From positions 1 through 56,394 of the forward strand of contig VGZG01000013.1 of the NCBI GenBank assembly GCA_016872675.1: 56,394 bases of DNA. Direction: 5' to 3'. The notes under the pieces are model-generated. The model was not told the DNA's origin and ran no database searches. It saw only the letters and a list, made by a program, of their open reading frames with translations. This document shows, piece after piece, positions 1 through 56,394 of this stretch; the stretch's first letter is position 1, and each line of letters begins with the position of its first letter. Made by a program: the position numbers and the translations under genes. Origin of the DNA: Planctomycetota bacterium. GTDB lineage: Bacteria > Planctomycetota > UBA1135 > UBA2386.

Positions 1-1408
<1,408 letters not shown>

Positions 1409-1518
1409 GGCGAACCGCAACGGTAGGCGGCCACGGCATCGGGGTCGAGCGCGACGTCGCCACCGCGCGCCGCCGCGAGCCTGGGCGGCGCACGGTCCGG
1501 CGAGTAAGAAGGTCGGCC

Positions 1519-2595
1519 ATGGCACCCCTGCGCGTCCTGGTCGTCGGCTGCGGCAACATGGGCACCTCCCACGCCCGCGCCTACCACCAGCTCAAGAACG
1601 ACTTCCGCATCGTCGGCCTCGTCGCCCGCAGCCCCGGCTCGCGCGACAAGCTGTCCGCCGAGCTCGGCGGCCTGCCGACGTTCGCCGACTTCGAGCAGGC
1701 CTACGCGGCGACGAAGCCGGACGTGGTGTCGATCAACACCTACCCGGACACGCACGCGGCGATCGCGCGGGTCGCCCTGCGCGGCGGCAGCCACGTCTTC
1801 CTCGAGAAGCCGCTCGCCGAGACGGTCGCCGAAGCGGAGGAGATCGTCGCGCTGGCGAAGCAACACCGTCGCAAAGTCGTCGTCGGCTACATCCTGCGCG
1901 TCCACCCGGCGTGGCAGAAGTTCATCGAGGTGGCGCAGACGCTCGGCAAGCCGCTGGTCATGCGCATGAACCTGAACCAGCAGTCGAAGGGCAAGGACTG
2001 GCGCACGCACAAGGCGCTGATGGACTCGATGTCGCCGATCGTCGACTGCGGCGTGCACTACGTCGACGTCATGTGCCAGATGACGCGCAGCAAGCCGGTG
2101 CGCGTCTCGGCGATCCAGGCGCGGCTGTCCGACGAGCTGAAGCCGGGCATGTACAACTACGGCCAGCTGCAGGTGACGTTCGCCGACGGCTCGGTCGGTT
2201 GGTACGAGGCCGGCTGGGGCCCGATGATGAGCGAGATCGCGTACTTCGTGAAGGACGTCGTCGGCCCCAAGGGCTGCGTGTCGATCGTCGACCGCCAGGG
2301 CGAACGCAAGGCCGGCAGCGCCGACGTCGGCGCGCATACGGCGACGAACGCGCTGCGCCTGCACCGCCAGGATCGCGACGCGAGCGACGCCTTCGTGCAC
2401 GCCGACCAGTGGATCGACACGACGGACGAACCGGACCACGACGGCCTCTGCCTGCGCGAGCAGCAGTACCTGCTGCGCGCCATCCGGGAAGACCTGGACC
2501 TCGGCGAGCACCTCGCCGACGCGGTCAACAGCCTGCGCATCGTGCTCGCCGCCGACCGTTCCGCCCGCGAAGGCCGCACGATCGAACTGGCCTGA
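1519..2595 (+). CDS. Gfo/Idh/MocA family NAD(P)-dependent oxidoreductase
   Basis: Probable NAD(P)-dependent sugar or cyclitol dehydrogenase/reductase, cytosolic, 358 residues, usual family length. The N-terminal Rossmann fold has GCGNMG at 10-15. EKP at 96-98 holds the family's conserved lysine in the cofactor/substrate cleft. The C-terminal half has a D-x3-H motif (D176 to H180, followed by YVD), typical of the catalytic region. The ATG at 1519 gives the Rossmann strand directly after three residues, which fixes the start. It is divergent from the carboxylase gene with a 110-base shared promoter region. No neighbour reveals the substrate. Confidence 0.9.
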   Translation: MAPLRVLVVGCGNMGTSHARAYHQLKNDFRIVGLVARSPGSRDKLSAELGGLPTFADFEQAYAATKPDVVSINTYPDTHAAIARVALRGGSHVFLEKPLAETVAEAEEIVALAKQHRRKVVVGYILRVHPAWQKFIEVAQTLGKPLVMRMNLNQQSKGKDWRTHKALMDSMSPIVDCGVHYVDVMCQMTRSKPVRVSAIQARLSDELKPGMYNYGQLQVTFADGSVGWYEAGWGPMMSEIAYFVKDVVGPKGCVSIVDRQGERKAGSADVGAHTATNALRLHRQDRDASDAFVHADQWIDTTDEPDHDGLCLREQQYLLRAIREDLDLGEHLADAVNSLRIVLAADRSAREGRTIELA

Positions 2596-2739
2596 ACGAC
2601 CGGCGACCCGGGCCGCCGGCCCGTGCCCCCCGATTGTCGCTGCGGGACCTTGCCTCGACAGGGGCACGCCGGAATCGTCCACGGTCGTGACTTCCCAGTC
2701 CGACCGGACGCGCCCCGCCGCGGCCCAGGAGCCCTCCCC

Positions 2740-4341
2740 ATGAATCGTTCCTTCCGTCTTCTCGTAGCCGTCGTGGTGGCGCTCGCCGCGCCGCTCTGCG
2801 CCCAGCGCAAGGTCGAGCTCGACAAGCTCTACAAGGACAAGAGCTGGGGCTACCAGATCCAACCGCTCAAGGGCTGGAACTCGATGCCGCCCGACCAGGA
2901 GGACCGCGCCACCGTCGGCCGCTGGAAGCTCGCGCTCGACGAGTTCGAGAAGCGCGGCGACTACGAGGCGATGTTCTCCGGCCGCCACTGCGAGTTGCAG
3001 GTGATGCGCATGGCGATCGCGGTCGAGACCAACAAGGGCGGCGCCGCGCCGCCGGCCGAGCCGAGCGTCGACGACAAGCTCAAGAAGGTCCTCGGCGTGA
3101 AGAACCCGGCCAAGAGCATCGACGAGTGGATCGAGAACCGCTGGAAGGGCGCCGGCAAGCGCTGGCTGCGCCGGCCGCTCAAGGGCGGCAAGATGCAGGG
3201 CGACCTGATCGACTTCGGCGCCGACTCGGAGCACGTCACCATCGGCGCGTTCCGCTACATGGGCACCGAGTGGGCCGTCGTCTACGTCTGCTTCGAGGAG
3301 ACGTGGCAGAAGACGTGGAAGGAGGCCTACGAGAAGAGCATCCTGAGCTTCCAGGTAACCGCCAACGTCAACCCCGACGTCGCCGACGCCAACCGCGTCG
3401 ACCCCAACAAGCTCGAGGGCGAGGAAAAGCGTGCGGCGCTGAAGGCGAGCGTCGCCGGCAAGCCGGGCTGGTTCACCGTCGACACGAAGTACTACGTCTT
3501 CATCAGCAACGCCGACAAGGCGTTCGTCGACAAGCTGGCGAAGGACCTCGAGACGGTGCGCGAGAAGGTCTACGTGCCGATGTTCAAGCCGCGCAACCAG
3601 AAGACGCCGCTGAACCCCGTGCGCGTGTTCGCCACGCAGTCCGAGTACCACCAGTTCGGCGGCCCGGGCAGCAGCGCCGGCTACTTCTCGCCGACCAAGG
3701 GCGAGCTGGTGCTGTTCCAGAAGTTCGACGACATGTCGGCCAACAAGTCGAAGGACGACTGCCGGTCGGTGATGTTCCACGAGGGCTTCCACCAGTACGT
3801 GCACTTCGCGATCGGCGACGTGTCCCCGCACTCGTGGTTCAACGAGGGCCACGGCGACTACTTCGCCGGCCTGACCGTTGCGGCCGGCGCGGTGCAGGGC
3901 GTCAAGGTGTTCGACTGGCGCGTGCGCTACCTCAAAGAGCACATGCGCGACGGCAAGGACCTGATCCCGCTGCGCAGCCTGCTGCGCTACGAGCAGAGCG
4001 AGTACTACAGCAACGCCGGCCTCAAGTACTCGCAGGGCTGGGCGACGATCTACTTCATCCGCGAGGTCAGCAAGAACAAGGCGCACAAGCAGGCGCTCGA
4101 GACCTACTTCGGCTACCTCGCCGACAACGTCACCGCCTTCCGCGCCAAGCGGAAGGAAGAGGACGACGACAAGCCGGGCGGCGACACGTCGATCCCGGGC
4201 ATCCCGGGCGTGCGCCTCGTCGACTTCGAGGACCGCGAGAAGGTCGCCGAGATCCTGTCGCAGGCCGTCGACAAGGCGTTCGCCGGCATCGACCTCGAAG
4301 CGCTCGACAAGGACCTGCGCAGCTGGGTCGACCGGCTGTGA
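2740..4341 (+). CDS. Secreted HExxH metallopeptidase-like protein (DUF1570-like)
   Basis: Exported protein of 533 residues, probably a zinc peptidase. The ATG at 2740 opens a signal peptide with a hydrophobic core at about 6-19 and a likely cleavage after LCA (before Q22). An upstream in-frame ATG at 2623 would add 39 non-signal residues and is rejected. HEGFH at 347-351 fits HExxH, and E369 in the WFNEGHGDYF segment, 18 residues later, fits the third ligand of gluzincin-type enzymes. The gene ends 3 bases before a strong terminator hairpin and has no operon partner. Planctomycetes carry many such DUF1570-type proteins, so I infer the family from motif and context. Substrate unknown. Confidence 0.8.
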   Translation: MNRSFRLLVAVVVALAAPLCAQRKVELDKLYKDKSWGYQIQPLKGWNSMPPDQEDRATVGRWKLALDEFEKRGDYEAMFSGRHCELQVMRMAIAVETNKGGAAPPAEPSVDDKLKKVLGVKNPAKSIDEWIENRWKGAGKRWLRRPLKGGKMQGDLIDFGADSEHVTIGAFRYMGTEWAVVYVCFEETWQKTWKEAYEKSILSFQVTANVNPDVADANRVDPNKLEGEEKRAALKASVAGKPGWFTVDTKYYVFISNADKAFVDKLAKDLETVREKVYVPMFKPRNQKTPLNPVRVFATQSEYHQFGGPGSSAGYFSPTKGELVLFQKFDDMSANKSKDDCRSVMFHEGFHQYVHFAIGDVSPHSWFNEGHGDYFAGLTVAAGAVQGVKVFDWRVRYLKEHMRDGKDLIPLRSLLRYEQSEYYSNAGLKYSQGWATIYFIREVSKNKAHKQALETYFGYLADNVTAFRAKRKEEDDDKPGGDTSIPGIPGVRLVDFEDREKVAEILSQAVDKAFAGIDLEALDKDLRSWVDRL

Positions 4342-4344
4342 CCG

Positions 4345-4370
4345 AACGCTGGCGCCGGGGCGCCAGCGTT
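4345..4370 (+). terminator. Rho-independent type terminator after the metallopeptidase gene
   Basis: A perfect 12-bp inverted repeat (AACGCTGGCGCC at 4345-4356 with its complement at 4359-4370), a minimal loop, then TCTT. It starts 3 bases after the stop codon at 4341. The opposing gene ends at 4421, so the hairpin may serve both directions. Confidence 0.75.
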
Positions 4371-4420
4371 TCTTGGCAGCGCCGACCGGCTTCGGGCCAG
4401 CACCGCCGGCGACGGACGCG

Positions 4421-5967
<1,547 letters not shown>

Positions 5968-5971
<4 letters not shown>

Positions 5972-6390
5972 GGATGCTTGTCCTCGACGAACTCGGCCAG
6001 CACGCCGCCAAGGTACTTGGGGTGGACGAAGGCGACCTTGCAGCCGTGGGCGCCCGCGTTGGGCTTCTGGTTGAGCATCGGCGCGCCGAGCGCCGTCATC
6101 GCGTCGATCTTGACCTGGCAGTCGCCGACCGTGAACGCGAGGTGATGGATGCCCGGCCCGCGCTTGTCGAGGAACACGGCGATCGGCGAGTCCGGCGAGG
6201 TCGGCTCGAGCAACTCGATGCGCTGGGTCCCAGCGAGCAGGACAGCGACCTTGACCTTCTCGGTCGGCACCTCGTCGACGGACTGCAGCACGAGGCCCAG
6301 GCCGTCGGTCCAGCGCGGCAGCGCCTCGGCGAGCGAGCGGACGGCGATGCCGATGTGGTGCAGACCGGCAACGGCGGGATCAGAAGCCAT
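5968..6390 (-). CDS. mce: Methylmalonyl-CoA epimerase (VOC family)
   Basis: Interconverts (S)- and (R)-methylmalonyl-CoA, linking propionyl-CoA carboxylase to methylmalonyl-CoA mutase. The protein has 140 residues, as usual, with two vicinal-oxygen-chelate half-domains. The expected metal ligands are visible: H12 in HHIGIAV, H82 or H83 in GIHHLAFTV, and E133 in GGVLAEFVE. The ATG at 6390 begins right before this fold; an upstream start at 6462 would add 24 unlikely residues. The stop overlaps the pccB ATG (5968-5971). A generic glyoxalase is the alternative, but the pccB coupling argues for the epimerase. Confidence 0.88.
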
Positions 6391-6485
6391 GGCGGTAGGG
6401 TCGCGGGAAAGAGCGCGGCATGGTAGCCATGCGCCTCCTGGCGGCCAGTTCCAGCCCCGCAACCTGCGCCGCCCCCGCCGCCGCC

Positions 6486-7325
6486 GTGCCCGAACTGCCC
6501 GAAGTCGAGACCGTGCGCGCCGGCGCCGAGCCGCACCTGCGCGGCCGGCGCCTGCGCCGCTACGAGCAGACGCGCCCCGACCTGCGCTGGCCGATGCCGG
6601 AGGCGGCGCTGCGCGCGCTCGTCGGCCGGACCTGCGGCGGCGTCGACCGGCGCTCGAAGTACCTGCTGCTGCGCTTCGACGGCAGCGGCGCGCCGGCGGC
6701 GATCGTGCATCTCGGCATGACGGGCCGGTTGCTGGTCGACGTGACCGACGCCAAGGCGTCGCGGCCGGAGTGGCGCAAGCACGAGCACTGGCGCATGGAC
6801 TTCGGCGACCGGCTGGTGCGCTTCGTCGACCCGCGGCGCTTCGGCGCGCTCGACGTCGCGGACGCCGCCGACCTGCCGACCCACCCGCTGCTGGCAGCGC
6901 TCGGCCAGGAGCCGCTCGAGCCGGGCTTCGACGGCGCGTTCCTGCAGCGCGAGAGCCGCGGCAAGAAGGCGAACGTCAAGGCGCTGCTGATGGACGGCCG
7001 CATCCTCGTCGGCGTCGGCAACATCTACGCCAGCGAGGCCTGTTGGCGCGCCAAGGTGCGGCCGCGCCGAGCGGCCGGCTCGCTGACGCGCGCCGAGTGC
7101 GACGCGCTCGCCCAGGCCGTGCGCGCCGTGCTGGCCGCGGCGATCGCCGCCGGCGGCACGTCGTTCCGCGACTACGTCGGCGTCGACGAGGACGCCGGCT
7201 TCTTCGCCCGCGAGCTCGCCGTGTACGAGCGCGCCGGCAAGCCGTGCCCGCGCTGCGGCGCGCCGGTCAAGCGCGCCGTCGACTCCGGCCGCAGCACCTA
7301 CTGGTGCAGCGGCTGCCAACGCTGA
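6486..7325 (+). CDS. mutM: Formamidopyrimidine-DNA glycosylase (Fpg)
   Basis: Removes oxidised purines such as 8-oxoguanine and nicks the abasic site. The 279-residue protein starts with GTG at 6486: the following codons read PELPEVETV, and the family's nucleophile is the N-terminal proline exposed after Met removal, so any upstream start (an ATG at 6420 is in frame) would abolish activity. E3 and K58 fit the family's catalytic residues. A helix-two-turn-helix segment (GVGNIYASEA) and a C-terminal zinc finger with CxxC pairs (CPRCG and CSGC) complete the family layout. It is divergent from the epimerase gene, with 95 bases between start codons. Confidence 0.95.
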   Translation: MPELPEVETVRAGAEPHLRGRRLRRYEQTRPDLRWPMPEAALRALVGRTCGGVDRRSKYLLLRFDGSGAPAAIVHLGMTGRLLVDVTDAKASRPEWRKHEHWRMDFGDRLVRFVDPRRFGALDVADAADLPTHPLLAALGQEPLEPGFDGAFLQRESRGKKANVKALLMDGRILVGVGNIYASEACWRAKVRPRRAAGSLTRAECDALAQAVRAVLAAAIAAGGTSFRDYVGVDEDAGFFARELAVYERAGKPCPRCGAPVKRAVDSGRSTYWCSGCQR

Positions 7326-7511
7326 CCCCCTGCCCGGCCGATCAGCTGGTCGCGCGCCTCGACGAACTGCGCGCGGGACTTGCGGGCGTCCATCGCAGCG
7401 CCCCCGGCGCCTGGCGAACTGCGCCAGCGACGGAAGTGGCGTCCGTGCCGCGAGCGGCGATGGGCAGTGGCGCGCAGGGGCCAGCAGCACTTGTGCCGCC
7501 CCCGCGGCGCC

Positions 7512-8597
7512 TCAGACGGAGAACCGCACGAACCAGAGCAGGCGCACATCGGTCGCCTGGGGCGACGTCTCGACGCGCAGCAGGCCGAGCACGGCACGGA
7601 AGACGTTGCGCGTGCGCGTCTCACGCGTGGACTTGTCCGGGACGTAGCGGCTCTGGTCGTTCATCAGCAGGCCCCACGGACCGAGCGACCACGAGTCGTC
7701 GAACGTCCCGGTCTCCAGGCAGAACACGAAGGGAACGCGCACCAGCGTCCCGCGTTGATAGTCGTGCAGCGCGACGTCGGCGTCGTGAGCGGGACCGTCG
7801 CCGCGGCGCACCGTCCAGCGCATGCGGCTGCCGGCCACGCCGAGCGCCGCGATGCGGTCGGACAGCGCCCGCACGTCGGACACCGGCGCGCCGTCGACCT
7901 GGTCGATGACGTCGGCGCTGCGCACCCCCGCGAGCCATGCCGGCGAACCGACCTCGACGTCGGTGACGACGACCGCGTGACGCGGCGCGCCGTACATCGC
8001 CGCGCAGGCGTCGGCCGGGATGCCGCGCAGGGTCGCGCCGGCGTAGGCGCGCACCGGCGTCGGCGGGATGTCGAGGTCGATGCGGCGCTCCTCGACCGCG
8101 CGCGTGAGCGCCCGCCCGAGCGCGACCTGCACGTCCAGTTGCTGCTGGCCGCGCAGCAGGCGCAGCGCGAGCGCGCCGCCAGGCTGCAGCTTGGCGATCA
8201 CGCCAACCCATTGCTCGCGGTAGACCACCTCGGCGCCGTCCATCGTCAACACGAGGTCGTTGGCGAGCACGCCGGCAGCCGCGGCCGGCGAGTCGGCGGC
8301 GACCTTCGTCACCAGCATGCCGGTGTAGGGCTTCACCCCGCGGCGTTCGGCGTCTTCCTTGCCGATCTCCCTGGCGTCGAGTCCGAGCACCGCACGCTCG
8401 CGATCGAACTCGCGCACCACGCGGATGCGGCTGTCGGCCTGGGTCTCGAGACGCCACGTGGTGGTCACGGTCCCCTCTTGCCGCGTCGCCAGGACGCAAT
8501 CGTCCGGACCGACGAAGTAGCGCTCGGCGGCGGAACGGCAGCCGGCGAGCGCGGCAGCGAAGGCGAGGCAGACGAGCAGGGGCAGGTGGCGGAGCAT
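7512..8597 (-). CDS. Lipoprotein with two PDZ-like domains
   Basis: A 361-residue envelope lipoprotein of unknown role. The signal peptide ends in a lipobox LAGC with C20 as the acylated cysteine. Two PDZ-like segments are visible, around 85-160 (GMLVTKVAADSPAAAAGV, then DLVLTMDG) and around 190-270 (VTDVEVGSPAWLAGVRSADVI). No protease triad is present, so it is not a DegP-like enzyme; a peptide-binding or scaffolding role is inferred. The last 90 residues (WSLGPWGLLMND onward) form a separate region I do not recognise. It runs in the same direction as the MFS gene that starts upstream at 9839, 43 bases apart, and may share its transcript. Confidence 0.75.
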   Translation of the reverse strand: MLRHLPLLVCLAFAAALAGCRSAAERYFVGPDDCVLATRQEGTVTTTWRLETQADSRIRVVREFDRERAVLGLDAREIGKEDAERRGVKPYTGMLVTKVAADSPAAAAGVLANDLVLTMDGAEVVYREQWVGVIAKLQPGGALALRLLRGQQQLDVQVALGRALTRAVEERRIDLDIPPTPVRAYAGATLRGIPADACAAMYGAPRHAVVVTDVEVGSPAWLAGVRSADVIDQVDGAPVSDVRALSDRIAALGVAGSRMRWTVRRGDGPAHDADVALHDYQRGTLVRVPFVFCLETGTFDDSWSLGPWGLLMNDQSRYVPDKSTRETRTRNVFRAVLGLLRVETSPQATDVRLLWFVRFSV

Positions 8598-8639
8598 GAG
8601 CGGGGAGTTCGTCCGTGGTCGGAGGGTATTGCGAGAAGG

Positions 8640-9839
8640 TCACGCGGGGTCGTTGTGCGCCGGCGGCTCGTTCGCGCCGATCCGGAGGACCACGAAGGAG
8701 AGTGTCTGCCATGCCGCCGCCAGGCACAACACGCCGGGGAAGCCGTAGGAAGCGAATATCGAGCCGGCGTTGAGCGCGAACAAGCCGACGCCGGCCTGCA
8801 TGCAGGCGCCGCGCCAGCTCATCAGCGCGTCGAGTTGTGCTTGCGGCACGGCGCCGGAGACCAGCGCCTGCAGCGGCCCGGTGCGGGCCGACGCGACGAT
8901 CGCGCAGCCGCCGCCGACGAGCAGCAGCGGCAGCGCCGCCGGCTCGGTCGCGAGGAACAGGAAGCACGCGACCAGCAGCGCCGAGGTCCACAGCACGAAG
9001 CGGCGCTTGCCGACCGCGTCGCTGACGCGGCCGAACAACGCGCTGCCGGCGACGGCGCAGAGCCCCAGGCCCACCCACACGCCGGTCTGCTCGGCCTTGG
9101 GCAGCCGGCCGGTGGCGTCGAGCCACGTCGTCGCCAACTGCACGGTGACGAAGAATGAGCCGACGTGCAGCAGCGTCGCCAGCAGGCCGGCGCGGGCGGC
9201 GCCGACGCGCAGGACGGCGCGCAGCTCGCCACGGCCGGTCTCCGGCGGCGTCGCCGGCACGGCCCGCAGGGCGCACCACAGGCCGATGGCTGCCACGGCC
9301 GCCTGCACGCCGAAGATCGCTCGCCACGCGCCCGCCGTCGCGAACGCCACCGACAGCGGCAGGCCGACCGGGATCGCCAGGAACATGCCGGCGTTGAAGC
9401 GCCCCATCGCCGCGCCGCGGCGGCCATAGGGCGCCAGTTCGGCGACCAGCGCCGAGGCGGCGGCGTAGGCGACGCCGACGGCGACGCCGGCGGCGCCGCG
9501 CAGCGCCAGCAGCCAGCCGTAGGGCCCTGGCGCGAGGTGGAGTGCGCTCGCCAGCACGAAGCCGGCGAGCCCGAGCACGAGCGCACGGCGGCGGCCGACG
9601 CGGCGCGCCAGCCGGTCGAACGCCAGCGCGCCGGCGGCGCTGCCGAAGCCGGCGGCGGCGAGCAGCGGCCAGGCGGCGCCGTCGAGTTCGTCGCGCACGA
9701 ACGGCAGCAGCGCGCCGAGCACGTTGGTGTTCAGGTTGAGCGAGAACGCCGCGAGCGCCAGCGCGGCGATCGCCACTGCCTCGCCGGGGGCCGCGCTGCG
9801 GCTCGGCGCGTTCGTCGGTTGCGATGCGGTCGCGTCCAC
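8640..9839 (-). CDS. Major facilitator superfamily transporter
   Basis: Inner-membrane transporter of unknown substrate, about 399 residues if GTG at 9839 is used. About twelve hydrophobic segments are apparent, with the MFS loop 2-3 signature present as DRLARRVGRRRAL and a second-half counterpart GRVSDAVGKRRFV. The composition resembles AraJ/YbcL-like efflux carriers. Upstream in-frame starts up to 10103 would add an Arg/Pro-rich stretch overlapping the divergent flavoprotein gene, so I prefer 9839; this start is uncertain. It may be cotranscribed with the PDZ lipoprotein. Confidence 0.82.
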   Translation of the reverse strand: MDATASQPTNAPSRSAAPGEAVAIAALALAAFSLNLNTNVLGALLPFVRDELDGAAWPLLAAAGFGSAAGALAFDRLARRVGRRRALVLGLAGFVLASALHLAPGPYGWLLALRGAAGVAVGVAYAAASALVAELAPYGRRGAAMGRFNAGMFLAIPVGLPLSVAFATAGAWRAIFGVQAAVAAIGLWCALRAVPATPPETGRGELRAVLRVGAARAGLLATLLHVGSFFVTVQLATTWLDATGRLPKAEQTGVWVGLGLCAVAGSALFGRVSDAVGKRRFVLWTSALLVACFLFLATEPAALPLLLVGGGCAIVASARTGPLQALVSGAVPQAQLDALMSWRGACMQAGVGLFALNAGSIFASYGFPGVLCLAAAWQTLSFVVLRIGANEPPAHNDPA

Positions 9840-9984
9840 GTGCGCGCGATCATCGCCCGCGGCCTCGGCGCTGTCTCGCGCCGGGACCGATTCCACCGGC
9901 GCTTCCGTCGCGCGGCCTTCCGCGCGTTGCGCGCGCGAGTATGGTTGCTGCTGCCGTGACTGCCCCGCCCTCGGAGTCCTGCTC

Positions 9985-11322
9985 GTGAAAATCGCCATCC
10001 TCGGCGGCGGCATCTCCGGCACCGCCCTCGCCCGCATGCTGGCCCGCGACGGCCACCGCGTCACCGTGCTGGAGAAAGGCGAGCGCGCCGGCGGCCTGTG
10101 CAAGAGCCGCCGCTACGGCGAGTTCACCTTCGACGAAGCCGGCGGGCACATCGTCTTCAGCAAGGACAAGAAGGTCCTCGACTGGCAGATCGACCGCTGC
10201 GGCGGCGAACCCGGCGTCGTCAAGACGGTGCGCAACACCAAGATCCGCTGGCACGATCGCTGGGTGCCCTACCCGTTCGAGAACGGCGTCGGCCACCTGA
10301 CGAAGGACGCGATCGTCGACTGCATGGCCGGCTACATCGAGGCCTACGCGCAGCGGCGCGCTGGGACGCCGTGCCCGACGAACTTCGGCGACTGGATCCG
10401 GTGGCGCATGGGCGCTGGCTTCGGCCGCCACTTCATGGTCCCGTACAACGAGAAGGTCTGGAAGCGCGACCTGCGCACGATGGCGAGCGACTGGGTCGCC
10501 GGCCGCGTGCCCGAGGCGCCGATCGAGGACATCGTCAAGTCGGCGATCGGCATCGACACGGAGGGCTACACCCACCAGTCGGTGTTCTGGTTCCCCAAGC
10601 ACGGCGGCTTCGAGACGATGGTGCGCGGGACGGTCGCCGGCGGCGGTTTCACGCTGCAGTGCGGCGTCGCCGCCGAGCGCGTCGAGCGCGCCGGGAGCGG
10701 CTTCAAGGTCAACGGCGAGGCCTTCGACCTGGTGGTCAACACGGTGCCGCTGCCGCAGGTCGAGCGCGCTTTCGCCGACATCCCCGAACCGATCCGCGCC
10801 GACATCCGCGCGCTGCGGCCGATTTCGCTGATCAACCTGATGATCGGCGTGAAGCTCGACGAGCCGCTGCCGCCGCTGTCGTGGATCTACCTGCCGTTTC
10901 CCGAGCAGGGCCCGACCAACCGGATCACCTACTTCAGCAACTACTCCCCGCACAACGCGCCGGCGGGCCACGGCTCGTTCCTGGCCGAGGTCACCCACCG
11001 CGGCGACCTCAAGCCCGACGCCGCCTGGCTGAAGGGCGTGGTCGGCGCGCTCGGCCGCGCCGGCATCCTGCAGCCGGCGAAGGTCGTGCTGCTCGAGTGG
11101 TGCGACAACGAGTACGCCTACATCGACCAGGACCTCGAGTTCGCCAGCCGTATCTCCCGTGTTCGCAAGTGGTTCGACGAGAGCGGCTACATCACATTCG
11201 GGCGCTTCGGCCGCTACGAGTACCACAACAGCGACCAGTGCGTGCAGCGCGCCATGCAGGTGCACGCCCACATCCAGCAGGTGGCCGCGTCGGGCCAGCC
11301 GGCCCCCCTCCGTCTGGCGTAA
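9985..11322 (+). CDS. FAD-dependent oxidoreductase, UDP-galactopyranose mutase / protoporphyrinogen oxidase-like
   Basis: A 445-residue flavoprotein beginning with GTG at 9985, whose first residues form the beta-alpha-beta FAD fold with GGGISG at 7-12 and an acidic residue at the end of strand 2 (VTVLEKG). GGLCKS and the DEAGGHIVFSKD segment are typical of amine oxidase/UDP-GALP-mutase-like proteins. The central YNEKVWKRDL motif recalls the Glf group (PYNEKVW), so a nucleotide-sugar or polyisoprenoid substrate is possible. No galactan genes are nearby, hence no symbol. A structured gene-free tract follows it. Confidence 0.8.
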   Translation: MKIAILGGGISGTALARMLARDGHRVTVLEKGERAGGLCKSRRYGEFTFDEAGGHIVFSKDKKVLDWQIDRCGGEPGVVKTVRNTKIRWHDRWVPYPFENGVGHLTKDAIVDCMAGYIEAYAQRRAGTPCPTNFGDWIRWRMGAGFGRHFMVPYNEKVWKRDLRTMASDWVAGRVPEAPIEDIVKSAIGIDTEGYTHQSVFWFPKHGGFETMVRGTVAGGGFTLQCGVAAERVERAGSGFKVNGEAFDLVVNTVPLPQVERAFADIPEPIRADIRALRPISLINLMIGVKLDEPLPPLSWIYLPFPEQGPTNRITYFSNYSPHNAPAGHGSFLAEVTHRGDLKPDAAWLKGVVGALGRAGILQPAKVVLLEWCDNEYAYIDQDLEFASRISRVRKWFDESGYITFGRFGRYEYHNSDQCVQRAMQVHAHIQQVAASGQPAPLRLA

Positions 11323-11459
11323 GCGATTTTCGCGGTCCTGACGGAACCAGCCGGGATGCCCCCCGCGTCCAACGACCGTTCTGCGGAAGCCATGCCTTCT
11401 CGCAGGGCTCTTTCCCGTTCTCCGGACTGCGCTGTACGAGCACTCGGACGCCGAGACGG

Positions 11460-11690
11460 CATCACGAATCAGAGGGGTCTGTTCCGGGGCGAAAGCCCTA
11501 GGTGCAGCCGGCCAATCAGCGAGTTGGCTGGCACGTCTCGCACTCAGCGGCGTGGTCTGGAGGGCGGGCATCATTTGCTTTGCTTGCCGTCGGATCGGGG
11601 GTTCCATGCAGGATCGATCGACGGCGACTCCCAAGGTTGCGGCACGCGCTGCGGCCTCCGAGGCTGGCCCTGTGGCCAGCCTCGACCTTT
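11460..11690 (+). ncRNA. Candidate structured RNA ending in a terminator-like hairpin
   Basis: No convincing protein is found in 11323-11929, and the tract looks less GC-rich than its neighbours. On the plus strand several stems follow one another: GGGC-GAAA-GCCC (11487-11498, GNRA-type loop); a 9-bp stem 11507-11515/11524-11532 with one G-T pair; an 8-bp stem with two wobbles near 11563-11590; CCGTCG/CGACGG extended by GATC/GATC around 11588-11625; and a perfect 11-bp hairpin 11659-11669/11674-11684 followed by ACCTTTTCCC. Further small hairpins continue to about 11765, and two 9-12 base words (TTCCGGGGCGAA, CCTAGGTGC) recur. It could be an independent RNA, the 3' UTR of the flavoprotein gene, or chance pairing in GC-rich DNA. 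It matches no RNA family I can recall. Confidence 0.3.
11659..11690 (+). terminator. Intrinsic terminator-like hairpin
   Basis: Perfect 11-bp stem (CGAGGCTGGCC and its complement) with loop CTGT, then ACCTTTT. It lies 337 bases after the flavoprotein stop codon, far for a simple gene-end terminator, which is part of the case for a separate RNA ending here. Confidence 0.55.
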
Positions 11691-11929
11691 TCCCGGCGAG
11701 TTGCCCCGCCGGTGCCGCGTCCTAGGTGCTGGCGCACCACCCGCGTGCCCTGCGGCACCGGCAAGTTTGGCAGATGACGGAACTGGATTTCCGGGGCGAA
11801 GCGGCTCTCATACGGCCCGCCGCAGCAGGCTGGGCTGGTCGGCTGTGGCGTTGGGCAGACCCTCCGGGAGGAACGCGCGACGACCGTCGTTGCGCGTTGC
11901 GAACCGGATCCACCGATCCACGGTTAGGG

Positions 11930-12241
11930 ATGGAACGTATCGACATCGAGACGGTGCGGGGACGCGTCCGCGACGAGTGGGCCCGGCACGGCTTCACCTG
12001 CGATCTGTGGATCGATCCGCCGCGCCAGGTCTGGCCCGGCGCCCAGCACGAGGTCGACGTCGTGCTGCGGTTGATCGACGGCGAGGCGCAGATCGAGTTG
12101 CCGGGCCGGACGGTACGCATGCATCCCGGCGACGAACTCGACATCCCGGCCAGCACGCGCCACACGGTGCGCAACTGCCACGGTCACCCGGCGCGGTGGC
12201 TGCGCGGTTACCGCCATAGCCAAGCCGCCGCGGGCGGCTGA
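11930..12241 (+). CDS. Small cupin-domain protein
   Basis: A 103-residue single-domain cupin of unknown substrate. The ATG at 11930 follows a GGG-containing purine run and sits right behind a hairpin (AACC-GGATC-CACC-GATCC-A-CGGTT). The second cupin motif is visible as PGDELDIPASTRHTVRN, with the conserved Gly-Asp and His, and the first motif region is HEVDVVLRLIDGEAQIEL. Upstream in-frame starts back to 11726 would add unstructured Arg/Pro-rich sequence. It converges on the PTPS-family gene across a GC-rich hairpin at about 12254-12273. Confidence 0.7.
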   Translation: MERIDIETVRGRVRDEWARHGFTCDLWIDPPRQVWPGAQHEVDVVLRLIDGEAQIELPGRTVRMHPGDELDIPASTRHTVRNCHGHPARWLRGYRHSQAAAGG

Positions 12242-12253
12242 CGGCACGGGCAT

Positions 12254-12273
12254 CCGGCGGGCGCGCGCGCCGG
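12254..12273. terminator. GC-rich hairpin between convergent genes
   Basis: CCGGCG at 12254-12259 pairs with CGCCGG at 12268-12273 between the ends of two convergent genes. No T-run follows on either strand, so termination is inferred from position only. Confidence 0.3.
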
Positions 12274-12295
12274 CTTCGTGACGCCCCTGCGGGCC

Positions 12296-12805
12296 TCACT
12301 CGCGCAGCGTCCAGATGCCGCGCTGGCCCGGCGTCTCCTCGATGCCGACCGACAACTCGCGCACGACGAGCTTCGGCCATGCCATGCGCATGCGCTCGCA
12401 CAGCGTGCGCCCGAACCAAGCCGCGAGGTTCTCGGCGCTGCTGTTGCCGATCGGCAGCACGATGACTTCTTCGCGCGGAATCAGGTAGAGCCGTTCGCGG
12501 TAGCGGACCTCGACATGATCGCCATTCCGTGTCACGGTCAGCACGGGGTGCTGGCCCGGCAGCAGCAGGTGCTCGTCAAGCTCGTCGCAGAGCTTGCGCA
12601 CCAGCGGCTTGATCTCCATGAAGTTGATCACGAGGCCGTGCTCGTCGAGGTCGGTGTGCAGGTCGACGAAGACCTTGTAGTTGTGCCCGTGCAGACGCTC
12701 GGCGCTGCCGTCGGGGAAGATCAGGAAGTGCGCGGCGCTGAACTTCAGGTAGTCCTTGTCGATCGCGATCGACCAGCTCTCGCGGGGTGCGGCCATGGCG
12801 CTCAC
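12296..12805 (-). CDS. 6-pyruvoyl-tetrahydropterin synthase / QueD family protein, PTPS-III-like
   Basis: A 169-residue T-fold enzyme acting on dihydroneopterin triphosphate or its products. Zinc-ligand histidines are visible: H26 in FSAAHF and H39/H41 in LHGHNY. The catalytic cysteine that QueD and PTPS carry four residues before the HGH motif is missing: the segment reads SAERLHGH, with Glu36 nearby. As I recall, an E(K/R)LHGH pattern marks the PTPS-III group, which makes 6-hydroxymethyl-dihydropterin and replaces FolB in folate synthesis. The length exceeds QueD (about 120) because of insertions such as VLTVTRNGDHVEVRYRERL. QueA and QueG elsewhere in the window keep a queuosine role possible. 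Confidence 0.85.
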   Translation of the reverse strand: MSAMAAPRESWSIAIDKDYLKFSAAHFLIFPDGSAERLHGHNYKVFVDLHTDLDEHGLVINFMEIKPLVRKLCDELDEHLLLPGQHPVLTVTRNGDHVEVRYRERLYLIPREEVIVLPIGNSSAENLAAWFGRTLCERMRMAWPKLVVRELSVGIEETPGQRGIWTLRE

Positions 12806-12888
12806 CTTATGCGATGCGCGCGGCGATTGCGCCGGCGCGCGGCGTAGGACTCTGCGTCACGGGACGCGCGCCGGTGGCGTGGCCTTCC

Positions 12889-13245
12889 ATGGCGCAGACT
12901 CCTAGCCTTGCCACCGTGGACTTCGCCGCGATCCCCTGGAAGTCGACGCGCCATCCCGGCGTCGCGATCTGGTTCTACGCCGCCGACCGGCAGAGCGGCC
13001 GCACGCTCGCGCTGATCAAGATGGACCCCGGTTGCGGCTACCCGCGCCACAAGCACAAGGGCGAGGAGCGACTGCTCGTGCTGCAGGGCGGCTACCGCGA
13101 CGAGGCAGGCGTGCGCCGCGCCGGCGAGTTCGCCGTGTACGAAGACGGCACCGAGCATGGCCCCGTGGCGCTGGACGGCCCCGGCGCGGCGCCGTGCGTG
13201 CTCCTCGCGCTCGCGCACGATGGGGTCCTGCTGGTCGGCGGCTGA
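12889..13245 (+). CDS. Cupin-domain protein (ChrR-like cupin)
   Basis: A 118-residue cupin. DPGCGYPRHKHKGEERLLVLQG matches the first cupin motif with metal-ligand His residues (GYPRHKHKGEE, about 46-56), and AVYEDGTEHGPVAL carries the second motif's His. The arrangement resembles the cupin half of ChrR-type anti-sigma factors and related 2,4-pentanedione-dioxygenase-like proteins, but there is no N-terminal zinc-binding anti-sigma domain and no adjacent sigma gene. The ATG at 12889 is the only start that avoids an Arg-rich extension. It is divergent from the PTPS gene (83 bases between starts) and convergent with fusA. Confidence 0.75.
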   Translation: MAQTPSLATVDFAAIPWKSTRHPGVAIWFYAADRQSGRTLALIKMDPGCGYPRHKHKGEERLLVLQGGYRDEAGVRRAGEFAVYEDGTEHGPVALDGPGAAPCVLLALAHDGVLLVGG

Positions 13246-13277
13246 AGGCCGCCGGCCACCAGGGAGGGCAACCCGCT

Positions 13278-13302
13278 GGTCGACCGCTGCAAGCGGTCGA
13301 CC
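13278..13302. terminator. Bidirectional terminator-like hairpin between cupin and fusA
   Basis: A perfect 11-bp stem, GGTCGACCGCT at 13278-13288 and its complement at 13292-13302, with a 3-base loop. It lies between the cupin stop (13245) and the fusA stop (13310). No T-tract is present, so its activity is inferred from position. Confidence 0.5.
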
Positions 13303-13309
13303 GCGAGCA

Positions 13310-15394
<2,085 letters not shown>

Positions 15395-15898
15395 GGGAGG
15401 AATCGTGGGCTGTGACAGTGGTTCGGATGCCGGACCATCGGAGCGGGCCGGCGCGGCGGAGATGGCGGTCCGGGGGGCGCTGCCGCAGCGCCCGTCCGCG
15501 CCCCCGCAGCGGCGGCCGCCCGGGAACGAAGGGCGAAGAGGGTAGCGCGCCCCAACGCGGGGTCAACGGCCGGGCGACCGGCGGCTGGGCAGCGCCCCGG
15601 GGCGGCACCGGGCCGCGATGGCATCGGATGCGCCGCGCCACCCAGTCGGCGACGGCCGGACGCCGATGGGAACCAGGACCCGCCGACGACTCCGCACCAT
15701 AGGCGCGCCGCGTCGACCGCTGGCCTGACTGCTCGCTGCCGCCTGCACGACCGCGGCCGCCGCCGCGACCCACCGCACGCCCGACGCGGCACTACGGGCG
15801 CAGCAGGACGGCAACCAGCGCTACGCCGCCGCCCGCAATCGTCGGCGCCGGGGGCCACTGGCGCTGGCGGCGCCGCGCCTGAACGCGACGCGGGGAGA
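15395..15898. other. Gene-free region upstream of fusA
   Basis: About 500 bases between the fusA start and the 3' end of the GT-C gene. Open frames here are Arg/Pro/Ala-rich and show no domain or plausible start. It must contain the fusA promoter and leader, but I see no clear -10/-35, riboswitch motif or strong Shine-Dalgarno. GC-rich palindromes near 15843-15880 (GGCGCC words) could form local hairpins. Confidence 0.5.
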
Positions 15899-17590
15899 TC
15901 AGCGCAGCGCCGCTTCGAACGCCGCCTTGCGCGCCGGGTCGTCGTTGTGCGCGAAGTAGAAGCCGGTGAACTTCGCGTAGTCGGAGCGCACCTGCTCCTT
16001 CGGCTTCTGCGCGACGTCCTTCAGGTAGGCGTCGAGGAAGGCCTCGAAGTCGGCGACCAGCAGGCCAGGCACGCGCCGGCGCAGTTCGGCCATCAGCTCG
16101 CGGTCCCAGGTGACGAGCCGCATCGGGAAGCCGAACGGCGGCGCCGGGAAGGTCACGTCGCGCCAGGTGTCGACGACGCCGAAGTCGCCCTGGTAGTTGG
16201 GCTCGAGCATGAAGTGCACGCCGCGGCGTTCGAGGTAGCCGGGATCGCGCGGCTTGTCGTGGCCGGGCTTGCCGCGCACCGGCACGGGCAAGCGCGCGAT
16301 GTGGGCATCGGTCAGGCCGGCCGCGCACTCGACCGCGATCGGCGCGCGCGAGCGGTAGGCGACGTTGGCGTGGCCGCCGGCGATGGCGAGGCGCACATCG
16401 AGGCCTGCGAACACCGGCAGCAGCCACTCGGACGCTGCGCGGAACGGCTCGATCCACGGCAGCGAGATGCGGCGGTTGTCGGAGACGTTGTTGCGCGGAT
16501 CGTCGAGGCCGGACGGCTCGACGCGGAACACGCTGCCCAGCGCGACGACGGCGGCGAGCGCCAGCGGCAGCCACGCCGCGCGCCAGCGCAGGCACCACAG
16601 GTCGAGCGCGAACAGCAGCGCCGGCAGGATCGGCAGCAGGAAGCGGCCGAACATGAAGTCGCCGCCAACCCACAGCACGAACGCGAGGTAGCCGCCGACG
16701 AAGCCGAGCACAGCGAGCCATGGCCGGCGACCGAGGCACGGGCTGATCGTCGCCAGCAGGTCCGGCTTGCGCAGCGCGAACCACGCGAGCGGCGGGAAAC
16801 AGACCAGCAGCGGCCAGTAGCAGACGAAGAAGTCGCGCGCGTAGACGAAGCCGGCCGCCGGATCCGGGTCGGCGCCGGACTTGGCGTAGAACGTGTTCGG
16901 CAGCCAGTGGCCGTAGTAGCCGTGCCGCCACAGCAGGTACGGCGCGAAGACCAACAGGAACGGCGCGGCGTAGCCGACGACGAGCCGCCAGTCGCCGCGC
17001 CGCCAGCCATCGTGCAGCATGAACAGCCCCGCGACCGCGCACGGGATCGCGCCGTCGGGCCGCGTCAGCGCAGCGAGCACGCCGACGAAGCCGAGCAGCC
17101 ACGCCGCGCGCGCGCACTTCAGCGCGAGGCAGGCGCGCAGCATCGCCGTGACCAGCAGCACGAACAGCGCCGTCTCGAGGCCGGCCGGCGCCAGCGACGC
17201 GGCGTGGTGGATCGCGGCGTAGCCGATCGCGGCGACCGGCACGAGCGCGCGGCCGCCGGACGCGCGCCACGCCATCGCCGCCAGCAGCAGCACGACGCCG
17301 CCGTGGCAGGCGATACCCCAGGCGCTCGCCCACGCCTCCAACGCGCCATCGGTCATGCCGAGCGCGACGGCGAGCGCGAGCCACATCGTCCAGCTGAAGT
17401 TGGTGTAGCCCTCGACCGGCGCCTCGGTCGGATCGAGGTTGAACACGAGGCCGTGGCCCTCGACGAAGTGCTGGGCGTAGCGGAACGAGATGAACGCGTC
17501 GTCGCAGGTCCAGCGCAGCGCCCACGCCTGCCCGACCGCGGTCAGGACCGCGAGGGCGGCGAGCGTCCAGAAGACAGCGCGGCGGTTCAT
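15899..17590 (-). CDS. GT-C type membrane glycosyltransferase-like protein
   Basis: A 563-residue integral membrane protein with about ten hydrophobic segments in the first 370 residues and a soluble C-terminal part of about 190 residues. The N-terminal WTCDDAFISFRYAQ (D30-D31 in the first extracytoplasmic loop) followed by GHGLVFN and PVEGYTNF is the pattern of polyprenyl-phosphate-sugar-dependent GT-C enzymes such as the mycobacterial AftB group. It probably transfers a sugar from a lipid carrier on the outer face of the membrane. It lies 37 bases downstream of the cyclophilin gene, in the same direction, so they may be cotranscribed. Acceptor and sugar unknown. Confidence 0.75.
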   Translation of the reverse strand: MNRRAVFWTLAALAVLTAVGQAWALRWTCDDAFISFRYAQHFVEGHGLVFNLDPTEAPVEGYTNFSWTMWLALAVALGMTDGALEAWASAWGIACHGGVVLLLAAMAWRASGGRALVPVAAIGYAAIHHAASLAPAGLETALFVLLVTAMLRACLALKCARAAWLLGFVGVLAALTRPDGAIPCAVAGLFMLHDGWRRGDWRLVVGYAAPFLLVFAPYLLWRHGYYGHWLPNTFYAKSGADPDPAAGFVYARDFFVCYWPLLVCFPPLAWFALRKPDLLATISPCLGRRPWLAVLGFVGGYLAFVLWVGGDFMFGRFLLPILPALLFALDLWCLRWRAAWLPLALAAVVALGSVFRVEPSGLDDPRNNVSDNRRISLPWIEPFRAASEWLLPVFAGLDVRLAIAGGHANVAYRSRAPIAVECAAGLTDAHIARLPVPVRGKPGHDKPRDPGYLERRGVHFMLEPNYQGDFGVVDTWRDVTFPAPPFGFPMRLVTWDRELMAELRRRVPGLLVADFEAFLDAYLKDVAQKPKEQVRSDYAKFTGFYFAHNDDPARKAAFEAALR

Positions 17591-17627
17591 AAGGAGCGGG
17601 GCCGGCCGCGGGCGGCCGGCGCGGCGG

Positions 17628-18146
17628 TCACTTCAGTTCGCCGCAGTCGGCAATGACGACGTCGGCTGACGTGCTGCCCGAGCGCGAGCCGGCCGCCTCC
17701 ATCGCGTCGAGCGCCTTCATGCCGTCGACGACCTTGCCGAAGACGACATGCTTGCCGTCGAGCCACGGCGTGACCACCGTGGTGATGAAGAATTGCGAGC
17801 CGTTGGTGTTCGGGCCGGCGTTGGCCATCGACAGCAGGCCCTTGCTCGTGTGCTTGTGCTGGAAGTTCTCGTCCTGGAACTTGGCGCCGTAGATCGACTC
17901 GCCGCCGGTGCCGTTGCCGCGCGTGAAGTCACCGCCCTGGCACATGAACTGCTGGATGATGCGGTGGAAGCGGCAGCCCTTGTAGTGCAGTGGTTTGCCC
18001 GACTGGCCCATGCCCTTCTCGCCGGTGCACAGCGCGCGGAAGTTCTCGGCCGTCTTGGGGACGACGTCGGCGAAGAGTTCGAAGACGATGCGACCGGTCG
18101 GTTTGTCGCCGATCGAGATGTCGAAGTAGACGCGGGGATTGACCAT
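17628..18146 (-). CDS. Cyclophilin-type peptidyl-prolyl cis-trans isomerase, eukaryote/plant-like
   Basis: Prolyl isomerase of 172 residues without a signal peptide, so cytosolic. The active-site [15 protein letters not shown] (F60, R62) and the [15 protein letters not shown] segment are intact. Unlike typical short bacterial PpiA/B, it has the eukaryotic [16 protein letters not shown] segment and the extra divergent loop [11 protein letters not shown] at about 48-57, with C40 nearby, a layout best known from plant and nematode cyclophilins. The ATG at 18146 gives the standard N-terminus. An open coding-like fragment begins on the opposite strand over this start codon. Confidence 0.94.
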
Positions 18147-18439
18147 ATGGTTCGCACCATGTTGCCCGAATCGACGCGCGCATCCAACCGCTCTCCGCGC
18201 TACGTGCGCGCGGGCCGAATCGAGAGAAGGTCGGCGTCTTCGTCTACAACGCCGACCGCGACGCCGCGTGCGGTTTCGCCAACAGCATCGTGCGCGCGCT
18301 CGCCGCGTTGATCGCCCTGCTGACCGGGTTGCCGGCGCAGGCGCAACTGCGGGCCGATCTCGGCCCGACGACGATCACCTGGGCCGTGCAGCCCGACAGC
18401 GCGTTCGGCATGACGTTGGGCGTCGAGACAGGAGCCGCC
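18143..18439 (+). pseudogene. Coding-like fragment without a start, probable gene remnant
   Basis: Right after a TGA at 18140-18142, one frame stays open and reads like protein rather than noise: [20 protein letters not shown], then [20 protein letters not shown], a hydrophobic helix, then [20 protein letters not shown]. About 90 percent of third codon positions are G or C, and the composition is balanced, unlike shadow frames. The first possible start is a GTG at 18290, in the middle. The similarity fades near 18440, just before the end of the opposing peptidase gene. I do not recognise the family. It could be the remains of a gene cut by rearrangement. Confidence 0.35.
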
Positions 18440-18453
18440 CGGCGGCGCGCCGC

Positions 18454-21400
18454 TCACTGCGGCAGCGCGGCGAGCGCCTGCTCAGCGAACGTCGCCGGGT
18501 CGACCTTGCTCCAGTACTGCACCACCTTGCCATCCGGGCCGATCAGCGCGGCAGCGCGACGGGCGAACTTCGCGTCGGCCGCGTCCGCGGCGCCGTAGGC
18601 CTGCGCCAGCGCGCGATCGACGTCGCACAGCAGCGGGAACGGGAAGCCGTGCTTCTGCGCAAACGCAGCGTTGGCGGCGGCGGCGTCGACCGACACGCCG
18701 AGCACGACGCAGCCGCGGTCCATGAAGTCGGCGAAGCGATCGCGCAGGCCGCAGCCCTGGGCCGTGCAGCCGGGCGTGTCGGCCTTCGGGTAGAACCAGA
18801 CCAGCACGTGCTTGCCGCGGTAGTCGGCGAGCGCGCGCGTCGCGCCGGTGGCGTCGGCGCAGGCGAAGTCCGGCGCGGCGGCGCCGCGCTGTAGCTTGGC
18901 GCCCGGCGTCGTCGCCACCGCCGCGGCGCCCGGAGCCGCGTCGCCGGCGGCTTCCGCGGGCTTCTCGGCAGCCTTCTCGGCCGGCTTCTCCGCGGCCTCG
19001 GCCGGCGTCTCCGCTGCCTTCGGCGCCGGCGTCGGCGCGGGCTTGACGTGCGCGTCGACGTAGCTCGGCGCGAACGGCAGCTTCTCGGCCTCGCGCTCGT
19101 GGAACGGCACGCCGTCGGTCATCCACTTCGGCGCGACCTCGCCCTTTAGGTGGTGCGCGAAGTACTCGGCCATGCGCCGCGACCAGTCCTTCATGTTGGC
19201 GCGGCTGCGCAGGCCGTGGCCCTCGCCGTTGTAGTTGAACAGGTAGCTCTCCTTGCCCAGTCGCCGCAGCGCCGTGAAGTACTCGATGCCCTGCGTCCAC
19301 GGCACCGCGCCGTCCTGGTCGTTGTGGAGGATCAGCACCGGCGTCTTCACCTTGTCGGCGAAGTGGATCGGCGAATTCTCCTGGTAGCGCAGCGGGTACT
19401 CCCACGGCGTGCCGCCGATGCGCGACTGCGTCATCTCGTACTGGAACTGCCGCGACATGCCCGACTCGTAGCGAATGCCGCCGTACGCAGAGAGCATGTT
19501 GCTCACCGGAGCGCCGCTCTCGACGGCGGCGAAGATGTGCGTGCGCGTCACCAGGTACGCGGTCTGGTAGCCGCCCCAGCTGTGGCCGGCGGCGCCGATC
19601 GCCTTCTCGTCGACGAAGCCCTGGGCGATCAGGTGCTGGACGCCGCTGACGACGCACTTCACGCACGACGTGCCTGGATAGCCGACCTCGTAGACGACGT
19701 CGGGCATGAACCACAGGTAGCCGTTGCTGACGTAGTACGCGGCGTTCGGCGACGTGCCAGGCGCCGGCGCGACGTAGTTGTGCAGCCCCTGCGTCATGCG
19801 CTCGTAGAAGTAGACCATCATCGGGTACTTCTTCGTCGGGTCGAAGTCGTCGGGCTTGACCAGCACGCCCTTGCGCTTGCCGCCGTCGCCGTCGATCCAG
19901 TGCACGAGTTCGGCCTTGCCCCAGCGGTACTGCTGCTGCTGCGGGTTCGCGTCGCTGAGCCGACGCGCATCGGTGAAGTCGGCGGCGACGGTCCACAGGT
20001 CGGGGAACTCGGCGAACGAGCCCTGGGTGAAGAACAGGCGGCTGCTCTTCTTCGGCCGCGCGACGTCGCCGAAGTTCTTGTCGCCGTAGAGCAGCTTCTG
20101 CGGCCGCTGCTGCCGCGTGATCGAGTCGGCGAAGAAGCCCTCGGCCATGGTGTCGAGGTTGGTCGCCGCCAGCAGCAGCTCGTCGTCGAGCCCGAGCTTG
20201 TCGTCGTCCCGCGGCAGCGACTGGATGCGCAACCGCGTGCGGTTCTGCCGGCCGAAGCCGTCGGTCGCGCAGACGGCGGCGCCGGTCTCCGGGTCGACGC
20301 GCCAGACGTCGAACTCGTCGTACAGCAGCACGGCGGCGTCGCCCTCGGACCAACCAGCGAGGCCGAACGCCGCGTCGGGCTCGGGGTGGTCGTCCTGGTA
20401 GTTGTGGAACGGCACGCCGAGCCTGCCGGTCAGGTCGCGCGTCGCGCCCGTGGCGAGGTCGTGGCACTGCCAGTGGTAGCCGGCGTCGAACCAGACGAGG
20501 TACTTGCCGTTGGGCGAGTTGGTGACGTTGCCGCGGAAGCGCGTCAGCAGCTTCTTGCGCGCGCCGGTCTGGCCGTCGACGACGTAGACGTCGCTGTAGC
20601 GGCCGTCCCACGTCACCTCCTGCTCGTAGGGCTTGCTGTCGGTGCCGAGCAGCCAGCGGCCGTCGGCGCCGATCGGCCGCAGCGACCGCAGGGCGTCGTC
20701 ACCGAGCGCCGCAACCTCGTCCTTCTGCCGGCGATACACCGCGGTCCACTGCGGGTTGCGTTCGCCGTTGCCGCGCTTCTGCTGCATCGTCTGCAGCAGG
20801 CCGTCGCGCCAGTTCCACAGGTCGAGCGTGACCTTGTCGTCCGGCAGGATCGGCAGCGGCTCTGGCGCTGGCGCGTTCTGCACCTCGAACGTCAGCGTCC
20901 AGCCGTCGCGCGTGAACGACGCGCCGCCCGCCGGCCGCTTGCCCGCCGGCATGCCGGGACCGCCGGCCCACGCGATGCGCTTGCCCAGCGCGGCGCCGCC
21001 GTCCCACAGGTAGATGTCGGCGACCGGCTTGTCGTCGGCGAACGTCTCCTTGTCGCTGGTGAACGTCAGCGCCGTCTCGCTGCGATCGAACTGCGCGCCG
21101 CCGATGCGCGCGATGCCGTCGTGGACGCAGACCGGCTCGCCGCCTTCGGGCGCCTGCACGAACAACCCGTGCTTGCTGTCCTTCGCCGGCTTCTTCGCCG
21201 AGGTCTGGAACCACATCTTCTTGCCGGTGCGCGACAGCCCGTAGCCAACGACGTCGGCGTACGCGCGCTGCTCGCCGGTCGCGAGGTTGCGCACGACGAG
21301 CTCGGTGCCCTCCGGACGCTTGGCCTCGAGCGGGTCGGTCGCAGCGCCGCCGCGCCGGCCCTCGCCGCGCCGTGCGCCCTCGCCGGCCGCCGGCGTCTCG

Positions 21401-22347
21401 GCGTTGGCGGTCTCGCCAGCCGCGCCTTCCGCCGGCTTGGTCGCGGCGGGCGTGCTCTCGGCAGGCTTGGCCTCGGCGACCGCCTGCGGTGCGGCCTTCG
21501 TCTCCGCCGGCGCCGGCGTCGCGGCCTTCGCTTCGCCGGGCTTCGCCGCCTCCGCCTTGGCCTCGCCGGCATTCGCCTCGGCGGGCTTGGCCGCCTCCTC
21601 GCCCTTGCCTGCTTCGGCCGGCTTGGCGTCGGCCTTCGGCTCGTCCTTCTTCGCCGCGGGCTTCTCCTGGTGCAAGAACAGCAGCGGCTGCTCCGGCGCG
21701 AACGCCGCCGACTTCAGCTTGCCGAGCTTCTCGACCTTGCCGGTGGCGAGTTCGAGCAGCATCCACTCGCGATCGCGCGCCGCCGCGGCGTCATCGCCGT
21801 CATTCGCGCCGCCGGCAGCGCCACCGCCACCGCCCGCGGCCGGCGGGCCACCCGCGCCGCCGCCGCCGCGACGGCCACTGCCAAACGCGCCCGCGCCACC
21901 GCGCCCGCCCGGACCGCCGCCCGCGCCACCCCGGCGCGGCGGCGCCTCTTCGCCCTCCGCCGGCTTGCTCACCTCGCCGGCTGGCTTGTTCGCTTCCTTG
22001 GCCTTCTTGCGCAGCTCGTCGATCTTCTTGGCACGCTCCTCCACCTTCGACTTGCCGGCGGTGAACAGCGCGAAGCGGCCATCGGCCGAGAACTTCGCGC
22101 CGCTGCCGAAGTCGTAGCGGTACGCCTTGTCGCCAGTTGTCTGCTTGATCGCGAGCGCGCCGTCGCCCCACTGCGGCTCGATCTGGAACGCGACCCAAGC
22201 GCCGTCCTGCGTGTAGGTTTGCCCGCGCAGCGACTTCCAGCCGTCGTAGTCGTCGTGGGTCAGCGGGCGACGATCTTGCGCCGCCAGTTGGGCGGCGACG
22301 GCGAGTAGGACAAAGGCGGAGACGGAATGGACCGAGGTCGGGCGCAT
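18454..22347 (-). CDS. Secreted S9 (prolyl oligopeptidase) family peptidase fused to PrxQ-type peroxiredoxin
   Basis: A continuous 1297-residue frame. Order: signal peptide (1-24, cleavage near LAAQ); beta-propeller-like region interrupted by a charged helix (101-135), a Gly-rich segment (138-186) and an Ala/Lys/Glu/Pro-rich segment (229-338); an alpha/beta hydrolase domain with GHSWGGYQ (Ser923), DQDGAVP (Asp1012) and GEGHGLR (His1044), the S9 triad; a second Ala/Pro/Glu-rich linker (about 1090-1148); and a Bcp/PrxQ thioredoxin fold with PGCTAQGC, giving peroxidatic Cys1194 and resolving Cys1199. It should be exported. Peptide cleavage and peroxide reduction are known for the separate families; why they are joined is unknown. 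Single transcription unit. Confidence 0.93.
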   Translation of the reverse strand: MRPTSVHSVSAFVLLAVAAQLAAQDRRPLTHDDYDGWKSLRGQTYTQDGAWVAFQIEPQWGDGALAIKQTTGDKAYRYDFGSGAKFSADGRFALFTAGKSKVEERAKKIDELRKKAKEANKPAGEVSKPAEGEEAPPRRGGAGGGPGGRGGAGAFGSGRRGGGGAGGPPAAGGGGGAAGGANDGDDAAAARDREWMLLELATGKVEKLGKLKSAAFAPEQPLLFLHQEKPAAKKDEPKADAKPAEAGKGEEAAKPAEANAGEAKAEAAKPGEAKAATPAPAETKAAPQAVAEAKPAESTPAATKPAEGAAGETANAETPAAGEGARRGEGRRGGAATDPLEAKRPEGTELVVRNLATGEQRAYADVVGYGLSRTGKKMWFQTSAKKPAKDSKHGLFVQAPEGGEPVCVHDGIARIGGAQFDRSETALTFTSDKETFADDKPVADIYLWDGGAALGKRIAWAGGPGMPAGKRPAGGASFTRDGWTLTFEVQNAPAPEPLPILPDDKVTLDLWNWRDGLLQTMQQKRGNGERNPQWTAVYRRQKDEVAALGDDALRSLRPIGADGRWLLGTDSKPYEQEVTWDGRYSDVYVVDGQTGARKKLLTRFRGNVTNSPNGKYLVWFDAGYHWQCHDLATGATRDLTGRLGVPFHNYQDDHPEPDAAFGLAGWSEGDAAVLLYDEFDVWRVDPETGAAVCATDGFGRQNRTRLRIQSLPRDDDKLGLDDELLLAATNLDTMAEGFFADSITRQQRPQKLLYGDKNFGDVARPKKSSRLFFTQGSFAEFPDLWTVAADFTDARRLSDANPQQQQYRWGKAELVHWIDGDGGKRKGVLVKPDDFDPTKKYPMMVYFYERMTQGLHNYVAPAPGTSPNAAYYVSNGYLWFMPDVVYEVGYPGTSCVKCVVSGVQHLIAQGFVDEKAIGAAGHSWGGYQTAYLVTRTHIFAAVESGAPVSNMLSAYGGIRYESGMSRQFQYEMTQSRIGGTPWEYPLRYQENSPIHFADKVKTPVLILHNDQDGAVPWTQGIEYFTALRRLGKESYLFNYNGEGHGLRSRANMKDWSRRMAEYFAHHLKGEVAPKWMTDGVPFHEREAEKLPFAPSYVDAHVKPAPTPAPKAAETPAEAAEKPAEKAAEKPAEAAGDAAPGAAAVATTPGAKLQRGAAAPDFACADATGATRALADYRGKHVLVWFYPKADTPGCTAQGCGLRDRFADFMDRGCVVLGVSVDAAAANAAFAQKHGFPFPLLCDVDRALAQAYGAADAADAKFARRAAALIGPDGKVVQYWSKVDPATFAEQALAALPQ

Positions 22348-22464
22348 GGCGTGGGGCCGGCTAGAGCCGGGTCGCGAATGGTAGTGCGTCGCCGTCGGCG
22401 GCAGGCAATCGAAGACGCGTCGACCCGTGTCGCAGCCTTGTCGCTAGCGCCCGCCGCGCCGCGA

Positions 22465-23016
22465 TCAGCCCGCCGGCGCTGGCCCCATGCGGCCGACGAC
22501 GCCGACGCCGGCAGCGCCGCCGCGCTGCGACAGCTCGTCGGGATCGACAGCCCATGCCGCCGCCAGCGCATGCACGATGCGTCGGTCGGGCCACCACTTC
22601 ACCTCGTCGTCGCTTTTGTCGCGCGGATCGTCGACGTGGCAGCCGAGCGCGCGCTCGACGTCGTCGACGTCTCCCTCCCACGCCACCGGGCCGTGCTCGC
22701 CGGCGAAGGCGTAGGCGCGCGCGAGTTCGCCGTCGCGCGCGCAGGCCCAGCCGTACGCGTCGGCGGCGTCGTCGCTGCGGAACCACGCGGCGAAGCCGAA
22801 CTCCGCCGACAGCCGCGCCAGCCGCGGCGCGACGTCCTGCTCGACCGCGCCGAAGCCAACGACGTCGGCCCCGGTGACGAAGACGAAGCCATCGACCGGC
22901 GGCGACACGAACGTGCCGACATCGCGGACGTCGACCAGCCCTGAGTGCCAATTGGCCGGCAACATCGTGCGCAGCGCCAGCGCCCGCGCCACCGCCGCCG
23001 GATCGGCGGCGCGCAC
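22465..23016 (-). CDS. Conserved hypothetical protein with uncertain start
   Basis: At least 183 residues, no signal or membrane segment, rich in Asp and Trp. It contains MLPANWHSGLVDV and VSPPVDGFVFVTGADV, which look like a conserved core. I do not recognise a named family. The only ordinary start in frame is GTG at 23016, but the coding-like sequence continues upstream (RPIGFGRDAGWFA) for about 28 codons to a TGA at 23104-23106, which ends a small membrane protein in the same frame. The true start may be a rare codon, or the TGA may be a mutation or error. The C-terminus (RMGPAPAG) is weakly structured. Confidence 0.6.
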   Translation of the reverse strand: MRAADPAAVARALALRTMLPANWHSGLVDVRDVGTFVSPPVDGFVFVTGADVVGFGAVEQDVAPRLARLSAEFGFAAWFRSDDAADAYGWACARDGELARAYAFAGEHGPVAWEGDVDDVERALGCHVDDPRDKSDDEVKWWPDRRIVHALAAAWAVDPDELSQRGGAAGVGVVGRMGPAPAG

Positions 23017-23103
23017 CGCGAACCAACCGGCGTCGCGGCCGAAACCGATCGGTCGGTCCGGCTCGCACGACGGGCGGGCGGCACGCGCCCGCGCAGTGGC
23101 GCC

Positions 23104-23220
23104 TCACGCCGTGCCGGGGTCTTCGCGGCGTCGACGCGCGACGATCCGTTCCCACGCGTACAACCCGTAGACGATCAGGCCGAGCGTCAGCGCGAGGGTG
23201 AGTACGAGCGACACATCCAT
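23104..23220 (-). CDS. Small single-span membrane protein (38 residues)
   Basis: ATG at 23220, stop TGA at 23104. One hydrophobic helix from about residue 3 to 22 (VSLVLTLALTLGLIVYGLYA), then WERIVARRRREDPGTA, a basic cytosolic tail. The layout resembles CcmD-like miniproteins, but no cytochrome maturation genes are nearby. It lies upstream of, and in frame with, the next hypothetical gene. Too short for certainty. Confidence 0.45.
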   Translation of the reverse strand: MDVSLVLTLALTLGLIVYGLYAWERIVARRRREDPGTA

Positions 23221-23290
23221 GGCGGTCGGGCGAGCGTAGCGCGCCCGGCGAAGTGGCGGCAACGGCCGTCGCATGGCAATCCCCCATCGC

Positions 23291-23310
23291 GCTGGCGCCG
23301 TGGCGCCAGC
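23291..23310. repeat. GCTGGCGCC inverted repeat
   Basis: GCTGGCGCC at 23291-23299 and GGCGCCAGC at 23302-23310, the same core stem as the terminator at 4345-4370. It lies upstream of the small membrane gene. No T-run is present, so it may be a chance GC-rich hairpin or a recurrent termination element. Confidence 0.4.
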
Positions 23311-23325
23311 CGCCAGCGCTAGCGC

Positions 23326-23463
23326 ATGCGGCCGTGGCCATCTTGCAAGCGATGCGCGGGCGTTCATCGCGTCATCGACAAGCTCATCCAGGTCACGACC
23401 GGCGTCGAGCTGCCGCTCGAAGTCGAGGTCGGCAGCGGCATCGTCGACCGACGAGCCGCTCAC
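23326..23463 (+). pseudogene. Short coding-like remnant next to the Sua5 gene
   Basis: In this frame the stretch RVIDKLIQVTTGVELPLEVE, continuing VGSGIVDRRAAH, has nearly all third positions G or C and a natural-looking amino-acid composition, unlike its flanks. It has no convincing start or stop and runs into the 3' end of the opposing gene at 23460. I cannot assign it to a family. It may be the last piece of a lost gene; a minus-strand reading of the same bases is less coding-like. Confidence 0.25.
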
Positions 23464-24395
23464 CCGGCGGCGGCGGCCTTGCGCAAGCGGTCCGCGATCG
23501 CCTCCCACGCCACGCCCGCAGGGGGCGCCTGCACGACCAGTTCGCGCGCGCCAAGCGCGTCGAGGGCGTGTAGCACGCGGTAGAGCGACGCGCCGTACGA
23601 CTCAGGATCGGTTGGCATCGCCACCTGCCACGAATTGGCGGGCACGCCAAAGCACAGACCGGCGTCATCCGGGCCGATCGTCGTCGCCAGTCGCAACGGC
23701 GTGCGCGGCGCGTAGTGGCGCGCGTACATGCCCGGCGCAGCGCGCGGCCCGCTCGCGGGCGCAGCGTCCGCGAGCGGCACTTCGCAGCCGAGCGCGCGGG
23801 CCAGCGCCTCGCGTGGCACGCCGCCCGGACGCAGCACGCGCGGCGCCCCGGTGCAGTCGACGACCGTCGACTCGAGGCCGATGCGGCACGGGCCGCCGTC
23901 GAGCGTGCAGGCGAGCTTCTGCTGCAGTCCGGGCTCGATGTCGTGCGCCGTGGTCGGCGACAACCGCATGAACGTGTTCGCGCTCGGCGCGGCAAGCGGC
24001 GCGCCAACCGCGCGCAACAGCGCCAACGCGATGTTGTGGTCGGGCACGCGCACGGCGACCGTGTCCATGCCGGCGGTCACCGCGTCGAGAACGTGCGGTT
24101 GGCGCGGCAGCACCAGCGTCAACGGCCCGGGCCAGAACGCCGCAGCCAAGACCTGCGCCGCCGGTGGGATCGTGCGCGCCACCAGCGGCAGGTCGCCGGC
24201 AGAGGCGATGTGCACGATCAGAGGGTTCTCGCTCGGCCGGCGCTTGGCCGCGAACGTGCGCGCCACGGCCGCCGGGTCGCTGGCCAGCGCCGCGAGCCCG
24301 TAGACCGTCTCGGTCGGCAGGCCCACGAGTTCTCCGCGGCGCAGCGCGGCGGCGGCAGCCGCGATCGCGTCGTCGGTCGGGGGCAGGATGGGCAT
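23460..24395 (-). CDS. tsaC: Threonylcarbamoyl-AMP synthase, Sua5 type
   Basis: Makes L-threonylcarbamoyladenylate from Thr, bicarbonate and ATP for the tRNA t6A37 modification. The 311-residue protein has the YrdC fold in the first 200 residues with PTETVYGLAAL at 27-37, KRRPSENPL at 51-59, FWPGPLTLVL at 87-96 and the SAN motif near 144. A linker and the C-terminal Sua5 domain (from about 230, LCFGVP onward) distinguish it from the shorter TsaC. The ATG at 24395 gives the normal N-terminus; an upstream start at 24659 would read through a pyrimidine-rich leader as low-complexity Pro/Thr. Confidence 0.93.
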   Translation of the reverse strand: MPILPPTDDAIAAAAAALRRGELVGLPTETVYGLAALASDPAAVARTFAAKRRPSENPLIVHIASAGDLPLVARTIPPAAQVLAAAFWPGPLTLVLPRQPHVLDAVTAGMDTVAVRVPDHNIALALLRAVGAPLAAPSANTFMRLSPTTAHDIEPGLQQKLACTLDGGPCRIGLESTVVDCTGAPRVLRPGGVPREALARALGCEVPLADAAPASGPRAAPGMYARHYAPRTPLRLATTIGPDDAGLCFGVPANSWQVAMPTDPESYGASLYRVLHALDALGARELVVQAPPAGVAWEAIADRLRKAAAAG

Positions 24396-24437
24396 GCGGG
24401 GATCGTGGCTATGGGGTACGGCGGAGGGAAGAGGAGA

Positions 24438-24476
24438 GGGTTGGGGTGGCGGGGTATGGCTGGTTGGGGTGGCGGG
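24438..24476 (+). repeat. G-rich direct repeat with G-quadruplex potential in the Sua5 leader
   Basis: GGTTGGGGTGGCGGG occurs at 24439-24453 and again at 24462-24476. Together they give at least five runs of three or more G within 40 bases. The gene at 23460-24395 is read from the other strand, so these Gs are on its template strand 43-81 bases before its start codon. Confidence 0.55.
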
Positions 24477-24535
24477 AATCGGGACGCAGTCGCGGCGATG
24501 GGCCACCCAAGGCGGAATGGCTTGGACGCGCGGCC

Positions 24536-24961
24536 TCACGCCAGCGGCGCTCTGCGCCGCAGTTCCGCCAGCGCCGGCAGTCCCCACTTGGCGCGCTCGC
24601 TGTCCGTTGTCGTTTCGTCGACGACCCACAACTCCCACCGTCCGTCCTGCGCCACCCACTGCGTGCCGAACTTCTGCCGCGCGCCTGCCAGCAGGCGAAG
24701 GCGATCGAACGCCGCCGCCGCAATCGGCCGCGCCGCCGGCAGCGCGCCGAATGACGCCATCGCCAGCGTCTGCGCAGTCTCGACGTCCTGCCGCTCGTCG
24801 CTGCCGACCAGCAACTCGGCGGCGGCGACGCGCTCAGCCGGCGTCGCCAGCAGCTTGCCAGCGGCCAACGCCATCGCCGCCGCGCGCGCCGCCGGCCACG
24901 CCGCCGCATCGCGCGCGCACGCCGCGCGCAGCGCTTCCAACCGCGCCGCGACCTCGCTCAC
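24536..24961 (-). CDS. Hypothetical protein, DUF6624-like C-terminus
   Basis: 141 residues starting with GTG at 24961, which overlaps the stop codon of the upstream membrane protein gene by 4 bases (GTGA), so the pair is translationally coupled. The protein is helical, Ala-rich, with a C-terminal QKFGTQW ... TTDSERAKWGLPALAEL pattern that reminds me of DUF6624 proteins, which have no known function. No signal peptide. An alternative longer start to 25324 would overlap the membrane gene heavily and reads as Arg-rich. Confidence 0.65.
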   Translation of the reverse strand: MSEVAARLEALRAACARDAAAWPAARAAAMALAAGKLLATPAERVAAAELLVGSDERQDVETAQTLAMASFGALPAARPIAAAAFDRLRLLAGARQKFGTQWVAQDGRWELWVVDETTTDSERAKWGLPALAELRRRAPLA

Positions 24962-26460
24962 GGCTGCAGCCACGGCGCGAGCCGCTCCGCCAATTGCCGA
25001 GCGAGATCCGCCGGACTCGCGCCGTCGCGAGCCACGACGAGGTCGTCGCGCGCCGCCGCCTTCACCGCCTCGAGCAACTCCGCCGGCAGGCTCGCATCGG
25101 CGAACACCAACAAGCGGCTGCCGTTCTTCTCGCACCAGCCCTTCGCGTCGCCGATCACGCGCTGCACGTCCGCTGGCGTCGATCGCGCGACGTCGGTCGC
25201 CGGATCGCGCGCCATCTCGTCGCGCGGCACGCCGAGCACGACGATCTGCGGCCGGTGCCCGGTGAAGCAACGCTGGAACAAACGCCACTGCTGGCCGGTC
25301 CAGCCGTCGACCGTTGGCAAGCACGGCGTCGCGACCGGCTTCTGCAGCCGCGCCGACAGATCGCGTCCGAGCAGCAGCTCAACGTGTTCGGTCGGCGCGC
25401 CGCGGTCGTACAGCAACTGGCCGCCGAGCAGGAACACGCGCGGCCCCTTGCCATCGACGCCCTGCAGACCCCTCGGCCCGCGCACCAGCTGCGCGTACGC
25501 CTCACTGATCTGGTTGCCGGCATCGACGCCGAACAGCGGCTCGATGCCGTCGTTGCGATGGCGCATGTGGCCAGCGCCTTCGGCCAGCACGAGGCCCGCC
25601 ACGACGACGGCGAGCACGCGCGGCACGCGGCGCAGCAACAGCGCGACCGCGCCGAGCAAGCAGCCGCCCAGCGCCAATGCCAATGCCGTGCGCGGCGAGA
25701 ATGCGAGTTCGAGGTCGGCGCGGCGCGCCACCTGCCACGCCAGCAAGACAACCGGCACGGCGCTGATCAAATACCACGAGGCGCTCGCGCCGCGCGCGCG
25801 CGCGACGAACGCCATCGCCAGCGCAGCGAGCCCGCCGAATGCCGCCCACGTGCCGCGCGCCCACCACCACGGCGACGCGCCAGGCACGGGCAGGATCTCG
25901 AGCCGCCGCACCACGGCGTTGCCGCCGCGCGCGACGAGCGCCGCCATGCCGTAGCGATCGACGCACGCATGCGCCCCGACGTCCTTGCCGGCGACGTTGG
26001 CGGCGACAACCGCGCCGCGCGCGCGCACCCACACCGTCGCCAACAGGCCCGGCGCGAGGCCGACGCCAGGTCGTTCGATCTGCGCGAACGCTTCGTCGCG
26101 CGAACGCCACGCTGGCCCGTCGCCGTCGGTCGACAGCCGCAGCGTCGACCACCGCCCCGCGAACGGTTCGCGCGCCTTGTCGACCGATCGTGGCTCGACC
26201 TGTCGCACCAGCAGGTCCAGGTGCGTGCCAGCAGCGAGTTCGACGTCCATCTGCAGGTCGAAGTCGCCGAACAGGTACGGCAGCAGCGTCCAGCGGCCGG
26301 GCGCGACCTCGAGCGGATTGTCGACCTTGCGGGCGAGCCGCCACGGCTGGTCGTGCAGTTCGACGTCGCGCACGCCGGCGGGCGTGGCGCCACCGACGAG
26401 CCAGCCGGCGAACACGCCGCACAGCGCAAAGAACAGCAGCAGTGGCAAGGGCGCGCGCAT
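24958..26460 (-). CDS. Membrane protein with extracytoplasmic N-terminal domain and SGNH-like C-terminus
   Basis: 500 residues. An N-terminal signal/anchor helix (MRAPLPLLLFFALCGVFAGWLVGG), a soluble domain to about 200 rich in beta strands, then four hydrophobic helices between about 205 and 300, then a soluble C-terminal domain beginning RVFLLGGQLLYD that may be an SGNH-like alpha/beta fold. I see no complete catalytic triad. The function is unknown; the last two domains recall membrane proteins that modify exported polymers. It is the first gene of a two-gene unit with the hypothetical at 24536-24961. It is divergent from nagA (186 bases between starts). Confidence 0.65.
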   Translation of the reverse strand: MRAPLPLLLFFALCGVFAGWLVGGATPAGVRDVELHDQPWRLARKVDNPLEVAPGRWTLLPYLFGDFDLQMDVELAAGTHLDLLVRQVEPRSVDKAREPFAGRWSTLRLSTDGDGPAWRSRDEAFAQIERPGVGLAPGLLATVWVRARGAVVAANVAGKDVGAHACVDRYGMAALVARGGNAVVRRLEILPVPGASPWWWARGTWAAFGGLAALAMAFVARARGASASWYLISAVPVVLLAWQVARRADLELAFSPRTALALALGGCLLGAVALLLRRVPRVLAVVVAGLVLAEGAGHMRHRNDGIEPLFGVDAGNQISEAYAQLVRGPRGLQGVDGKGPRVFLLGGQLLYDRGAPTEHVELLLGRDLSARLQKPVATPCLPTVDGWTGQQWRLFQRCFTGHRPQIVVLGVPRDEMARDPATDVARSTPADVQRVIGDAKGWCEKNGSRLLVFADASLPAELLEAVKAAARDDLVVARDGASPADLARQLAERLAPWLQP

Positions 26461-26646
26461 CGCAGAACGCGATGCTAGGTAGCGGCCCGGCGCGCGCCAG
26501 TACGCGTGCGGCGGCGGCGCGGAATCGCCCCCGGGCGACGGTCCAGCGACCTGGCGCGTGCGCCACCGCCGCGACTCCGACGCGAACGAGGGCGCGCGCC
26601 CGCCTCGCGCTGGCTAGCCACCGCGCCGCGCCCTACCGTCCGTGGC

Positions 26647-27759
26647 GTGAAAGCCTCCGAGTGGATCGTCGACCGCGCCGCCACGCCCGACGGCATGACT
26701 GCGAGCACGCGCATAGCCGCTGTCCACGGCCGCGTCGTCGCCATCGACCACAGCGCGCCATCGTCGTCGGCCGTGCGCCTGCGCGGCACGTTGCTGCCCG
26801 GCTTCGTCGACCTGCAGGTCAATGGCGCCGGCGGTCGCAGTTGCGACGAAGCCACCGCCGACGCACTCGACACGGTCGCGCGCGCGGTGTGGGCCGGCGG
26901 CGCCGTCGCCTTCCTGCCGACGCTGATCACCGCGCCATGGGAACGGCTGCTGCAGCAGGTCGCCGCCGTCGCGACGTGGATCCGCGGCTGGAACGGCCAG
27001 GGCGCCGAGCCGCTCGGCCTGCACCTCGAAGGCCCGTTCCTGCAGGCCAGCGGCGCGCACGACGCGAGCTGCTTTCTCGACCCGACGCCCGCGCGCGTCG
27101 ACCAGCTGCTCGCCGCCGCCGGCGGCACGCTGCGCCTCGTCACGCTGGCGCACGCGCGCAGCGGCGCCGCCGCCGCGACCGCGCGGCTCTGCGCCGCCGG
27201 CGTCACTGTGGCGCTCGGCCACTGCGACAAGGTCGACGGCTTCGCCGCCTGCGTCGACGCCGGCGCGCGCGCGGTCACGCACCTGTTCAACGTCATGGGC
27301 CCGCTGCACCACCGCGACGTCGGCACGGCCGGCTTCGCGCTCGACGACGAACGCGTGCAGTGCCCGCTGATCGTCGACGGCGTCCACGTGCACCCGGCGA
27401 TGGTGCGCAACGCCTTCCGCGTCCTCGGACCCGCGCGCACGATCCTGGTCAGCGACGCGGTCGCCGCTGCCGGCATGCCCGACGGCGACTACCAGCTGAG
27501 CGGCATCACGGTGAAGTCGCACGACGGCGTCGTGCGCGACGCGCAGGGCCGGCTCGCCGGCTCGGCGCTGACGATGGCGCTGGCGGCGCGCAACTTCCTG
27601 CGCTTCGTGCCGATGGCCGGGCCGTGGACGCTCGGCTGCGCGGCGGCGCGCAACCCGGCGGCGCTGGTGCGCGCCGACGCCTACGGTGCGCTCGCCGTCG
27701 GCAAGCGCACGGCGTTCACCCTGCTCGGCGACGATGGCAGCATCACCGCGGTGCACTGA
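26647..27759 (+). CDS. nagA: N-acetylglucosamine-6-phosphate deacetylase
   Basis: Deacetylates GlcNAc-6-phosphate to GlcN-6-phosphate in amino-sugar catabolism and cell-wall recycling; cytosolic, 370 residues. Amidohydrolase barrel signatures are PGFVDLQVNGAGG at 51-63, GLHLEGPF with E128, GHCDK with H192, THLFNVMGPL with H212 and LVSDAV with the catalytic D270. The first HxH pair of many amidohydrolases is absent, as is normal for NagA. GTG at 26647 is chosen because residues before it are Arg/Pro-rich and non-conserved. No nagB or transporter gene is adjacent. Confidence 0.92.
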   Translation: MKASEWIVDRAATPDGMTASTRIAAVHGRVVAIDHSAPSSSAVRLRGTLLPGFVDLQVNGAGGRSCDEATADALDTVARAVWAGGAVAFLPTLITAPWERLLQQVAAVATWIRGWNGQGAEPLGLHLEGPFLQASGAHDASCFLDPTPARVDQLLAAAGGTLRLVTLAHARSGAAAATARLCAAGVTVALGHCDKVDGFAACVDAGARAVTHLFNVMGPLHHRDVGTAGFALDDERVQCPLIVDGVHVHPAMVRNAFRVLGPARTILVSDAVAAAGMPDGDYQLSGITVKSHDGVVRDAQGRLAGSALTMALAARNFLRFVPMAGPWTLGCAAARNPAALVRADAYGALAVGKRTAFTLLGDDGSITAVH

Positions 27760-27909
27760 GGTCGCGACGACACGGCTCGCGCGCGCACGCTGCGCCGCCA
27801 TGCCTCGCCCAAGCGCGTTCGCCCGCTGAGGCCGCATGGCGGTCGGCAACAGCCTTTGAGCGCGGCTCCGCCATCGCGATGGCGCAGGAAGACACGCGAC
27901 CACAGCACG

Positions 27910-28083
27910 GTCTTCTCGGCGTCGAACAGGCGCGTCTACCGGCGCACTGAGCCCAAACTCGGCGGCTTCGCCGTGCTGCGCCCGCACGTGCAGGCGACGT
28001 TTGCGGCGACCGGCGAGGAACGGCTGCGGCCGGCGGCGCAGCAGACCGCGAAGCTGTGGGCAAAGGTGGCGGCGGCGATGTGA
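27910..28083 (+). pseudogene. C-terminal gene remnant after nagA
   Basis: An open frame ending in TGA at 28081-28083 reads RVYRRTEPKLGGFAVLRPHV, then QATFAATGEERLRPAAQQTA, then KLWAKVAAAM, with high third-position GC and a natural composition. Upstream of about 27910 the frame becomes Arg-rich and no good start exists. It looks like the C-terminal 55 residues of a helical protein whose 5' part is lost. A short independent gene is possible but unsupported. Family not recognised. Confidence 0.3.
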
Positions 28084-28107
28084 GCGGACGCGTGCGGTCG
28101 GCGCGGC

Positions 28108-28809
28108 TCACCCGCGGCGGCGCAGTTCGTACACCGCGCCATCGTCGCCGCGCCAACTGCCGTCGAGCTGCTCGACGAGCGCCAACCGGCGCGGCGCGGC
28201 CCCGCCCACTGCCGCGCCGGCCGCGACCAGCGCCGCCGACTCGGCCTCGGCGCGTTCACTGCGGCTGATCCACAGCAGCACCGGCACCGCCAGCGTGCCG
28301 AGCGCGATCAGGATCGCGAGCACGCCGAGGAAGCGCGCCAGCGCGTCGTTGTCGTGGATCTCGCCACAGATCATCGGCGTCAGCGTCAGCGCCATCGCGG
28401 CGATCAGCCCGACGAGCGTCCACTGCGTCCAGCGGTAGCGCGCCGGCAGGCGGCCGAGCAGCATCAGCTCGGCGTGCGCGACGGCCACGGCGTAGGTGAC
28501 GGCGAGCAGCGTCGCGCGGCCGAGGTCCTCGTCGAAGCGTTCGCGCCACATCAGCACGATGCCCAACGCGGTCGCGACGACGGCGAGCGCGATGCCGAGG
28601 CCGCCGGTGACGCGTTCGCGTTCGCGGAACGCCGCGCACGCCATCGCCAGCACGCTGCCGGCCGAGACCGCGGCGGTGGTGCCGAGCACGCGCAGCATCG
28701 TCTCGTTGAACTCGCCGCCGAGCACCACGCCGATGGCGACGAGCGCCGTCAGACCGAGGAAGCCGAGGAACGACCACAAGAACGCCCGGCGCAGCGACGA
28801 AGCGTGCAT
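28108..28809 (-). CDS. Multi-span membrane protein of unknown function
   Basis: 233 residues with about six hydrophobic helices (starts near 15, 43, 70, 100, 128 and 160) and a soluble C-terminal tail containing WRGDDGAVYEL. No enzymatic motif. It is divergent from the SGNH hydrolase gene with only 26 bases between the two start codons, so the promoters must overlap the coding regions or be shared. No family recognised. Confidence 0.65.
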   Translation of the reverse strand: MHASSLRRAFLWSFLGFLGLTALVAIGVVLGGEFNETMLRVLGTTAAVSAGSVLAMACAAFRERERVTGGLGIALAVVATALGIVLMWRERFDEDLGRATLLAVTYAVAVAHAELMLLGRLPARYRWTQWTLVGLIAAMALTLTPMICGEIHDNDALARFLGVLAILIALGTLAVPVLLWISRSERAEAESAALVAAGAAVGGAAPRRLALVEQLDGSWRGDDGAVYELRRRG

Positions 28810-28835
28810 GGCGGCACGGTATCCTCGGCGCCACC

Positions 28836-29570
28836 ATGCGTCGCCTCGCCTTCGTCGTCGCCCTCGTCGTGTTCTTCGCCCCCATCGCCATGGCCATGCC
28901 GCCCCAGGACCCCGCGCCGAAGCCCGCCGCCCACGCCGCCGTCACGCCGCAGCCGCGCACCGACCAGTGGATCCTCGACCGCCAAGCGACCTGCGTGCGC
29001 CGCGCCCAGGAGGCCAAGCCGACCGACGTGGTCTTCGTCGGCGACTCGATCACGCAGGGCTGGGAAGAAGACGGCGCGGCGTCCTGGCAGAAGCACTTCG
29101 GCGCCATGGCCCCGCTCAACCTCGGCGTCAGCGGCGACCGCACCGAGCACGTGCTGTGGCGACTGCAGCAGGCGCCGCTCACCACGATCGCGCCGAAGGC
29201 GATCGTGCTGCTGATCGGCACCAACAACCTCGGCCACGGCACCAGCAACGCCGAGCAGACGATCGACGGCTGCCTCGCCGTGCTCGCGGCGCTGCGCGCG
29301 CAAGCGCCGCAGGCGACGATCCTGGTGTGCGAGATCTTCCCGCGCGGCGAGCGCGTCAACGCGATGCGCGGCGACCTGCTGCAGGTCAATCAGGCCGTGC
29401 GCACCCAGCTCGACGCCAAGATGAAGTCGCTGCCGATCGGCGACCGCTGGGTGCAGAAGGACGGCACGATCAAGAAGGCGGACATGCCGGACTTTTTGCA
29501 CCTGTCGAAGGCCGCCTACGAGCAGTGGGCGCAGGCGCTGCTGCCGGAGATCCAGGCGGCGCTGCGCTGA
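28836..29570 (+). CDS. Secreted SGNH/GDSL hydrolase (PAF-acetylhydrolase-like)
   Basis: Exported esterase or deacetylase, 244 residues. Signal peptide 1-20 with likely cleavage after AMA. Block I is VGDSITQGW with nucleophile Ser71; the block II glycine is in LGVSGDRTEH; block III is GTNN with Asn130; block V is DFLHLS with Asp219 and His222. The SGNH layout matches the platelet-activating-factor acetylhydrolase beta/gamma-like group, often acting on acetylated glycans. The gene is followed by three hairpins. Confidence 0.88.
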   Translation: MRRLAFVVALVVFFAPIAMAMPPQDPAPKPAAHAAVTPQPRTDQWILDRQATCVRRAQEAKPTDVVFVGDSITQGWEEDGAASWQKHFGAMAPLNLGVSGDRTEHVLWRLQQAPLTTIAPKAIVLLIGTNNLGHGTSNAEQTIDGCLAVLAALRAQAPQATILVCEIFPRGERVNAMRGDLLQVNQAVRTQLDAKMKSLPIGDRWVQKDGTIKKADMPDFLHLSKAAYEQWAQALLPEIQAALR

Positions 29571-29670
29571 GAGCCCGGGAAGAAATCGTTCTACGGGCTC
29601 TCAGAATGCCGTTTGTGGCCGCTTTCGCGGCCACGCAGAGCCGGAGAACCCGATTGTGTCTCAGGCTCTG
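29569..29670. terminator. Three consecutive hairpins after the SGNH hydrolase gene
   Basis: GAGAGCCCG at 29569-29577 pairs with CGGGCTCTC at 29594-29602; GTGGCCGC (29615-29622) with GCGGCCAC (29627-29634) around a TTTC loop; CAGAGCC (29636-29642) with GGCTCTG (29664-29670). They sit between convergent genes and presumably end both transcripts. The first stem includes the stop codon. Confidence 0.5.
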
Positions 29671-29689
29671 AGCCGACGACGCCCGCGCC

Positions 29690-30658
29690 TCAATGCTGTT
29701 GGCCCCCGGGCGCATCGTGCGCCGCGGCGCGCGCCGGCGGCGGCACGAAGGCGCGCGGGAACACGCCGCCGACCAGCAGCGCCGCCATCGCCAGCGTCAG
29801 CGCCAGCCGTTCGCGCCCGCCGAGGTCCTGCTCGCCGATGTGATCGCGCTTGCCCGAGAACAGGGTGAAGAAGCAGCGCAGCACGTTGATGCCGTTGAGC
29901 GCCGTGGCCAGCAGCAGGCCGAACACCAGGGTCGGGAACTCGTCGACCGAGCCTTGCACCAGCAGGTCCTCGGCGACGAAGCCGAGCGTCAGCGGCAGGC
30001 CGACGCTGGCGAAGCCGAGGAACAAAAACGCCGTGGCCATGCGCGGCGTGCGCGCGAAGCTGCCGCCCGGATCGCGCAGCGACAGCGCGCCGCGCCGCGC
30101 CTCGAGCGCCGCCGCCGCCATCAGGAAGCCGGTGACTGCGATCGCCGACACCTGCCACGTCAGCACCGCGCCGGTGCGCCCGACGTCGGAGGCGTTCTCG
30201 AGGCCGAAGGCGACGAGCCCGGTCTGGCTGACGACGATCCACGCGATCGCGGCGCGCGCGTCGGTCTGCGCGAGGCCGATCGCCGCGCCGATCACGGCGG
30301 TGGCGCCGCCGGCCCACGCGAAGGCGTGCGCCGCCGCGTGCGGCACGGCGTCGGCGACGAGCGCGAGGTGCGCGTGCACGCCGAGCTGCGGGCCGACGAA
30401 GGCGGCGAGCAGACCGAGCGGCGCGCGGCCGGCGACCAGCGGCAACCAGCCGTGGAACGGCGCGATCGCTTCGCGACAGAAGATCGCGACGCGCCAGCAG
30501 ACGGCGCCATCGGCGGTCCGACCGGCAGCGAACAGGCCAGCGCCGGCGGCGGCGAAGGCGAGACCGGGCAGCTGGTAGCGCAGGAACGCCGCCCGCAGCG
30601 CGCCGTCGACGCGGCCGAGGCCGCGCGCCAACAAGCCGACCGAGAGGCCCCACAGCAC
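29690..30658 (-). CDS. NuoL/NuoM-like proton-pumping membrane subunit, apparently N-terminally truncated
   Basis: 322 residues, about nine membrane helices. PFHGWLPL at 67-74, followed by RAPLG and VGPQLGVHAH, corresponds to the conserved half-channel helix of Proton_antipo_M proteins, which in full-length NuoL/NuoM lies near residue 240. About 170 N-terminal residues are thus missing. The coding-like sequence continues upstream of the GTG at 30658 (SPLPLF) to the TAG that ends the hydrolase gene, in the same frame 12 codons away. No other complex I or DabA-like gene is present. Either a decayed gene or a short variant subunit of an ion-translocating complex. Confidence 0.7.
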   Translation of the reverse strand: MLWGLSVGLLARGLGRVDGALRAAFLRYQLPGLAFAAAGAGLFAAGRTADGAVCWRVAIFCREAIAPFHGWLPLVAGRAPLGLLAAFVGPQLGVHAHLALVADAVPHAAAHAFAWAGGATAVIGAAIGLAQTDARAAIAWIVVSQTGLVAFGLENASDVGRTGAVLTWQVSAIAVTGFLMAAAALEARRGALSLRDPGGSFARTPRMATAFLFLGFASVGLPLTLGFVAEDLLVQGSVDEFPTLVFGLLLATALNGINVLRCFFTLFSGKRDHIGEQDLGGRERLALTLAMAALLVGGVFPRAFVPPPARAAAHDAPGGQQH

Positions 30659-30691
30659 GAACAGCGGCAGCGGCGACTGTGGCGCAGGTTC

Positions 30692-32797
30692 CTAACGCAG
30701 CACGATCTCCAGCGGCGGCCCCGCCGACGCCGCGCTGCCGCTCAGCGCGACGGGCGCGAAGTGGATGCGCCAGCCGCCGAGGAACGCCGGCAGCGGCGCG
30801 ACCGGCGCGAGGGCCATCGTCGCCGTGGCGCTGCCGGCAGCGTCGAGCACGCCGACGAAGCCGGGGAACAACGGGTTGCCGGCGGCGCCGAGCAGGCTGC
30901 TGGTCAGCGAATCGAACCAGAGGTACAGCGGGTCGCCACCCGGCAGCGGCGTCGCCGGCCCTTGGCCGAGCAGCGATCCGAGCAGCCAGTACGGACTGCC
31001 CGCGAACGCCGCGGACGACCGCAGCGTGAACGCGACCGGCGCTGGCTGCGCGAGGTCGAGTTGCCGCGTCGCGGTCGTCGCGTCGATGCCGACCTGCGGC
31101 CGCGTCGGCAACGTCAGCTGCGACAGCAGGCCGGGCCGGTGCTCGATCGCGACCGTCGATGGCACGAACGGCGGGAGGCAGCGGAACGCCTCCACCGCGG
31201 CGGGCTTGACGAGGTAGTGGTTGCGCACCGACAGCCGCAACCGGCCACCCGCGGGCACGACGCAGGACGTCGTCGACAGGTCGAAGGCGACGGTCGCGGC
31301 AGCCGGCGCATTCGCCAGGAACACGCCGCGTCCGCCCTGCGCGATGATCTGCGGGTTGCCGGTCGACGGCACGACCTCCAGGCGCGCGGCCAACAGGAAG
31401 CGCGCCTGCTGGGCGGTGACTTCGAGGCGCACGCTCGGCGCGCCGGCGAGTTCGGTCGCGGCGGCGAACGGCGGCGTCGTGTAGCTGAAGCTCGACAGCG
31501 GCATGCGCGCCAGCGCCTGCGTCACGTTCGTGCCAGCGCCGTCGGCGCGCCACGCCTGCAGGTCGTAGCCGGCCGGCATCGTGTGCTGCACCAGTTCCGG
31601 CGACTCGTTGGTCGTCGGCGGCGCGACCGTCAGTTGGCCGCCTTGCCGCAGGTGCCAGACCGACGGCGCGACGTTCGCCGGTGGCAACGCCGCATCCGCG
31701 CGATGGCGCCACAGCGTGCTGCCGGTCAGGTACTCGGCGGCCGACGACGGCAGGACCGCCGAAAGCACCGGCGGGCCGAGTTCGACCGGCTCGAACGCGC
31801 CCTTGAGGAAGCGGTCGAACCACGCGCGGCGGACCTCGTCGACGCGCCCGGCTTCGTAGGCGTTGGTCGGCGTGCCGTGGTTGCCGGTGGTCAGCAGCGC
31901 GCGCTTTGGCGTCGTCGCCGGCATCGCCGCCAGCGCCTGCAGCGTCGGGTCGACCGGCATCGACTCGTCGAGCCACGCCATCGTCGCCAGCGTCGCCGTG
32001 GTCGACGTCGCCAGCAGCGCCTGGAAGTCGCGGCCCGGATCGGCGCGCATCCACGCGCGCATGCCGGCCGGATCGTCGGCGAGCACAAAGGTGCGCATCG
32101 TCGTCTGGAAGCCGGCGTCGAGCGCGAAGGTGGCGTTCGGCGGCGCGTAGGCGAAGCCGGCCCACGAGTCGACGAAGGCGGTGCCGTCGAAGGTCGCCGC
32201 GTCGGTGTGGCTCGGCACCATCACCGTCGGCGCGACGGCGCGCACGACCGGGAACGGCGCGCTACGCCGCGCATTCGGCGGCGGCACGCGGCCGGAGTAC
32301 GCCGCTGCCGCCCACGAGTGCGCGCCGCCCTGGCTGACGCCGGTGACGCCGATGCGCGCGAAGTCGACGAGCGCGGGTTGCTGCGCCTCCACCCACTCCA
32401 TCACTTCGAACAGGTCGATCCACTCGGCCAGCGCCATCAGCGTCGTGCCGCGGCCCGGGTTGAGCGCGATGGCCGAACCCTGGCCGCGCACGTCGTAGAC
32501 GACGGTGACATAGCCGCGCGCGGCGTACTCGGCGGCGACGACGGCGACCTCGCCGTTCTTGTTGGCGGGATAGCCGTGCACCACCACGAGCAGCGGCCAA
32601 CCGCACGGCCCCGGCGCGGCCGTCGGCCAGCGCACGTCGACGCGCGTGCGGTAGCCGTCGGTGTACGTGACCAGCTGGTCGATCGCGGCGGTGGTCGCGA
32701 AGCCGCCGGCGGGCAGGAACGGGTCGGCGCACTGCGCGCGCAGCAAGGCGCATGCAGCTACTACGAAGGCGACGGCGACGGCGAAGATCCAGCGCAT
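30692..32797 (-). CDS. Secreted CocE/NonD-type (S15-like) alpha/beta hydrolase with C-terminal beta domain
   Basis: 701 residues. Signal peptide 1-21 (ATG at 32797; an earlier GTG at 32848 adds 17 unlikely residues). The hydrolase core has VVVHGYPANKNG and GVSQGG with nucleophile Ser155, then a helical cap and a C-terminal jelly-roll domain (about 400-590) as in cocaine esterase and Xaa-Pro dipeptidyl peptidases. The last 100 residues (GSPYWLLGS ... GGWRIHFAPVALSG ... PLEIVLR) form an added domain that I associate with secreted planctomycete proteins. Substrate unknown: ester or peptide. It ends 34 bases before the truncated proton-pump gene. Confidence 0.82.
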   Translation of the reverse strand: MRWIFAVAVAFVVAACALLRAQCADPFLPAGGFATTAAIDQLVTYTDGYRTRVDVRWPTAAPGPCGWPLLVVVHGYPANKNGEVAVVAAEYAARGYVTVVYDVRGQGSAIALNPGRGTTLMALAEWIDLFEVMEWVEAQQPALVDFARIGVTGVSQGGAHSWAAAAYSGRVPPPNARRSAPFPVVRAVAPTVMVPSHTDAATFDGTAFVDSWAGFAYAPPNATFALDAGFQTTMRTFVLADDPAGMRAWMRADPGRDFQALLATSTTATLATMAWLDESMPVDPTLQALAAMPATTPKRALLTTGNHGTPTNAYEAGRVDEVRRAWFDRFLKGAFEPVELGPPVLSAVLPSSAAEYLTGSTLWRHRADAALPPANVAPSVWHLRQGGQLTVAPPTTNESPELVQHTMPAGYDLQAWRADGAGTNVTQALARMPLSSFSYTTPPFAAATELAGAPSVRLEVTAQQARFLLAARLEVVPSTGNPQIIAQGGRGVFLANAPAAATVAFDLSTTSCVVPAGGRLRLSVRNHYLVKPAAVEAFRCLPPFVPSTVAIEHRPGLLSQLTLPTRPQVGIDATTATRQLDLAQPAPVAFTLRSSAAFAGSPYWLLGSLLGQGPATPLPGGDPLYLWFDSLTSSLLGAAGNPLFPGFVGVLDAAGSATATMALAPVAPLPAFLGGWRIHFAPVALSGSAASAGPPLEIVLR

Positions 32798-32867
32798 GGC
32801 GAGCGAGCAGGCGAGCGGGCGGGCAGGTTTGGCGTATGCTCGCACCAATCCGACGTCGGTTCAATCC

Positions 32868-32896
32868 CCGATGCCGCGACGGCGCGGTGGCATCGG
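32868..32896. other. Inverted repeat between DUF1501 and hydrolase genes
   Basis: CCGATGCC at 32868-32875 pairs with GGCATCGG at 32889-32896 (13-base loop), 120 bases past the DUF1501 stop and upstream of the hydrolase start. No T-run. Could end the DUF1800-DUF1501 transcript. Confidence 0.3.
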
Positions 32897-33018
32897 CGCC
32901 ACGGAGCGACCCCAAGCGCCACCGAGCCTGGGCAACGATCGGCGGCTCCGGCTCGGCGTGGCCGCGAGCAGGGCCACGAAGACCGTCCGTCGCGCCCGGA
33001 GCGCGCTCGTTCGGACGC

Positions 33019-34272
33019 TCAGACCACGCCGATCGGCTGGTAGACGCGGCCCGGGAACACCACGTTGGCGTCGGTGCCGCCCATGTGGTTCATCAGCACC
33101 TCGCGCAGGACGTCGCGGAAGTCGTTCGACGCGGCGAGGAAGCGGCCCGAGTCGAGCGCGTTGTTGGCGAGCGTCGGCCAGACACCGCGCACGGCGCCGC
33201 CCTGGACCTGCCCGCCCATCACCAGCATCGCGCCGCCGACGCCGTGGTCGGTGCCGTTGCTGCCGTTCTGCTGCACCTCGCGGCCGAACTCCGACATCGC
33301 GACCAGCACCACCTCGCTCGCCAGCGCGCCGAGGTCCTGGAAGAACGCGGTGATCGCGTTGTTCAGGTCGGTGGCGAGCGGCGCCACGTTGCTGACGAGG
33401 TTGTGGTGATGGTCCCAGCCGCCCTGGTCGACGGTGAAGAACTCAATGCCGAGCCCGGCCTTGATCACCTCGGCGATCTCCTTGAGGCCCTTGCCGAGCG
33501 TCGACGTCGGGTAGACCGCGCCGTTGGCCGGCGCGTAGGTCGTCGGCGAGAGCGGCGCGAACAGGTCGATCAGGCCGAAGGCGTCGACGCCGCCCTGGTA
33601 GGCGTTGCGCAACGTCGTCGGCATGCCGGTGGTCACCGTGTTCTCCACCACCGCTTCGAGCAGTTGCCGCTCGGCCGCCGAGCCGGCGAAGACGAGGTCC
33701 TGCGTGCTGGCGACGTTGTAGCAGGGGTAGGCGCCGTACAGCGCCCGCGGCAGCGCGCCGGACAGCGCCAGCGCGCGCACCGGCGCGTTGGTCGGCGACG
33801 TCGTGACCTGCAGGTGCCGGTTGATCCAGCCGTCGCCGGTCGTGTTGAGCATCATGCCGGTCTCGTAGAGATCCTGGCTGACGAAGTGCGAGCGGTTGGG
33901 CGGCTGGTAGCCGACGGCGTGCACGACCGCGCAGCGGCTGTTCGGCGCGGTGAACGCCGCGTGGATGCCAGGCATGTTCGGGTGCATCGCGAAGATCGGC
34001 GTCATCGCCAGACCGACGGTGCCCGCCGGCGAGCCCGGCGGCAGCACGCCGATCGTCGGCCGCTTGACCGCGTAGTTGGGGTCGCCGACCGGCGCGTAGA
34101 GGTTGAGGAAGTCCGAGCCACCGCGCTGGAACAGCACGACGCAGACCTTGCCATTGCCGCCGCGCGCGCGCGGCGTCGCCGCCTTCGCGGTCGCGGGCAC
34201 GGTGATCGCCGCGGCGCCAGCGAGCGCCGAGGACTGCAGGAACGAGCGACGCGTCGGATTCGAACGGGTCAT
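33019..34272 (-). CDS. DUF1501 family Tat-exported protein
   Basis: 417 residues with a twin-arginine signal (RRSFLQ at 8-13, hydrophobic core to about 30). DUF1501 proteins belong to the alkaline-phosphatase/sulfatase-like fold; here VLFQRGGSDFLNLYAP near 45-60 and VDQGGWDHHHN near 285 are the recognisable blocks, with SEFGRE and DHG segments toward the C-terminus. The function is not experimentally established. It follows the DUF1800 gene by 40 bases in the same direction, a pairing typical of Planctomycetota and other bacteria, so the two probably act together in the periplasm. Confidence 0.9.
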   Translation of the reverse strand: MTRSNPTRRSFLQSSALAGAAAITVPATAKAATPRARGGNGKVCVVLFQRGGSDFLNLYAPVGDPNYAVKRPTIGVLPPGSPAGTVGLAMTPIFAMHPNMPGIHAAFTAPNSRCAVVHAVGYQPPNRSHFVSQDLYETGMMLNTTGDGWINRHLQVTTSPTNAPVRALALSGALPRALYGAYPCYNVASTQDLVFAGSAAERQLLEAVVENTVTTGMPTTLRNAYQGGVDAFGLIDLFAPLSPTTYAPANGAVYPTSTLGKGLKEIAEVIKAGLGIEFFTVDQGGWDHHHNLVSNVAPLATDLNNAITAFFQDLGALASEVVLVAMSEFGREVQQNGSNGTDHGVGGAMLVMGGQVQGGAVRGVWPTLANNALDSGRFLAASNDFRDVLREVLMNHMGGTDANVVFPGRVYQPIGVV

Positions 34273-34312
34273 GGGAAGTGCCTCGTGCAGGTTCGGGTAC
34301 GGGCCGTGGGGA

Positions 34313-35746
<1,434 letters not shown>

Positions 35747-36006
35747 GGTCCCTCTGGACGTTGCGAAGACGGGGTCGAGTGAGGATCCAGAGTATACCTG
35801 CTGGCCGGTCGGCCGCATACCCAGCCGGCGCGGCAGCGCGCCGCCAGACATCTATCCCCCCCCCGCTGGCCCGCGGCGACCAGCGGCCCGCCGCCCGTCC
35901 CTGCTACTTCGCCACCGCGCCCTGCGCCGCACGCCATCGGCAGCATCAACGCGGCCGAGGCTGTCCGCTCGCGCCCCCGCGCAGACCGGCCTATCCTGCG
36001 CCGCCC

Positions 36007-36747
36007 ATGACCCACGTCGTCGTCACCGGCGCGAGTTCCGGCATCGGCGCCGCCTGCGCGCGCGCGTTCGGCAAGCTCGGCCACAAGCTCTCGCTGGGCG
36101 CCCGCCGGAGCGACGGGCTCGCCGGCATCGCGCCGGGCGCGTTCTGCCACGGGCTCGATGTCACCAAGGCCGCCAGCGTCGAACGCTTCCTCGCCGCCGC
36201 AATCGCTGCGAACGGTCCGATCGATGTACTGGTCAACAACGCTGGCCTCGCGCGCGGCGTCGAGAAGATCGCCGAAGCGACCGGCGAGGCGTGGCGCGAG
36301 ATGATCGAGACCAACGTCCTCGGCCTGCTCGAGGTCACGCGCCGCGCGCTGCCGGCGATGATCGCGCGCAAGCAGGGCCACGTCGTCGTCATCGGCTCGA
36401 TCGCCGGGCACAAGGCCTACGTCGGCGGCGGCGTGTACTGCGCCAGCAAGCGCGCGCTGCAGCCGATCTGCGAGACGATCCGCATGGAGACGCTCGGCAG
36501 CAACGTGCGCGTGACGTCAGTCGATCCGGGCATGGTCGAGACCGAGTTCTCGCTGGTGCGCTTCCGAGGCGACGCCGAGCGCGCCGCCAAGGTCTACGAC
36601 GGCGTGCGACCGCTGACCGCCGACGACGTCGCCGACTGCGTGGTGTTCGCCGCGACGCGGCCGCCGCACGTCAACCTCGACACCATCGTGGTGATGCCGA
36701 CCGACCAGGCCAACCCGCAGATGGTCCACCGCGCGCCGAAGGCATGA
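36007..36747 (+). CDS. Short-chain dehydrogenase/reductase (SDR)
   Basis: NADP-dependent oxidoreductase of 246 residues, classical SDR length. TGASSGIG at 7-14 binds the cofactor, NNAG near 79-82 follows, and Ser, Tyr and Lys of the catalytic set lie in VIGSIAGHKAYVGGGVYCASK (Y-x3-K). ATG at 36007 directly precedes the Rossmann strand. The closest general resemblance is the YdfG-like 3-hydroxy acid or serine dehydrogenase group. The stop overlaps the start of the VCBS lipoprotein by 4 bases, although the two products probably act in different compartments. Confidence 0.9.
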   Translation: MTHVVVTGASSGIGAACARAFGKLGHKLSLGARRSDGLAGIAPGAFCHGLDVTKAASVERFLAAAIAANGPIDVLVNNAGLARGVEKIAEATGEAWREMIETNVLGLLEVTRRALPAMIARKQGHVVVIGSIAGHKAYVGGGVYCASKRALQPICETIRMETLGSNVRVTSVDPGMVETEFSLVRFRGDAERAAKVYDGVRPLTADDVADCVVFAATRPPHVNLDTIVVMPTDQANPQMVHRAPKA

Positions 36748-37961
36748 ACGCGCGCGGCGCGGCGGCGGGGCTCGCGCTGGCGCTCGGCGCGTGCGCAGCG
36801 CCGGACGGACCGGCCGGAACGAGCGAGGCGAAGCGTCCGCGACCGCCGGGCCGCTGGCAGCAGATCGTCGTCGACGCGAAGTTCCGCAGCGAAGCGGTCA
36901 CCGCCGCCGACGTCGATCGCGACGGCGACCTCGACCTGCTGATCGGCGACTTCTGGTACCGCGCGCCGGAGTTCACGCCGCGGCCGATCCGCGCGGCGAA
37001 GGACCACGGCGACGGCAGCGCCAGCTACAGCCGGTGCTTTTCGTGCTGGGCCGACGACGTCGACGGCGACGGCTGGACCGACCAGATCGTCGTCGGCATG
37101 CCCGGCGCGCCGGCGACGTGGCTGCGCAACCCCGGCGCCGACGGCCTCGCGGCCGGCGCGATGTGGACCGAGTTCATCGTGCATCCCTCCGCGTGCAACG
37201 AATCGCCGGCCTACGTCGACCTGTTCGGCGACGGCGACCCGGTGCTGCTGATGGGCGACGGCGGCAGCCTGCTGTGGCTCGCGCCCGGCGCCGATCCGAC
37301 GCAGCCGTGGCCGTTCCATCCGGTCAGCGAACCCGCGCAGCCGGCGGCGGCGCGCTACGCGCACGGGCTTGGCGTCGGCGACCTCGACGGCGACGGCCGG
37401 CTCGACGTGCTGAGCGCGCACGGCTGGTGGTCGCAACCAGAGCACGCGCGCGCCGCCGCCGTGCCATGGCCGGCGCGCCTGCAGCGCATCGCGTTCGACA
37501 GCGCGCACCTGCACGCCAATGATGTCGACGGCGACGGCCGCGTCGACGTGCTCGCGAGTTCGTCGCACGCGCGCGGCATCTGGTGGAACGCCAACCTGCG
37601 CGAGCCCGATGGCAGCCAGCGCTTCGCGCCGCGCACGATCGCCGAGCACGTCACGCAGACGCACGCGCTGGCGTTCGCCGACGTCGACGGCGACGGCCAG
37701 AAGGACCTGATCACCGGCAAGCGCTGGTGGGCGCACGGGCCGCAGGGCGACGTCGACCCGATGGCGGAGCCGTGGCTCGGCTGGATCGCGATCGCGCGCG
37801 GCGCCGAGCCGAGGTTCACGGTCCACACGATCGACGTCGGCAGCGGCGTCGGCACGTGCTTCGTCGCGCAGGACCTCGACGGCGACGGCCGCCTCGACGT
37901 CGCGGTGGCGAACAAGCGCGGCGTGCGGTTGTTCTTCGCGCGCGACGGCGCGACCGAGTAG
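36744..37961 (+). CDS. Lipoprotein with FG-GAP/VCBS repeats
   Basis: 405 residues. The lipoprotein signal ends LALGAC (Cys17). The body has at least five repeats of the Asp-rich calcium-binding type: DVDRDGDLDLL, DVDGDGWTDQI, DLDGDGRLDVL, DVDGDGRVDVL, DVDGDGQKDLI and DLDGDGRLDVA, predicting an integrin-like beta-propeller on the outer surface. Probable role in carbohydrate or protein binding; no enzyme motif. ATG at 36744 overlaps the SDR stop codon (ATGA). Confidence 0.85.
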   Translation: MNARGAAAGLALALGACAAPDGPAGTSEAKRPRPPGRWQQIVVDAKFRSEAVTAADVDRDGDLDLLIGDFWYRAPEFTPRPIRAAKDHGDGSASYSRCFSCWADDVDGDGWTDQIVVGMPGAPATWLRNPGADGLAAGAMWTEFIVHPSACNESPAYVDLFGDGDPVLLMGDGGSLLWLAPGADPTQPWPFHPVSEPAQPAAARYAHGLGVGDLDGDGRLDVLSAHGWWSQPEHARAAAVPWPARLQRIAFDSAHLHANDVDGDGRVDVLASSSHARGIWWNANLREPDGSQRFAPRTIAEHVTQTHALAFADVDGDGQKDLITGKRWWAHGPQGDVDPMAEPWLGWIAIARGAEPRFTVHTIDVGSGVGTCFVAQDLDGDGRLDVAVANKRGVRLFFARDGATE

Positions 37962-38004
37962 CGGGCCTCCCGCTGGCGCTCCGACGGCGGCCGCGGTCGC
38001 CGCC
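37961..38004. terminator. Two hairpins between convergent genes
   Basis: GCGGG/CCCGC (37961-37973) begins at the last base of the VCBS gene stop codon, and GGCGGC/GCCGCC (37986-37991 with 37999-38004) follows. They separate the convergent gene ending at 38027. No T-tract. Confidence 0.35.
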
Positions 38005-38026
38005 ATGCCGCGCGCGCCAGGATCCG

Positions 38027-39322
38027 CTACTTCTTCTCGGCCGCGGCGCCCTTCGTCGCCGCCGCTGCGCCCGGCCACGCCACCGGCTTCGGCAGCCGTG
38101 GCATGTGCAGCGTCAGCAGCGCGAGGCCGGTGCCGTAGCCGCCGGAGCGGCCGAACTGGCGGTCGTTCCAGCTGCCGTCCTCCTCGCGCGACTTCGCCAG
38201 CACGGCGCGCATCTTGGCGCGCAGCGCCTCGCGCTTGGCTTCGTCGGCGAGCTGCTCGATCGCCTGCGCGGCGTAGACGTGGCCGAACAGGAAGTAGTAC
38301 GGCGCGATGCCGTAGGGCTTGATGTGCGTGCCGGTCTGGCTCTTGCGCACCGCGAGGTCGTCCCAGTGCGCGAAGAACAGGTCGACGGCGCGCTCGAGCC
38401 GCGCCGGGTCGCCGCGGCCGGCGAGCAGCAGCGTGGTCTCGCAGACCGCCGCGCGCGCCGCCGAGCTCGGCGTCTTGTCCATCATCGTCAGGTCGGCCTC
38501 GGTCTTGCCGGCCATCGGCTGCTCCGGCGCGCCGTACGAGTACCCGCCCGGTTCGGCGCGCGCGCGGTCGAGCGCGGCGAGCGCCTGCTCCACCACCAAG
38601 GCATCGACGGCGTGGCCGCGGGCCGCGGCGTGGAACAGCGCCTGCAGCGCCGGCGCGGTCATGAACGTCGAGGCCTTGTTGGCCGGGCTCATGTAGCCCG
38701 CCGGCCGCGAGTAGTTCCAGCCGCCGGCGCCGGGGATCGCCGACTTGCACAGCGTCGCGACCAGCCACTTGGTCTTGGCGGCCGCGGCGTCGGCGAGGTC
38801 CGCCGGCACGAGCCTGCGGTCCTGCAGGTGCAGCAGCAGTTGCAGCGCGTAGACGTGGCCCCAACCGCGCACGTCGTAGCGGCCGACGAAGTCGTCCTGC
38901 ATGCGCGGCAGGTCGAGCCCCTGCAGCACGAAGGCGAGGCCCTTGCGCAGCGCTTGCTGGCGCGGCGCGTCCTGCGGCAGACCCGGGGCGGCGATCAGGC
39001 CGAGGCACGCGATCGCGGTGCCGCCGACGCGGTACCCGACCGGCGACGGATTGTCGTCCTCGCGGTAGACGCCCTGATAAGGCCACTCGTTGTCGCCCTC
39101 GCCCTCCTGCAGCGCCACCAGCGCAGCGATCGCGTCCTTGGTCGCGGCGTCGACGTCGAGTGGCGGCGCATCGGCGACCGGGAACGTCGTGAAGCGCTTG
39201 GGCGCCGCGCCAGCCGGCGCGGCCTTGCTGGCGCCGTCGCCGGCGGCGGACTTCTTCGACTTCTTGTCCTGCGCGGCGAGCGGGACGACGAGACACAATG
39301 CGAGCAGCCAGCGGACGGGCAT
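38027..39322 (-). CDS. Secreted alpha/alpha-toroid protein (prenyltransferase/squalene oxidase-repeat-like)
   Basis: 431 residues with a signal peptide (cleavage near LAAQ at about 18) and a Lys/Ala-rich low-complexity stretch to 45. The rest is helical, with QxW-like and GGWNYSRP, GSWNDRQFG and YGTGLALLTL segments as in the terpenoid-cyclase/toroid fold. Such exported toroid proteins are common in Planctomycetota and have no known activity; a cyclase role is unlikely because no DxDD or DCTAE motif is present. The C-terminus is a low-complexity Ala/Lys tail. Confidence 0.75.
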   Translation of the reverse strand: MPVRWLLALCLVVPLAAQDKKSKKSAAGDGASKAAPAGAAPKRFTTFPVADAPPLDVDAATKDAIAALVALQEGEGDNEWPYQGVYREDDNPSPVGYRVGGTAIACLGLIAAPGLPQDAPRQQALRKGLAFVLQGLDLPRMQDDFVGRYDVRGWGHVYALQLLLHLQDRRLVPADLADAAAAKTKWLVATLCKSAIPGAGGWNYSRPAGYMSPANKASTFMTAPALQALFHAAARGHAVDALVVEQALAALDRARAEPGGYSYGAPEQPMAGKTEADLTMMDKTPSSAARAAVCETTLLLAGRGDPARLERAVDLFFAHWDDLAVRKSQTGTHIKPYGIAPYYFLFGHVYAAQAIEQLADEAKREALRAKMRAVLAKSREEDGSWNDRQFGRSGGYGTGLALLTLHMPRLPKPVAWPGAAAATKGAAAEKK

Positions 39323-39408
39323 GGGACCTCCAGGTTGGCGGCATCGGACCGGGCCGTCGCCGCGCCGGCAAGTCGCATCACTGCAACGCGCCCCGTACCC
39401 TGCGCGCC

Positions 39409-40137
39409 ATGGAACGCCGCGCGCTCTTGCTGCCCGCCGTCGCCGCCCTCGCCTTCGCCGCCTTCTGGTGGTCGAACCACCACGCCAGCGCCAGCGCGGC
39501 GATCCCCGCCGCGTCGTGGTGCGTCGGCGCCGGCCCCGAGTACACGCTCGGCCGGCCCGCCGACGCCCTGGCGCCGGAGACGCCGTTCCGGCTGCGCGTG
39601 CAGTGCAGCGAGCCGCGGCACGTCTACGTGTTCAGTCACAGCGACACCGACGGCACGCTGCTGCTGCATCCCGCGCCGGAGCTACAGGGCGGCGTCGCGC
39701 AGCCGCTGGCCGTCGACGCGGCCTGGCTGCCGGGCCGCGCGAACGACAAGGCCCTCGCCTGGACGACGCGCCGGTCTTCCGCAAGGGGACTCAACGCAGC
39801 CGTGAATCGGGCGCAGCCGACGACGACCTTCGTGGTCGTCGCCGCCGCCGCAAAGGTGGCGGAGCTCGAGGCGCTGCTGCCAAACCTGCGGCGCTGGAGC
39901 AACTCGGCGGCGACCGACGGGTCGATGCAGGTGGTGATGCCGCCGGGCGGCGAGACGACGCTCGTTGGCAAGCCGCTCACGCTGCTGCCCGACCCGCTGC
40001 TGCAGCGTGCCGCCAACCTGTCGGCGACGGCGACGCTGGCCAACGGCCCGCTGACACCCGACGCCATGCTCGCCGGCGTGTGGACCGGCAGCTGGCGCGT
40101 CAAAGAGCAGGTGGCGGCGCCGGCCGACGGCCGCTGA
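39409..40137 (+). CDS. Membrane-anchored protein with DUF4384-like region
   Basis: 242 residues with one N-terminal hydrophobic helix (about 5-20) acting as signal or anchor. The segment TPFRLRVQCSEPRHVYVFSH, followed by TDGTLLLHPAP, recalls the DUF4384 beta domain found with extracytoplasmic kinases and TPR proteins; this is a tentative resemblance. ATG at 39409 is supported by the hydrophobic stretch directly after it. Divergent from the toroid gene. Confidence 0.6.
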   Translation: MERRALLLPAVAALAFAAFWWSNHHASASAAIPAASWCVGAGPEYTLGRPADALAPETPFRLRVQCSEPRHVYVFSHSDTDGTLLLHPAPELQGGVAQPLAVDAAWLPGRANDKALAWTTRRSSARGLNAAVNRAQPTTTFVVVAAAAKVAELEALLPNLRRWSNSAATDGSMQVVMPPGGETTLVGKPLTLLPDPLLQRAANLSATATLANGPLTPDAMLAGVWTGSWRVKEQVAAPADGR

Positions 40138-40184
40138 TCCATCGGCGGACCCGTCGCCAGGCTGCCTGCCGACCGACGCGCGGA

Positions 40185-40769
40185 CTAGCGCGCGCCGCCG
40201 AGCGCGTCCTCGACCGCGGCGCACAGCGCGTGCACGCAGACGAGGTGGCTCTCCTGGATGCGCGCCGTGTTGCCGGACGGCACCTGCACGGCGACATCGG
40301 CGAGCTCGACCGCGGCGCCGCGCTTCTCGCCGCAGAGCACAACGGTCTTGAGCCCCATCGCACGCGCTTGCTGCATGGCGGCGACGACGTTCTTGCTGCC
40401 ACCCGAGGTGGTGATGCCGATCAGCAAGTCGCCCTTGCGGCCGATCGCCTCGACCTCGCGACGGAACACATGCTCGTAGCCGGCGTCGTTGCCGATGGCG
40501 GTCAACGCCGGGGTCTGGTGGCCGAGCGCGATGGCGGCGTAGCCAGGACGATTCTTGTGCTCGAACCAGCCGACCAGTTCGCCAGCGGCGTGCGCCGCGT
40601 CGCACGAGCTGCCACCGTTGCCGCACAGCAGGATCTTGCCACCGCCGCGCAGAGTGGCGACCGCGAGGTCGCACAGCGCCTGGATGGCTGGCACGCAGCG
40701 CGCCAGCAAGCGCTGCTTGGTCGCGATGCTCTCTTCGATCGTGGCGCGGATCTTGGCGGCGTCGGTCAC
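40185..40769 (-). CDS. gmhA: Phosphoheptose isomerase (SIS domain)
   Basis: Converts sedoheptulose 7-phosphate to D-glycero-D-manno-heptose 7-phosphate, the first step to ADP-heptose for LPS core. 194 residues from GTG at 40769, matching GmhA length (about 192); an earlier GTG at 40823 adds a non-conserved tail. KILLCGNGGSSCDAAHAAGE (45-64) binds the phosphate, with E64 a candidate catalytic residue. TTSGGSKNVVAA is the second phosphate loop, and IQESHLVCVHAL near 175 carries the catalytic His region. No other heptose genes are in the window. A DiaA-like SIS protein is the alternative. Confidence 0.86.
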   Translation of the reverse strand: MTDAAKIRATIEESIATKQRLLARCVPAIQALCDLAVATLRGGGKILLCGNGGSSCDAAHAAGELVGWFEHKNRPGYAAIALGHQTPALTAIGNDAGYEHVFRREVEAIGRKGDLLIGITTSGGSKNVVAAMQQARAMGLKTVVLCGEKRGAAVELADVAVQVPSGNTARIQESHLVCVHALCAAVEDALGGAR

Positions 40770-40838
40770 GGCGTTGGACTCTAGCGCGGCGGCCGCGCCG
40801 GGCGAACGCTCAACCGGCGACACAGGCGCCAGCGCGGC

Positions 40839-41171
40839 TCAGAAGGGCTTGTAGTACGCCAGCCAGACAGCGGTTGCGCCGAGGCCGATGGCCAGCACGA
40901 CGGCGCCCAGCGCGCCGATGACGCCGCGCTTGACCAGCACCGGCATGGCGCCGATCAGCAGCCAGACGCCGATCTTGGCGATCATCCAGTTGGGCCAGCC
41001 CAGCCCCGACTTGTGCGCGAAGCCAATGCCGGCGACGAGCATGGCGAGCAGACCGATGCCGTGCAGCACGGCGTAGGCCTTGCCGCCTTGGCCGGTGAGC
41101 ATGCCGCCGAGGCCGAGGAAGACGAGCAGCGCCGCAGCGACGTGGATCAGGTGGTAGAGCTTCGGGTCCAT
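40839..41171 (-). CDS. Small four-helix membrane protein
   Basis: 110 residues, four hydrophobic helices (about 8-25, 33-50, 63-80 and 85-105), resembling SirB-like or DUF-type small inner-membrane proteins. No functional motif. It lies upstream of gmhA in the same direction (69 bases to the gmhA start) and may be cotranscribed. Confidence 0.65.
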   Translation of the reverse strand: MDPKLYHLIHVAAALLVFLGLGGMLTGQGGKAYAVLHGIGLLAMLVAGIGFAHKSGLGWPNWMIAKIGVWLLIGAMPVLVKRGVIGALGAVVLAIGLGATAVWLAYYKPF

Positions 41172-41273
41172 GCCGGCATCATGCCCGACGGCGTTGGGTT
41201 GCGCCGCTCTGAACTCCGGCTTCCGGTCGCCGCCTCGCCAGTCCGCGTCGGCTGTCCGCGTGCATGGACCGCG

Positions 41274-41711
41274 TCAGTAGACGCGGACCGTCACGGTGCG
41301 ATCTTCGGCGACGACGATGCGCAGCACGTAGCCGCGCAGCGATTCGTCGACGATCAGCACGTCGGCACGCGCGCCCGGCTGCTGCGCGAGCGCCTGCAGC
41401 AGCGCGGCTGGAATCGTCACGATGTCGCCAACGACCAGCAGCGCGACCGAACCGCCCGCGAGTTCGTCGCAGAACACCGCGGTTAGGCCAGCACCCGCGC
41501 CTGTGGTCTGCAGCACCAACGGCTGGTCGCCGCCGACGCCCGTATGGACGTCGCGCGGTGCGCCGAGCGATTCTCCGGTGAGGAACGACGACAGCGGCAG
41601 AACCCACACGCCGGTGCTGCCGCCGCCCGGACCGCCGCCGCCCGAGACGCCCGGCAACGCAAGCAGCGCGGCGAGCAGCGCGACGGTCAGCAGGTGCAGC
41701 AGGGAACGCAT
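41274..41711 (-). CDS. Small secreted hypothetical protein
   Basis: 145 residues: signal peptide (1-24, hydrophobic core LLTVALLAALLALPG), then a Gly-rich linker and a beta-rich domain with VWVLPLSSFLTGES and VADVLIVDES-like strands. Family unknown. It is the downstream gene of the sigma factor/TPR unit, 23 bases after the TPR gene, so it may be part of that operon. Confidence 0.6.
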   Translation of the reverse strand: MRSLLHLLTVALLAALLALPGVSGGGGPGGGSTGVWVLPLSSFLTGESLGAPRDVHTGVGGDQPLVLQTTGAGAGLTAVFCDELAGGSVALLVVGDIVTIPAALLQALAQQPGARADVLIVDESLRGYVLRIVVAEDRTVTVRVY

Positions 41712-41734
41712 GGGGAATGGGACAATAGGTCAGC

Positions 41735-42796
41735 CTAACTGACCGTCGGCGGCAAAGGAGGGGCGGAAGTGCGGAAGTTGTCGTCGACCGGTCCGTCGCC
41801 GACCCAACCCGGCAAAGCCTCGGCGATCACGCCGGCCGCCGGCTCGGCGGCAACGAGCGCGACGAAGTCACGGCGTTGGCGCAATTCGCGCCGCATCCAG
41901 GCTTGCTTGTGCGGCATCTCGGCGAGCATACGGCGAAACCACGTCGCCGATTCGGCAAAACGGCGGGCAAAGCCGTGCGCGAGTCCGAGGTTGAAGTACG
42001 CCGTGCCGAGTTGCGGCTGCTCGGCGATCGCGCCGGAGTCGACGACCTGCCGCAACATGTCGACGGCGCCGTCGGCGTCGCCCTGCGCGAGCATCAGGTT
42101 GCCGAGGTTGAGCAGTGCGAAGCCGCGGATGCGCCGGTCGTCGGCGCGCGCCAACACGCGCTCGAATTCGCGACGCGCGCCCTGGACGCTGCCGGCGGCG
42201 TGGCGCGCGAGGCCGAGGTAGATGCGCGCCTCGTGGCAGGCGTCGTCGAGCGCCAGGCACTCGCGGAGCAGGCGCTCACCCTTGGCGAGGTTCGCAGCGG
42301 CGTCGCCGGCGACGCCGTCGAACAGGTCCTTGGCGGCAATCCAGGCGCCGGGGTCGCCGGCGCCGCGCACGGCCTCGTCGACGAGGCTGCGGCCGCGGTG
42401 AGCCATGTCGGGCACCGGCACCGGCTCCTTGGCGACTTCGCGCGAGTACTCCGGCGACAGACCCATCAGCACGTGGCCGCGACCGAGTTCGTACAGGATG
42501 CGCGCGAGCTTCGGCGTGCTCGACGTCAGCACTTCGCGCAGGCCGGCGACGACCGGCGCGGGCGCCGCCGGCGCCTTCGCGTCGGCGCCGGCAGCGGCGC
42601 GATGCAGCTTCATCTGCAAGCGCACGCCATCGAGGAAGCCGCGACAGTGCACGCAGCGGTCGGCATGCACGAGCACGCGGCGCACGCCGGCGGCGTCGAG
42701 TTCGCCATCGACCATCGCCGACAGGTCCGCCTGGATCGGCAGGCACGGCTCGGCGTAAGGTCGTTCCCAGTGGTCGCTCGGCATGGTCCCCGCCAC
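41735..42796 (-). CDS. Zinc-finger anti-sigma-like protein with TPR region
   Basis: 353 residues. The N-terminal 60 residues hold HADRCVHC (H44, C48, C51), the H-x3-C-x2-C pattern of zinc-binding anti-sigma domains. The rest is tetratricopeptide-like (ARIYLGLARHAAGSVQGARR, GFALLNLGNLMLAQGDADGA, TAYFNLGLAHGFARRF). There is no membrane helix, so it would act in the cytosol. Start is GTG at 42796, one base overlapping the sigma gene's TAG, with GGAGG four bases before it; ATG at 42784 is the alternative. Coupling to the sigma factor supports an anti-sigma role, but this is inference. Confidence 0.75.
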   Translation of the reverse strand: MAGTMPSDHWERPYAEPCLPIQADLSAMVDGELDAAGVRRVLVHADRCVHCRGFLDGVRLQMKLHRAAAGADAKAPAAPAPVVAGLREVLTSSTPKLARILYELGRGHVLMGLSPEYSREVAKEPVPVPDMAHRGRSLVDEAVRGAGDPGAWIAAKDLFDGVAGDAAANLAKGERLLRECLALDDACHEARIYLGLARHAAGSVQGARREFERVLARADDRRIRGFALLNLGNLMLAQGDADGAVDMLRQVVDSGAIAEQPQLGTAYFNLGLAHGFARRFAESATWFRRMLAEMPHKQAWMRRELRQRRDFVALVAAEPAAGVIAEALPGWVGDGPVDDNFRTSAPPLPPTVS

Positions 42797-43647
42797 TAGG
42801 CCTCCGCCGCGCCAAGGTCACCACCGCGGGCGTCGGCAGCGCGCTGCCGACCGCCGGCCCGCCGCGCTTGCGCCGCCCCATCCCGTTCGGACTGGGCGAA
42901 CTGCCGCGCCATGCCGCGATAAATCCTCTGGCGACTGCGGAAGACGATCATCTTGAGGTTCTCCGGGCGCACGCCGAGCGCCCGGGCGACGTCGCGGTAC
43001 GGCAGGCCGTCGACTTCCACCAACGTCAGCACGCGCCGTTCGCTTGGCGACAGGCGCTCGAAGTTGGCGAGGTAAACGTGCAGATAGAGAAGGTACGCAT
43101 GATCGAGGGCGAGTTCGTCCTCCGCTTCGCTCGCGGCGCGATCCGGCCGGCGCGTGTGCAGGTCTTCGGATTGCTGCAATTCTTCGTCGATGGTCAACAT
43201 GCGCGCATAGCGCGACTGGCCCTTGAGCGCCCGCAGCAGCGTGTTGCGCACGATGCGATGCCCCCAGTTGCGGAAGGCGTCGACCTTGCCGCCGTCGAAG
43301 CGATGCGGGTAGCGGTAGATGTTGAGGAACACCTCCTGCAACACGTCCTGCGGATCGACGCGCAGCCACGTGCGCCGCAGGCCTTGCTGGATGGCGACGA
43401 GAAACGTGTCGCGGTTGTGCTCGTACAGCAACGCGAACACCGCCGGATCGGCGGTGCGCTGGTACGCGAGCATCAAGCTGGTGCTCGTCCAATCGGCGCG
43501 CGCCTGCTCGCTCGCGGCCGCGGCGACCTGTGAGGGGACGCGGTCGGCCGCGAGGTCGCCGAGCGCGGGATCACCGGTGCGTTGCCACAATTCGCACACG
43601 CGCGCGCGCAACGCCGCGGCTTCGAACGGAGGCTGGAGGGGGGCCAT
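42796..43647 (-). CDS. ECF-type RNA polymerase sigma factor
   Basis: 283 residues. Sigma2 at about 64-145, with VDPQDVLQEVFLNIYRY and FRNWGHRIVRNTLLRALKG; sigma4 at about 197-250, with LSPSERRVLTLVEVDGLPYRDVA (split as LSPSERRVLTLVE and YRDVARALGV) and a recognition helix ending VFRSRQRIYRGMA. The 60-residue N-terminal extension and the long acidic linker (150-195) are larger than in minimal ECF factors. ATG at 43647 is preferred over 43677. It forms an operon with the zinc-finger/TPR gene (overlapping start). Target genes unknown. Confidence 0.88.
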   Translation of the reverse strand: MAPLQPPFEAAALRARVCELWQRTGDPALGDLAADRVPSQVAAAASEQARADWTSTSLMLAYQRTADPAVFALLYEHNRDTFLVAIQQGLRRTWLRVDPQDVLQEVFLNIYRYPHRFDGGKVDAFRNWGHRIVRNTLLRALKGQSRYARMLTIDEELQQSEDLHTRRPDRAASEAEDELALDHAYLLYLHVYLANFERLSPSERRVLTLVEVDGLPYRDVARALGVRPENLKMIVFRSRQRIYRGMARQFAQSERDGAAQARRAGGRQRAADARGGDLGAAEA

Positions 43648-43740
43648 GATGCAGGACCGCAGGACGGAACGCCCCAAGTGTAGTCCGCGCGCCGCCGCGC
43701 CATAGGCCTCCTGGCCGGGACTTCGGCCCCGCCCCGGCGC

Positions 43741-44511
43741 TCAGTGGGCGACGTCTTGCCGCTTGGGCAGGGCGATCACCAGCGCGGCCGAACCAGCCCC
43801 CTGCGCGCCCGGCAGTACGGCGCCACCGGTGGCCCCGACCGCACGGCGGAACCGGTCGACGCTCGCCGACTCGACCCCGTAACCGGGCGCGCCGGCGGCG
43901 GCGCACTCGATCTGCACGCCAGCGGGCGTCTCGCGCACCTCCAGGCTGCGCGCGCCCGCCGACTGCGTGCGCTCGGCGACCAGCGCCAGGGCCTGGCGCA
44001 CGGTCTCGGCAAGCGCGGCGGCCGAACCCCACCACGCCACCGATGTGCTGCCGTGGACGTAGATCGGACGATCGGATGTCGTGTGCTGCTGGGCGACCTC
44101 TTCGCACAGCGCCGCAACGTCGATCGGCTCGGCGCCGGTGGCGGCGAGACGGGCATTGGCCAGCACGTCGCCTTCGGCGGCATCGCACCAGCCGAGGATG
44201 TCGAGCACGCCGTGCAGTGCGCCCTTGATCTGCGCGCGCGTCGCCTCAGCGATCGCGCCATCGAGCGCTTGGATGCGTTGGCGCAGTTCGTCGAGGAAAA
44301 CGCGATGGTTCTCGGCGGCGGCGAGGAAGCGCTCGCCCAACGCCTTGGCGACGTCGCTGCCGCGCCGGAAGGCCGCGTTGAGGTCGCGCTGCGGCGACAC
44401 GACGGCGCGATCGCCAGCGAGTCGCGGCGCCGCGAGCGGCGCCTTCGCCGGCAGCACATAGTTCACGGGCGCAACAGTCACATCAGGAACAACGTCGGGG
44501 CGCGTCGACAT
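43741..44511 (-). CDS. Degenerate histidine-kinase-like protein
   Basis: 256 residues. A helical region at about 60-130 (NHRVFLDELRQRIQALDGAI) has the shape of a dimerisation domain but no clear HE phospho-acceptor motif. The following part (DVAALCEEVAQQ, then WWGSAAALAETVRQALALVA, VEASRSLEV-like strands, GYGVESASVDRFRRAVGATG and SAALVIALP) looks like a GHKL ATPase fold without the Asn box or full glycine loops. It is probably a non-catalytic sensor or scaffold. It lies upstream of the sigma factor gene in the same direction (93 bases apart). ATG at 44511 has GAGG seven bases upstream. Confidence 0.55.
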   Translation of the reverse strand: MSTRPDVVPDVTVAPVNYVLPAKAPLAAPRLAGDRAVVSPQRDLNAAFRRGSDVAKALGERFLAAAENHRVFLDELRQRIQALDGAIAEATRAQIKGALHGVLDILGWCDAAEGDVLANARLAATGAEPIDVAALCEEVAQQHTTSDRPIYVHGSTSVAWWGSAAALAETVRQALALVAERTQSAGARSLEVRETPAGVQIECAAAGAPGYGVESASVDRFRRAVGATGGAVLPGAQGAGSAALVIALPKRQDVAH

Positions 44512-44765
44512 GGGAGGACCTCGATCCACGGCTGGCGGCCGTGGCATCGCCTATTCCATCGGCCCAAAGCGGAACGGGCTTGAGCACAGCCCCGCTAGGA
44601 TGTTCCCGTGCCACCGCGTTCGACCGCCCCCGCCGATGCCCGCCACCGCACGACGACGCCGCTGATCCGGACGTTGGATCGACGTCTGGCGCCTCGCGGA
44701 CGCTTCGCCACACATCGGACTTGCGGCCCGACGTGCGACCACGCCGGACGCCGCCACGCCGGGGG

Positions 44766-45899
44766 ATGCGCGCCGTGAGCCGACCGTCGCCCGAGCGCAT
44801 CCGCGCGATTGCACAGGAGACCGGCTTCGACCTGGTCCGCTTCGGCCCGGCCGATCCGGGCAAACACGGCGACCGCTTCCTGGCTTGGCTCGAGGCAGGT
44901 CGCCACGGCGAAATGCACTACCTCGCCGACAACAAAGAGCGCATCGTCGACCCGACGAAATGGCGCGCCGGCGTGCGCTCGGCGATCGCGCTGGCCGTCG
45001 ACTACGGCGGCCCGGCGGGCGAACTGCCGGGCGGCGGCCGCGTCGCCCGCTACGCCGTCGGCCGCGACTACCACCGCTGGCTGCGGGATCGCGTGTTCCA
45101 ACTGCGCACGAAGCTCGAAGCTGCCGGTCTGCCGTTCGGTTCGATGAACGGCGGCGCCGACGCTGTGCCGGTGCTCGAGCGCGCGCTCGCGGTGCGCGCC
45201 GGCATCGGCTTCCTCGCCAAGAGCGCGATGGTCATCTCGCCGACGCACGGGCCGTATCTGCAGTTGGCCGAACTGTTGACCGGCGAAGAGTTGCCGCCGG
45301 ACCCGCCGGCGCCGGGCTCATGCGGCACCTGCACCGCGTGCCTGCAAGCATGCCCGACCGGCGCCATCACCGCGCCGTTCGAGATCGACGCGCGGCGGTG
45401 CCTCAGCTACACGACGATCGAGCAGCGCGGCTTCGTCGCGCCGGAGCTGCGCGCTGCACAGGGCGACTGGCTGTTCGGCTGCGACGTGTGCCTGGAAGTG
45501 TGCCCGTTCACCAGCATGAGCCGGCGGGCGGTGGCGATCGGCGACGACCGACCGGCGGACCTGCGGCCGCACCGCATCGTGCAGACGTGGGCGCTGGTCG
45601 ACGTGCTGGCGATGGACGAACAGCGGTACGAAGCCGAGTTCACCGGCACGGCGATGCGGCGCGCGACCCGCAGCGGCCTGCGCCGCAACGCCGCGGTCGT
45701 GCTCGGCAACCGCGGCGACGACGCCGCGCTGCCGGCGCTGCTGACGGCGCTCGCGGATGGCGATCCGGTCGTGCGCGGGCACGCGGCTTGGGCTGTTGGG
45801 CAGATCGCGCCGGGGCATGAGGGGTTGGAGTCGGCGCGGAGGAGAGAGGAGGACGGGAGGGTGCGGGAGGAGATCGAGCGGGCGATGGACGTTTCCTGA
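44766..45899 (+). CDS. queG: Epoxyqueuosine reductase
   Basis: Reduces epoxyqueuosine to queuosine in tRNA, a cobalamin- and Fe-S-dependent final step. 377 residues. Two [4Fe-4S] sites: C186, C189, C192 and C196 (CGTCTACLQACP), and C239, C242 and C246 (CDVCLEVCP) with C212 nearby. The catalytic Asp is in ADAVPVLERA (D132). A C-terminal HEAT-like segment from about 300 is normal for QueG. The last 25 codons lie in a purine-rich tract. ATG at 44766 is preferred; GTG at 44775 is possible. QueA is also in this window. Confidence 0.94.
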   Translation: MRAVSRPSPERIRAIAQETGFDLVRFGPADPGKHGDRFLAWLEAGRHGEMHYLADNKERIVDPTKWRAGVRSAIALAVDYGGPAGELPGGGRVARYAVGRDYHRWLRDRVFQLRTKLEAAGLPFGSMNGGADAVPVLERALAVRAGIGFLAKSAMVISPTHGPYLQLAELLTGEELPPDPPAPGSCGTCTACLQACPTGAITAPFEIDARRCLSYTTIEQRGFVAPELRAAQGDWLFGCDVCLEVCPFTSMSRRAVAIGDDRPADLRPHRIVQTWALVDVLAMDEQRYEAEFTGTAMRRATRSGLRRNAAVVLGNRGDDAALPALLTALADGDPVVRGHAAWAVGQIAPGHEGLESARRREEDGRVREEIERAMDVS

Positions 45900-46206
45900 C
45901 CGCGGCCATCCACGCCGCCCCGGCCGCCGTTGGCGTCGCCGATGCGCCGACCGTCAGTTCGCCCGTCGCGCCAACGCGACCGTCGCACCAACGCGACACG
46001 CAACCAAACCACCCATCCCACCGCGTCTGCGGCGCTGACGATCGCGCGCATGCCGCCCGCCACCGTCGCGCCACCACATCGCCGCGCCTGCCGCCGCTGG
46101 CGGCGCGCCGTCGACCGCGGCCGCCGCATCGCCCCACGCCACCGAAGCATCGCGCGCGCCGCCACGCTCGTTGCGCCACTTGGCAACCTGCGTGCTGCTT
46201 GCCGTC
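45900..46206. other. C-rich gene-free region
   Basis: About 300 bases with much more C than G on this strand and short repeats such as CGTCGCGCCAACGCGACCG followed by a near copy. No credible gene is found in six frames. It follows immediately on the G/A-rich end of queG, so strand composition switches abruptly at about 45900. It presumably carries the promoter for the zinc-ribbon gene. Confidence 0.4.
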
Positions 46207-46428
46207 GTGAAGCGCGCCCGCAAGCCCAAGACCGTTCCCGCCGCCGCCGAGACGGAGTTCTACGCCGAGACCAAGTGGTGCGGCGACTGCCGCGCCAACG
46301 TCCGGTTCCTGATGAGCGTCAACCACAGCTACTGCATCCACTGCGGCGGCACGGTGAAGCTCTTTGACAGCGACGGCGCCGGCCGCTTCGGCGAACGGGT
46401 GCGGCTCCACAAGTGGCAGGCGTCGTGA
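46207..46428 (+). CDS. Small zinc-ribbon protein
   Basis: 73 residues from GTG at 46207. Basic N-terminus (KRARKPK), then KWCGDCRANVRFLMSV and YCIHCGGTV, two CxxC knuckles forming a zinc ribbon of the type found in small transcription-associated or ribosome-associated proteins. No signal peptide. An earlier in-frame start at 46171 would add a short hydrophobic leader, which is less likely because zinc ribbons are cytosolic. Exact role unknown. Confidence 0.65.
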   Translation: MKRARKPKTVPAAAETEFYAETKWCGDCRANVRFLMSVNHSYCIHCGGTVKLFDSDGAGRFGERVRLHKWQAS

Positions 46429-46524
46429 CGCGAAGTTCGACGCCCGCGGGTTCGCCCGTATCGCTTCGTCCGTGTAGCTCCTGACGTCTTCTCCGCTCCA
46501 TCCCGGCCCGATTCCCTGATCCCT

Positions 46525-46561
46525 GCGACGACCTGCCGGCCTCCTACCGGCAGGTCGTTGC
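46525..46561 (+). promoter_or_regulatory. Long hairpin with CCTCC loop upstream of the P5C dehydrogenase gene
   Basis: A 15-bp stem (46525-46539 with 46547-46561, one G-T pair) with loop CCTCCTA (46540-46546). No T-run follows. The loop bases CCTCC are the exact complement of the Shine-Dalgarno GGAGG at 46604-46608 that precedes the GTG at 46619. It could be a terminator for the zinc-ribbon gene or a leader element controlling translation; both are inference. Confidence 0.45.
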
Positions 46562-46618
46562 GTATTTACGGGCGGTTCTCCATCCTGCTTCCTCTCGCAA
46601 CCCGGAGGACCGCGTCCC

Positions 46619-48175
46619 GTGCAGCTGCCCGAGTTCCGCAACGAGCCGTTCACCGACTTCTCCCGCCCCGAGGAACAGCAGGCCTACGAGCGCGCGCTCG
46701 CCAAGGTGCAGAAGGACGTGCTCGGGCGCACGTGGCCGTGTTGGATCGGTGGCGTCGAGGTCCACGGCAAGAAGACCTTCGACGGCCGCGACCCCGGCGA
46801 CCTGAACCGCAAAATCGGCACCTACCAGCAGCTGGCCGTCGCCGATGCCGACCGCGCCGTCGAAGCCGCGCACGCCGCGTTCCCCAAGTGGGCGGCGACC
46901 GATCCGAAAGAACGCGTGCGCATCTTCCTCGCGGCCGCCAAGCGTTTGCGCGAGCGCAAGCACGAGTTCTCGGCGCTGCTGACCTATGAGGTAGGCAAGT
47001 CGTGGGCCGAAGCCGACGCCGACACCGCCGAGTGCATCGACTTCCTCGAGTACTACGCCGGCCAGATGCTGCGCATGGCCGAGCCGCAGCCGGTGACGCC
47101 GGTAGCCGGCGAGCGCAACACGATGATTTACGTCCCGCTGGGCGTGGGCGTGGTCATCCCGCCGTGGAACTTCCCGCTCGCGATCATGGCCGGCATGACG
47201 AGCGCGGCGTTGCTCGCCGGCAACACGGTCGTGCTGAAGCCAGCGTCGCAGTCGCCGGCGATCGCGGCGCACTGGGTCGCATTGATGCACGAGTGCGGCC
47301 TGCCCAAGGACGTGTTGAACTTCGTCACCGGCCCTGGCTCCGAGGTCGGCGGCGCGATGGTCAAGCACAGGCTGACGCGCTTCATCTCGTTCACCGGCAG
47401 CCGCGACGTCGGCCTGTGGATCTTCGAGCAGTCGGCGAAGACGCCAAAGGGCCAGATCTGGATGAAGCGCCTCGTCGCCGAGATGGGCGGCAAGGACGCG
47501 ATCCTCGTCGACAAGGACTGCGACCTCGACAAGGCGGTCGACGCCGTCGTCGCGTCGGCCTTCGGCTTCCAGGGCCAGAAATGCTCGGCGTGCAGCCGCG
47601 CGATCGTGCATCAGGACGTCTACGACGAGTTCGTGCGCCGTATCGCGCCCAAGGCCCAGGCGATCCAGCCCGGCCATCCGAGCGGCAAGGGCGTCGGCTT
47701 CGGCCCGATGATCGACGCGACCGCGCAGAAGAAGACGCTCGACTACATCGCCACCGGCAAGAAGGAAGGCAAGCTGCTGGTCGGCGGCACGAAAGGACCC
47801 GCGAACGGCCACTACGTCGTGCCGACGGTGTTCGCCGACGTCGCGCCAACCGCGGCGATCAGCCAGGAGGAGATCTTCGGGCCGGTGCTCGCGATCACCA
47901 AGTGCAAGGACTTCGAGGACGGCCTCGCGATCGTCAACAACACCGAGTACGGCCTGACGGGCGCGGTGTTCACGACCAACGAGAAGCACAAGGAGGAGGC
48001 GCGCCGGCGCTTCCACGTCGGCAACTTCTACATCAACCGCAAGTGCACCGGCGCGCTGGTCGGGGCGCATCCGTTCGGCGGCTTCAACATGTCGGGCACC
48101 GACAGCAAGGCAGGCGGACCGGACTACATGCTGCAGTTCCTGCAAGCGAAGACGATCAGCGAGAAGGTCTCGTGA
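46619..48175 (+). CDS. rocA: L-glutamate gamma-semialdehyde (1-pyrroline-5-carboxylate) dehydrogenase
   Basis: Oxidises glutamate semialdehyde, the last step of proline and arginine breakdown, to glutamate with NAD+. 518 residues, RocA length. ALDH landmarks: VGVVIPPWNFP at 176-186, KPAS at 207-210, AEMGGKD with Glu288, and FQGQKCSACSR with nucleophile Cys322. The C-terminal NRKCTGALVGAHPFGGF and SGTDSKAGGPDY are specific to P5C dehydrogenases. GTG at 46619 is supported by GGAGG ten bases before it. No proline dehydrogenase gene is adjacent. A long hairpin lies in the leader. Confidence 0.93.
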   Translation: MQLPEFRNEPFTDFSRPEEQQAYERALAKVQKDVLGRTWPCWIGGVEVHGKKTFDGRDPGDLNRKIGTYQQLAVADADRAVEAAHAAFPKWAATDPKERVRIFLAAAKRLRERKHEFSALLTYEVGKSWAEADADTAECIDFLEYYAGQMLRMAEPQPVTPVAGERNTMIYVPLGVGVVIPPWNFPLAIMAGMTSAALLAGNTVVLKPASQSPAIAAHWVALMHECGLPKDVLNFVTGPGSEVGGAMVKHRLTRFISFTGSRDVGLWIFEQSAKTPKGQIWMKRLVAEMGGKDAILVDKDCDLDKAVDAVVASAFGFQGQKCSACSRAIVHQDVYDEFVRRIAPKAQAIQPGHPSGKGVGFGPMIDATAQKKTLDYIATGKKEGKLLVGGTKGPANGHYVVPTVFADVAPTAAISQEEIFGPVLAITKCKDFEDGLAIVNNTEYGLTGAVFTTNEKHKEEARRRFHVGNFYINRKCTGALVGAHPFGGFNMSGTDSKAGGPDYMLQFLQAKTISEKVS

Positions 48176-48216
48176 CGGACGGCCCGGCGTCGTAGGGATA
48201 CGCCGGCCGCGCGACC

Positions 48217-50106
48217 ATGGACCGCATCGCCTTCGCCAAGGAACAGCTCCGGCTGCTGCAACTCGAGCGCGCGGCGGAGATCGCCGAGGCCGAGCGTCTG
48301 CTGCGCACGCGCAGCGACGCCGAGCTGGAGGCGCGCGGCGTGTCGCTGGCGCGGCTCGAGGTCGTCGACCTGGAGCCCGGCTTCGGCGGCCGACTGCACG
48401 CCGTGCTGCGCCCGAGCCGCGGCGGGCAGCTGCCGGCTCACCGCTTCGGCCCCGGCGACGTCGTGGTCTTGCGTGAGCGGCGCGAGGACAAGCCGCTGTG
48501 CGGCGGCGTCCTGGTCAAGGCCCGCGGCGACACGGTTGTCGTCGCTCTCGACGACGACGAGGTCGATCTGCCCGGGGTCGTGCGCCTCGACCAGATCGTC
48601 ACCGACGTCACCTTCCGGCGTCTCGACGCCGCCATGCGCACGCTGCAGCAGGAGGTCAAGGGCGACGACGCGCGCTTTCGCGACGTCGTCTTCGGTGAGC
48701 GCGATCCGGCGTTCGCGCCGCGGCCGGAGGACGGCGCGATCGCATGGCTCGACGGATCACTCGACGCGTCGCAGCGCGCCGCCGTCGGCAACGCGCTGCG
48801 CGCCGAGCACGTGGCGCTGATCCACGGCCCCCCCGGCACCGGCAAGACCACCGCCGTCGTCGAGTTGATCCGCCAGTGCGTCGCCCGCGGCGAGCGCGTG
48901 CTCGCCTGCGCGCCGAGCAACGTCGCCGTCGACAACCTGGCCGAGCGGCTGCTGCGCGCCGGCCTGCGCGTCGTGCGCATCGGCCATCCGGCGCGCGTGC
49001 ACGCCTCGGTCCGCGACGTCTCGCTGGCGGCGCTCGTCGCCGACGCGCCGGAGCAGAAGCTGCTGCGCGACGTCAAGCGCGAAGTCGAGCAGGGCCTGCG
49101 GGGCGTGCACCGCGCCAAGACCCGGCAGGACCGCTTCGCAGCGCGCAGCGAGGTGAAGGCGCTGCGCGCCGAGCTGCGTCAACTCGAGGCCGCGATCACC
49201 AAGGGACTCGTCGACGCCGCCGAGGTCGTGCTAGCGACGACCACCGGCGCCGCCGACGAACGGCTGTTCGAGCGCGCCTTCGACCGCGTCGTCGTCGACG
49301 AGGCGGCGCAGGCGCTGGAGGCCGCGTGCTGGATCCCGCTACAGCGCGGCCGCCGGCTCGTGCTCGCCGGCGACCACAAGCAACTGCCGCCGACCATCCA
49401 GTCGGCCGAGGCCGCCGCCGGCGGGCTGGCGCACACGATGTTCGAGCGGCTGATGCGCTCGCCGCAAGGACCGGTGATCGGCCGCATGCTGACGGTGCAG
49501 TACCGCATGCACGAACGCATCATGGGTTGGCCGTCGGCGACGCTCTACGACGGCAAGCTGACCGCGGCCCCCGCCGTGCGCGCGCACCTGCTGACCGACC
49601 TGCCGGGCGTCGCCGCCGGCGATTGGACGAGCGAACCGCTGTGCTTCGTCGACACCGCCGGCTGCGGCTTCGACGAGAGCGCTGGCGACGACGACGGCAG
49701 CAAGGCCAACGCCGACGAAGCCGACATCGTCGTGAAGATCGTGCTCGCGCTGCGCGAAGCTGGCGTCGCCGCCGCCGACCTCGCCGTGATCACGCCGTAC
49801 AACGCCCAGGTGCAGCTGCTGCGCGAGCGGCTCGGCGGCGAAGCCGACCTGGAGATCGGCACCGTCGACGGCCTGCAGGGTCGCGAGAAGGAGGCCGTCG
49901 TCGTCTCGCTGGTGCGCAGCAACGAGCAGGGCGACGTCGGCTTCCTCGCCGAGCTGCGTCGCCTCAACGTGGCGCTGACGCGCGCGCGGCGGCACCTGAC
50001 CGTCGTCGGCGACAGCGCGACGCTGGCGCACGACGCCGACCTGCGCGGGCTCGTCGACCACCTGCAGCAGCACGCTCGCTACCGCAGCGCGTTCGAGCTC
50101 GGCTGA
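48217..50106 (+). CDS. IGHMBP2-family SF1B DNA/RNA helicase
   Basis: 629-residue 5'-3' helicase-like ATPase. An N-terminal beta-rich domain (to about 160) precedes the Q-motif (LDASQRAAV, Q186), Walker A GPPGTGKTT (204-212), APSNVAVDNL, motif II DEAAQ, GDHKQLPPT, QYRMHE, TPYNAQ and motif VI LNVALTRAR. This set matches the IGHMBP2/UPF1-like subgroup found in many bacteria. It starts 42 bases after rocA in the same direction and may share its transcript. In vivo role unknown, probably nucleic-acid processing. Confidence 0.9.
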   Translation: MDRIAFAKEQLRLLQLERAAEIAEAERLLRTRSDAELEARGVSLARLEVVDLEPGFGGRLHAVLRPSRGGQLPAHRFGPGDVVVLRERREDKPLCGGVLVKARGDTVVVALDDDEVDLPGVVRLDQIVTDVTFRRLDAAMRTLQQEVKGDDARFRDVVFGERDPAFAPRPEDGAIAWLDGSLDASQRAAVGNALRAEHVALIHGPPGTGKTTAVVELIRQCVARGERVLACAPSNVAVDNLAERLLRAGLRVVRIGHPARVHASVRDVSLAALVADAPEQKLLRDVKREVEQGLRGVHRAKTRQDRFAARSEVKALRAELRQLEAAITKGLVDAAEVVLATTTGAADERLFERAFDRVVVDEAAQALEAACWIPLQRGRRLVLAGDHKQLPPTIQSAEAAAGGLAHTMFERLMRSPQGPVIGRMLTVQYRMHERIMGWPSATLYDGKLTAAPAVRAHLLTDLPGVAAGDWTSEPLCFVDTAGCGFDESAGDDDGSKANADEADIVVKIVLALREAGVAAADLAVITPYNAQVQLLRERLGGEADLEIGTVDGLQGREKEAVVVSLVRSNEQGDVGFLAELRRLNVALTRARRHLTVVGDSATLAHDADLRGLVDHLQQHARYRSAFELG

Positions 50107-50128
50107 GCCGACGGCGCGGCGCTTGCGC

Positions 50129-51046
50129 TCACTTGCCGGGCGCTTTCGTCGCCGGGGCGGCTTCGACCTGCGGGCCGAACAACGCTTCCTCGCACTTGGC
50201 GTGCGCGAACATGTCCGCGTGCTCGTGCGCGACGCCGCGAGCCTCGACGAGTCGCCAAGCGAAGGGCCAGCCCTTCTGCGCCGCCAGGGCCTTGGCCGTC
50301 CACCACAGCGCCAGACCGCGCTGGTGCCGGCCGCTGCCTTGCGCCATCGCCTCGGCGCTGGTGTCGAGCCACTCGTCGTGGCCGTCGTCGCCAGTGCCGA
50401 GGTAGAGCGTCAGCGGCGCGGCGAGGTAGGCGCGCAGGCGCTCCTCGCTCGCGAGCTCGGCCGGCAAGCCGCCGAAGCCGTAGCCAAATGGCGCCGCCGT
50501 GGTCGGCAGCAGCACCGAGCCGGGGTTGGCGGCGACGATGCGCTCGGCGCCGAGGTCGGCGAACGCCGCGCAGCGGCCGAGGAACTGCCCGCCGGCGGAG
50601 TGGCCGATGACGTAGAGCTTGGCGTCCGGCGCCTCGGCGCGCGCGCGCACGGCGGCGACGAGTTCGGGCAGCCGCGAATACGTCCACTCGGCCGGCGGCG
50701 CGGCGGTGCCATCCTCGCGCAGGATGCCGCCGCGCTGGTACAGACGGCTGGGGAAACGTTCGGCGTCGAAGCGCGGCGCGACGATCAGCGCGTCGAACCG
50801 GTCCCCCATCGGTGCGGCGTGGTCGCGGTACTCGTCGGCGTTGCGCAGCACGCCGTGCATCACCATCAGCAGGCGCTTGCCGCTCCACTTCGCCGGCCGA
50901 TGCAGGAAGACGTCGAGTTCAAGAGGGCCGGCTTGCACGCGCAGGGCCGATGGCCCGTCGGGGATCGCGACGGGCGCAGCCGCGGTTTGCGCGGCGAGCG
51001 GCAGCAGGCAGAGGACTGCGGTGGCGACGAAGCGGATCGGGGGCAT
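50129..51046 (-). CDS. Secreted alpha/beta hydrolase (esterase/depolymerase-like)
   Basis: 305 residues. ATG at 51046 starts a signal peptide with core FVATAVLCLLPLAAQ; the earlier start at 51106 adds 20 basic residues before it. VMHGVLRNADEY gives the oxyanion region, GHSAGG (148-153) the nucleophile Ser150, and the acid and His lie in the C-terminal third. It resembles PHB-depolymerase/esterase-D-like proteins. It is convergent with the helicase gene, with only 22 bases between the stops. Confidence 0.75.
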   Translation of the reverse strand: MPPIRFVATAVLCLLPLAAQTAAAPVAIPDGPSALRVQAGPLELDVFLHRPAKWSGKRLLMVMHGVLRNADEYRDHAAPMGDRFDALIVAPRFDAERFPSRLYQRGGILREDGTAAPPAEWTYSRLPELVAAVRARAEAPDAKLYVIGHSAGGQFLGRCAAFADLGAERIVAANPGSVLLPTTAAPFGYGFGGLPAELASEERLRAYLAAPLTLYLGTGDDGHDEWLDTSAEAMAQGSGRHQRGLALWWTAKALAAQKGWPFAWRLVEARGVAHEHADMFAHAKCEEALFGPQVEAAPATKAPGK

Positions 51047-51226
51047 GCCGGAGACATAACGTGCGCCCGGCAGGCGCGGGAGCGAGCGCCTGCGAAAGCG
51101 CCGCACATCGCGCCGGACGCACGCCCCGTAGTCCGGCGACCCATCAGAGGGTCGAGGTCGACGTGGCCGCGAAACCGGCCAGCAGGGCGATCCGAAGGCG
51201 CCGCGGGCGACGCCTTCGGGCGCAGT

Positions 51227-52861
51227 TCAGAACAGCCGGACCTCAGCGCCGCGGCTCGTCGCGATGCCCGAGGCGACCCCGGCGTCGAACACGAACCACT
51301 GGCTGTACAGCGTCAGGCCGCTGAGCGCCGGGATCGCCGGCACGGCTACCTTGAGCGTGCCGTAGCCGGCGCCGGCGACGCCGGCCGCGCCGTTGAGCGG
51401 GATCGGCACGATCGTCTCGCCCGTGCCGAGCGCGACGCTGACGTTGACGCCGGCGAGCACGGTCGCCGCCGGGGCCATCGACAGCACGAACATCGACAGC
51501 GCGCCGCCGACGGCGTTGCTGACGCCGAGCTTGAAGTCGACGTTGCCGAGGTTCGCCGGGACCTCCGCCATCGCGTTCGGCACGCGACCGCCGGAACCCG
51601 CCGAGCCGAGGCCGTACTGGAAGCCGCCTTCGGGCAGCAACTGGCTGCGCAGCGTCGGCCGCGTGAACGGCGGGAGCCCCTGCGCGACGCGCGGATCGGT
51701 GAGACCGTTCTGCAGGAAGTTGAGCAGGTCGTTGGCGGCCTGCGGCGGCACGTTGAGCGGCAGCAGCAGCGGGTCCTTGTTCTGGAGGTTGGGGCCGCCG
51801 CCGCCGAGGTAGAAGCCGAACACCTGCTGCAGCGAGGTGAACTGGCCGTTGTGCATGAACGACGTGCGCAGGCCGACGTTGCGCAGGCTCGGCACCTTGA
51901 ACTTGCCGCCGTCCGTGGCGAGGCCGGTCACCGCCTGGCGACCGATGTCCTGCGCGATCGGGCGCAGGCCGAGGTTGCGGAACTGGCGGTCGCTGAACAG
52001 GCCGGGCGTGTGGCAGAGGTTGCAGCGGCCCGGGCCGTTGAAGACGTTGAGGCCATTCTGCTGCTGCGGCGTCAGCGCCGCCGGGTTGCCGGCGACGAAC
52101 GCGTCGTACGGCGTCTGGTTGGGGACCAGCGTGCGCTGGTACGCGGCCAGCGCGAAGGCGATGCGCGCCGACGTGATGTCGGTCGTGCCGAACGCCGCCT
52201 GGAACAGTTGCGGGTAGGTCGCGCCGCCGGCCACCGCCGCGGCCATGTCGGCCGGCAGGTTGGTCGCCAACGCCATCGGCTTCGCCGTGCCGAGCTTGGC
52301 GACGACCTGCGCGAGCGTGCGCGCGTCGTGCGCCATCTCGCCGTGATCGAGCAGCGGCCCGAGCGCCTGGTTCTCCAGCGCGCCGCCGGTCGGGATCAGC
52401 GTGACGCTCGTGTCCGGATCGACGAAGTTGGTGCGCGCGCGGCCGTCCCAGAATAGCTCGGGAAACCACGCCGCCGTCAGCGGGCTCGGCGCCGCGCGCC
52501 TGGTGACCTGCCGGCCGAAGCCGAACAATGCATCGGACATGTAGAGGTTGTTGGCGTCGCTGCGGCTGATGCCCGGCGAGCCGAAGCTGTCGTCGGGCGA
52601 CGGCGTGACGCCGTCCGGGCCTGGGTGCGGCGTGCGGCGCACGTCGCCGCCGCCCTGGCTGAAGGTGTGGCAGGTGCCGCACACGACGCGGTTGTTGGTC
52701 GACATCTGCTCGTCCCAGAACAGCAGCTTGCCGAGCGTCGCCTTGGCGGCGGTCGTCGGGTTCTGCGGCGGCACGGGCTGCGGCGGCAGCGGCTGGTTCT
52801 GCGCGGCGAGGGCAGTCGCGAGCAGGGACAACGAGAGTACGGCGATGGCGTGGCGTTGCAT
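51227..52861 (-). CDS. Secreted di-heme cytochrome c peroxidase-type protein with C-terminal beta domain
   Basis: 544 residues. Signal peptide 1-20 (AQ cleavage), then CGTCH at 61-65 and CNLCH at 280-284, two c-type heme sites in the CcpA/MauG layout, with WFPELFWDGRA and VPSLRNVGLRTSFMHNGQF as family blocks. The region from about 430 (NVDFKLGVSNAVGGALSMFV) to the C-terminal EVRLF is an added beta domain like that on the CocE-type hydrolase at 30692-32797. It would reduce peroxide or oxidise a partner in the periplasm or at the surface. ATG at 52861 is fixed by the signal peptide. Confidence 0.9.
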   Translation of the reverse strand: MQRHAIAVLSLSLLATALAAQNQPLPPQPVPPQNPTTAAKATLGKLLFWDEQMSTNNRVVCGTCHTFSQGGGDVRRTPHPGPDGVTPSPDDSFGSPGISRSDANNLYMSDALFGFGRQVTRRAAPSPLTAAWFPELFWDGRARTNFVDPDTSVTLIPTGGALENQALGPLLDHGEMAHDARTLAQVVAKLGTAKPMALATNLPADMAAAVAGGATYPQLFQAAFGTTDITSARIAFALAAYQRTLVPNQTPYDAFVAGNPAALTPQQQNGLNVFNGPGRCNLCHTPGLFSDRQFRNLGLRPIAQDIGRQAVTGLATDGGKFKVPSLRNVGLRTSFMHNGQFTSLQQVFGFYLGGGGPNLQNKDPLLLPLNVPPQAANDLLNFLQNGLTDPRVAQGLPPFTRPTLRSQLLPEGGFQYGLGSAGSGGRVPNAMAEVPANLGNVDFKLGVSNAVGGALSMFVLSMAPAATVLAGVNVSVALGTGETIVPIPLNGAAGVAGAGYGTLKVAVPAIPALSGLTLYSQWFVFDAGVASGIATSRGAEVRLF

Positions 52862-53021
52862 GATCGTCCTGGTGGAGAGGGCCGTCAGACTGCAGGAGCA
52901 AACCGTGTCACAGCGGTGTTGCGACAACGTCCCGAGCCGGTCTGTCCACACAGCCGCAACGTATTTCCGCGCGCGCCATCGCCGACGGCGGGACGAGTCT
53001 ACCATAGCGCACGCGCCGGGC

Positions 53022-53555
53022 TCACGCCGCGCGCCGGACGCCGAGGCGCAACTGCAGGAGGTCGGCGAACTTCCCGCCGACATCGACACCGGCGGCGCGT
53101 CGGTAGCAACGCGTCGCGCCCTTGCCGTCGCCGGCGCGGGCCAGTGCGTCGCCGAGCCCGACCCACGCGGCGGTATCCCACGGATCGGTGCGAACCAGGG
53201 CGCGATACCCGGACTGAGCCGCGGCCCATTCCCCGCGCAGGAAGGCGGCGAGGGCGGCGCGGAAGCGCTGCGGCCGTGCCCGCGCCGCCACCGACCAACG
53301 CCGCCGCCACAGCGCGAATGCGAGCCATGCAACCGCGACCGCGGCGAGTCCCTGTAGCCCCAAGGCCAGAACGCGCAGAACCGCCGTTTCCGCCGCGAGC
53401 ACGTAGCGCGCGAGCAACCAGGCATCGAGCAGCGACCAGACGCCGAGTGTCAGCAGGCTGCCGACCCACGAGCGACCGGTGCGCAGGTAGTGCCAAGCCG
53501 CCGCCTGGCCGCATGCGAAGGCGATCAGATTGGGCAGGAAGGCGGTGACGTACAC
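53022..53555 (-). CDS. Membrane protein with C-terminal TPR-like segment
   Basis: 177 residues with three hydrophobic segments (about 5-20, 32-52 and 60-85), then a soluble tail with one TPR-like pair (FLRGEWAAAQSGYRALVRTD, WVGLGDALARAGDGKGATRC). Family not recognised. It is divergent from thiE, 80 bases between starts. Confidence 0.6.
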   Translation of the reverse strand: MYVTAFLPNLIAFACGQAAAWHYLRTGRSWVGSLLTLGVWSLLDAWLLARYVLAAETAVLRVLALGLQGLAAVAVAWLAFALWRRRWSVAARARPQRFRAALAAFLRGEWAAAQSGYRALVRTDPWDTAAWVGLGDALARAGDGKGATRCYRRAAGVDVGGKFADLLQLRLGVRRAA

Positions 53556-53635
53556 GCGGCGGGAGCCTACGCGGCGGGATGCCCGACGACCACAGGCGCG
53601 GCGGGACCCCGCCGGGTAGGCTGCGCCGCCGCAGC

Positions 53636-54241
53636 ATGCCGTTTCCTGGCCGCCTGTACCTCCTGTTCACGCCGTCGCTCTGCAAGGGCGATCCGTGGAC
53701 GACGCTGTCCGGCGCGATCTCGGGCGGCGTCGACCTCGTGCAGTGGCGCAGCAAGGAGTCCGACCCGAGCGGCTACCTGCGCTGCCGCGATCTGTGCCGC
53801 CGCCGCGGCGTGCCGCTGCTGGTCAACGACGACGTCATGCTGGCGGTGCGTTCGCGCGCGCACGGCGCCCACGTCGGGCAGGGCGATCTGCCGGCCGAGG
53901 CCGCGCGCAAGTTGCTGTTCGACCAGGCGCTCGGCATCAGCACGCACGATCCCAAGCAGATCGTCGACGCCGCGGCGGCAGGCGCCGACTACGTCGGCTT
54001 CGGCCCGTGCTTCCCGACGGCGACGAAAGGCTACGAACACGGCAAGTCGTCCGAGGAGATCGAGGCGGCGGTGCTGCAGGCGGCGGCGGTCGGAGTGCCG
54101 CTGTTCGCCGTCGGCGGCATCACCCCTGAGCGGCTGCTGCCGCTGCGCACACTCGGCGTCGACCACGTCGCCGTCAGCAGCGCGATCCTCGGCGCCGAGG
54201 ATCCACGTGCCGCGGCGCAGGCGCTGCGCCGGCTGCTCTGA
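53636..54241 (+). CDS. thiE: Thiamine-phosphate synthase
   Basis: Joins the thiazole phosphate and HMP pyrophosphate to give thiamine phosphate. 201 residues, TIM barrel. VQWRSK at 35-40 is the QxR-x-K pyrophosphate-binding strand, LVNDD (62-66), HVGQGDLP (79-86) and GFGPCFPTATK (121-131) are the family blocks, and FAVGGI lies near 160. ATG at 53636 gives the standard start; an earlier one at 53579 adds 19 Arg-rich residues. No other thi gene is near. Confidence 0.93.
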   Translation: MPFPGRLYLLFTPSLCKGDPWTTLSGAISGGVDLVQWRSKESDPSGYLRCRDLCRRRGVPLLVNDDVMLAVRSRAHGAHVGQGDLPAEAARKLLFDQALGISTHDPKQIVDAAAAGADYVGFGPCFPTATKGYEHGKSSEEIEAAVLQAAAVGVPLFAVGGITPERLLPLRTLGVDHVAVSSAILGAEDPRAAAQALRRLL

Positions 54242-54261
54242 CGCGGCCGCAGCGCGCGTCA
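54239..54261. terminator. Hairpin spanning the stop codons of thiE and queA
   Basis: TGACGCG at 54239-54245 (beginning with the thiE stop) pairs with CGCGTCA at 54255-54261 (ending with the complement of the queA stop), around a 9-base loop. Both convergent genes thus end inside one 7-bp hairpin. No T-run. Confidence 0.45.
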
Positions 54262-55296
54262 GACCAGCAACATCGCGTCGCCGAACGAATAGAAGCGGTA
54301 GCCGCGCACGACGGCATCGCGATAGACGGCGAGGATCTCAGCGCGGCCGGCGAACGCGGCGACCAGCATCAGCAGCGTCGACTGCGGCAGGTGGAAGTTG
54401 GTGAACAGCGCGTCGACGACACGGAACGGCTTGCCCGGGCGCAGGAAGACGTCCGACGCGCCGCTGCCGGCGACGACGCCGCCCTTGCCGTCGGCGCAGG
54501 TCTCCAGCGTACGACAGCTCGTCGTGCCGACGGCGACGATGCGGCCGCCGCGCGCGCGCGTCGCCGTGATGGCGGCGGCGGTGGCGGCTGGCAGTTCGTA
54601 GACCTCGCTGTGCATACGGTGCTCTTCGACCGTCGTGGCGCGGATCGGCGCGAACGTGCCTTCGCCGACGTGCAGCGTCACGAACGCGGTCTCCACCCCC
54701 ATCGCCGCCAGCCGCTGCAGCAGGTCCGGCGTGAAGTGCAGGCCGGCGGTCGGCGCGGCGATCGCGCCCGGCGCCCGCGCGTAGACGGTCTGGTAGCGCG
54801 CGCGATCGGCGGCGACGTCCTCACGGCCGTCGCGATCGATGTACGGCGGCAGCGGCGCGCGGCCGCAGCGCTCGAGCGCGTCTGCGACCATGCCCGACGC
54901 CGCGCGCAGCCCAACGCGCCAGCGGCCACCGCCCAGCGCTTCGCGCAGTTCGAGTTCGATCGCGCCGCCTTCCATCGGCAGGCGGTCGCCGGCGCGCAGC
55001 TTCTTGCTTGGCTTGACGAAGGCCTCGCCCGCGGCGCCGTCGAGCCGCACGAGCAGGCACTCGACGGCGCCCCCGGTGGCTCGCTGGCCGCGCAAACGCC
55101 ACGGCATCACCTTGGTATCGTTGAGCACCAGCAGGTCGCCCGGACGCAGGAAGCTCGGCAGATCGCGCACGTGCGCATGCTCGTCGCGGCGAGCGGCGCG
55201 ATCGTGGACGAACAGTCGCGCGCTGTCGCGCGGCTCGGCAGCGCGCGTCGCGATCGACGCCGGCGGCAACTGGAAGTCGAAGTCGGAAACCTGCAC
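54259..55296 (-). CDS. queA: S-adenosylmethionine:tRNA ribosyltransferase-isomerase
   Basis: Makes epoxyqueuosine in tRNA by transferring ribose from SAM onto preQ1; cytosolic. 345 residues from GTG at 55296, matching QueA length. Blocks: DFDFQLPP near the start, DTKVMPWRLRG, IAAPTAGLHFTP, LHVGEGTFAPI, RMHSEVYELP, VGTTSCRTLE and TNFHLPQSTLL. Residues upstream of the GTG in the same frame are not conserved. Partner QueG is at 44.8 kb on the other strand. Confidence 0.94.
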   Translation of the reverse strand: MQVSDFDFQLPPASIATRAAEPRDSARLFVHDRAARRDEHAHVRDLPSFLRPGDLLVLNDTKVMPWRLRGQRATGGAVECLLVRLDGAAGEAFVKPSKKLRAGDRLPMEGGAIELELREALGGGRWRVGLRAASGMVADALERCGRAPLPPYIDRDGREDVAADRARYQTVYARAPGAIAAPTAGLHFTPDLLQRLAAMGVETAFVTLHVGEGTFAPIRATTVEEHRMHSEVYELPAATAAAITATRARGGRIVAVGTTSCRTLETCADGKGGVVAGSGASDVFLRPGKPFRVVDALFTNFHLPQSTLLMLVAAFAGRAEILAVYRDAVVRGYRFYSFGDAMLLV

Positions 55297-55378
55297 GGGC
55301 GCCGGGTCATACCCGACGAGCGCGAGCGGCGGCAGCCATGGCTTGTGGCGCGCGCCAACGCCGCCGAGGATGGGGCGT

Positions 55379-56394
55379 ATGCTTCGCCATGCGACGATGT
55401 CAGGACTGTGCGCGCTGCTCGCCGGCTGCGGCGGTGGCCGCGCGAGCGATCCCGTCGCCGGCGCGGTCGCGACCGAGATCCTGGCATGCCGTGCGCGCGT
55501 CGACCTACCGGGCGCGTTCGCCGAAGTGGCGCGCCGCGACGGCCGCAACCTCGGGCAGGACCGCCTGCCCGATCGCGCCGGCGTCGAACGCTCCGCGCGC
55601 GTCGGTCCGGACGGCGACGCCGTCGTGCTCGTGCGCGAAACCGACGTCGGCGACGCCAGCAGTCGGGACGTGCGCGTCGCGTCGTTGTCGAACGCGTTCG
55701 CCGAACGATCGCTCGTCGCGCGCGCCGGCCGCGACGACGGCGCCTGCTGGTCGCCCACCGGCGATCGCGTGCTATTCGCCAGCGACCGCAACGGCGTCGA
55801 GGGGCTGTGGACGATTCCGGCCACTGGCGGCGACGCCGCGCCGTTCGCGGCGACGCCCACGGGCTTCGCCGACGTCGAGCCCGACTGGCATGCCGTCACG
55901 GGCCGCGTCGCGTGGAGCCGTCGGGCGCCGGGCGGCGCGCACGCGCTGTGGCGCGCGGAGGCCGACGGCGCAGGCGCGCAGCCGCTGACGGACGGCGGCG
56001 GCGCGACCGGCATCGGCAACGGCGACCGCGAGCCCGCGTTCGCGCCCAACGGCGGATCGGTGGCCTTCGTGCGTCGGACCAGCTCGACCACCGCGTCGCT
56101 GTGCACGTGCGATCTCGCGACTGGCGCGGTGACGACGCTGCTGACGCCGCTCGGCGACGTGCGCGCGCCGCGCGTCACGCCGACGGACGATCGCGTGCTC
56201 TTCGGCCTCGCCGAGCCGATCGCCGGCCGTGCTGGCATCCGGCTCGCAACGATCGCCCGCGCCGGCGGCGAGCCGACGCTGCTGTGGCCCGACGAACGCT
56301 GGGACCTCGTCGGCCTGGACCTGCTGCCGACGCTGCCGGCGCTGGCGCCGGCCGCCGGGCCGATCGCGCTCGACGTCCGCGACGCGCAACTGCA
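55379..56394 (+). CDS. Lipoprotein with TolB/WD40-like beta-propeller (partial, C-terminus beyond window)
   Basis: At least 338 residues, cut by the window end. ATG at 55379 (or ATG seven codons in) opens a lipoprotein signal ending LLAGC (Cys17). The body has repeats of the TolB/PD40 type: CWSPTGDRVLFASDRNGVEG, AFAPNGGSVAFV, VTPTDDRVLFGLAEP and similar, predicting a beta-propeller in the envelope. It is divergent from queA (82 bases between starts). No partner that would mark it as TolB of a Tol-Pal system is in the window. Confidence 0.75.
   Translation, partial: MLRHATMSGLCALLAGCGGGRASDPVAGAVATEILACRARVDLPGAFAEVARRDGRNLGQDRLPDRAGVERSARVGPDGDAVVLVRETDVGDASSRDVRVASLSNAFAERSLVARAGRDDGACWSPTGDRVLFASDRNGVEGLWTIPATGGDAAPFAATPTGFADVEPDWHAVTGRVAWSRRAPGGAHALWRAEADGAGAQPLTDGGGATGIGNGDREPAFAPNGGSVAFVRRTSSTTASLCTCDLATGAVTTLLTPLGDVRAPRVTPTDDRVLFGLAEPIAGRAGIRLATIARAGGEPTLLWPDERWDLVGLDLLPTLPALAPAAGPIALDVRDAQL

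Follow-up and report, generated by a model that had tools for sequence, protein, structure and literature searches.

The two cysteines of E. coli BCP are spaced five residues apart, and the same spacing is found in the peroxiredoxin domain described here. Selenocysteine (Sec)-containing peroxiredoxins are already known (PMC1794560), and Sec is derived from Cys in most families with rare selenoproteins. In the S9 peptidases, the subfamilies S9A, S9B, S9C and S9D have the motifs GGSXGGLL, GWSYGGY, GGSYGG and GGHSYGAFMT, respectively, at the catalytic Ser (PMC12871690). The peptidase and the peroxiredoxin each belong to a well-known family; their combination in one protein, and the history of that combination, appear to be new and undescribed. 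We found no relevant description of a peptidase-peroxiredoxin fusion in the open-access literature, in agreement with an earlier note on this DNA whose author knew of none, and automatic annotation pipelines may already list the architecture.

The fusion gene and its parts

The window, the whole stretch of 56,394 nucleotides analysed here, contains the fusion gene at positions 18454..22347, and this gene and all features given below lie on the minus strand. It starts with ATG and encodes 1297 aa in a frame without interruption, in which an apparent signal peptide is followed by an S9 peptidase, an Ala/Pro/Glu tether and a PrxQ-type peroxiredoxin (Prx). Pfam assigned Peptidase_S9 to residues 892-1069 (E = 1.4e-29) and AhpC-TSA to residues 1155-1277 (E = 3e-32), both exceeding the curated cut-off. 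The earlier note had proposed peptidase, tether and peroxiredoxin in one frame, and this is borne out by the ORF, by Pfam and by the 12 homologues described below. The residues that it named, Ser923, Asp1012, His1044, Cys1194 and Cys1199, are each found exactly at that position.

Inspection of the N-terminus by eye suggests a probable Sec signal peptide at residues 1-24 (MRPTSVHSVSAFVLLAVAAQLAAQ; 22276..22347), with an n-region, a hydrophobic stretch and an AxAQ-type site, and with no lipobox Cys. The N-termini of the fused homologues, inspected in the same manner, resembled that of the window. Most likely, the fusion protein is exported as a putative Sec substrate.

The S9 half (residues 25-1106; 19030..22275) consists of a putative beta-propeller part and a C-terminal alpha/beta-hydrolase domain, according to Pfam, a structure model (pLDDT 78) and a Foldseek fold search, which returned S9 peptidases including 8wt1 as well as dipeptidyl peptidases IV (DPP4). 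The Ser-Asp-His order within the alpha/beta-hydrolase domain, a feature of S9 membership, is present as Ser923 in AGHSWGGY (19579..19581), Asp1012 in NDQDG (19312..19314) and His1044 in GEGHG (19216..19218), each invariant in all 81 aligned homologues. Many confident beta strands were modelled in the N-terminal part, and the Foldseek matches extended over ~650-700 residues with TM ~0.5. The model was confident except in two low-complexity insertions of the propeller part, both modelled as disordered with pLDDT <50. One is Gly/Arg-rich (residues 124-188, model residues 100-164; 21784..21978) and the other is Ala/Lys/Pro/Glu-rich and fast-evolving (residues 238-334, model residues 214-310; 21346..21636). 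By sequence profile, the nearest solved peptidases were 8wt1 (Geobacillus S9 carboxypeptidase) and 7ep9 (Fusobacterium). The motif at the Ser, AGHSWGGYQT, matches none of the four S9A-S9D motifs in PMC12871690, and for this reason no subfamily among these was assigned.

The flexible Ala/Pro/Glu/Lys tether (residues 1103-1151; 18895..19041) was recognized from its length and composition. Across the fused family it measures 49-79 aa and keeps its richness in these four residues, and its sequence is not conserved. It was disordered (pLDDT ~30) in a model of the catalytic domain, tether and Prx made with 11 sequences, of which only the Prx and tether were usable, the truncated S9 part being poor.

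The PrxQ-type domain (residues 1152-1297; 18457..18894) is supported by Pfam, by a pLDDT of mostly 81-92 and by Foldseek matches to Bcp/PrxQ structures. The PrxQ motif Px(3)(T/S)xxC is present as PKADTPGC, and Arg1263/1264 is conserved. The peroxidatic Cys1194 in TPGC (18766..18768) is found in all 13 fused proteins, the resolving Cys1199 at +5 (18751..18753) in 11, being replaced by Ala in the homologues L118 and L119, and a third Cys, Cys1241 (PLLCD), in all except L118. Besides the resolving Cys, L118 is devoid of the active-site Thr and of two other conserved residues, and it may be degenerating. In addition, L118 and L119 carry WFCP where the other fused proteins have WFYP, and this new Cys, eight residues before the peroxidatic one, is perhaps a substitute resolving Cys. 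The earlier view that both halves look catalytically intact therefore holds, as judged from these residues, for 11 of the 13 family members, the window among them, but not for the two in which the resolving Cys is gone. This loss indicates that not every member depends on two-Cys peroxidase activity.

The fused Prx domain did not reach the cut-offs of the NCBIfam PrxQ equivalogs (107 of 260 bits for NF053650 and 93 of 140 bits for NF006960), and by these scores it is related to them but outside them. A search of plasmids with the Prx domain gave ordinary bcp/peroxiredoxin matches only, all of <60% identity.

Distribution, origin and selection

Only the peptidase part served as the query in a search of 84,980 species genomes, so that the result is not biased towards fusions, and the whole frame of each match was then checked for Prx. 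The 11 closest matches, with 67-93% identity over the S9 segment, came from Planctomycetota-type MAGs. In all 10 of these with a complete 3′ end, Prx follows the tether in frame, and in the eleventh closest (L007) the contig ends inside the tether. No Prx domain was found in the next five matches (54-57%), which belong to the same Planctomycetota group, or in the 64 remaining S9 homologues from Acidobacteriota, Bacteroidota, Gemmatimonadota, Pseudomonadota and others, its absence being uncertain for two unfused homologues that run off contig ends (L080 and L032). Two genomes encode a fused paralogue alongside an unfused one (L008/L013 and L009/L014).

A whole-genome search found the fusion in 8 of 8 genomes of the window's genus and in 2 of 5 other genomes of its family, and no fused match in the 3 other genomes of the family or in 8 genomes from the order's other families. 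This search added the fused proteins L118 (genome G002) and L119 (genome G008, 5′ end cut). The total is thus 13 fused proteins including the window, that is, 12 homologues in 12 other genomes, from at least three genera; all family members are from uncultured MAGs.

The domain order is the same, and in frame, in these 12 homologues. They contradict both observations that the earlier note had named as fatal to its proposal, namely a frame break between the domains and halves that are always separate genes. The chance that an assembly or frame artefact has joined two genes is practically nil, since 12 other genomes, originating from different projects, contain the same in-frame fusion. Purifying selection on both halves also contradicts this explanation, and nothing was found in its favour. 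The sharing of the in-frame order by 12 independent genomes, together with this selection, shows that the fusion is neither chance nor assembly error, and at the sequence level the join is genuine and conserved.

Selection was assessed by pairwise Nei-Gojobori dN/dS of closely related pairs, separately for S9, Prx and the tether. In these pairs the ratio was well below 1 in both domains. For the window and its homologue L001, dN/dS was 0.23 for S9, 0.19 for Prx and 0.38 for the tether, and the tether, the highest of the regions, reached 0.84 in other pairs; these values are rough because codon bias at 72% GC lowers dS. The substitution pattern indicates that both halves are under purifying selection and that the tether varies freely.

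The peptidase-part tree places all fused proteins in a single clade (SH-aLRT 100), of which the only other member is the truncated L007, and one change explains the fusion. Judged from this single, 100%-supported clade and from the absence of Prx in the nearest Planctomycetota relatives and in the 64 distant homologues, the fusion likely arose once.

The genes flanking the fusion are conserved in their order. The conserved neighbours are proteins without a Pfam match and EF-G, and a cyclophilin gene adjoining the fusion is common only to the window and L001 in the stretches seen; the neighbourhood was accordingly rejected as a clue to function. Elsewhere in the window, a gene for a di-haem cytochrome c peroxidase / MauG-like protein (Pfam CCP_MauG; 51227-52861) encodes another putative peroxide-related protein. 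Among the unfused homologues, three from Cyclobacteriaceae-type Bacteroidota (L057, L058 and L068) have a separate Tpx-type thiol peroxidase gene 0.1-0.95 kb past the end of the S9 gene.

Kinship of the Prx domain with probable selenocysteine PrxQs

Nine relatives with the fusion also have a canonical PrxQ as a gene of its own, for which no signal peptide is evident. The fused copy thus comes on top of the canonical one, which would be expected of a protein acting in a different compartment. A stand-alone canonical PrxQ was not found in the window's own genome (G000), which may be a gap because this genome is 95% complete. In the Prx tree, whose root is uncertain, the fused domains cluster together (99/99), and this group is united with short Sec-PrxQs (98/95) apart from the canonical PrxQ, a kinship that the earlier note did not recognize. 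An origin of the fused Prx by duplication of the cytosolic PrxQs found in these genomes was rejected, as the latter form a separate group of the tree.

The Sec-PrxQ set consists of four genes (L091-L093 and L117) in three genomes of other families of the same order (G018-G020), and two PrxQ genes with in-frame TGA are present at the L091 locus. In all four short PrxQ genes TGA is located exactly at the peroxidatic position (TPG-U), and downstream of it is a SECIS-like hairpin with an invariant loop, CGUGAUC. In this hairpin 91.7% of cells were paired, compared with 8-47% in slid controls, and two pairs were changed on both sides, a covariation that is suggestive and not decisive with only four sequences. 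The TGA and the hairpin make it probable that these short PrxQs are selenoproteins. At the peroxidatic position of the window and of ten other fused genes compared, the codon is TGC (Cys), and inspection by eye indicated that the window does not preserve the hairpin stem of the Sec-PrxQs.

In G018, one Sec-PrxQ combines a signal-peptide-like N-terminus of its own with a spacer rich in Ala, Pro and Ser. Putative export of such a PrxQ is thus not limited to the fusion. It is possible, from these features, that the G018 protein represents an exported precursor of the fused domain.

Two thioredoxin-like proteins of the window's genome (L106, G000:C30, and L108, G000:C4) likewise contain an in-frame TGA, within a WxxWUGPC-type motif (DFWGFWUGPC and DFWGDWUGPC, respectively). 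Their TGA codons suggest selenocysteine use in the very organism from which the window derives.

Possible function and comparison with known systems

On balance, and with modest confidence, we favour a reading in which an exported S9 peptidase carries an independent, tethered peroxidase that lowers peroxide locally, the peroxidase having been gained by single-origin capture of a short PrxQ. The signal peptide would send the S9 peptidase, presumed to be an oligopeptide-cutting and propeller-gated enzyme, out of the cytosol, and the peroxiredoxin would hang at its C-terminus on the disordered tether of 49-79 residues as an independent peroxidase module. Cys1194 would reduce H2O2 or organic hydroperoxides, Cys1199 would resolve it by forming a disulphide within the molecule, and the oxidised peroxiredoxin would be recycled by a thioredoxin-like protein outside the cytoplasm. 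The fusion would thereby give the peroxidase an export signal and keep peroxide low around the peptidase and its peptides, with no allosteric coupling assumed; most likely, the tethered peroxidase would bring peroxide removal to the site where the peptidase works. A single joining event would have placed a short PrxQ related to the Sec-PrxQs behind an S9 paralogue that was exported beforehand. The earlier note had offered two meanings, protection of the secreted activity from peroxide and coupling of protein turnover to oxidative damage outside the cytosol, and either may apply.

The variable tether without a conserved contact motif, the loss of the resolving Cys in two members and the existence of a related, putatively exported Sec-PrxQ as a separate gene are all compatible with another view, in which Prx became fixed by accident, with export through the S9 signal peptide as its sole gain and no functional link to proteolysis. 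The fusion has, however, never been re-split in 13 members of at least three genera, which suggests some value in the link, and we consider such hitch-hiking doubtful, though not far-fetched. Analogy with another S9 enzyme suggests a combined repair and disposal system, in which the S9 half would preferentially degrade oxidised peptides outside the cytosol and the Prx half would remove the oxidant, but we regard this as unlikely. AARE/APEH, an S9 enzyme, acts on oxidised proteins according to two reports (PMC9845386, PMC8745263), and the S9 fold and triad are present in the fusion; nevertheless, the motif at the Ser is unlike those of S9A-S9D, orthology of the S9 half with AARE is unsupported, and unfused S9 paralogues that are close kin of the fused ones have no Prx.

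Control of the peptidase by peroxide was also considered. The tethered Prx might sense peroxide and oxidise the peptidase, turning it on or off, for example at a CVKC pair (Cys895 and Cys898; 19654..19665) located 25-28 residues ahead of Ser923, and in the model the long flexible tether would make such contact possible. Cys895 is essentially limited to the Planctomycetota group in the 81 aligned rows, and the CxxC ahead of the Ser occurs in 13 of them, all from that group. Nevertheless, it is not confined to fused proteins: the pair is also present in the unfused relatives L012, L014 and L015 and is incomplete in the fused L006 and in L007. This distribution weakens the idea of a redox switch, which we regard as very improbable, and a CVKC switch arriving with the fusion is unsupported, as the pair does not track the fusion. 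A bolder proposal, in which a captured Sec-type PrxQ went from Sec to Cys within an extracytoplasmic proteolysis-plus-peroxidase enzyme and the peroxidase directly regulates the peptidase or acts on its oxidised substrates so as to shape them, seems decidedly unlikely as a whole.

If the tethered-peroxidase reading is true, one lineage of bacteria has peptide breakdown outside the cytoplasm physically linked to peroxide removal, an arrangement of which we found no description. The fusion would then be a clean natural case of a peroxiredoxin changing compartment by gene fusion and, together with its Sec-PrxQ kin, a natural case of selenocysteine/cysteine exchange at the peroxidatic site. It also raises the question of the reductant of an extracytoplasmic peroxiredoxin in Planctomycetota.

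Compared with the S9 (prolyl oligopeptidase) family, the window protein shares the Ser-Asp-His order, the C-terminal alpha/beta-hydrolase and the strand-rich N-terminal part, but differs by AGHSWGGY, by a peptidase part of ~1100 aa with low-complexity insertions and by the C-terminal Prx. With PrxQ/Bcp (Xanthomonas PrxQ, 5iiz, and the BCP in 9a4d) it has in common TPGC, the Cys at +5, the conserved Arg and the Prx fold, whereas the fused Prx is ~5 residues shorter before the conserved Arg, has Cys1241 (PLLCD) and is joined to a putatively exported peptidase. The Sec-PrxQs (L091-L093 and L117) are the nearest kin of the fused domain, sharing the short form and PLLCDT, with 46-48% identity for L091-L093. 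In contrast to the fused Prx with its TGC, however, they have an in-frame TGA and a downstream hairpin, and they stand alone.

Follow-up and report, generated by a model that had tools for sequence, protein, structure and literature searches.

The question raised by this locus is whether three neighbouring planctomycete genes, for a degenerate histidine-kinase-like protein (HKL), an ECF sigma factor (SIG) and a TPR protein with a zinc-binding anti-sigma motif (ZTPR), make up a single signalling unit, as the original prediction held. The window, that is, the whole stretch of 56,394 nucleotides that was analysed, carries all of them on its minus strand, with HKL at 43741..44511, SIG at 42796..43647, ZTPR at 41735..42784 and the gene of a small secreted protein (sec) at 41274..41711, and the coordinates of all four were confirmed. 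The end of HKL lies 93 bases from SIG and both genes run in the same direction, so that read-through and a link between them are possible. The predicted overlap of SIG with ZTPR depends on the start codon of the latter: it amounts to 1 base (TAG/GTG at 42796) if ZTPR begins at that GTG, and becomes an 11-base gap if it begins at the ATG at 42784. The best ZTPR matches start only near residue 7-12.

SIG has both domains of an ECF sigma factor, region 2 (Sigma70_r2, E 1.1e-9) and region 4 (Sigma70_r4_2, E 8.3e-9), each beyond the Pfam gathering cut-off, as well as a match to TIGR02937 above cut-off. Its N-terminal extension of about 50 residues is conserved in the family and its C-terminal tail is variable; 33 of 40 sequences were aligned (L038, L047, L050, L054, L056, L058 and L070 were omitted). 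Among the 7 proteins scanned around SIG there was no receiver plus sigma-like protein of the kind found in a PhyR/NepR-type partner switch. The zinc domain of ZTPR (42641..42745, minus strand) scores 22.8 bits against zf-HC2, only just over the cut-off of 22.2, with a match spanning residues 14-48. The ligands C14, H40, C44 and C47 are kept in 36, 36, 37 and 37 of the 37 aligned proteins, giving the Hx3Cx2C pattern with an upstream Cys that marks class I zinc anti-sigma (ZAS) factors when found beside an ECF sigma gene. This alignment took 37 of the 41 available sequences (L047, L048, L050 and L063 were omitted); for both proteins, the reasons for setting a sequence aside were a contig end, a stop within the coordinates, an uncertain start, or the wish for a smaller set. 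No membrane helix was found in any of the 37, the window's own protein having the highest 19-residue Kyte-Doolittle mean of all (1.55). The AlphaFold model of ZTPR (pLDDT 85) displays N-terminal helices and TPR helices, the latter at residues 162-303 (41876..42301, minus strand), where Pfam matches TPR_12 and TPR_2; a structure search with the model listed TPR proteins only and none for the zinc domain. Between the two lies a middle region whose columns are near-invariant over the 37 sequences (residues 82-136; 42377..42541, minus strand), which is probably the last anti-sigma helix followed by a linker. The expected combination of a zinc anti-sigma motif with TPRs and no membrane helix was thus found, and the assignment of ZTPR as a putative soluble TPR-type anti-sigma factor is well supported by its sequence and by its conserved pairing with SIG.

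A first scan of genome contigs with a single query sequence found no relative. SIG and ZTPR were counted as adjacent in 39 of 40 loci of a first set, the lone exception being a contig end, and in 20/20 further loci (12 of them from beyond the window's order). Among 80 named loci, which overlap partly in genomes with the first set, the two are adjacent in 78; the two misses there are one contig end and one second sigma copy. The cultured strains Pla86 and Pla163 are among the relatives that carry the pair. A solo SIG copy, with no ZTPR alongside, occurs in L101. Because the adjacency holds across the order, chance can be ruled out as its cause. ZTPR is present in 22/22 sampled genomes of the window's order; beyond it, families f27, f47 and f71 have the protein in 13 of 14 genomes. 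SIG-ZTPR is therefore probably a core regulator in this order and in three further families. A mirror-tree test of SIG against ZTPR was not informative (partial correlation 0.32 after allowing for queG).

HKL has no Pfam match at cut-off and no recognised sensor domain, and a profile search of solved structures gave nothing reliable (an unrelated coiled coil came first at E 0.077; the PrrB kinase had 0.41). Its predicted structure consists of a helical hairpin (residues 44-124) and then a CA-type alpha/beta sandwich (125-253), which is the arrangement of a histidine kinase. Foldseek matched it to ZraS with an E of 1.3e-7, and against the CA domain of NtrB it gave a Z of 14.3 and an rmsd of 2.6 over 121 residues; whole-chain TM-scores against kinases stay low, at 0.33-0.41 when normalised to the query length. 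In an alignment of the 28/28 sequences found by tblastn, residues 44-124 hold no conserved column for a phospho-accepting His (the best has it in 5 of 28), no Asn of an N box is conserved at 165-184, and residue 203, taken by eye as the G1 Asp position, is hydrophobic in all 28. Fold and residues together confirm the proposal of a histidine-kinase-like protein without the usual catalytic boxes, that is, a pseudo-kinase that is catalytically dead by residue. HKL was found in only 2 of 199 genomes of the phylum, both of the window's family; 3 named loci of its order contain divergent copies. Even within the family, three loci that show both SIG and queG (L051, L060 and L061) lack it. HKL is nearly confined to one family and absent from most genomes that carry SIG-ZTPR, and on this distribution a conserved unit of all three genes was rejected. 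The conservation of gene order that had been anticipated holds for this pair and, in 28 of 31 family loci, for sec, and mostly fails for HKL outside the family.

The motif CTCAAG-N16-CCGATG stands before HKL (44557..44584, minus strand), with a spacer 1 base shorter than in most relatives. The pattern SCTCAAG-N17-YCGATG has 137 matches in 34 family genomes vs 19 for the reversed pattern; the window's HKL site, being N16, falls outside this form, and the window's own genome has one N17 motif, located elsewhere (L222). In the family, the N17 motif precedes secretin, pilus-ATPase-like, FlgB-like, small-GTPase, pseudopilin-like and response-regulator genes. Among the other 253 genomes of the phylum the count is 164 vs 60, with an enrichment that does not extend to every family. 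Like sigma28/FliA promoters, the motif is made of two boxes, CAAG and CGAT, at fixed spacing ahead of flagellum- or pilus-type genes, although its spacing and its CGATG end differ from the E. coli sigma28 consensus. Judging from the downstream genes and the known consensus, the HKL promoter is most likely a sigma28-like motility promoter. HKL and its motif provide an initial sketch of a pilus/flagellum regulon for bacteria that are known largely through metagenomes.

A different element, GTTACTT-N15-CTATGGCA, lies upstream of SIG in 20 of 30 family loci and is nearly locus-unique; L031 and L040 are without it. In the window it is eroded, and CTATGGC (43699..43705, minus strand) is a doubtful candidate for its remnant, the other half being missing. 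Allowing one mismatch, the element has 20 matches in the 34 family genomes (reversed control, 3), of which two are away from SIG (G009:C38 and G021:C2). The variant GTTACTT-N16-TATG also has 20 matches (control, 2), 18 of them at known SIG loci, the others being G003:C475, which is probably the truncated end of a further SIG locus, and G004:C59, elsewhere. Because 19 family sites went into training the profile, the element's profile scores carry some circularity. Because the matches fall almost only at SIG loci, no SIG target was found in the 34 family genomes, and a SIG regulon defined by the gene's own element was rejected. Nor did the conserved neighbours of the pair, on crude gene calls, include an obvious SIG target. 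Outside the family, the word GTTAC occurs in 25 of 54 loci vs 8 for its reverse complement, without being among the most strand-skewed words, and in the other families it occurs in 1 of 12 loci; as a SIG-linked word there it is suggestive at most.

We consider it reasonably likely that SIG and ZTPR form a soluble TPR-type anti-sigma system, and that HKL is a neighbouring, separately controlled dead kinase or scaffold. SIG, an ECF sigma factor, would be held by the N-terminal zinc-finger domain of ZTPR, a cytoplasmic class I zinc anti-sigma factor whose TPR domain would act as the sensor, releasing SIG when an intracellular protein or peptide partner binds. HKL would be co-expressed, from the sigma28-like motility promoter, with genes of the type IV pilus, flagellar and gliding types, and its role would be that of a scaffold for binding proteins, not of a sensor for SIG.

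An alternative that keeps the three genes together in the family, in which the dead kinase would bind the TPR domain of ZTPR and free SIG, possibly linking SIG to the state of the pilus or flagellum, draws on the short gap in the window, on an order and direction of HKL-SIG-ZTPR that are the same in 27 of 31 family loci, and on the match of the HKL fold to RetS and DivL, atypical kinases that make protein contacts. We regard it as unlikely, since almost no other genome with the pair has HKL, which is also lacking in the three family loci mentioned above, and since separate promoter-like elements stand ahead of HKL and of SIG in many relatives. The earlier suggestion of HKL as the sensor of SIG-ZTPR is likewise not upheld, given this absence and a promoter motif of its own that is common to pilus- and flagellum-type genes and is enriched, too, in a family that lacks SIG. 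It is quite unlikely that ZTPR assists SIG, as a positive partner or a chaperone, with a zinc finger that serves the fold alone. Its middle region is strongly conserved, and some zinc anti-sigma domains are thought, according to PMC7406223, to use zinc only structurally, but class I zinc anti-sigma factors are usually recognised by just this combination, a zf-HC2 domain with a full C-H-C-C set beside an ECF gene.

SIG as the reader of the CTCAAG/CGATG promoters, which would put motility in the family under the control of the pair, might be imagined from the presence of the motif before its neighbour HKL, and is extremely improbable. SIG was rejected as the reader because the N17 motif is enriched in family f35 (28 vs 0), ahead of pilin-like genes, and neither ZTPR nor a sigma factor of SIG grade was found there. 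Moreover, FliA-type sigmas occur in 34/34 family genomes (32 of them over the cut-off), and the element upstream of SIG is a different one. A broader scenario, in which the TPR scaffold reads a protein-level state across several planctomycete lineages and, in one family, an HKL of the pilus/flagellum regulon became the TPR ligand, with motility gating SIG without phosphorylation, is speculative and we think it improbable.

RetS is an atypical kinase in which the kinase fold is used for protein contacts, and DivL is described in similar terms. HKL shares with these two structural matches a histidine-kinase fold without normal output, and differs from them in being small, with no recognised sensor domain, and in lacking the ATP-site Asp as well as the His. 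On the sigma side, RsrA is a soluble ZAS anti-sigma factor, and ZTPR resembles proteins of the ChrR, RshA and RsrA type in its predicted cytoplasmic location, its N-terminal zinc domain with Hx3Cx2C and its position next to an ECF sigma gene. The difference is in the sensor part, which in ZTPR would be the TPR domain, while in ChrR there is a cupin domain and the response of RshA goes through its zinc site, according to PMC8999054. ECF sigma activity is also coupled to TPRs in ECF42-type sigmas, as described in PMC8999054, PMC8103513 and PMC9023288, but in those the TPR is fused C-terminally to the sigma factor, whereas here it is on the partner. In the CRISPR type III-E system Csx29/Csx30/CASP-sigma, as outlined in PMC10028731, a TPR protein also helps to release a sigma factor from its inhibitor, and there the TPR belongs to the protease by which the inhibitor is cut; in the stretch of the window examined, neither a protease nor a CRISPR gene was seen. 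If the anti-sigma reading is true, ZTPR would be a zinc anti-sigma factor with a TPR domain as its sensor, a layout not found described in the portions of the literature surveyed, a survey to which the main ECF classification paper was external.

The fourth gene, sec, starts 23 bases downstream of ZTPR. Its product gave no family match, and the best E in a profile search of solved structures, 0.26, is not reliable. Its place is kept in relatives, in some of the family loci at an E of only 1e-6, and the protein, aligned from 22/22 sequences found by tblastn, has an N-terminal hydrophobic stretch and a conserved motif of the GTGVWILP type.

The conserved unit at this locus is the pair formed by the ECF sigma gene (SIG, 43647-42796, minus strand), whose sigma regions 2 and 4 exceed the Pfam cut-offs, and the zinc-finger/TPR gene ZTPR (42784-41735, minus strand), in which zf-HC2 stands marginally over its cut-off and is accompanied by TPRs. 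Upstream lies the kinase-like gene HKL (44511-43741, minus strand), which falls below the cut-off for every family in Pfam and the other family models. The gene content of the original prediction (a sigma factor, a zinc-finger/TPR protein devoid of a membrane helix and a kinase-like gene) is borne out by domains and by coordinates on the minus strand. Of 61 genomes searched, comprising the window's own (3.58 Mb) and 60 others from the same genus, family or order, 59 contain a ZTPR relative at E 0.001 or better. Among 40 longer loci, 31 from the same taxonomic family and nine others from the same order, ZTPR is present in all and SIG lies immediately upstream in 39, the sole exception (L048) being at a contig end. 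The pair was also found in 20/20 additional loci, 12 of them from three families outside the order (f27, f47 and f71). A SIG-profile search gave 132 named loci, with relatives among Planctomycetota MAGs, a bin carrying the label CL500-15 and the isolates Pla86 and Pla163. In the best 80 of these loci, which overlap in part with the genomes of the 40-locus set, ZTPR adjoins SIG in 78 cases; of the other two, the sequence of L119 stops right behind SIG and L101 represents an additional sigma copy lacking ZTPR. When 294 genomes from across the phylum were sampled, ZTPR turned up in 22/22 genomes of the order and, outside it, in 4/4 of f27, 6/6 of f47 and 3/4 of f71; 13 other genomes matching at E 1e-10 or better showed short TPR or zinc-finger matches only, and 246 gave no match. 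Pairing of SIG with ZTPR far exceeds chance, and this part of the gene order expected to be conserved is indeed kept.

ZTPR is likely the anti-sigma factor of SIG, and the soluble zinc/TPR type proposed for it appears likely from ligand conservation, the absent membrane helix and the pairing itself. The zinc ligands C14 and H40 are kept in 36/37 and C44 and C47 in 37/37 aligned members (of 41 available sequences), and no membrane helix was found in these 37, the highest 19-residue mean hydropathy being 1.55. In its AlphaFold model (mean pLDDT 85) the N-terminal region is helical and a TPR superhelix comes after it, and the matches listed by a structure search were TPR only; the conserved stretch between the two, residues 82-136, may hold the last anti-sigma helix and a linker. 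Solubility alone would be ordinary, since excerpts of one source (PMC7406223) estimate the soluble share of class I anti-sigma factors at about 35%, and the fraction of these with a zinc motif at about 72%. The unusual part of ZTPR is its TPR sensor. In the excerpted literature, the soluble anti-sigma factor ChrR carries a cupin domain and other soluble partners are bare zinc domains (PMC8999054), whereas ZTPR joins a zinc finger to TPRs; in ECF42 the TPRs are fused to the sigma factor (PMC8999054, PMC8103513, PMC9023288), whereas here they sit on its partner. Among the papers listed by a limited literature search none showed a zinc/TPR anti-sigma factor, although the main ECF classification or a Planctomycetes cultivation paper could list one. 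SIG-ZTPR would then be a TPR-bearing variant of soluble zinc anti-sigma systems, new in its sensor part.

Judging from its model and alignment, HKL is a dead kinase, and the predicted lack of the usual catalytic boxes holds. The model (mean pLDDT 86.5) resembles histidine kinases (ZraS, Foldseek E 1.3e-7; EnvZ, RetS and DivL within the first 11 rows), with whole-chain TM-scores by query length of just 0.33-0.41 and large rmsd; the C-terminal domain alone matches the NtrB CA domain with Z 14.3 and rmsd 2.6 over 121 residues. Among 28 aligned members there is no conserved His in the hairpin and no conserved Asn in the N-box region, the G1-box Asp position (assigned by eye) holds V, I, L, C or F throughout, and the lid/G2-box stretch appears, by eye, shortened. 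That such a pseudo-kinase serves as sensor of the sigma/anti-sigma pair, as had been suggested, is not supported: across genomes HKL has no tie to SIG. It occurs in 27/31 family loci, missing from L048 at the contig end and from L051, L060 and L061 with SIG and the neighbouring QueG-like gene both in view; in the nine same-order loci it was found in none by tblastn and in one by profile, and in the phylum in 2/199 genomes, namely the sample's only two family members. Three named order loci (L112, L113, L132) hold divergent copies. The sequence before SIG points the same way in many relatives, where SIG-ZTPR may be transcribed separately: SIG is present in 30 family loci, and in 20 of them an element of its own, GTTACTT-N15-CTATGGCA, lies shortly upstream (at most one mismatch per half; one locus with an N16 spacer). 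Seen upstream of SIG in L032-L061, this element has near-fixed spacing and is almost unique in each genome; it is absent from the nearest relative, L031. A separate transcript is less supported in the window, since only CTATGGC appears to be left of the element and HKL ends just 93 bases before SIG. GTTAC also shows a modest excess in loci outside the family.

HKL is preceded by a promoter-like motif, CTCAAG-N16/17-YCGATG (final T in one), in 20/28 HKL loci including the window, plus L062; four of the remainder differ by one base (by eye) and four lack it. We take the motif to resemble a sigma28-type promoter. In 34 family genomes SCTCAAG-N17-YCGATG has 137 sites against 19 for the reversed pattern, and 49 of 50 sites examined (20 hand-picked) precede an open reading frame. 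Nine gene groups recur behind these 50: secretin (7), PilB-N-like (5), HEAT lipoprotein (4), PilT-like ATPase (4), HKL (3), FlgB-like (3, all one genus), histidine kinase (2), small GTPase (2) and response regulator (2). Secretin, type II/IV ATPase, GTPase, pilin N-terminal and receiver domains exceed Pfam cut-offs; the names PilQ, PilT, PilB and FlgB come from NCBIfam matches under curated cut-offs. In the phylum sample, counts of the motif against the reversed pattern, summed by hand per group, gave 24 vs 5 in 20 other order genomes, 43 vs 3 in 14 genomes of f27, f47 and f71, 28 vs 0 in five f35 genomes and 164 vs 60 in the other 253; certain families showed no excess (f17, 3 vs 3; f55, 2 vs 3). 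No ZTPR was found in f35. The strongest hit there to the SIG profile reaches 2.7e-14, compared with 5.2e-120 for the window's genome and 8.3e-65 for a distant genome that carries the pair. Among 17 sites retrieved from f35, two are followed by relatives of the pseudopilin gene L275 and some others by response-regulator-like genes. FliA-type sigmas occur in 34/34 family genomes. The motif thus appears to mark a motility-type regulon, and its recurrence before pilus- and flagellum-type genes, its enrichment in f35 without SIG-ZTPR and the presence of FliA throughout the family make a sigma28-like motility promoter the simplest reading. The combined explanation, a soluble TPR-type anti-sigma pair alongside a separately controlled pseudo-kinase, is one we hold with moderate confidence, slightly lowered because SCTCAAG-N17-YCGATG occurs just once in the window's own genome, at what looks by eye like a lipoprotein gene (L222), and because its excess over much of the phylum is weak; the spacer before the window's HKL is shorter than N17. 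In many family genomes there seem to be two or three genes for FliA/WhiG-type sigma factors, and their scores differ clearly.

The second SIG-like sigma gene (L101:5941-6783), which has no ZTPR, lies near a Ser/Thr-kinase-like gene (named by eye), in an assembly that also has a normal pair (L094). Downstream of ZTPR, the small secreted protein (41711-41274, minus strand; below cut-off for every family) has a conserved GTGVWILP-type motif and belongs to no known family; a counterpart stands at the equivalent position in 28/31 family loci, with none detected in the nine same-order or 12 outside-order loci. In the latter (L156-L167) a UvrD/PcrA-like helicase gene, named by eye, follows ZTPR in 12/12. 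The QueG-like gene (44766-45899, plus strand, divergent from the SIG-ZTPR side) has a HEAT repeat region at its C-terminal end and adjoins SIG-ZTPR in most in-order loci examined.
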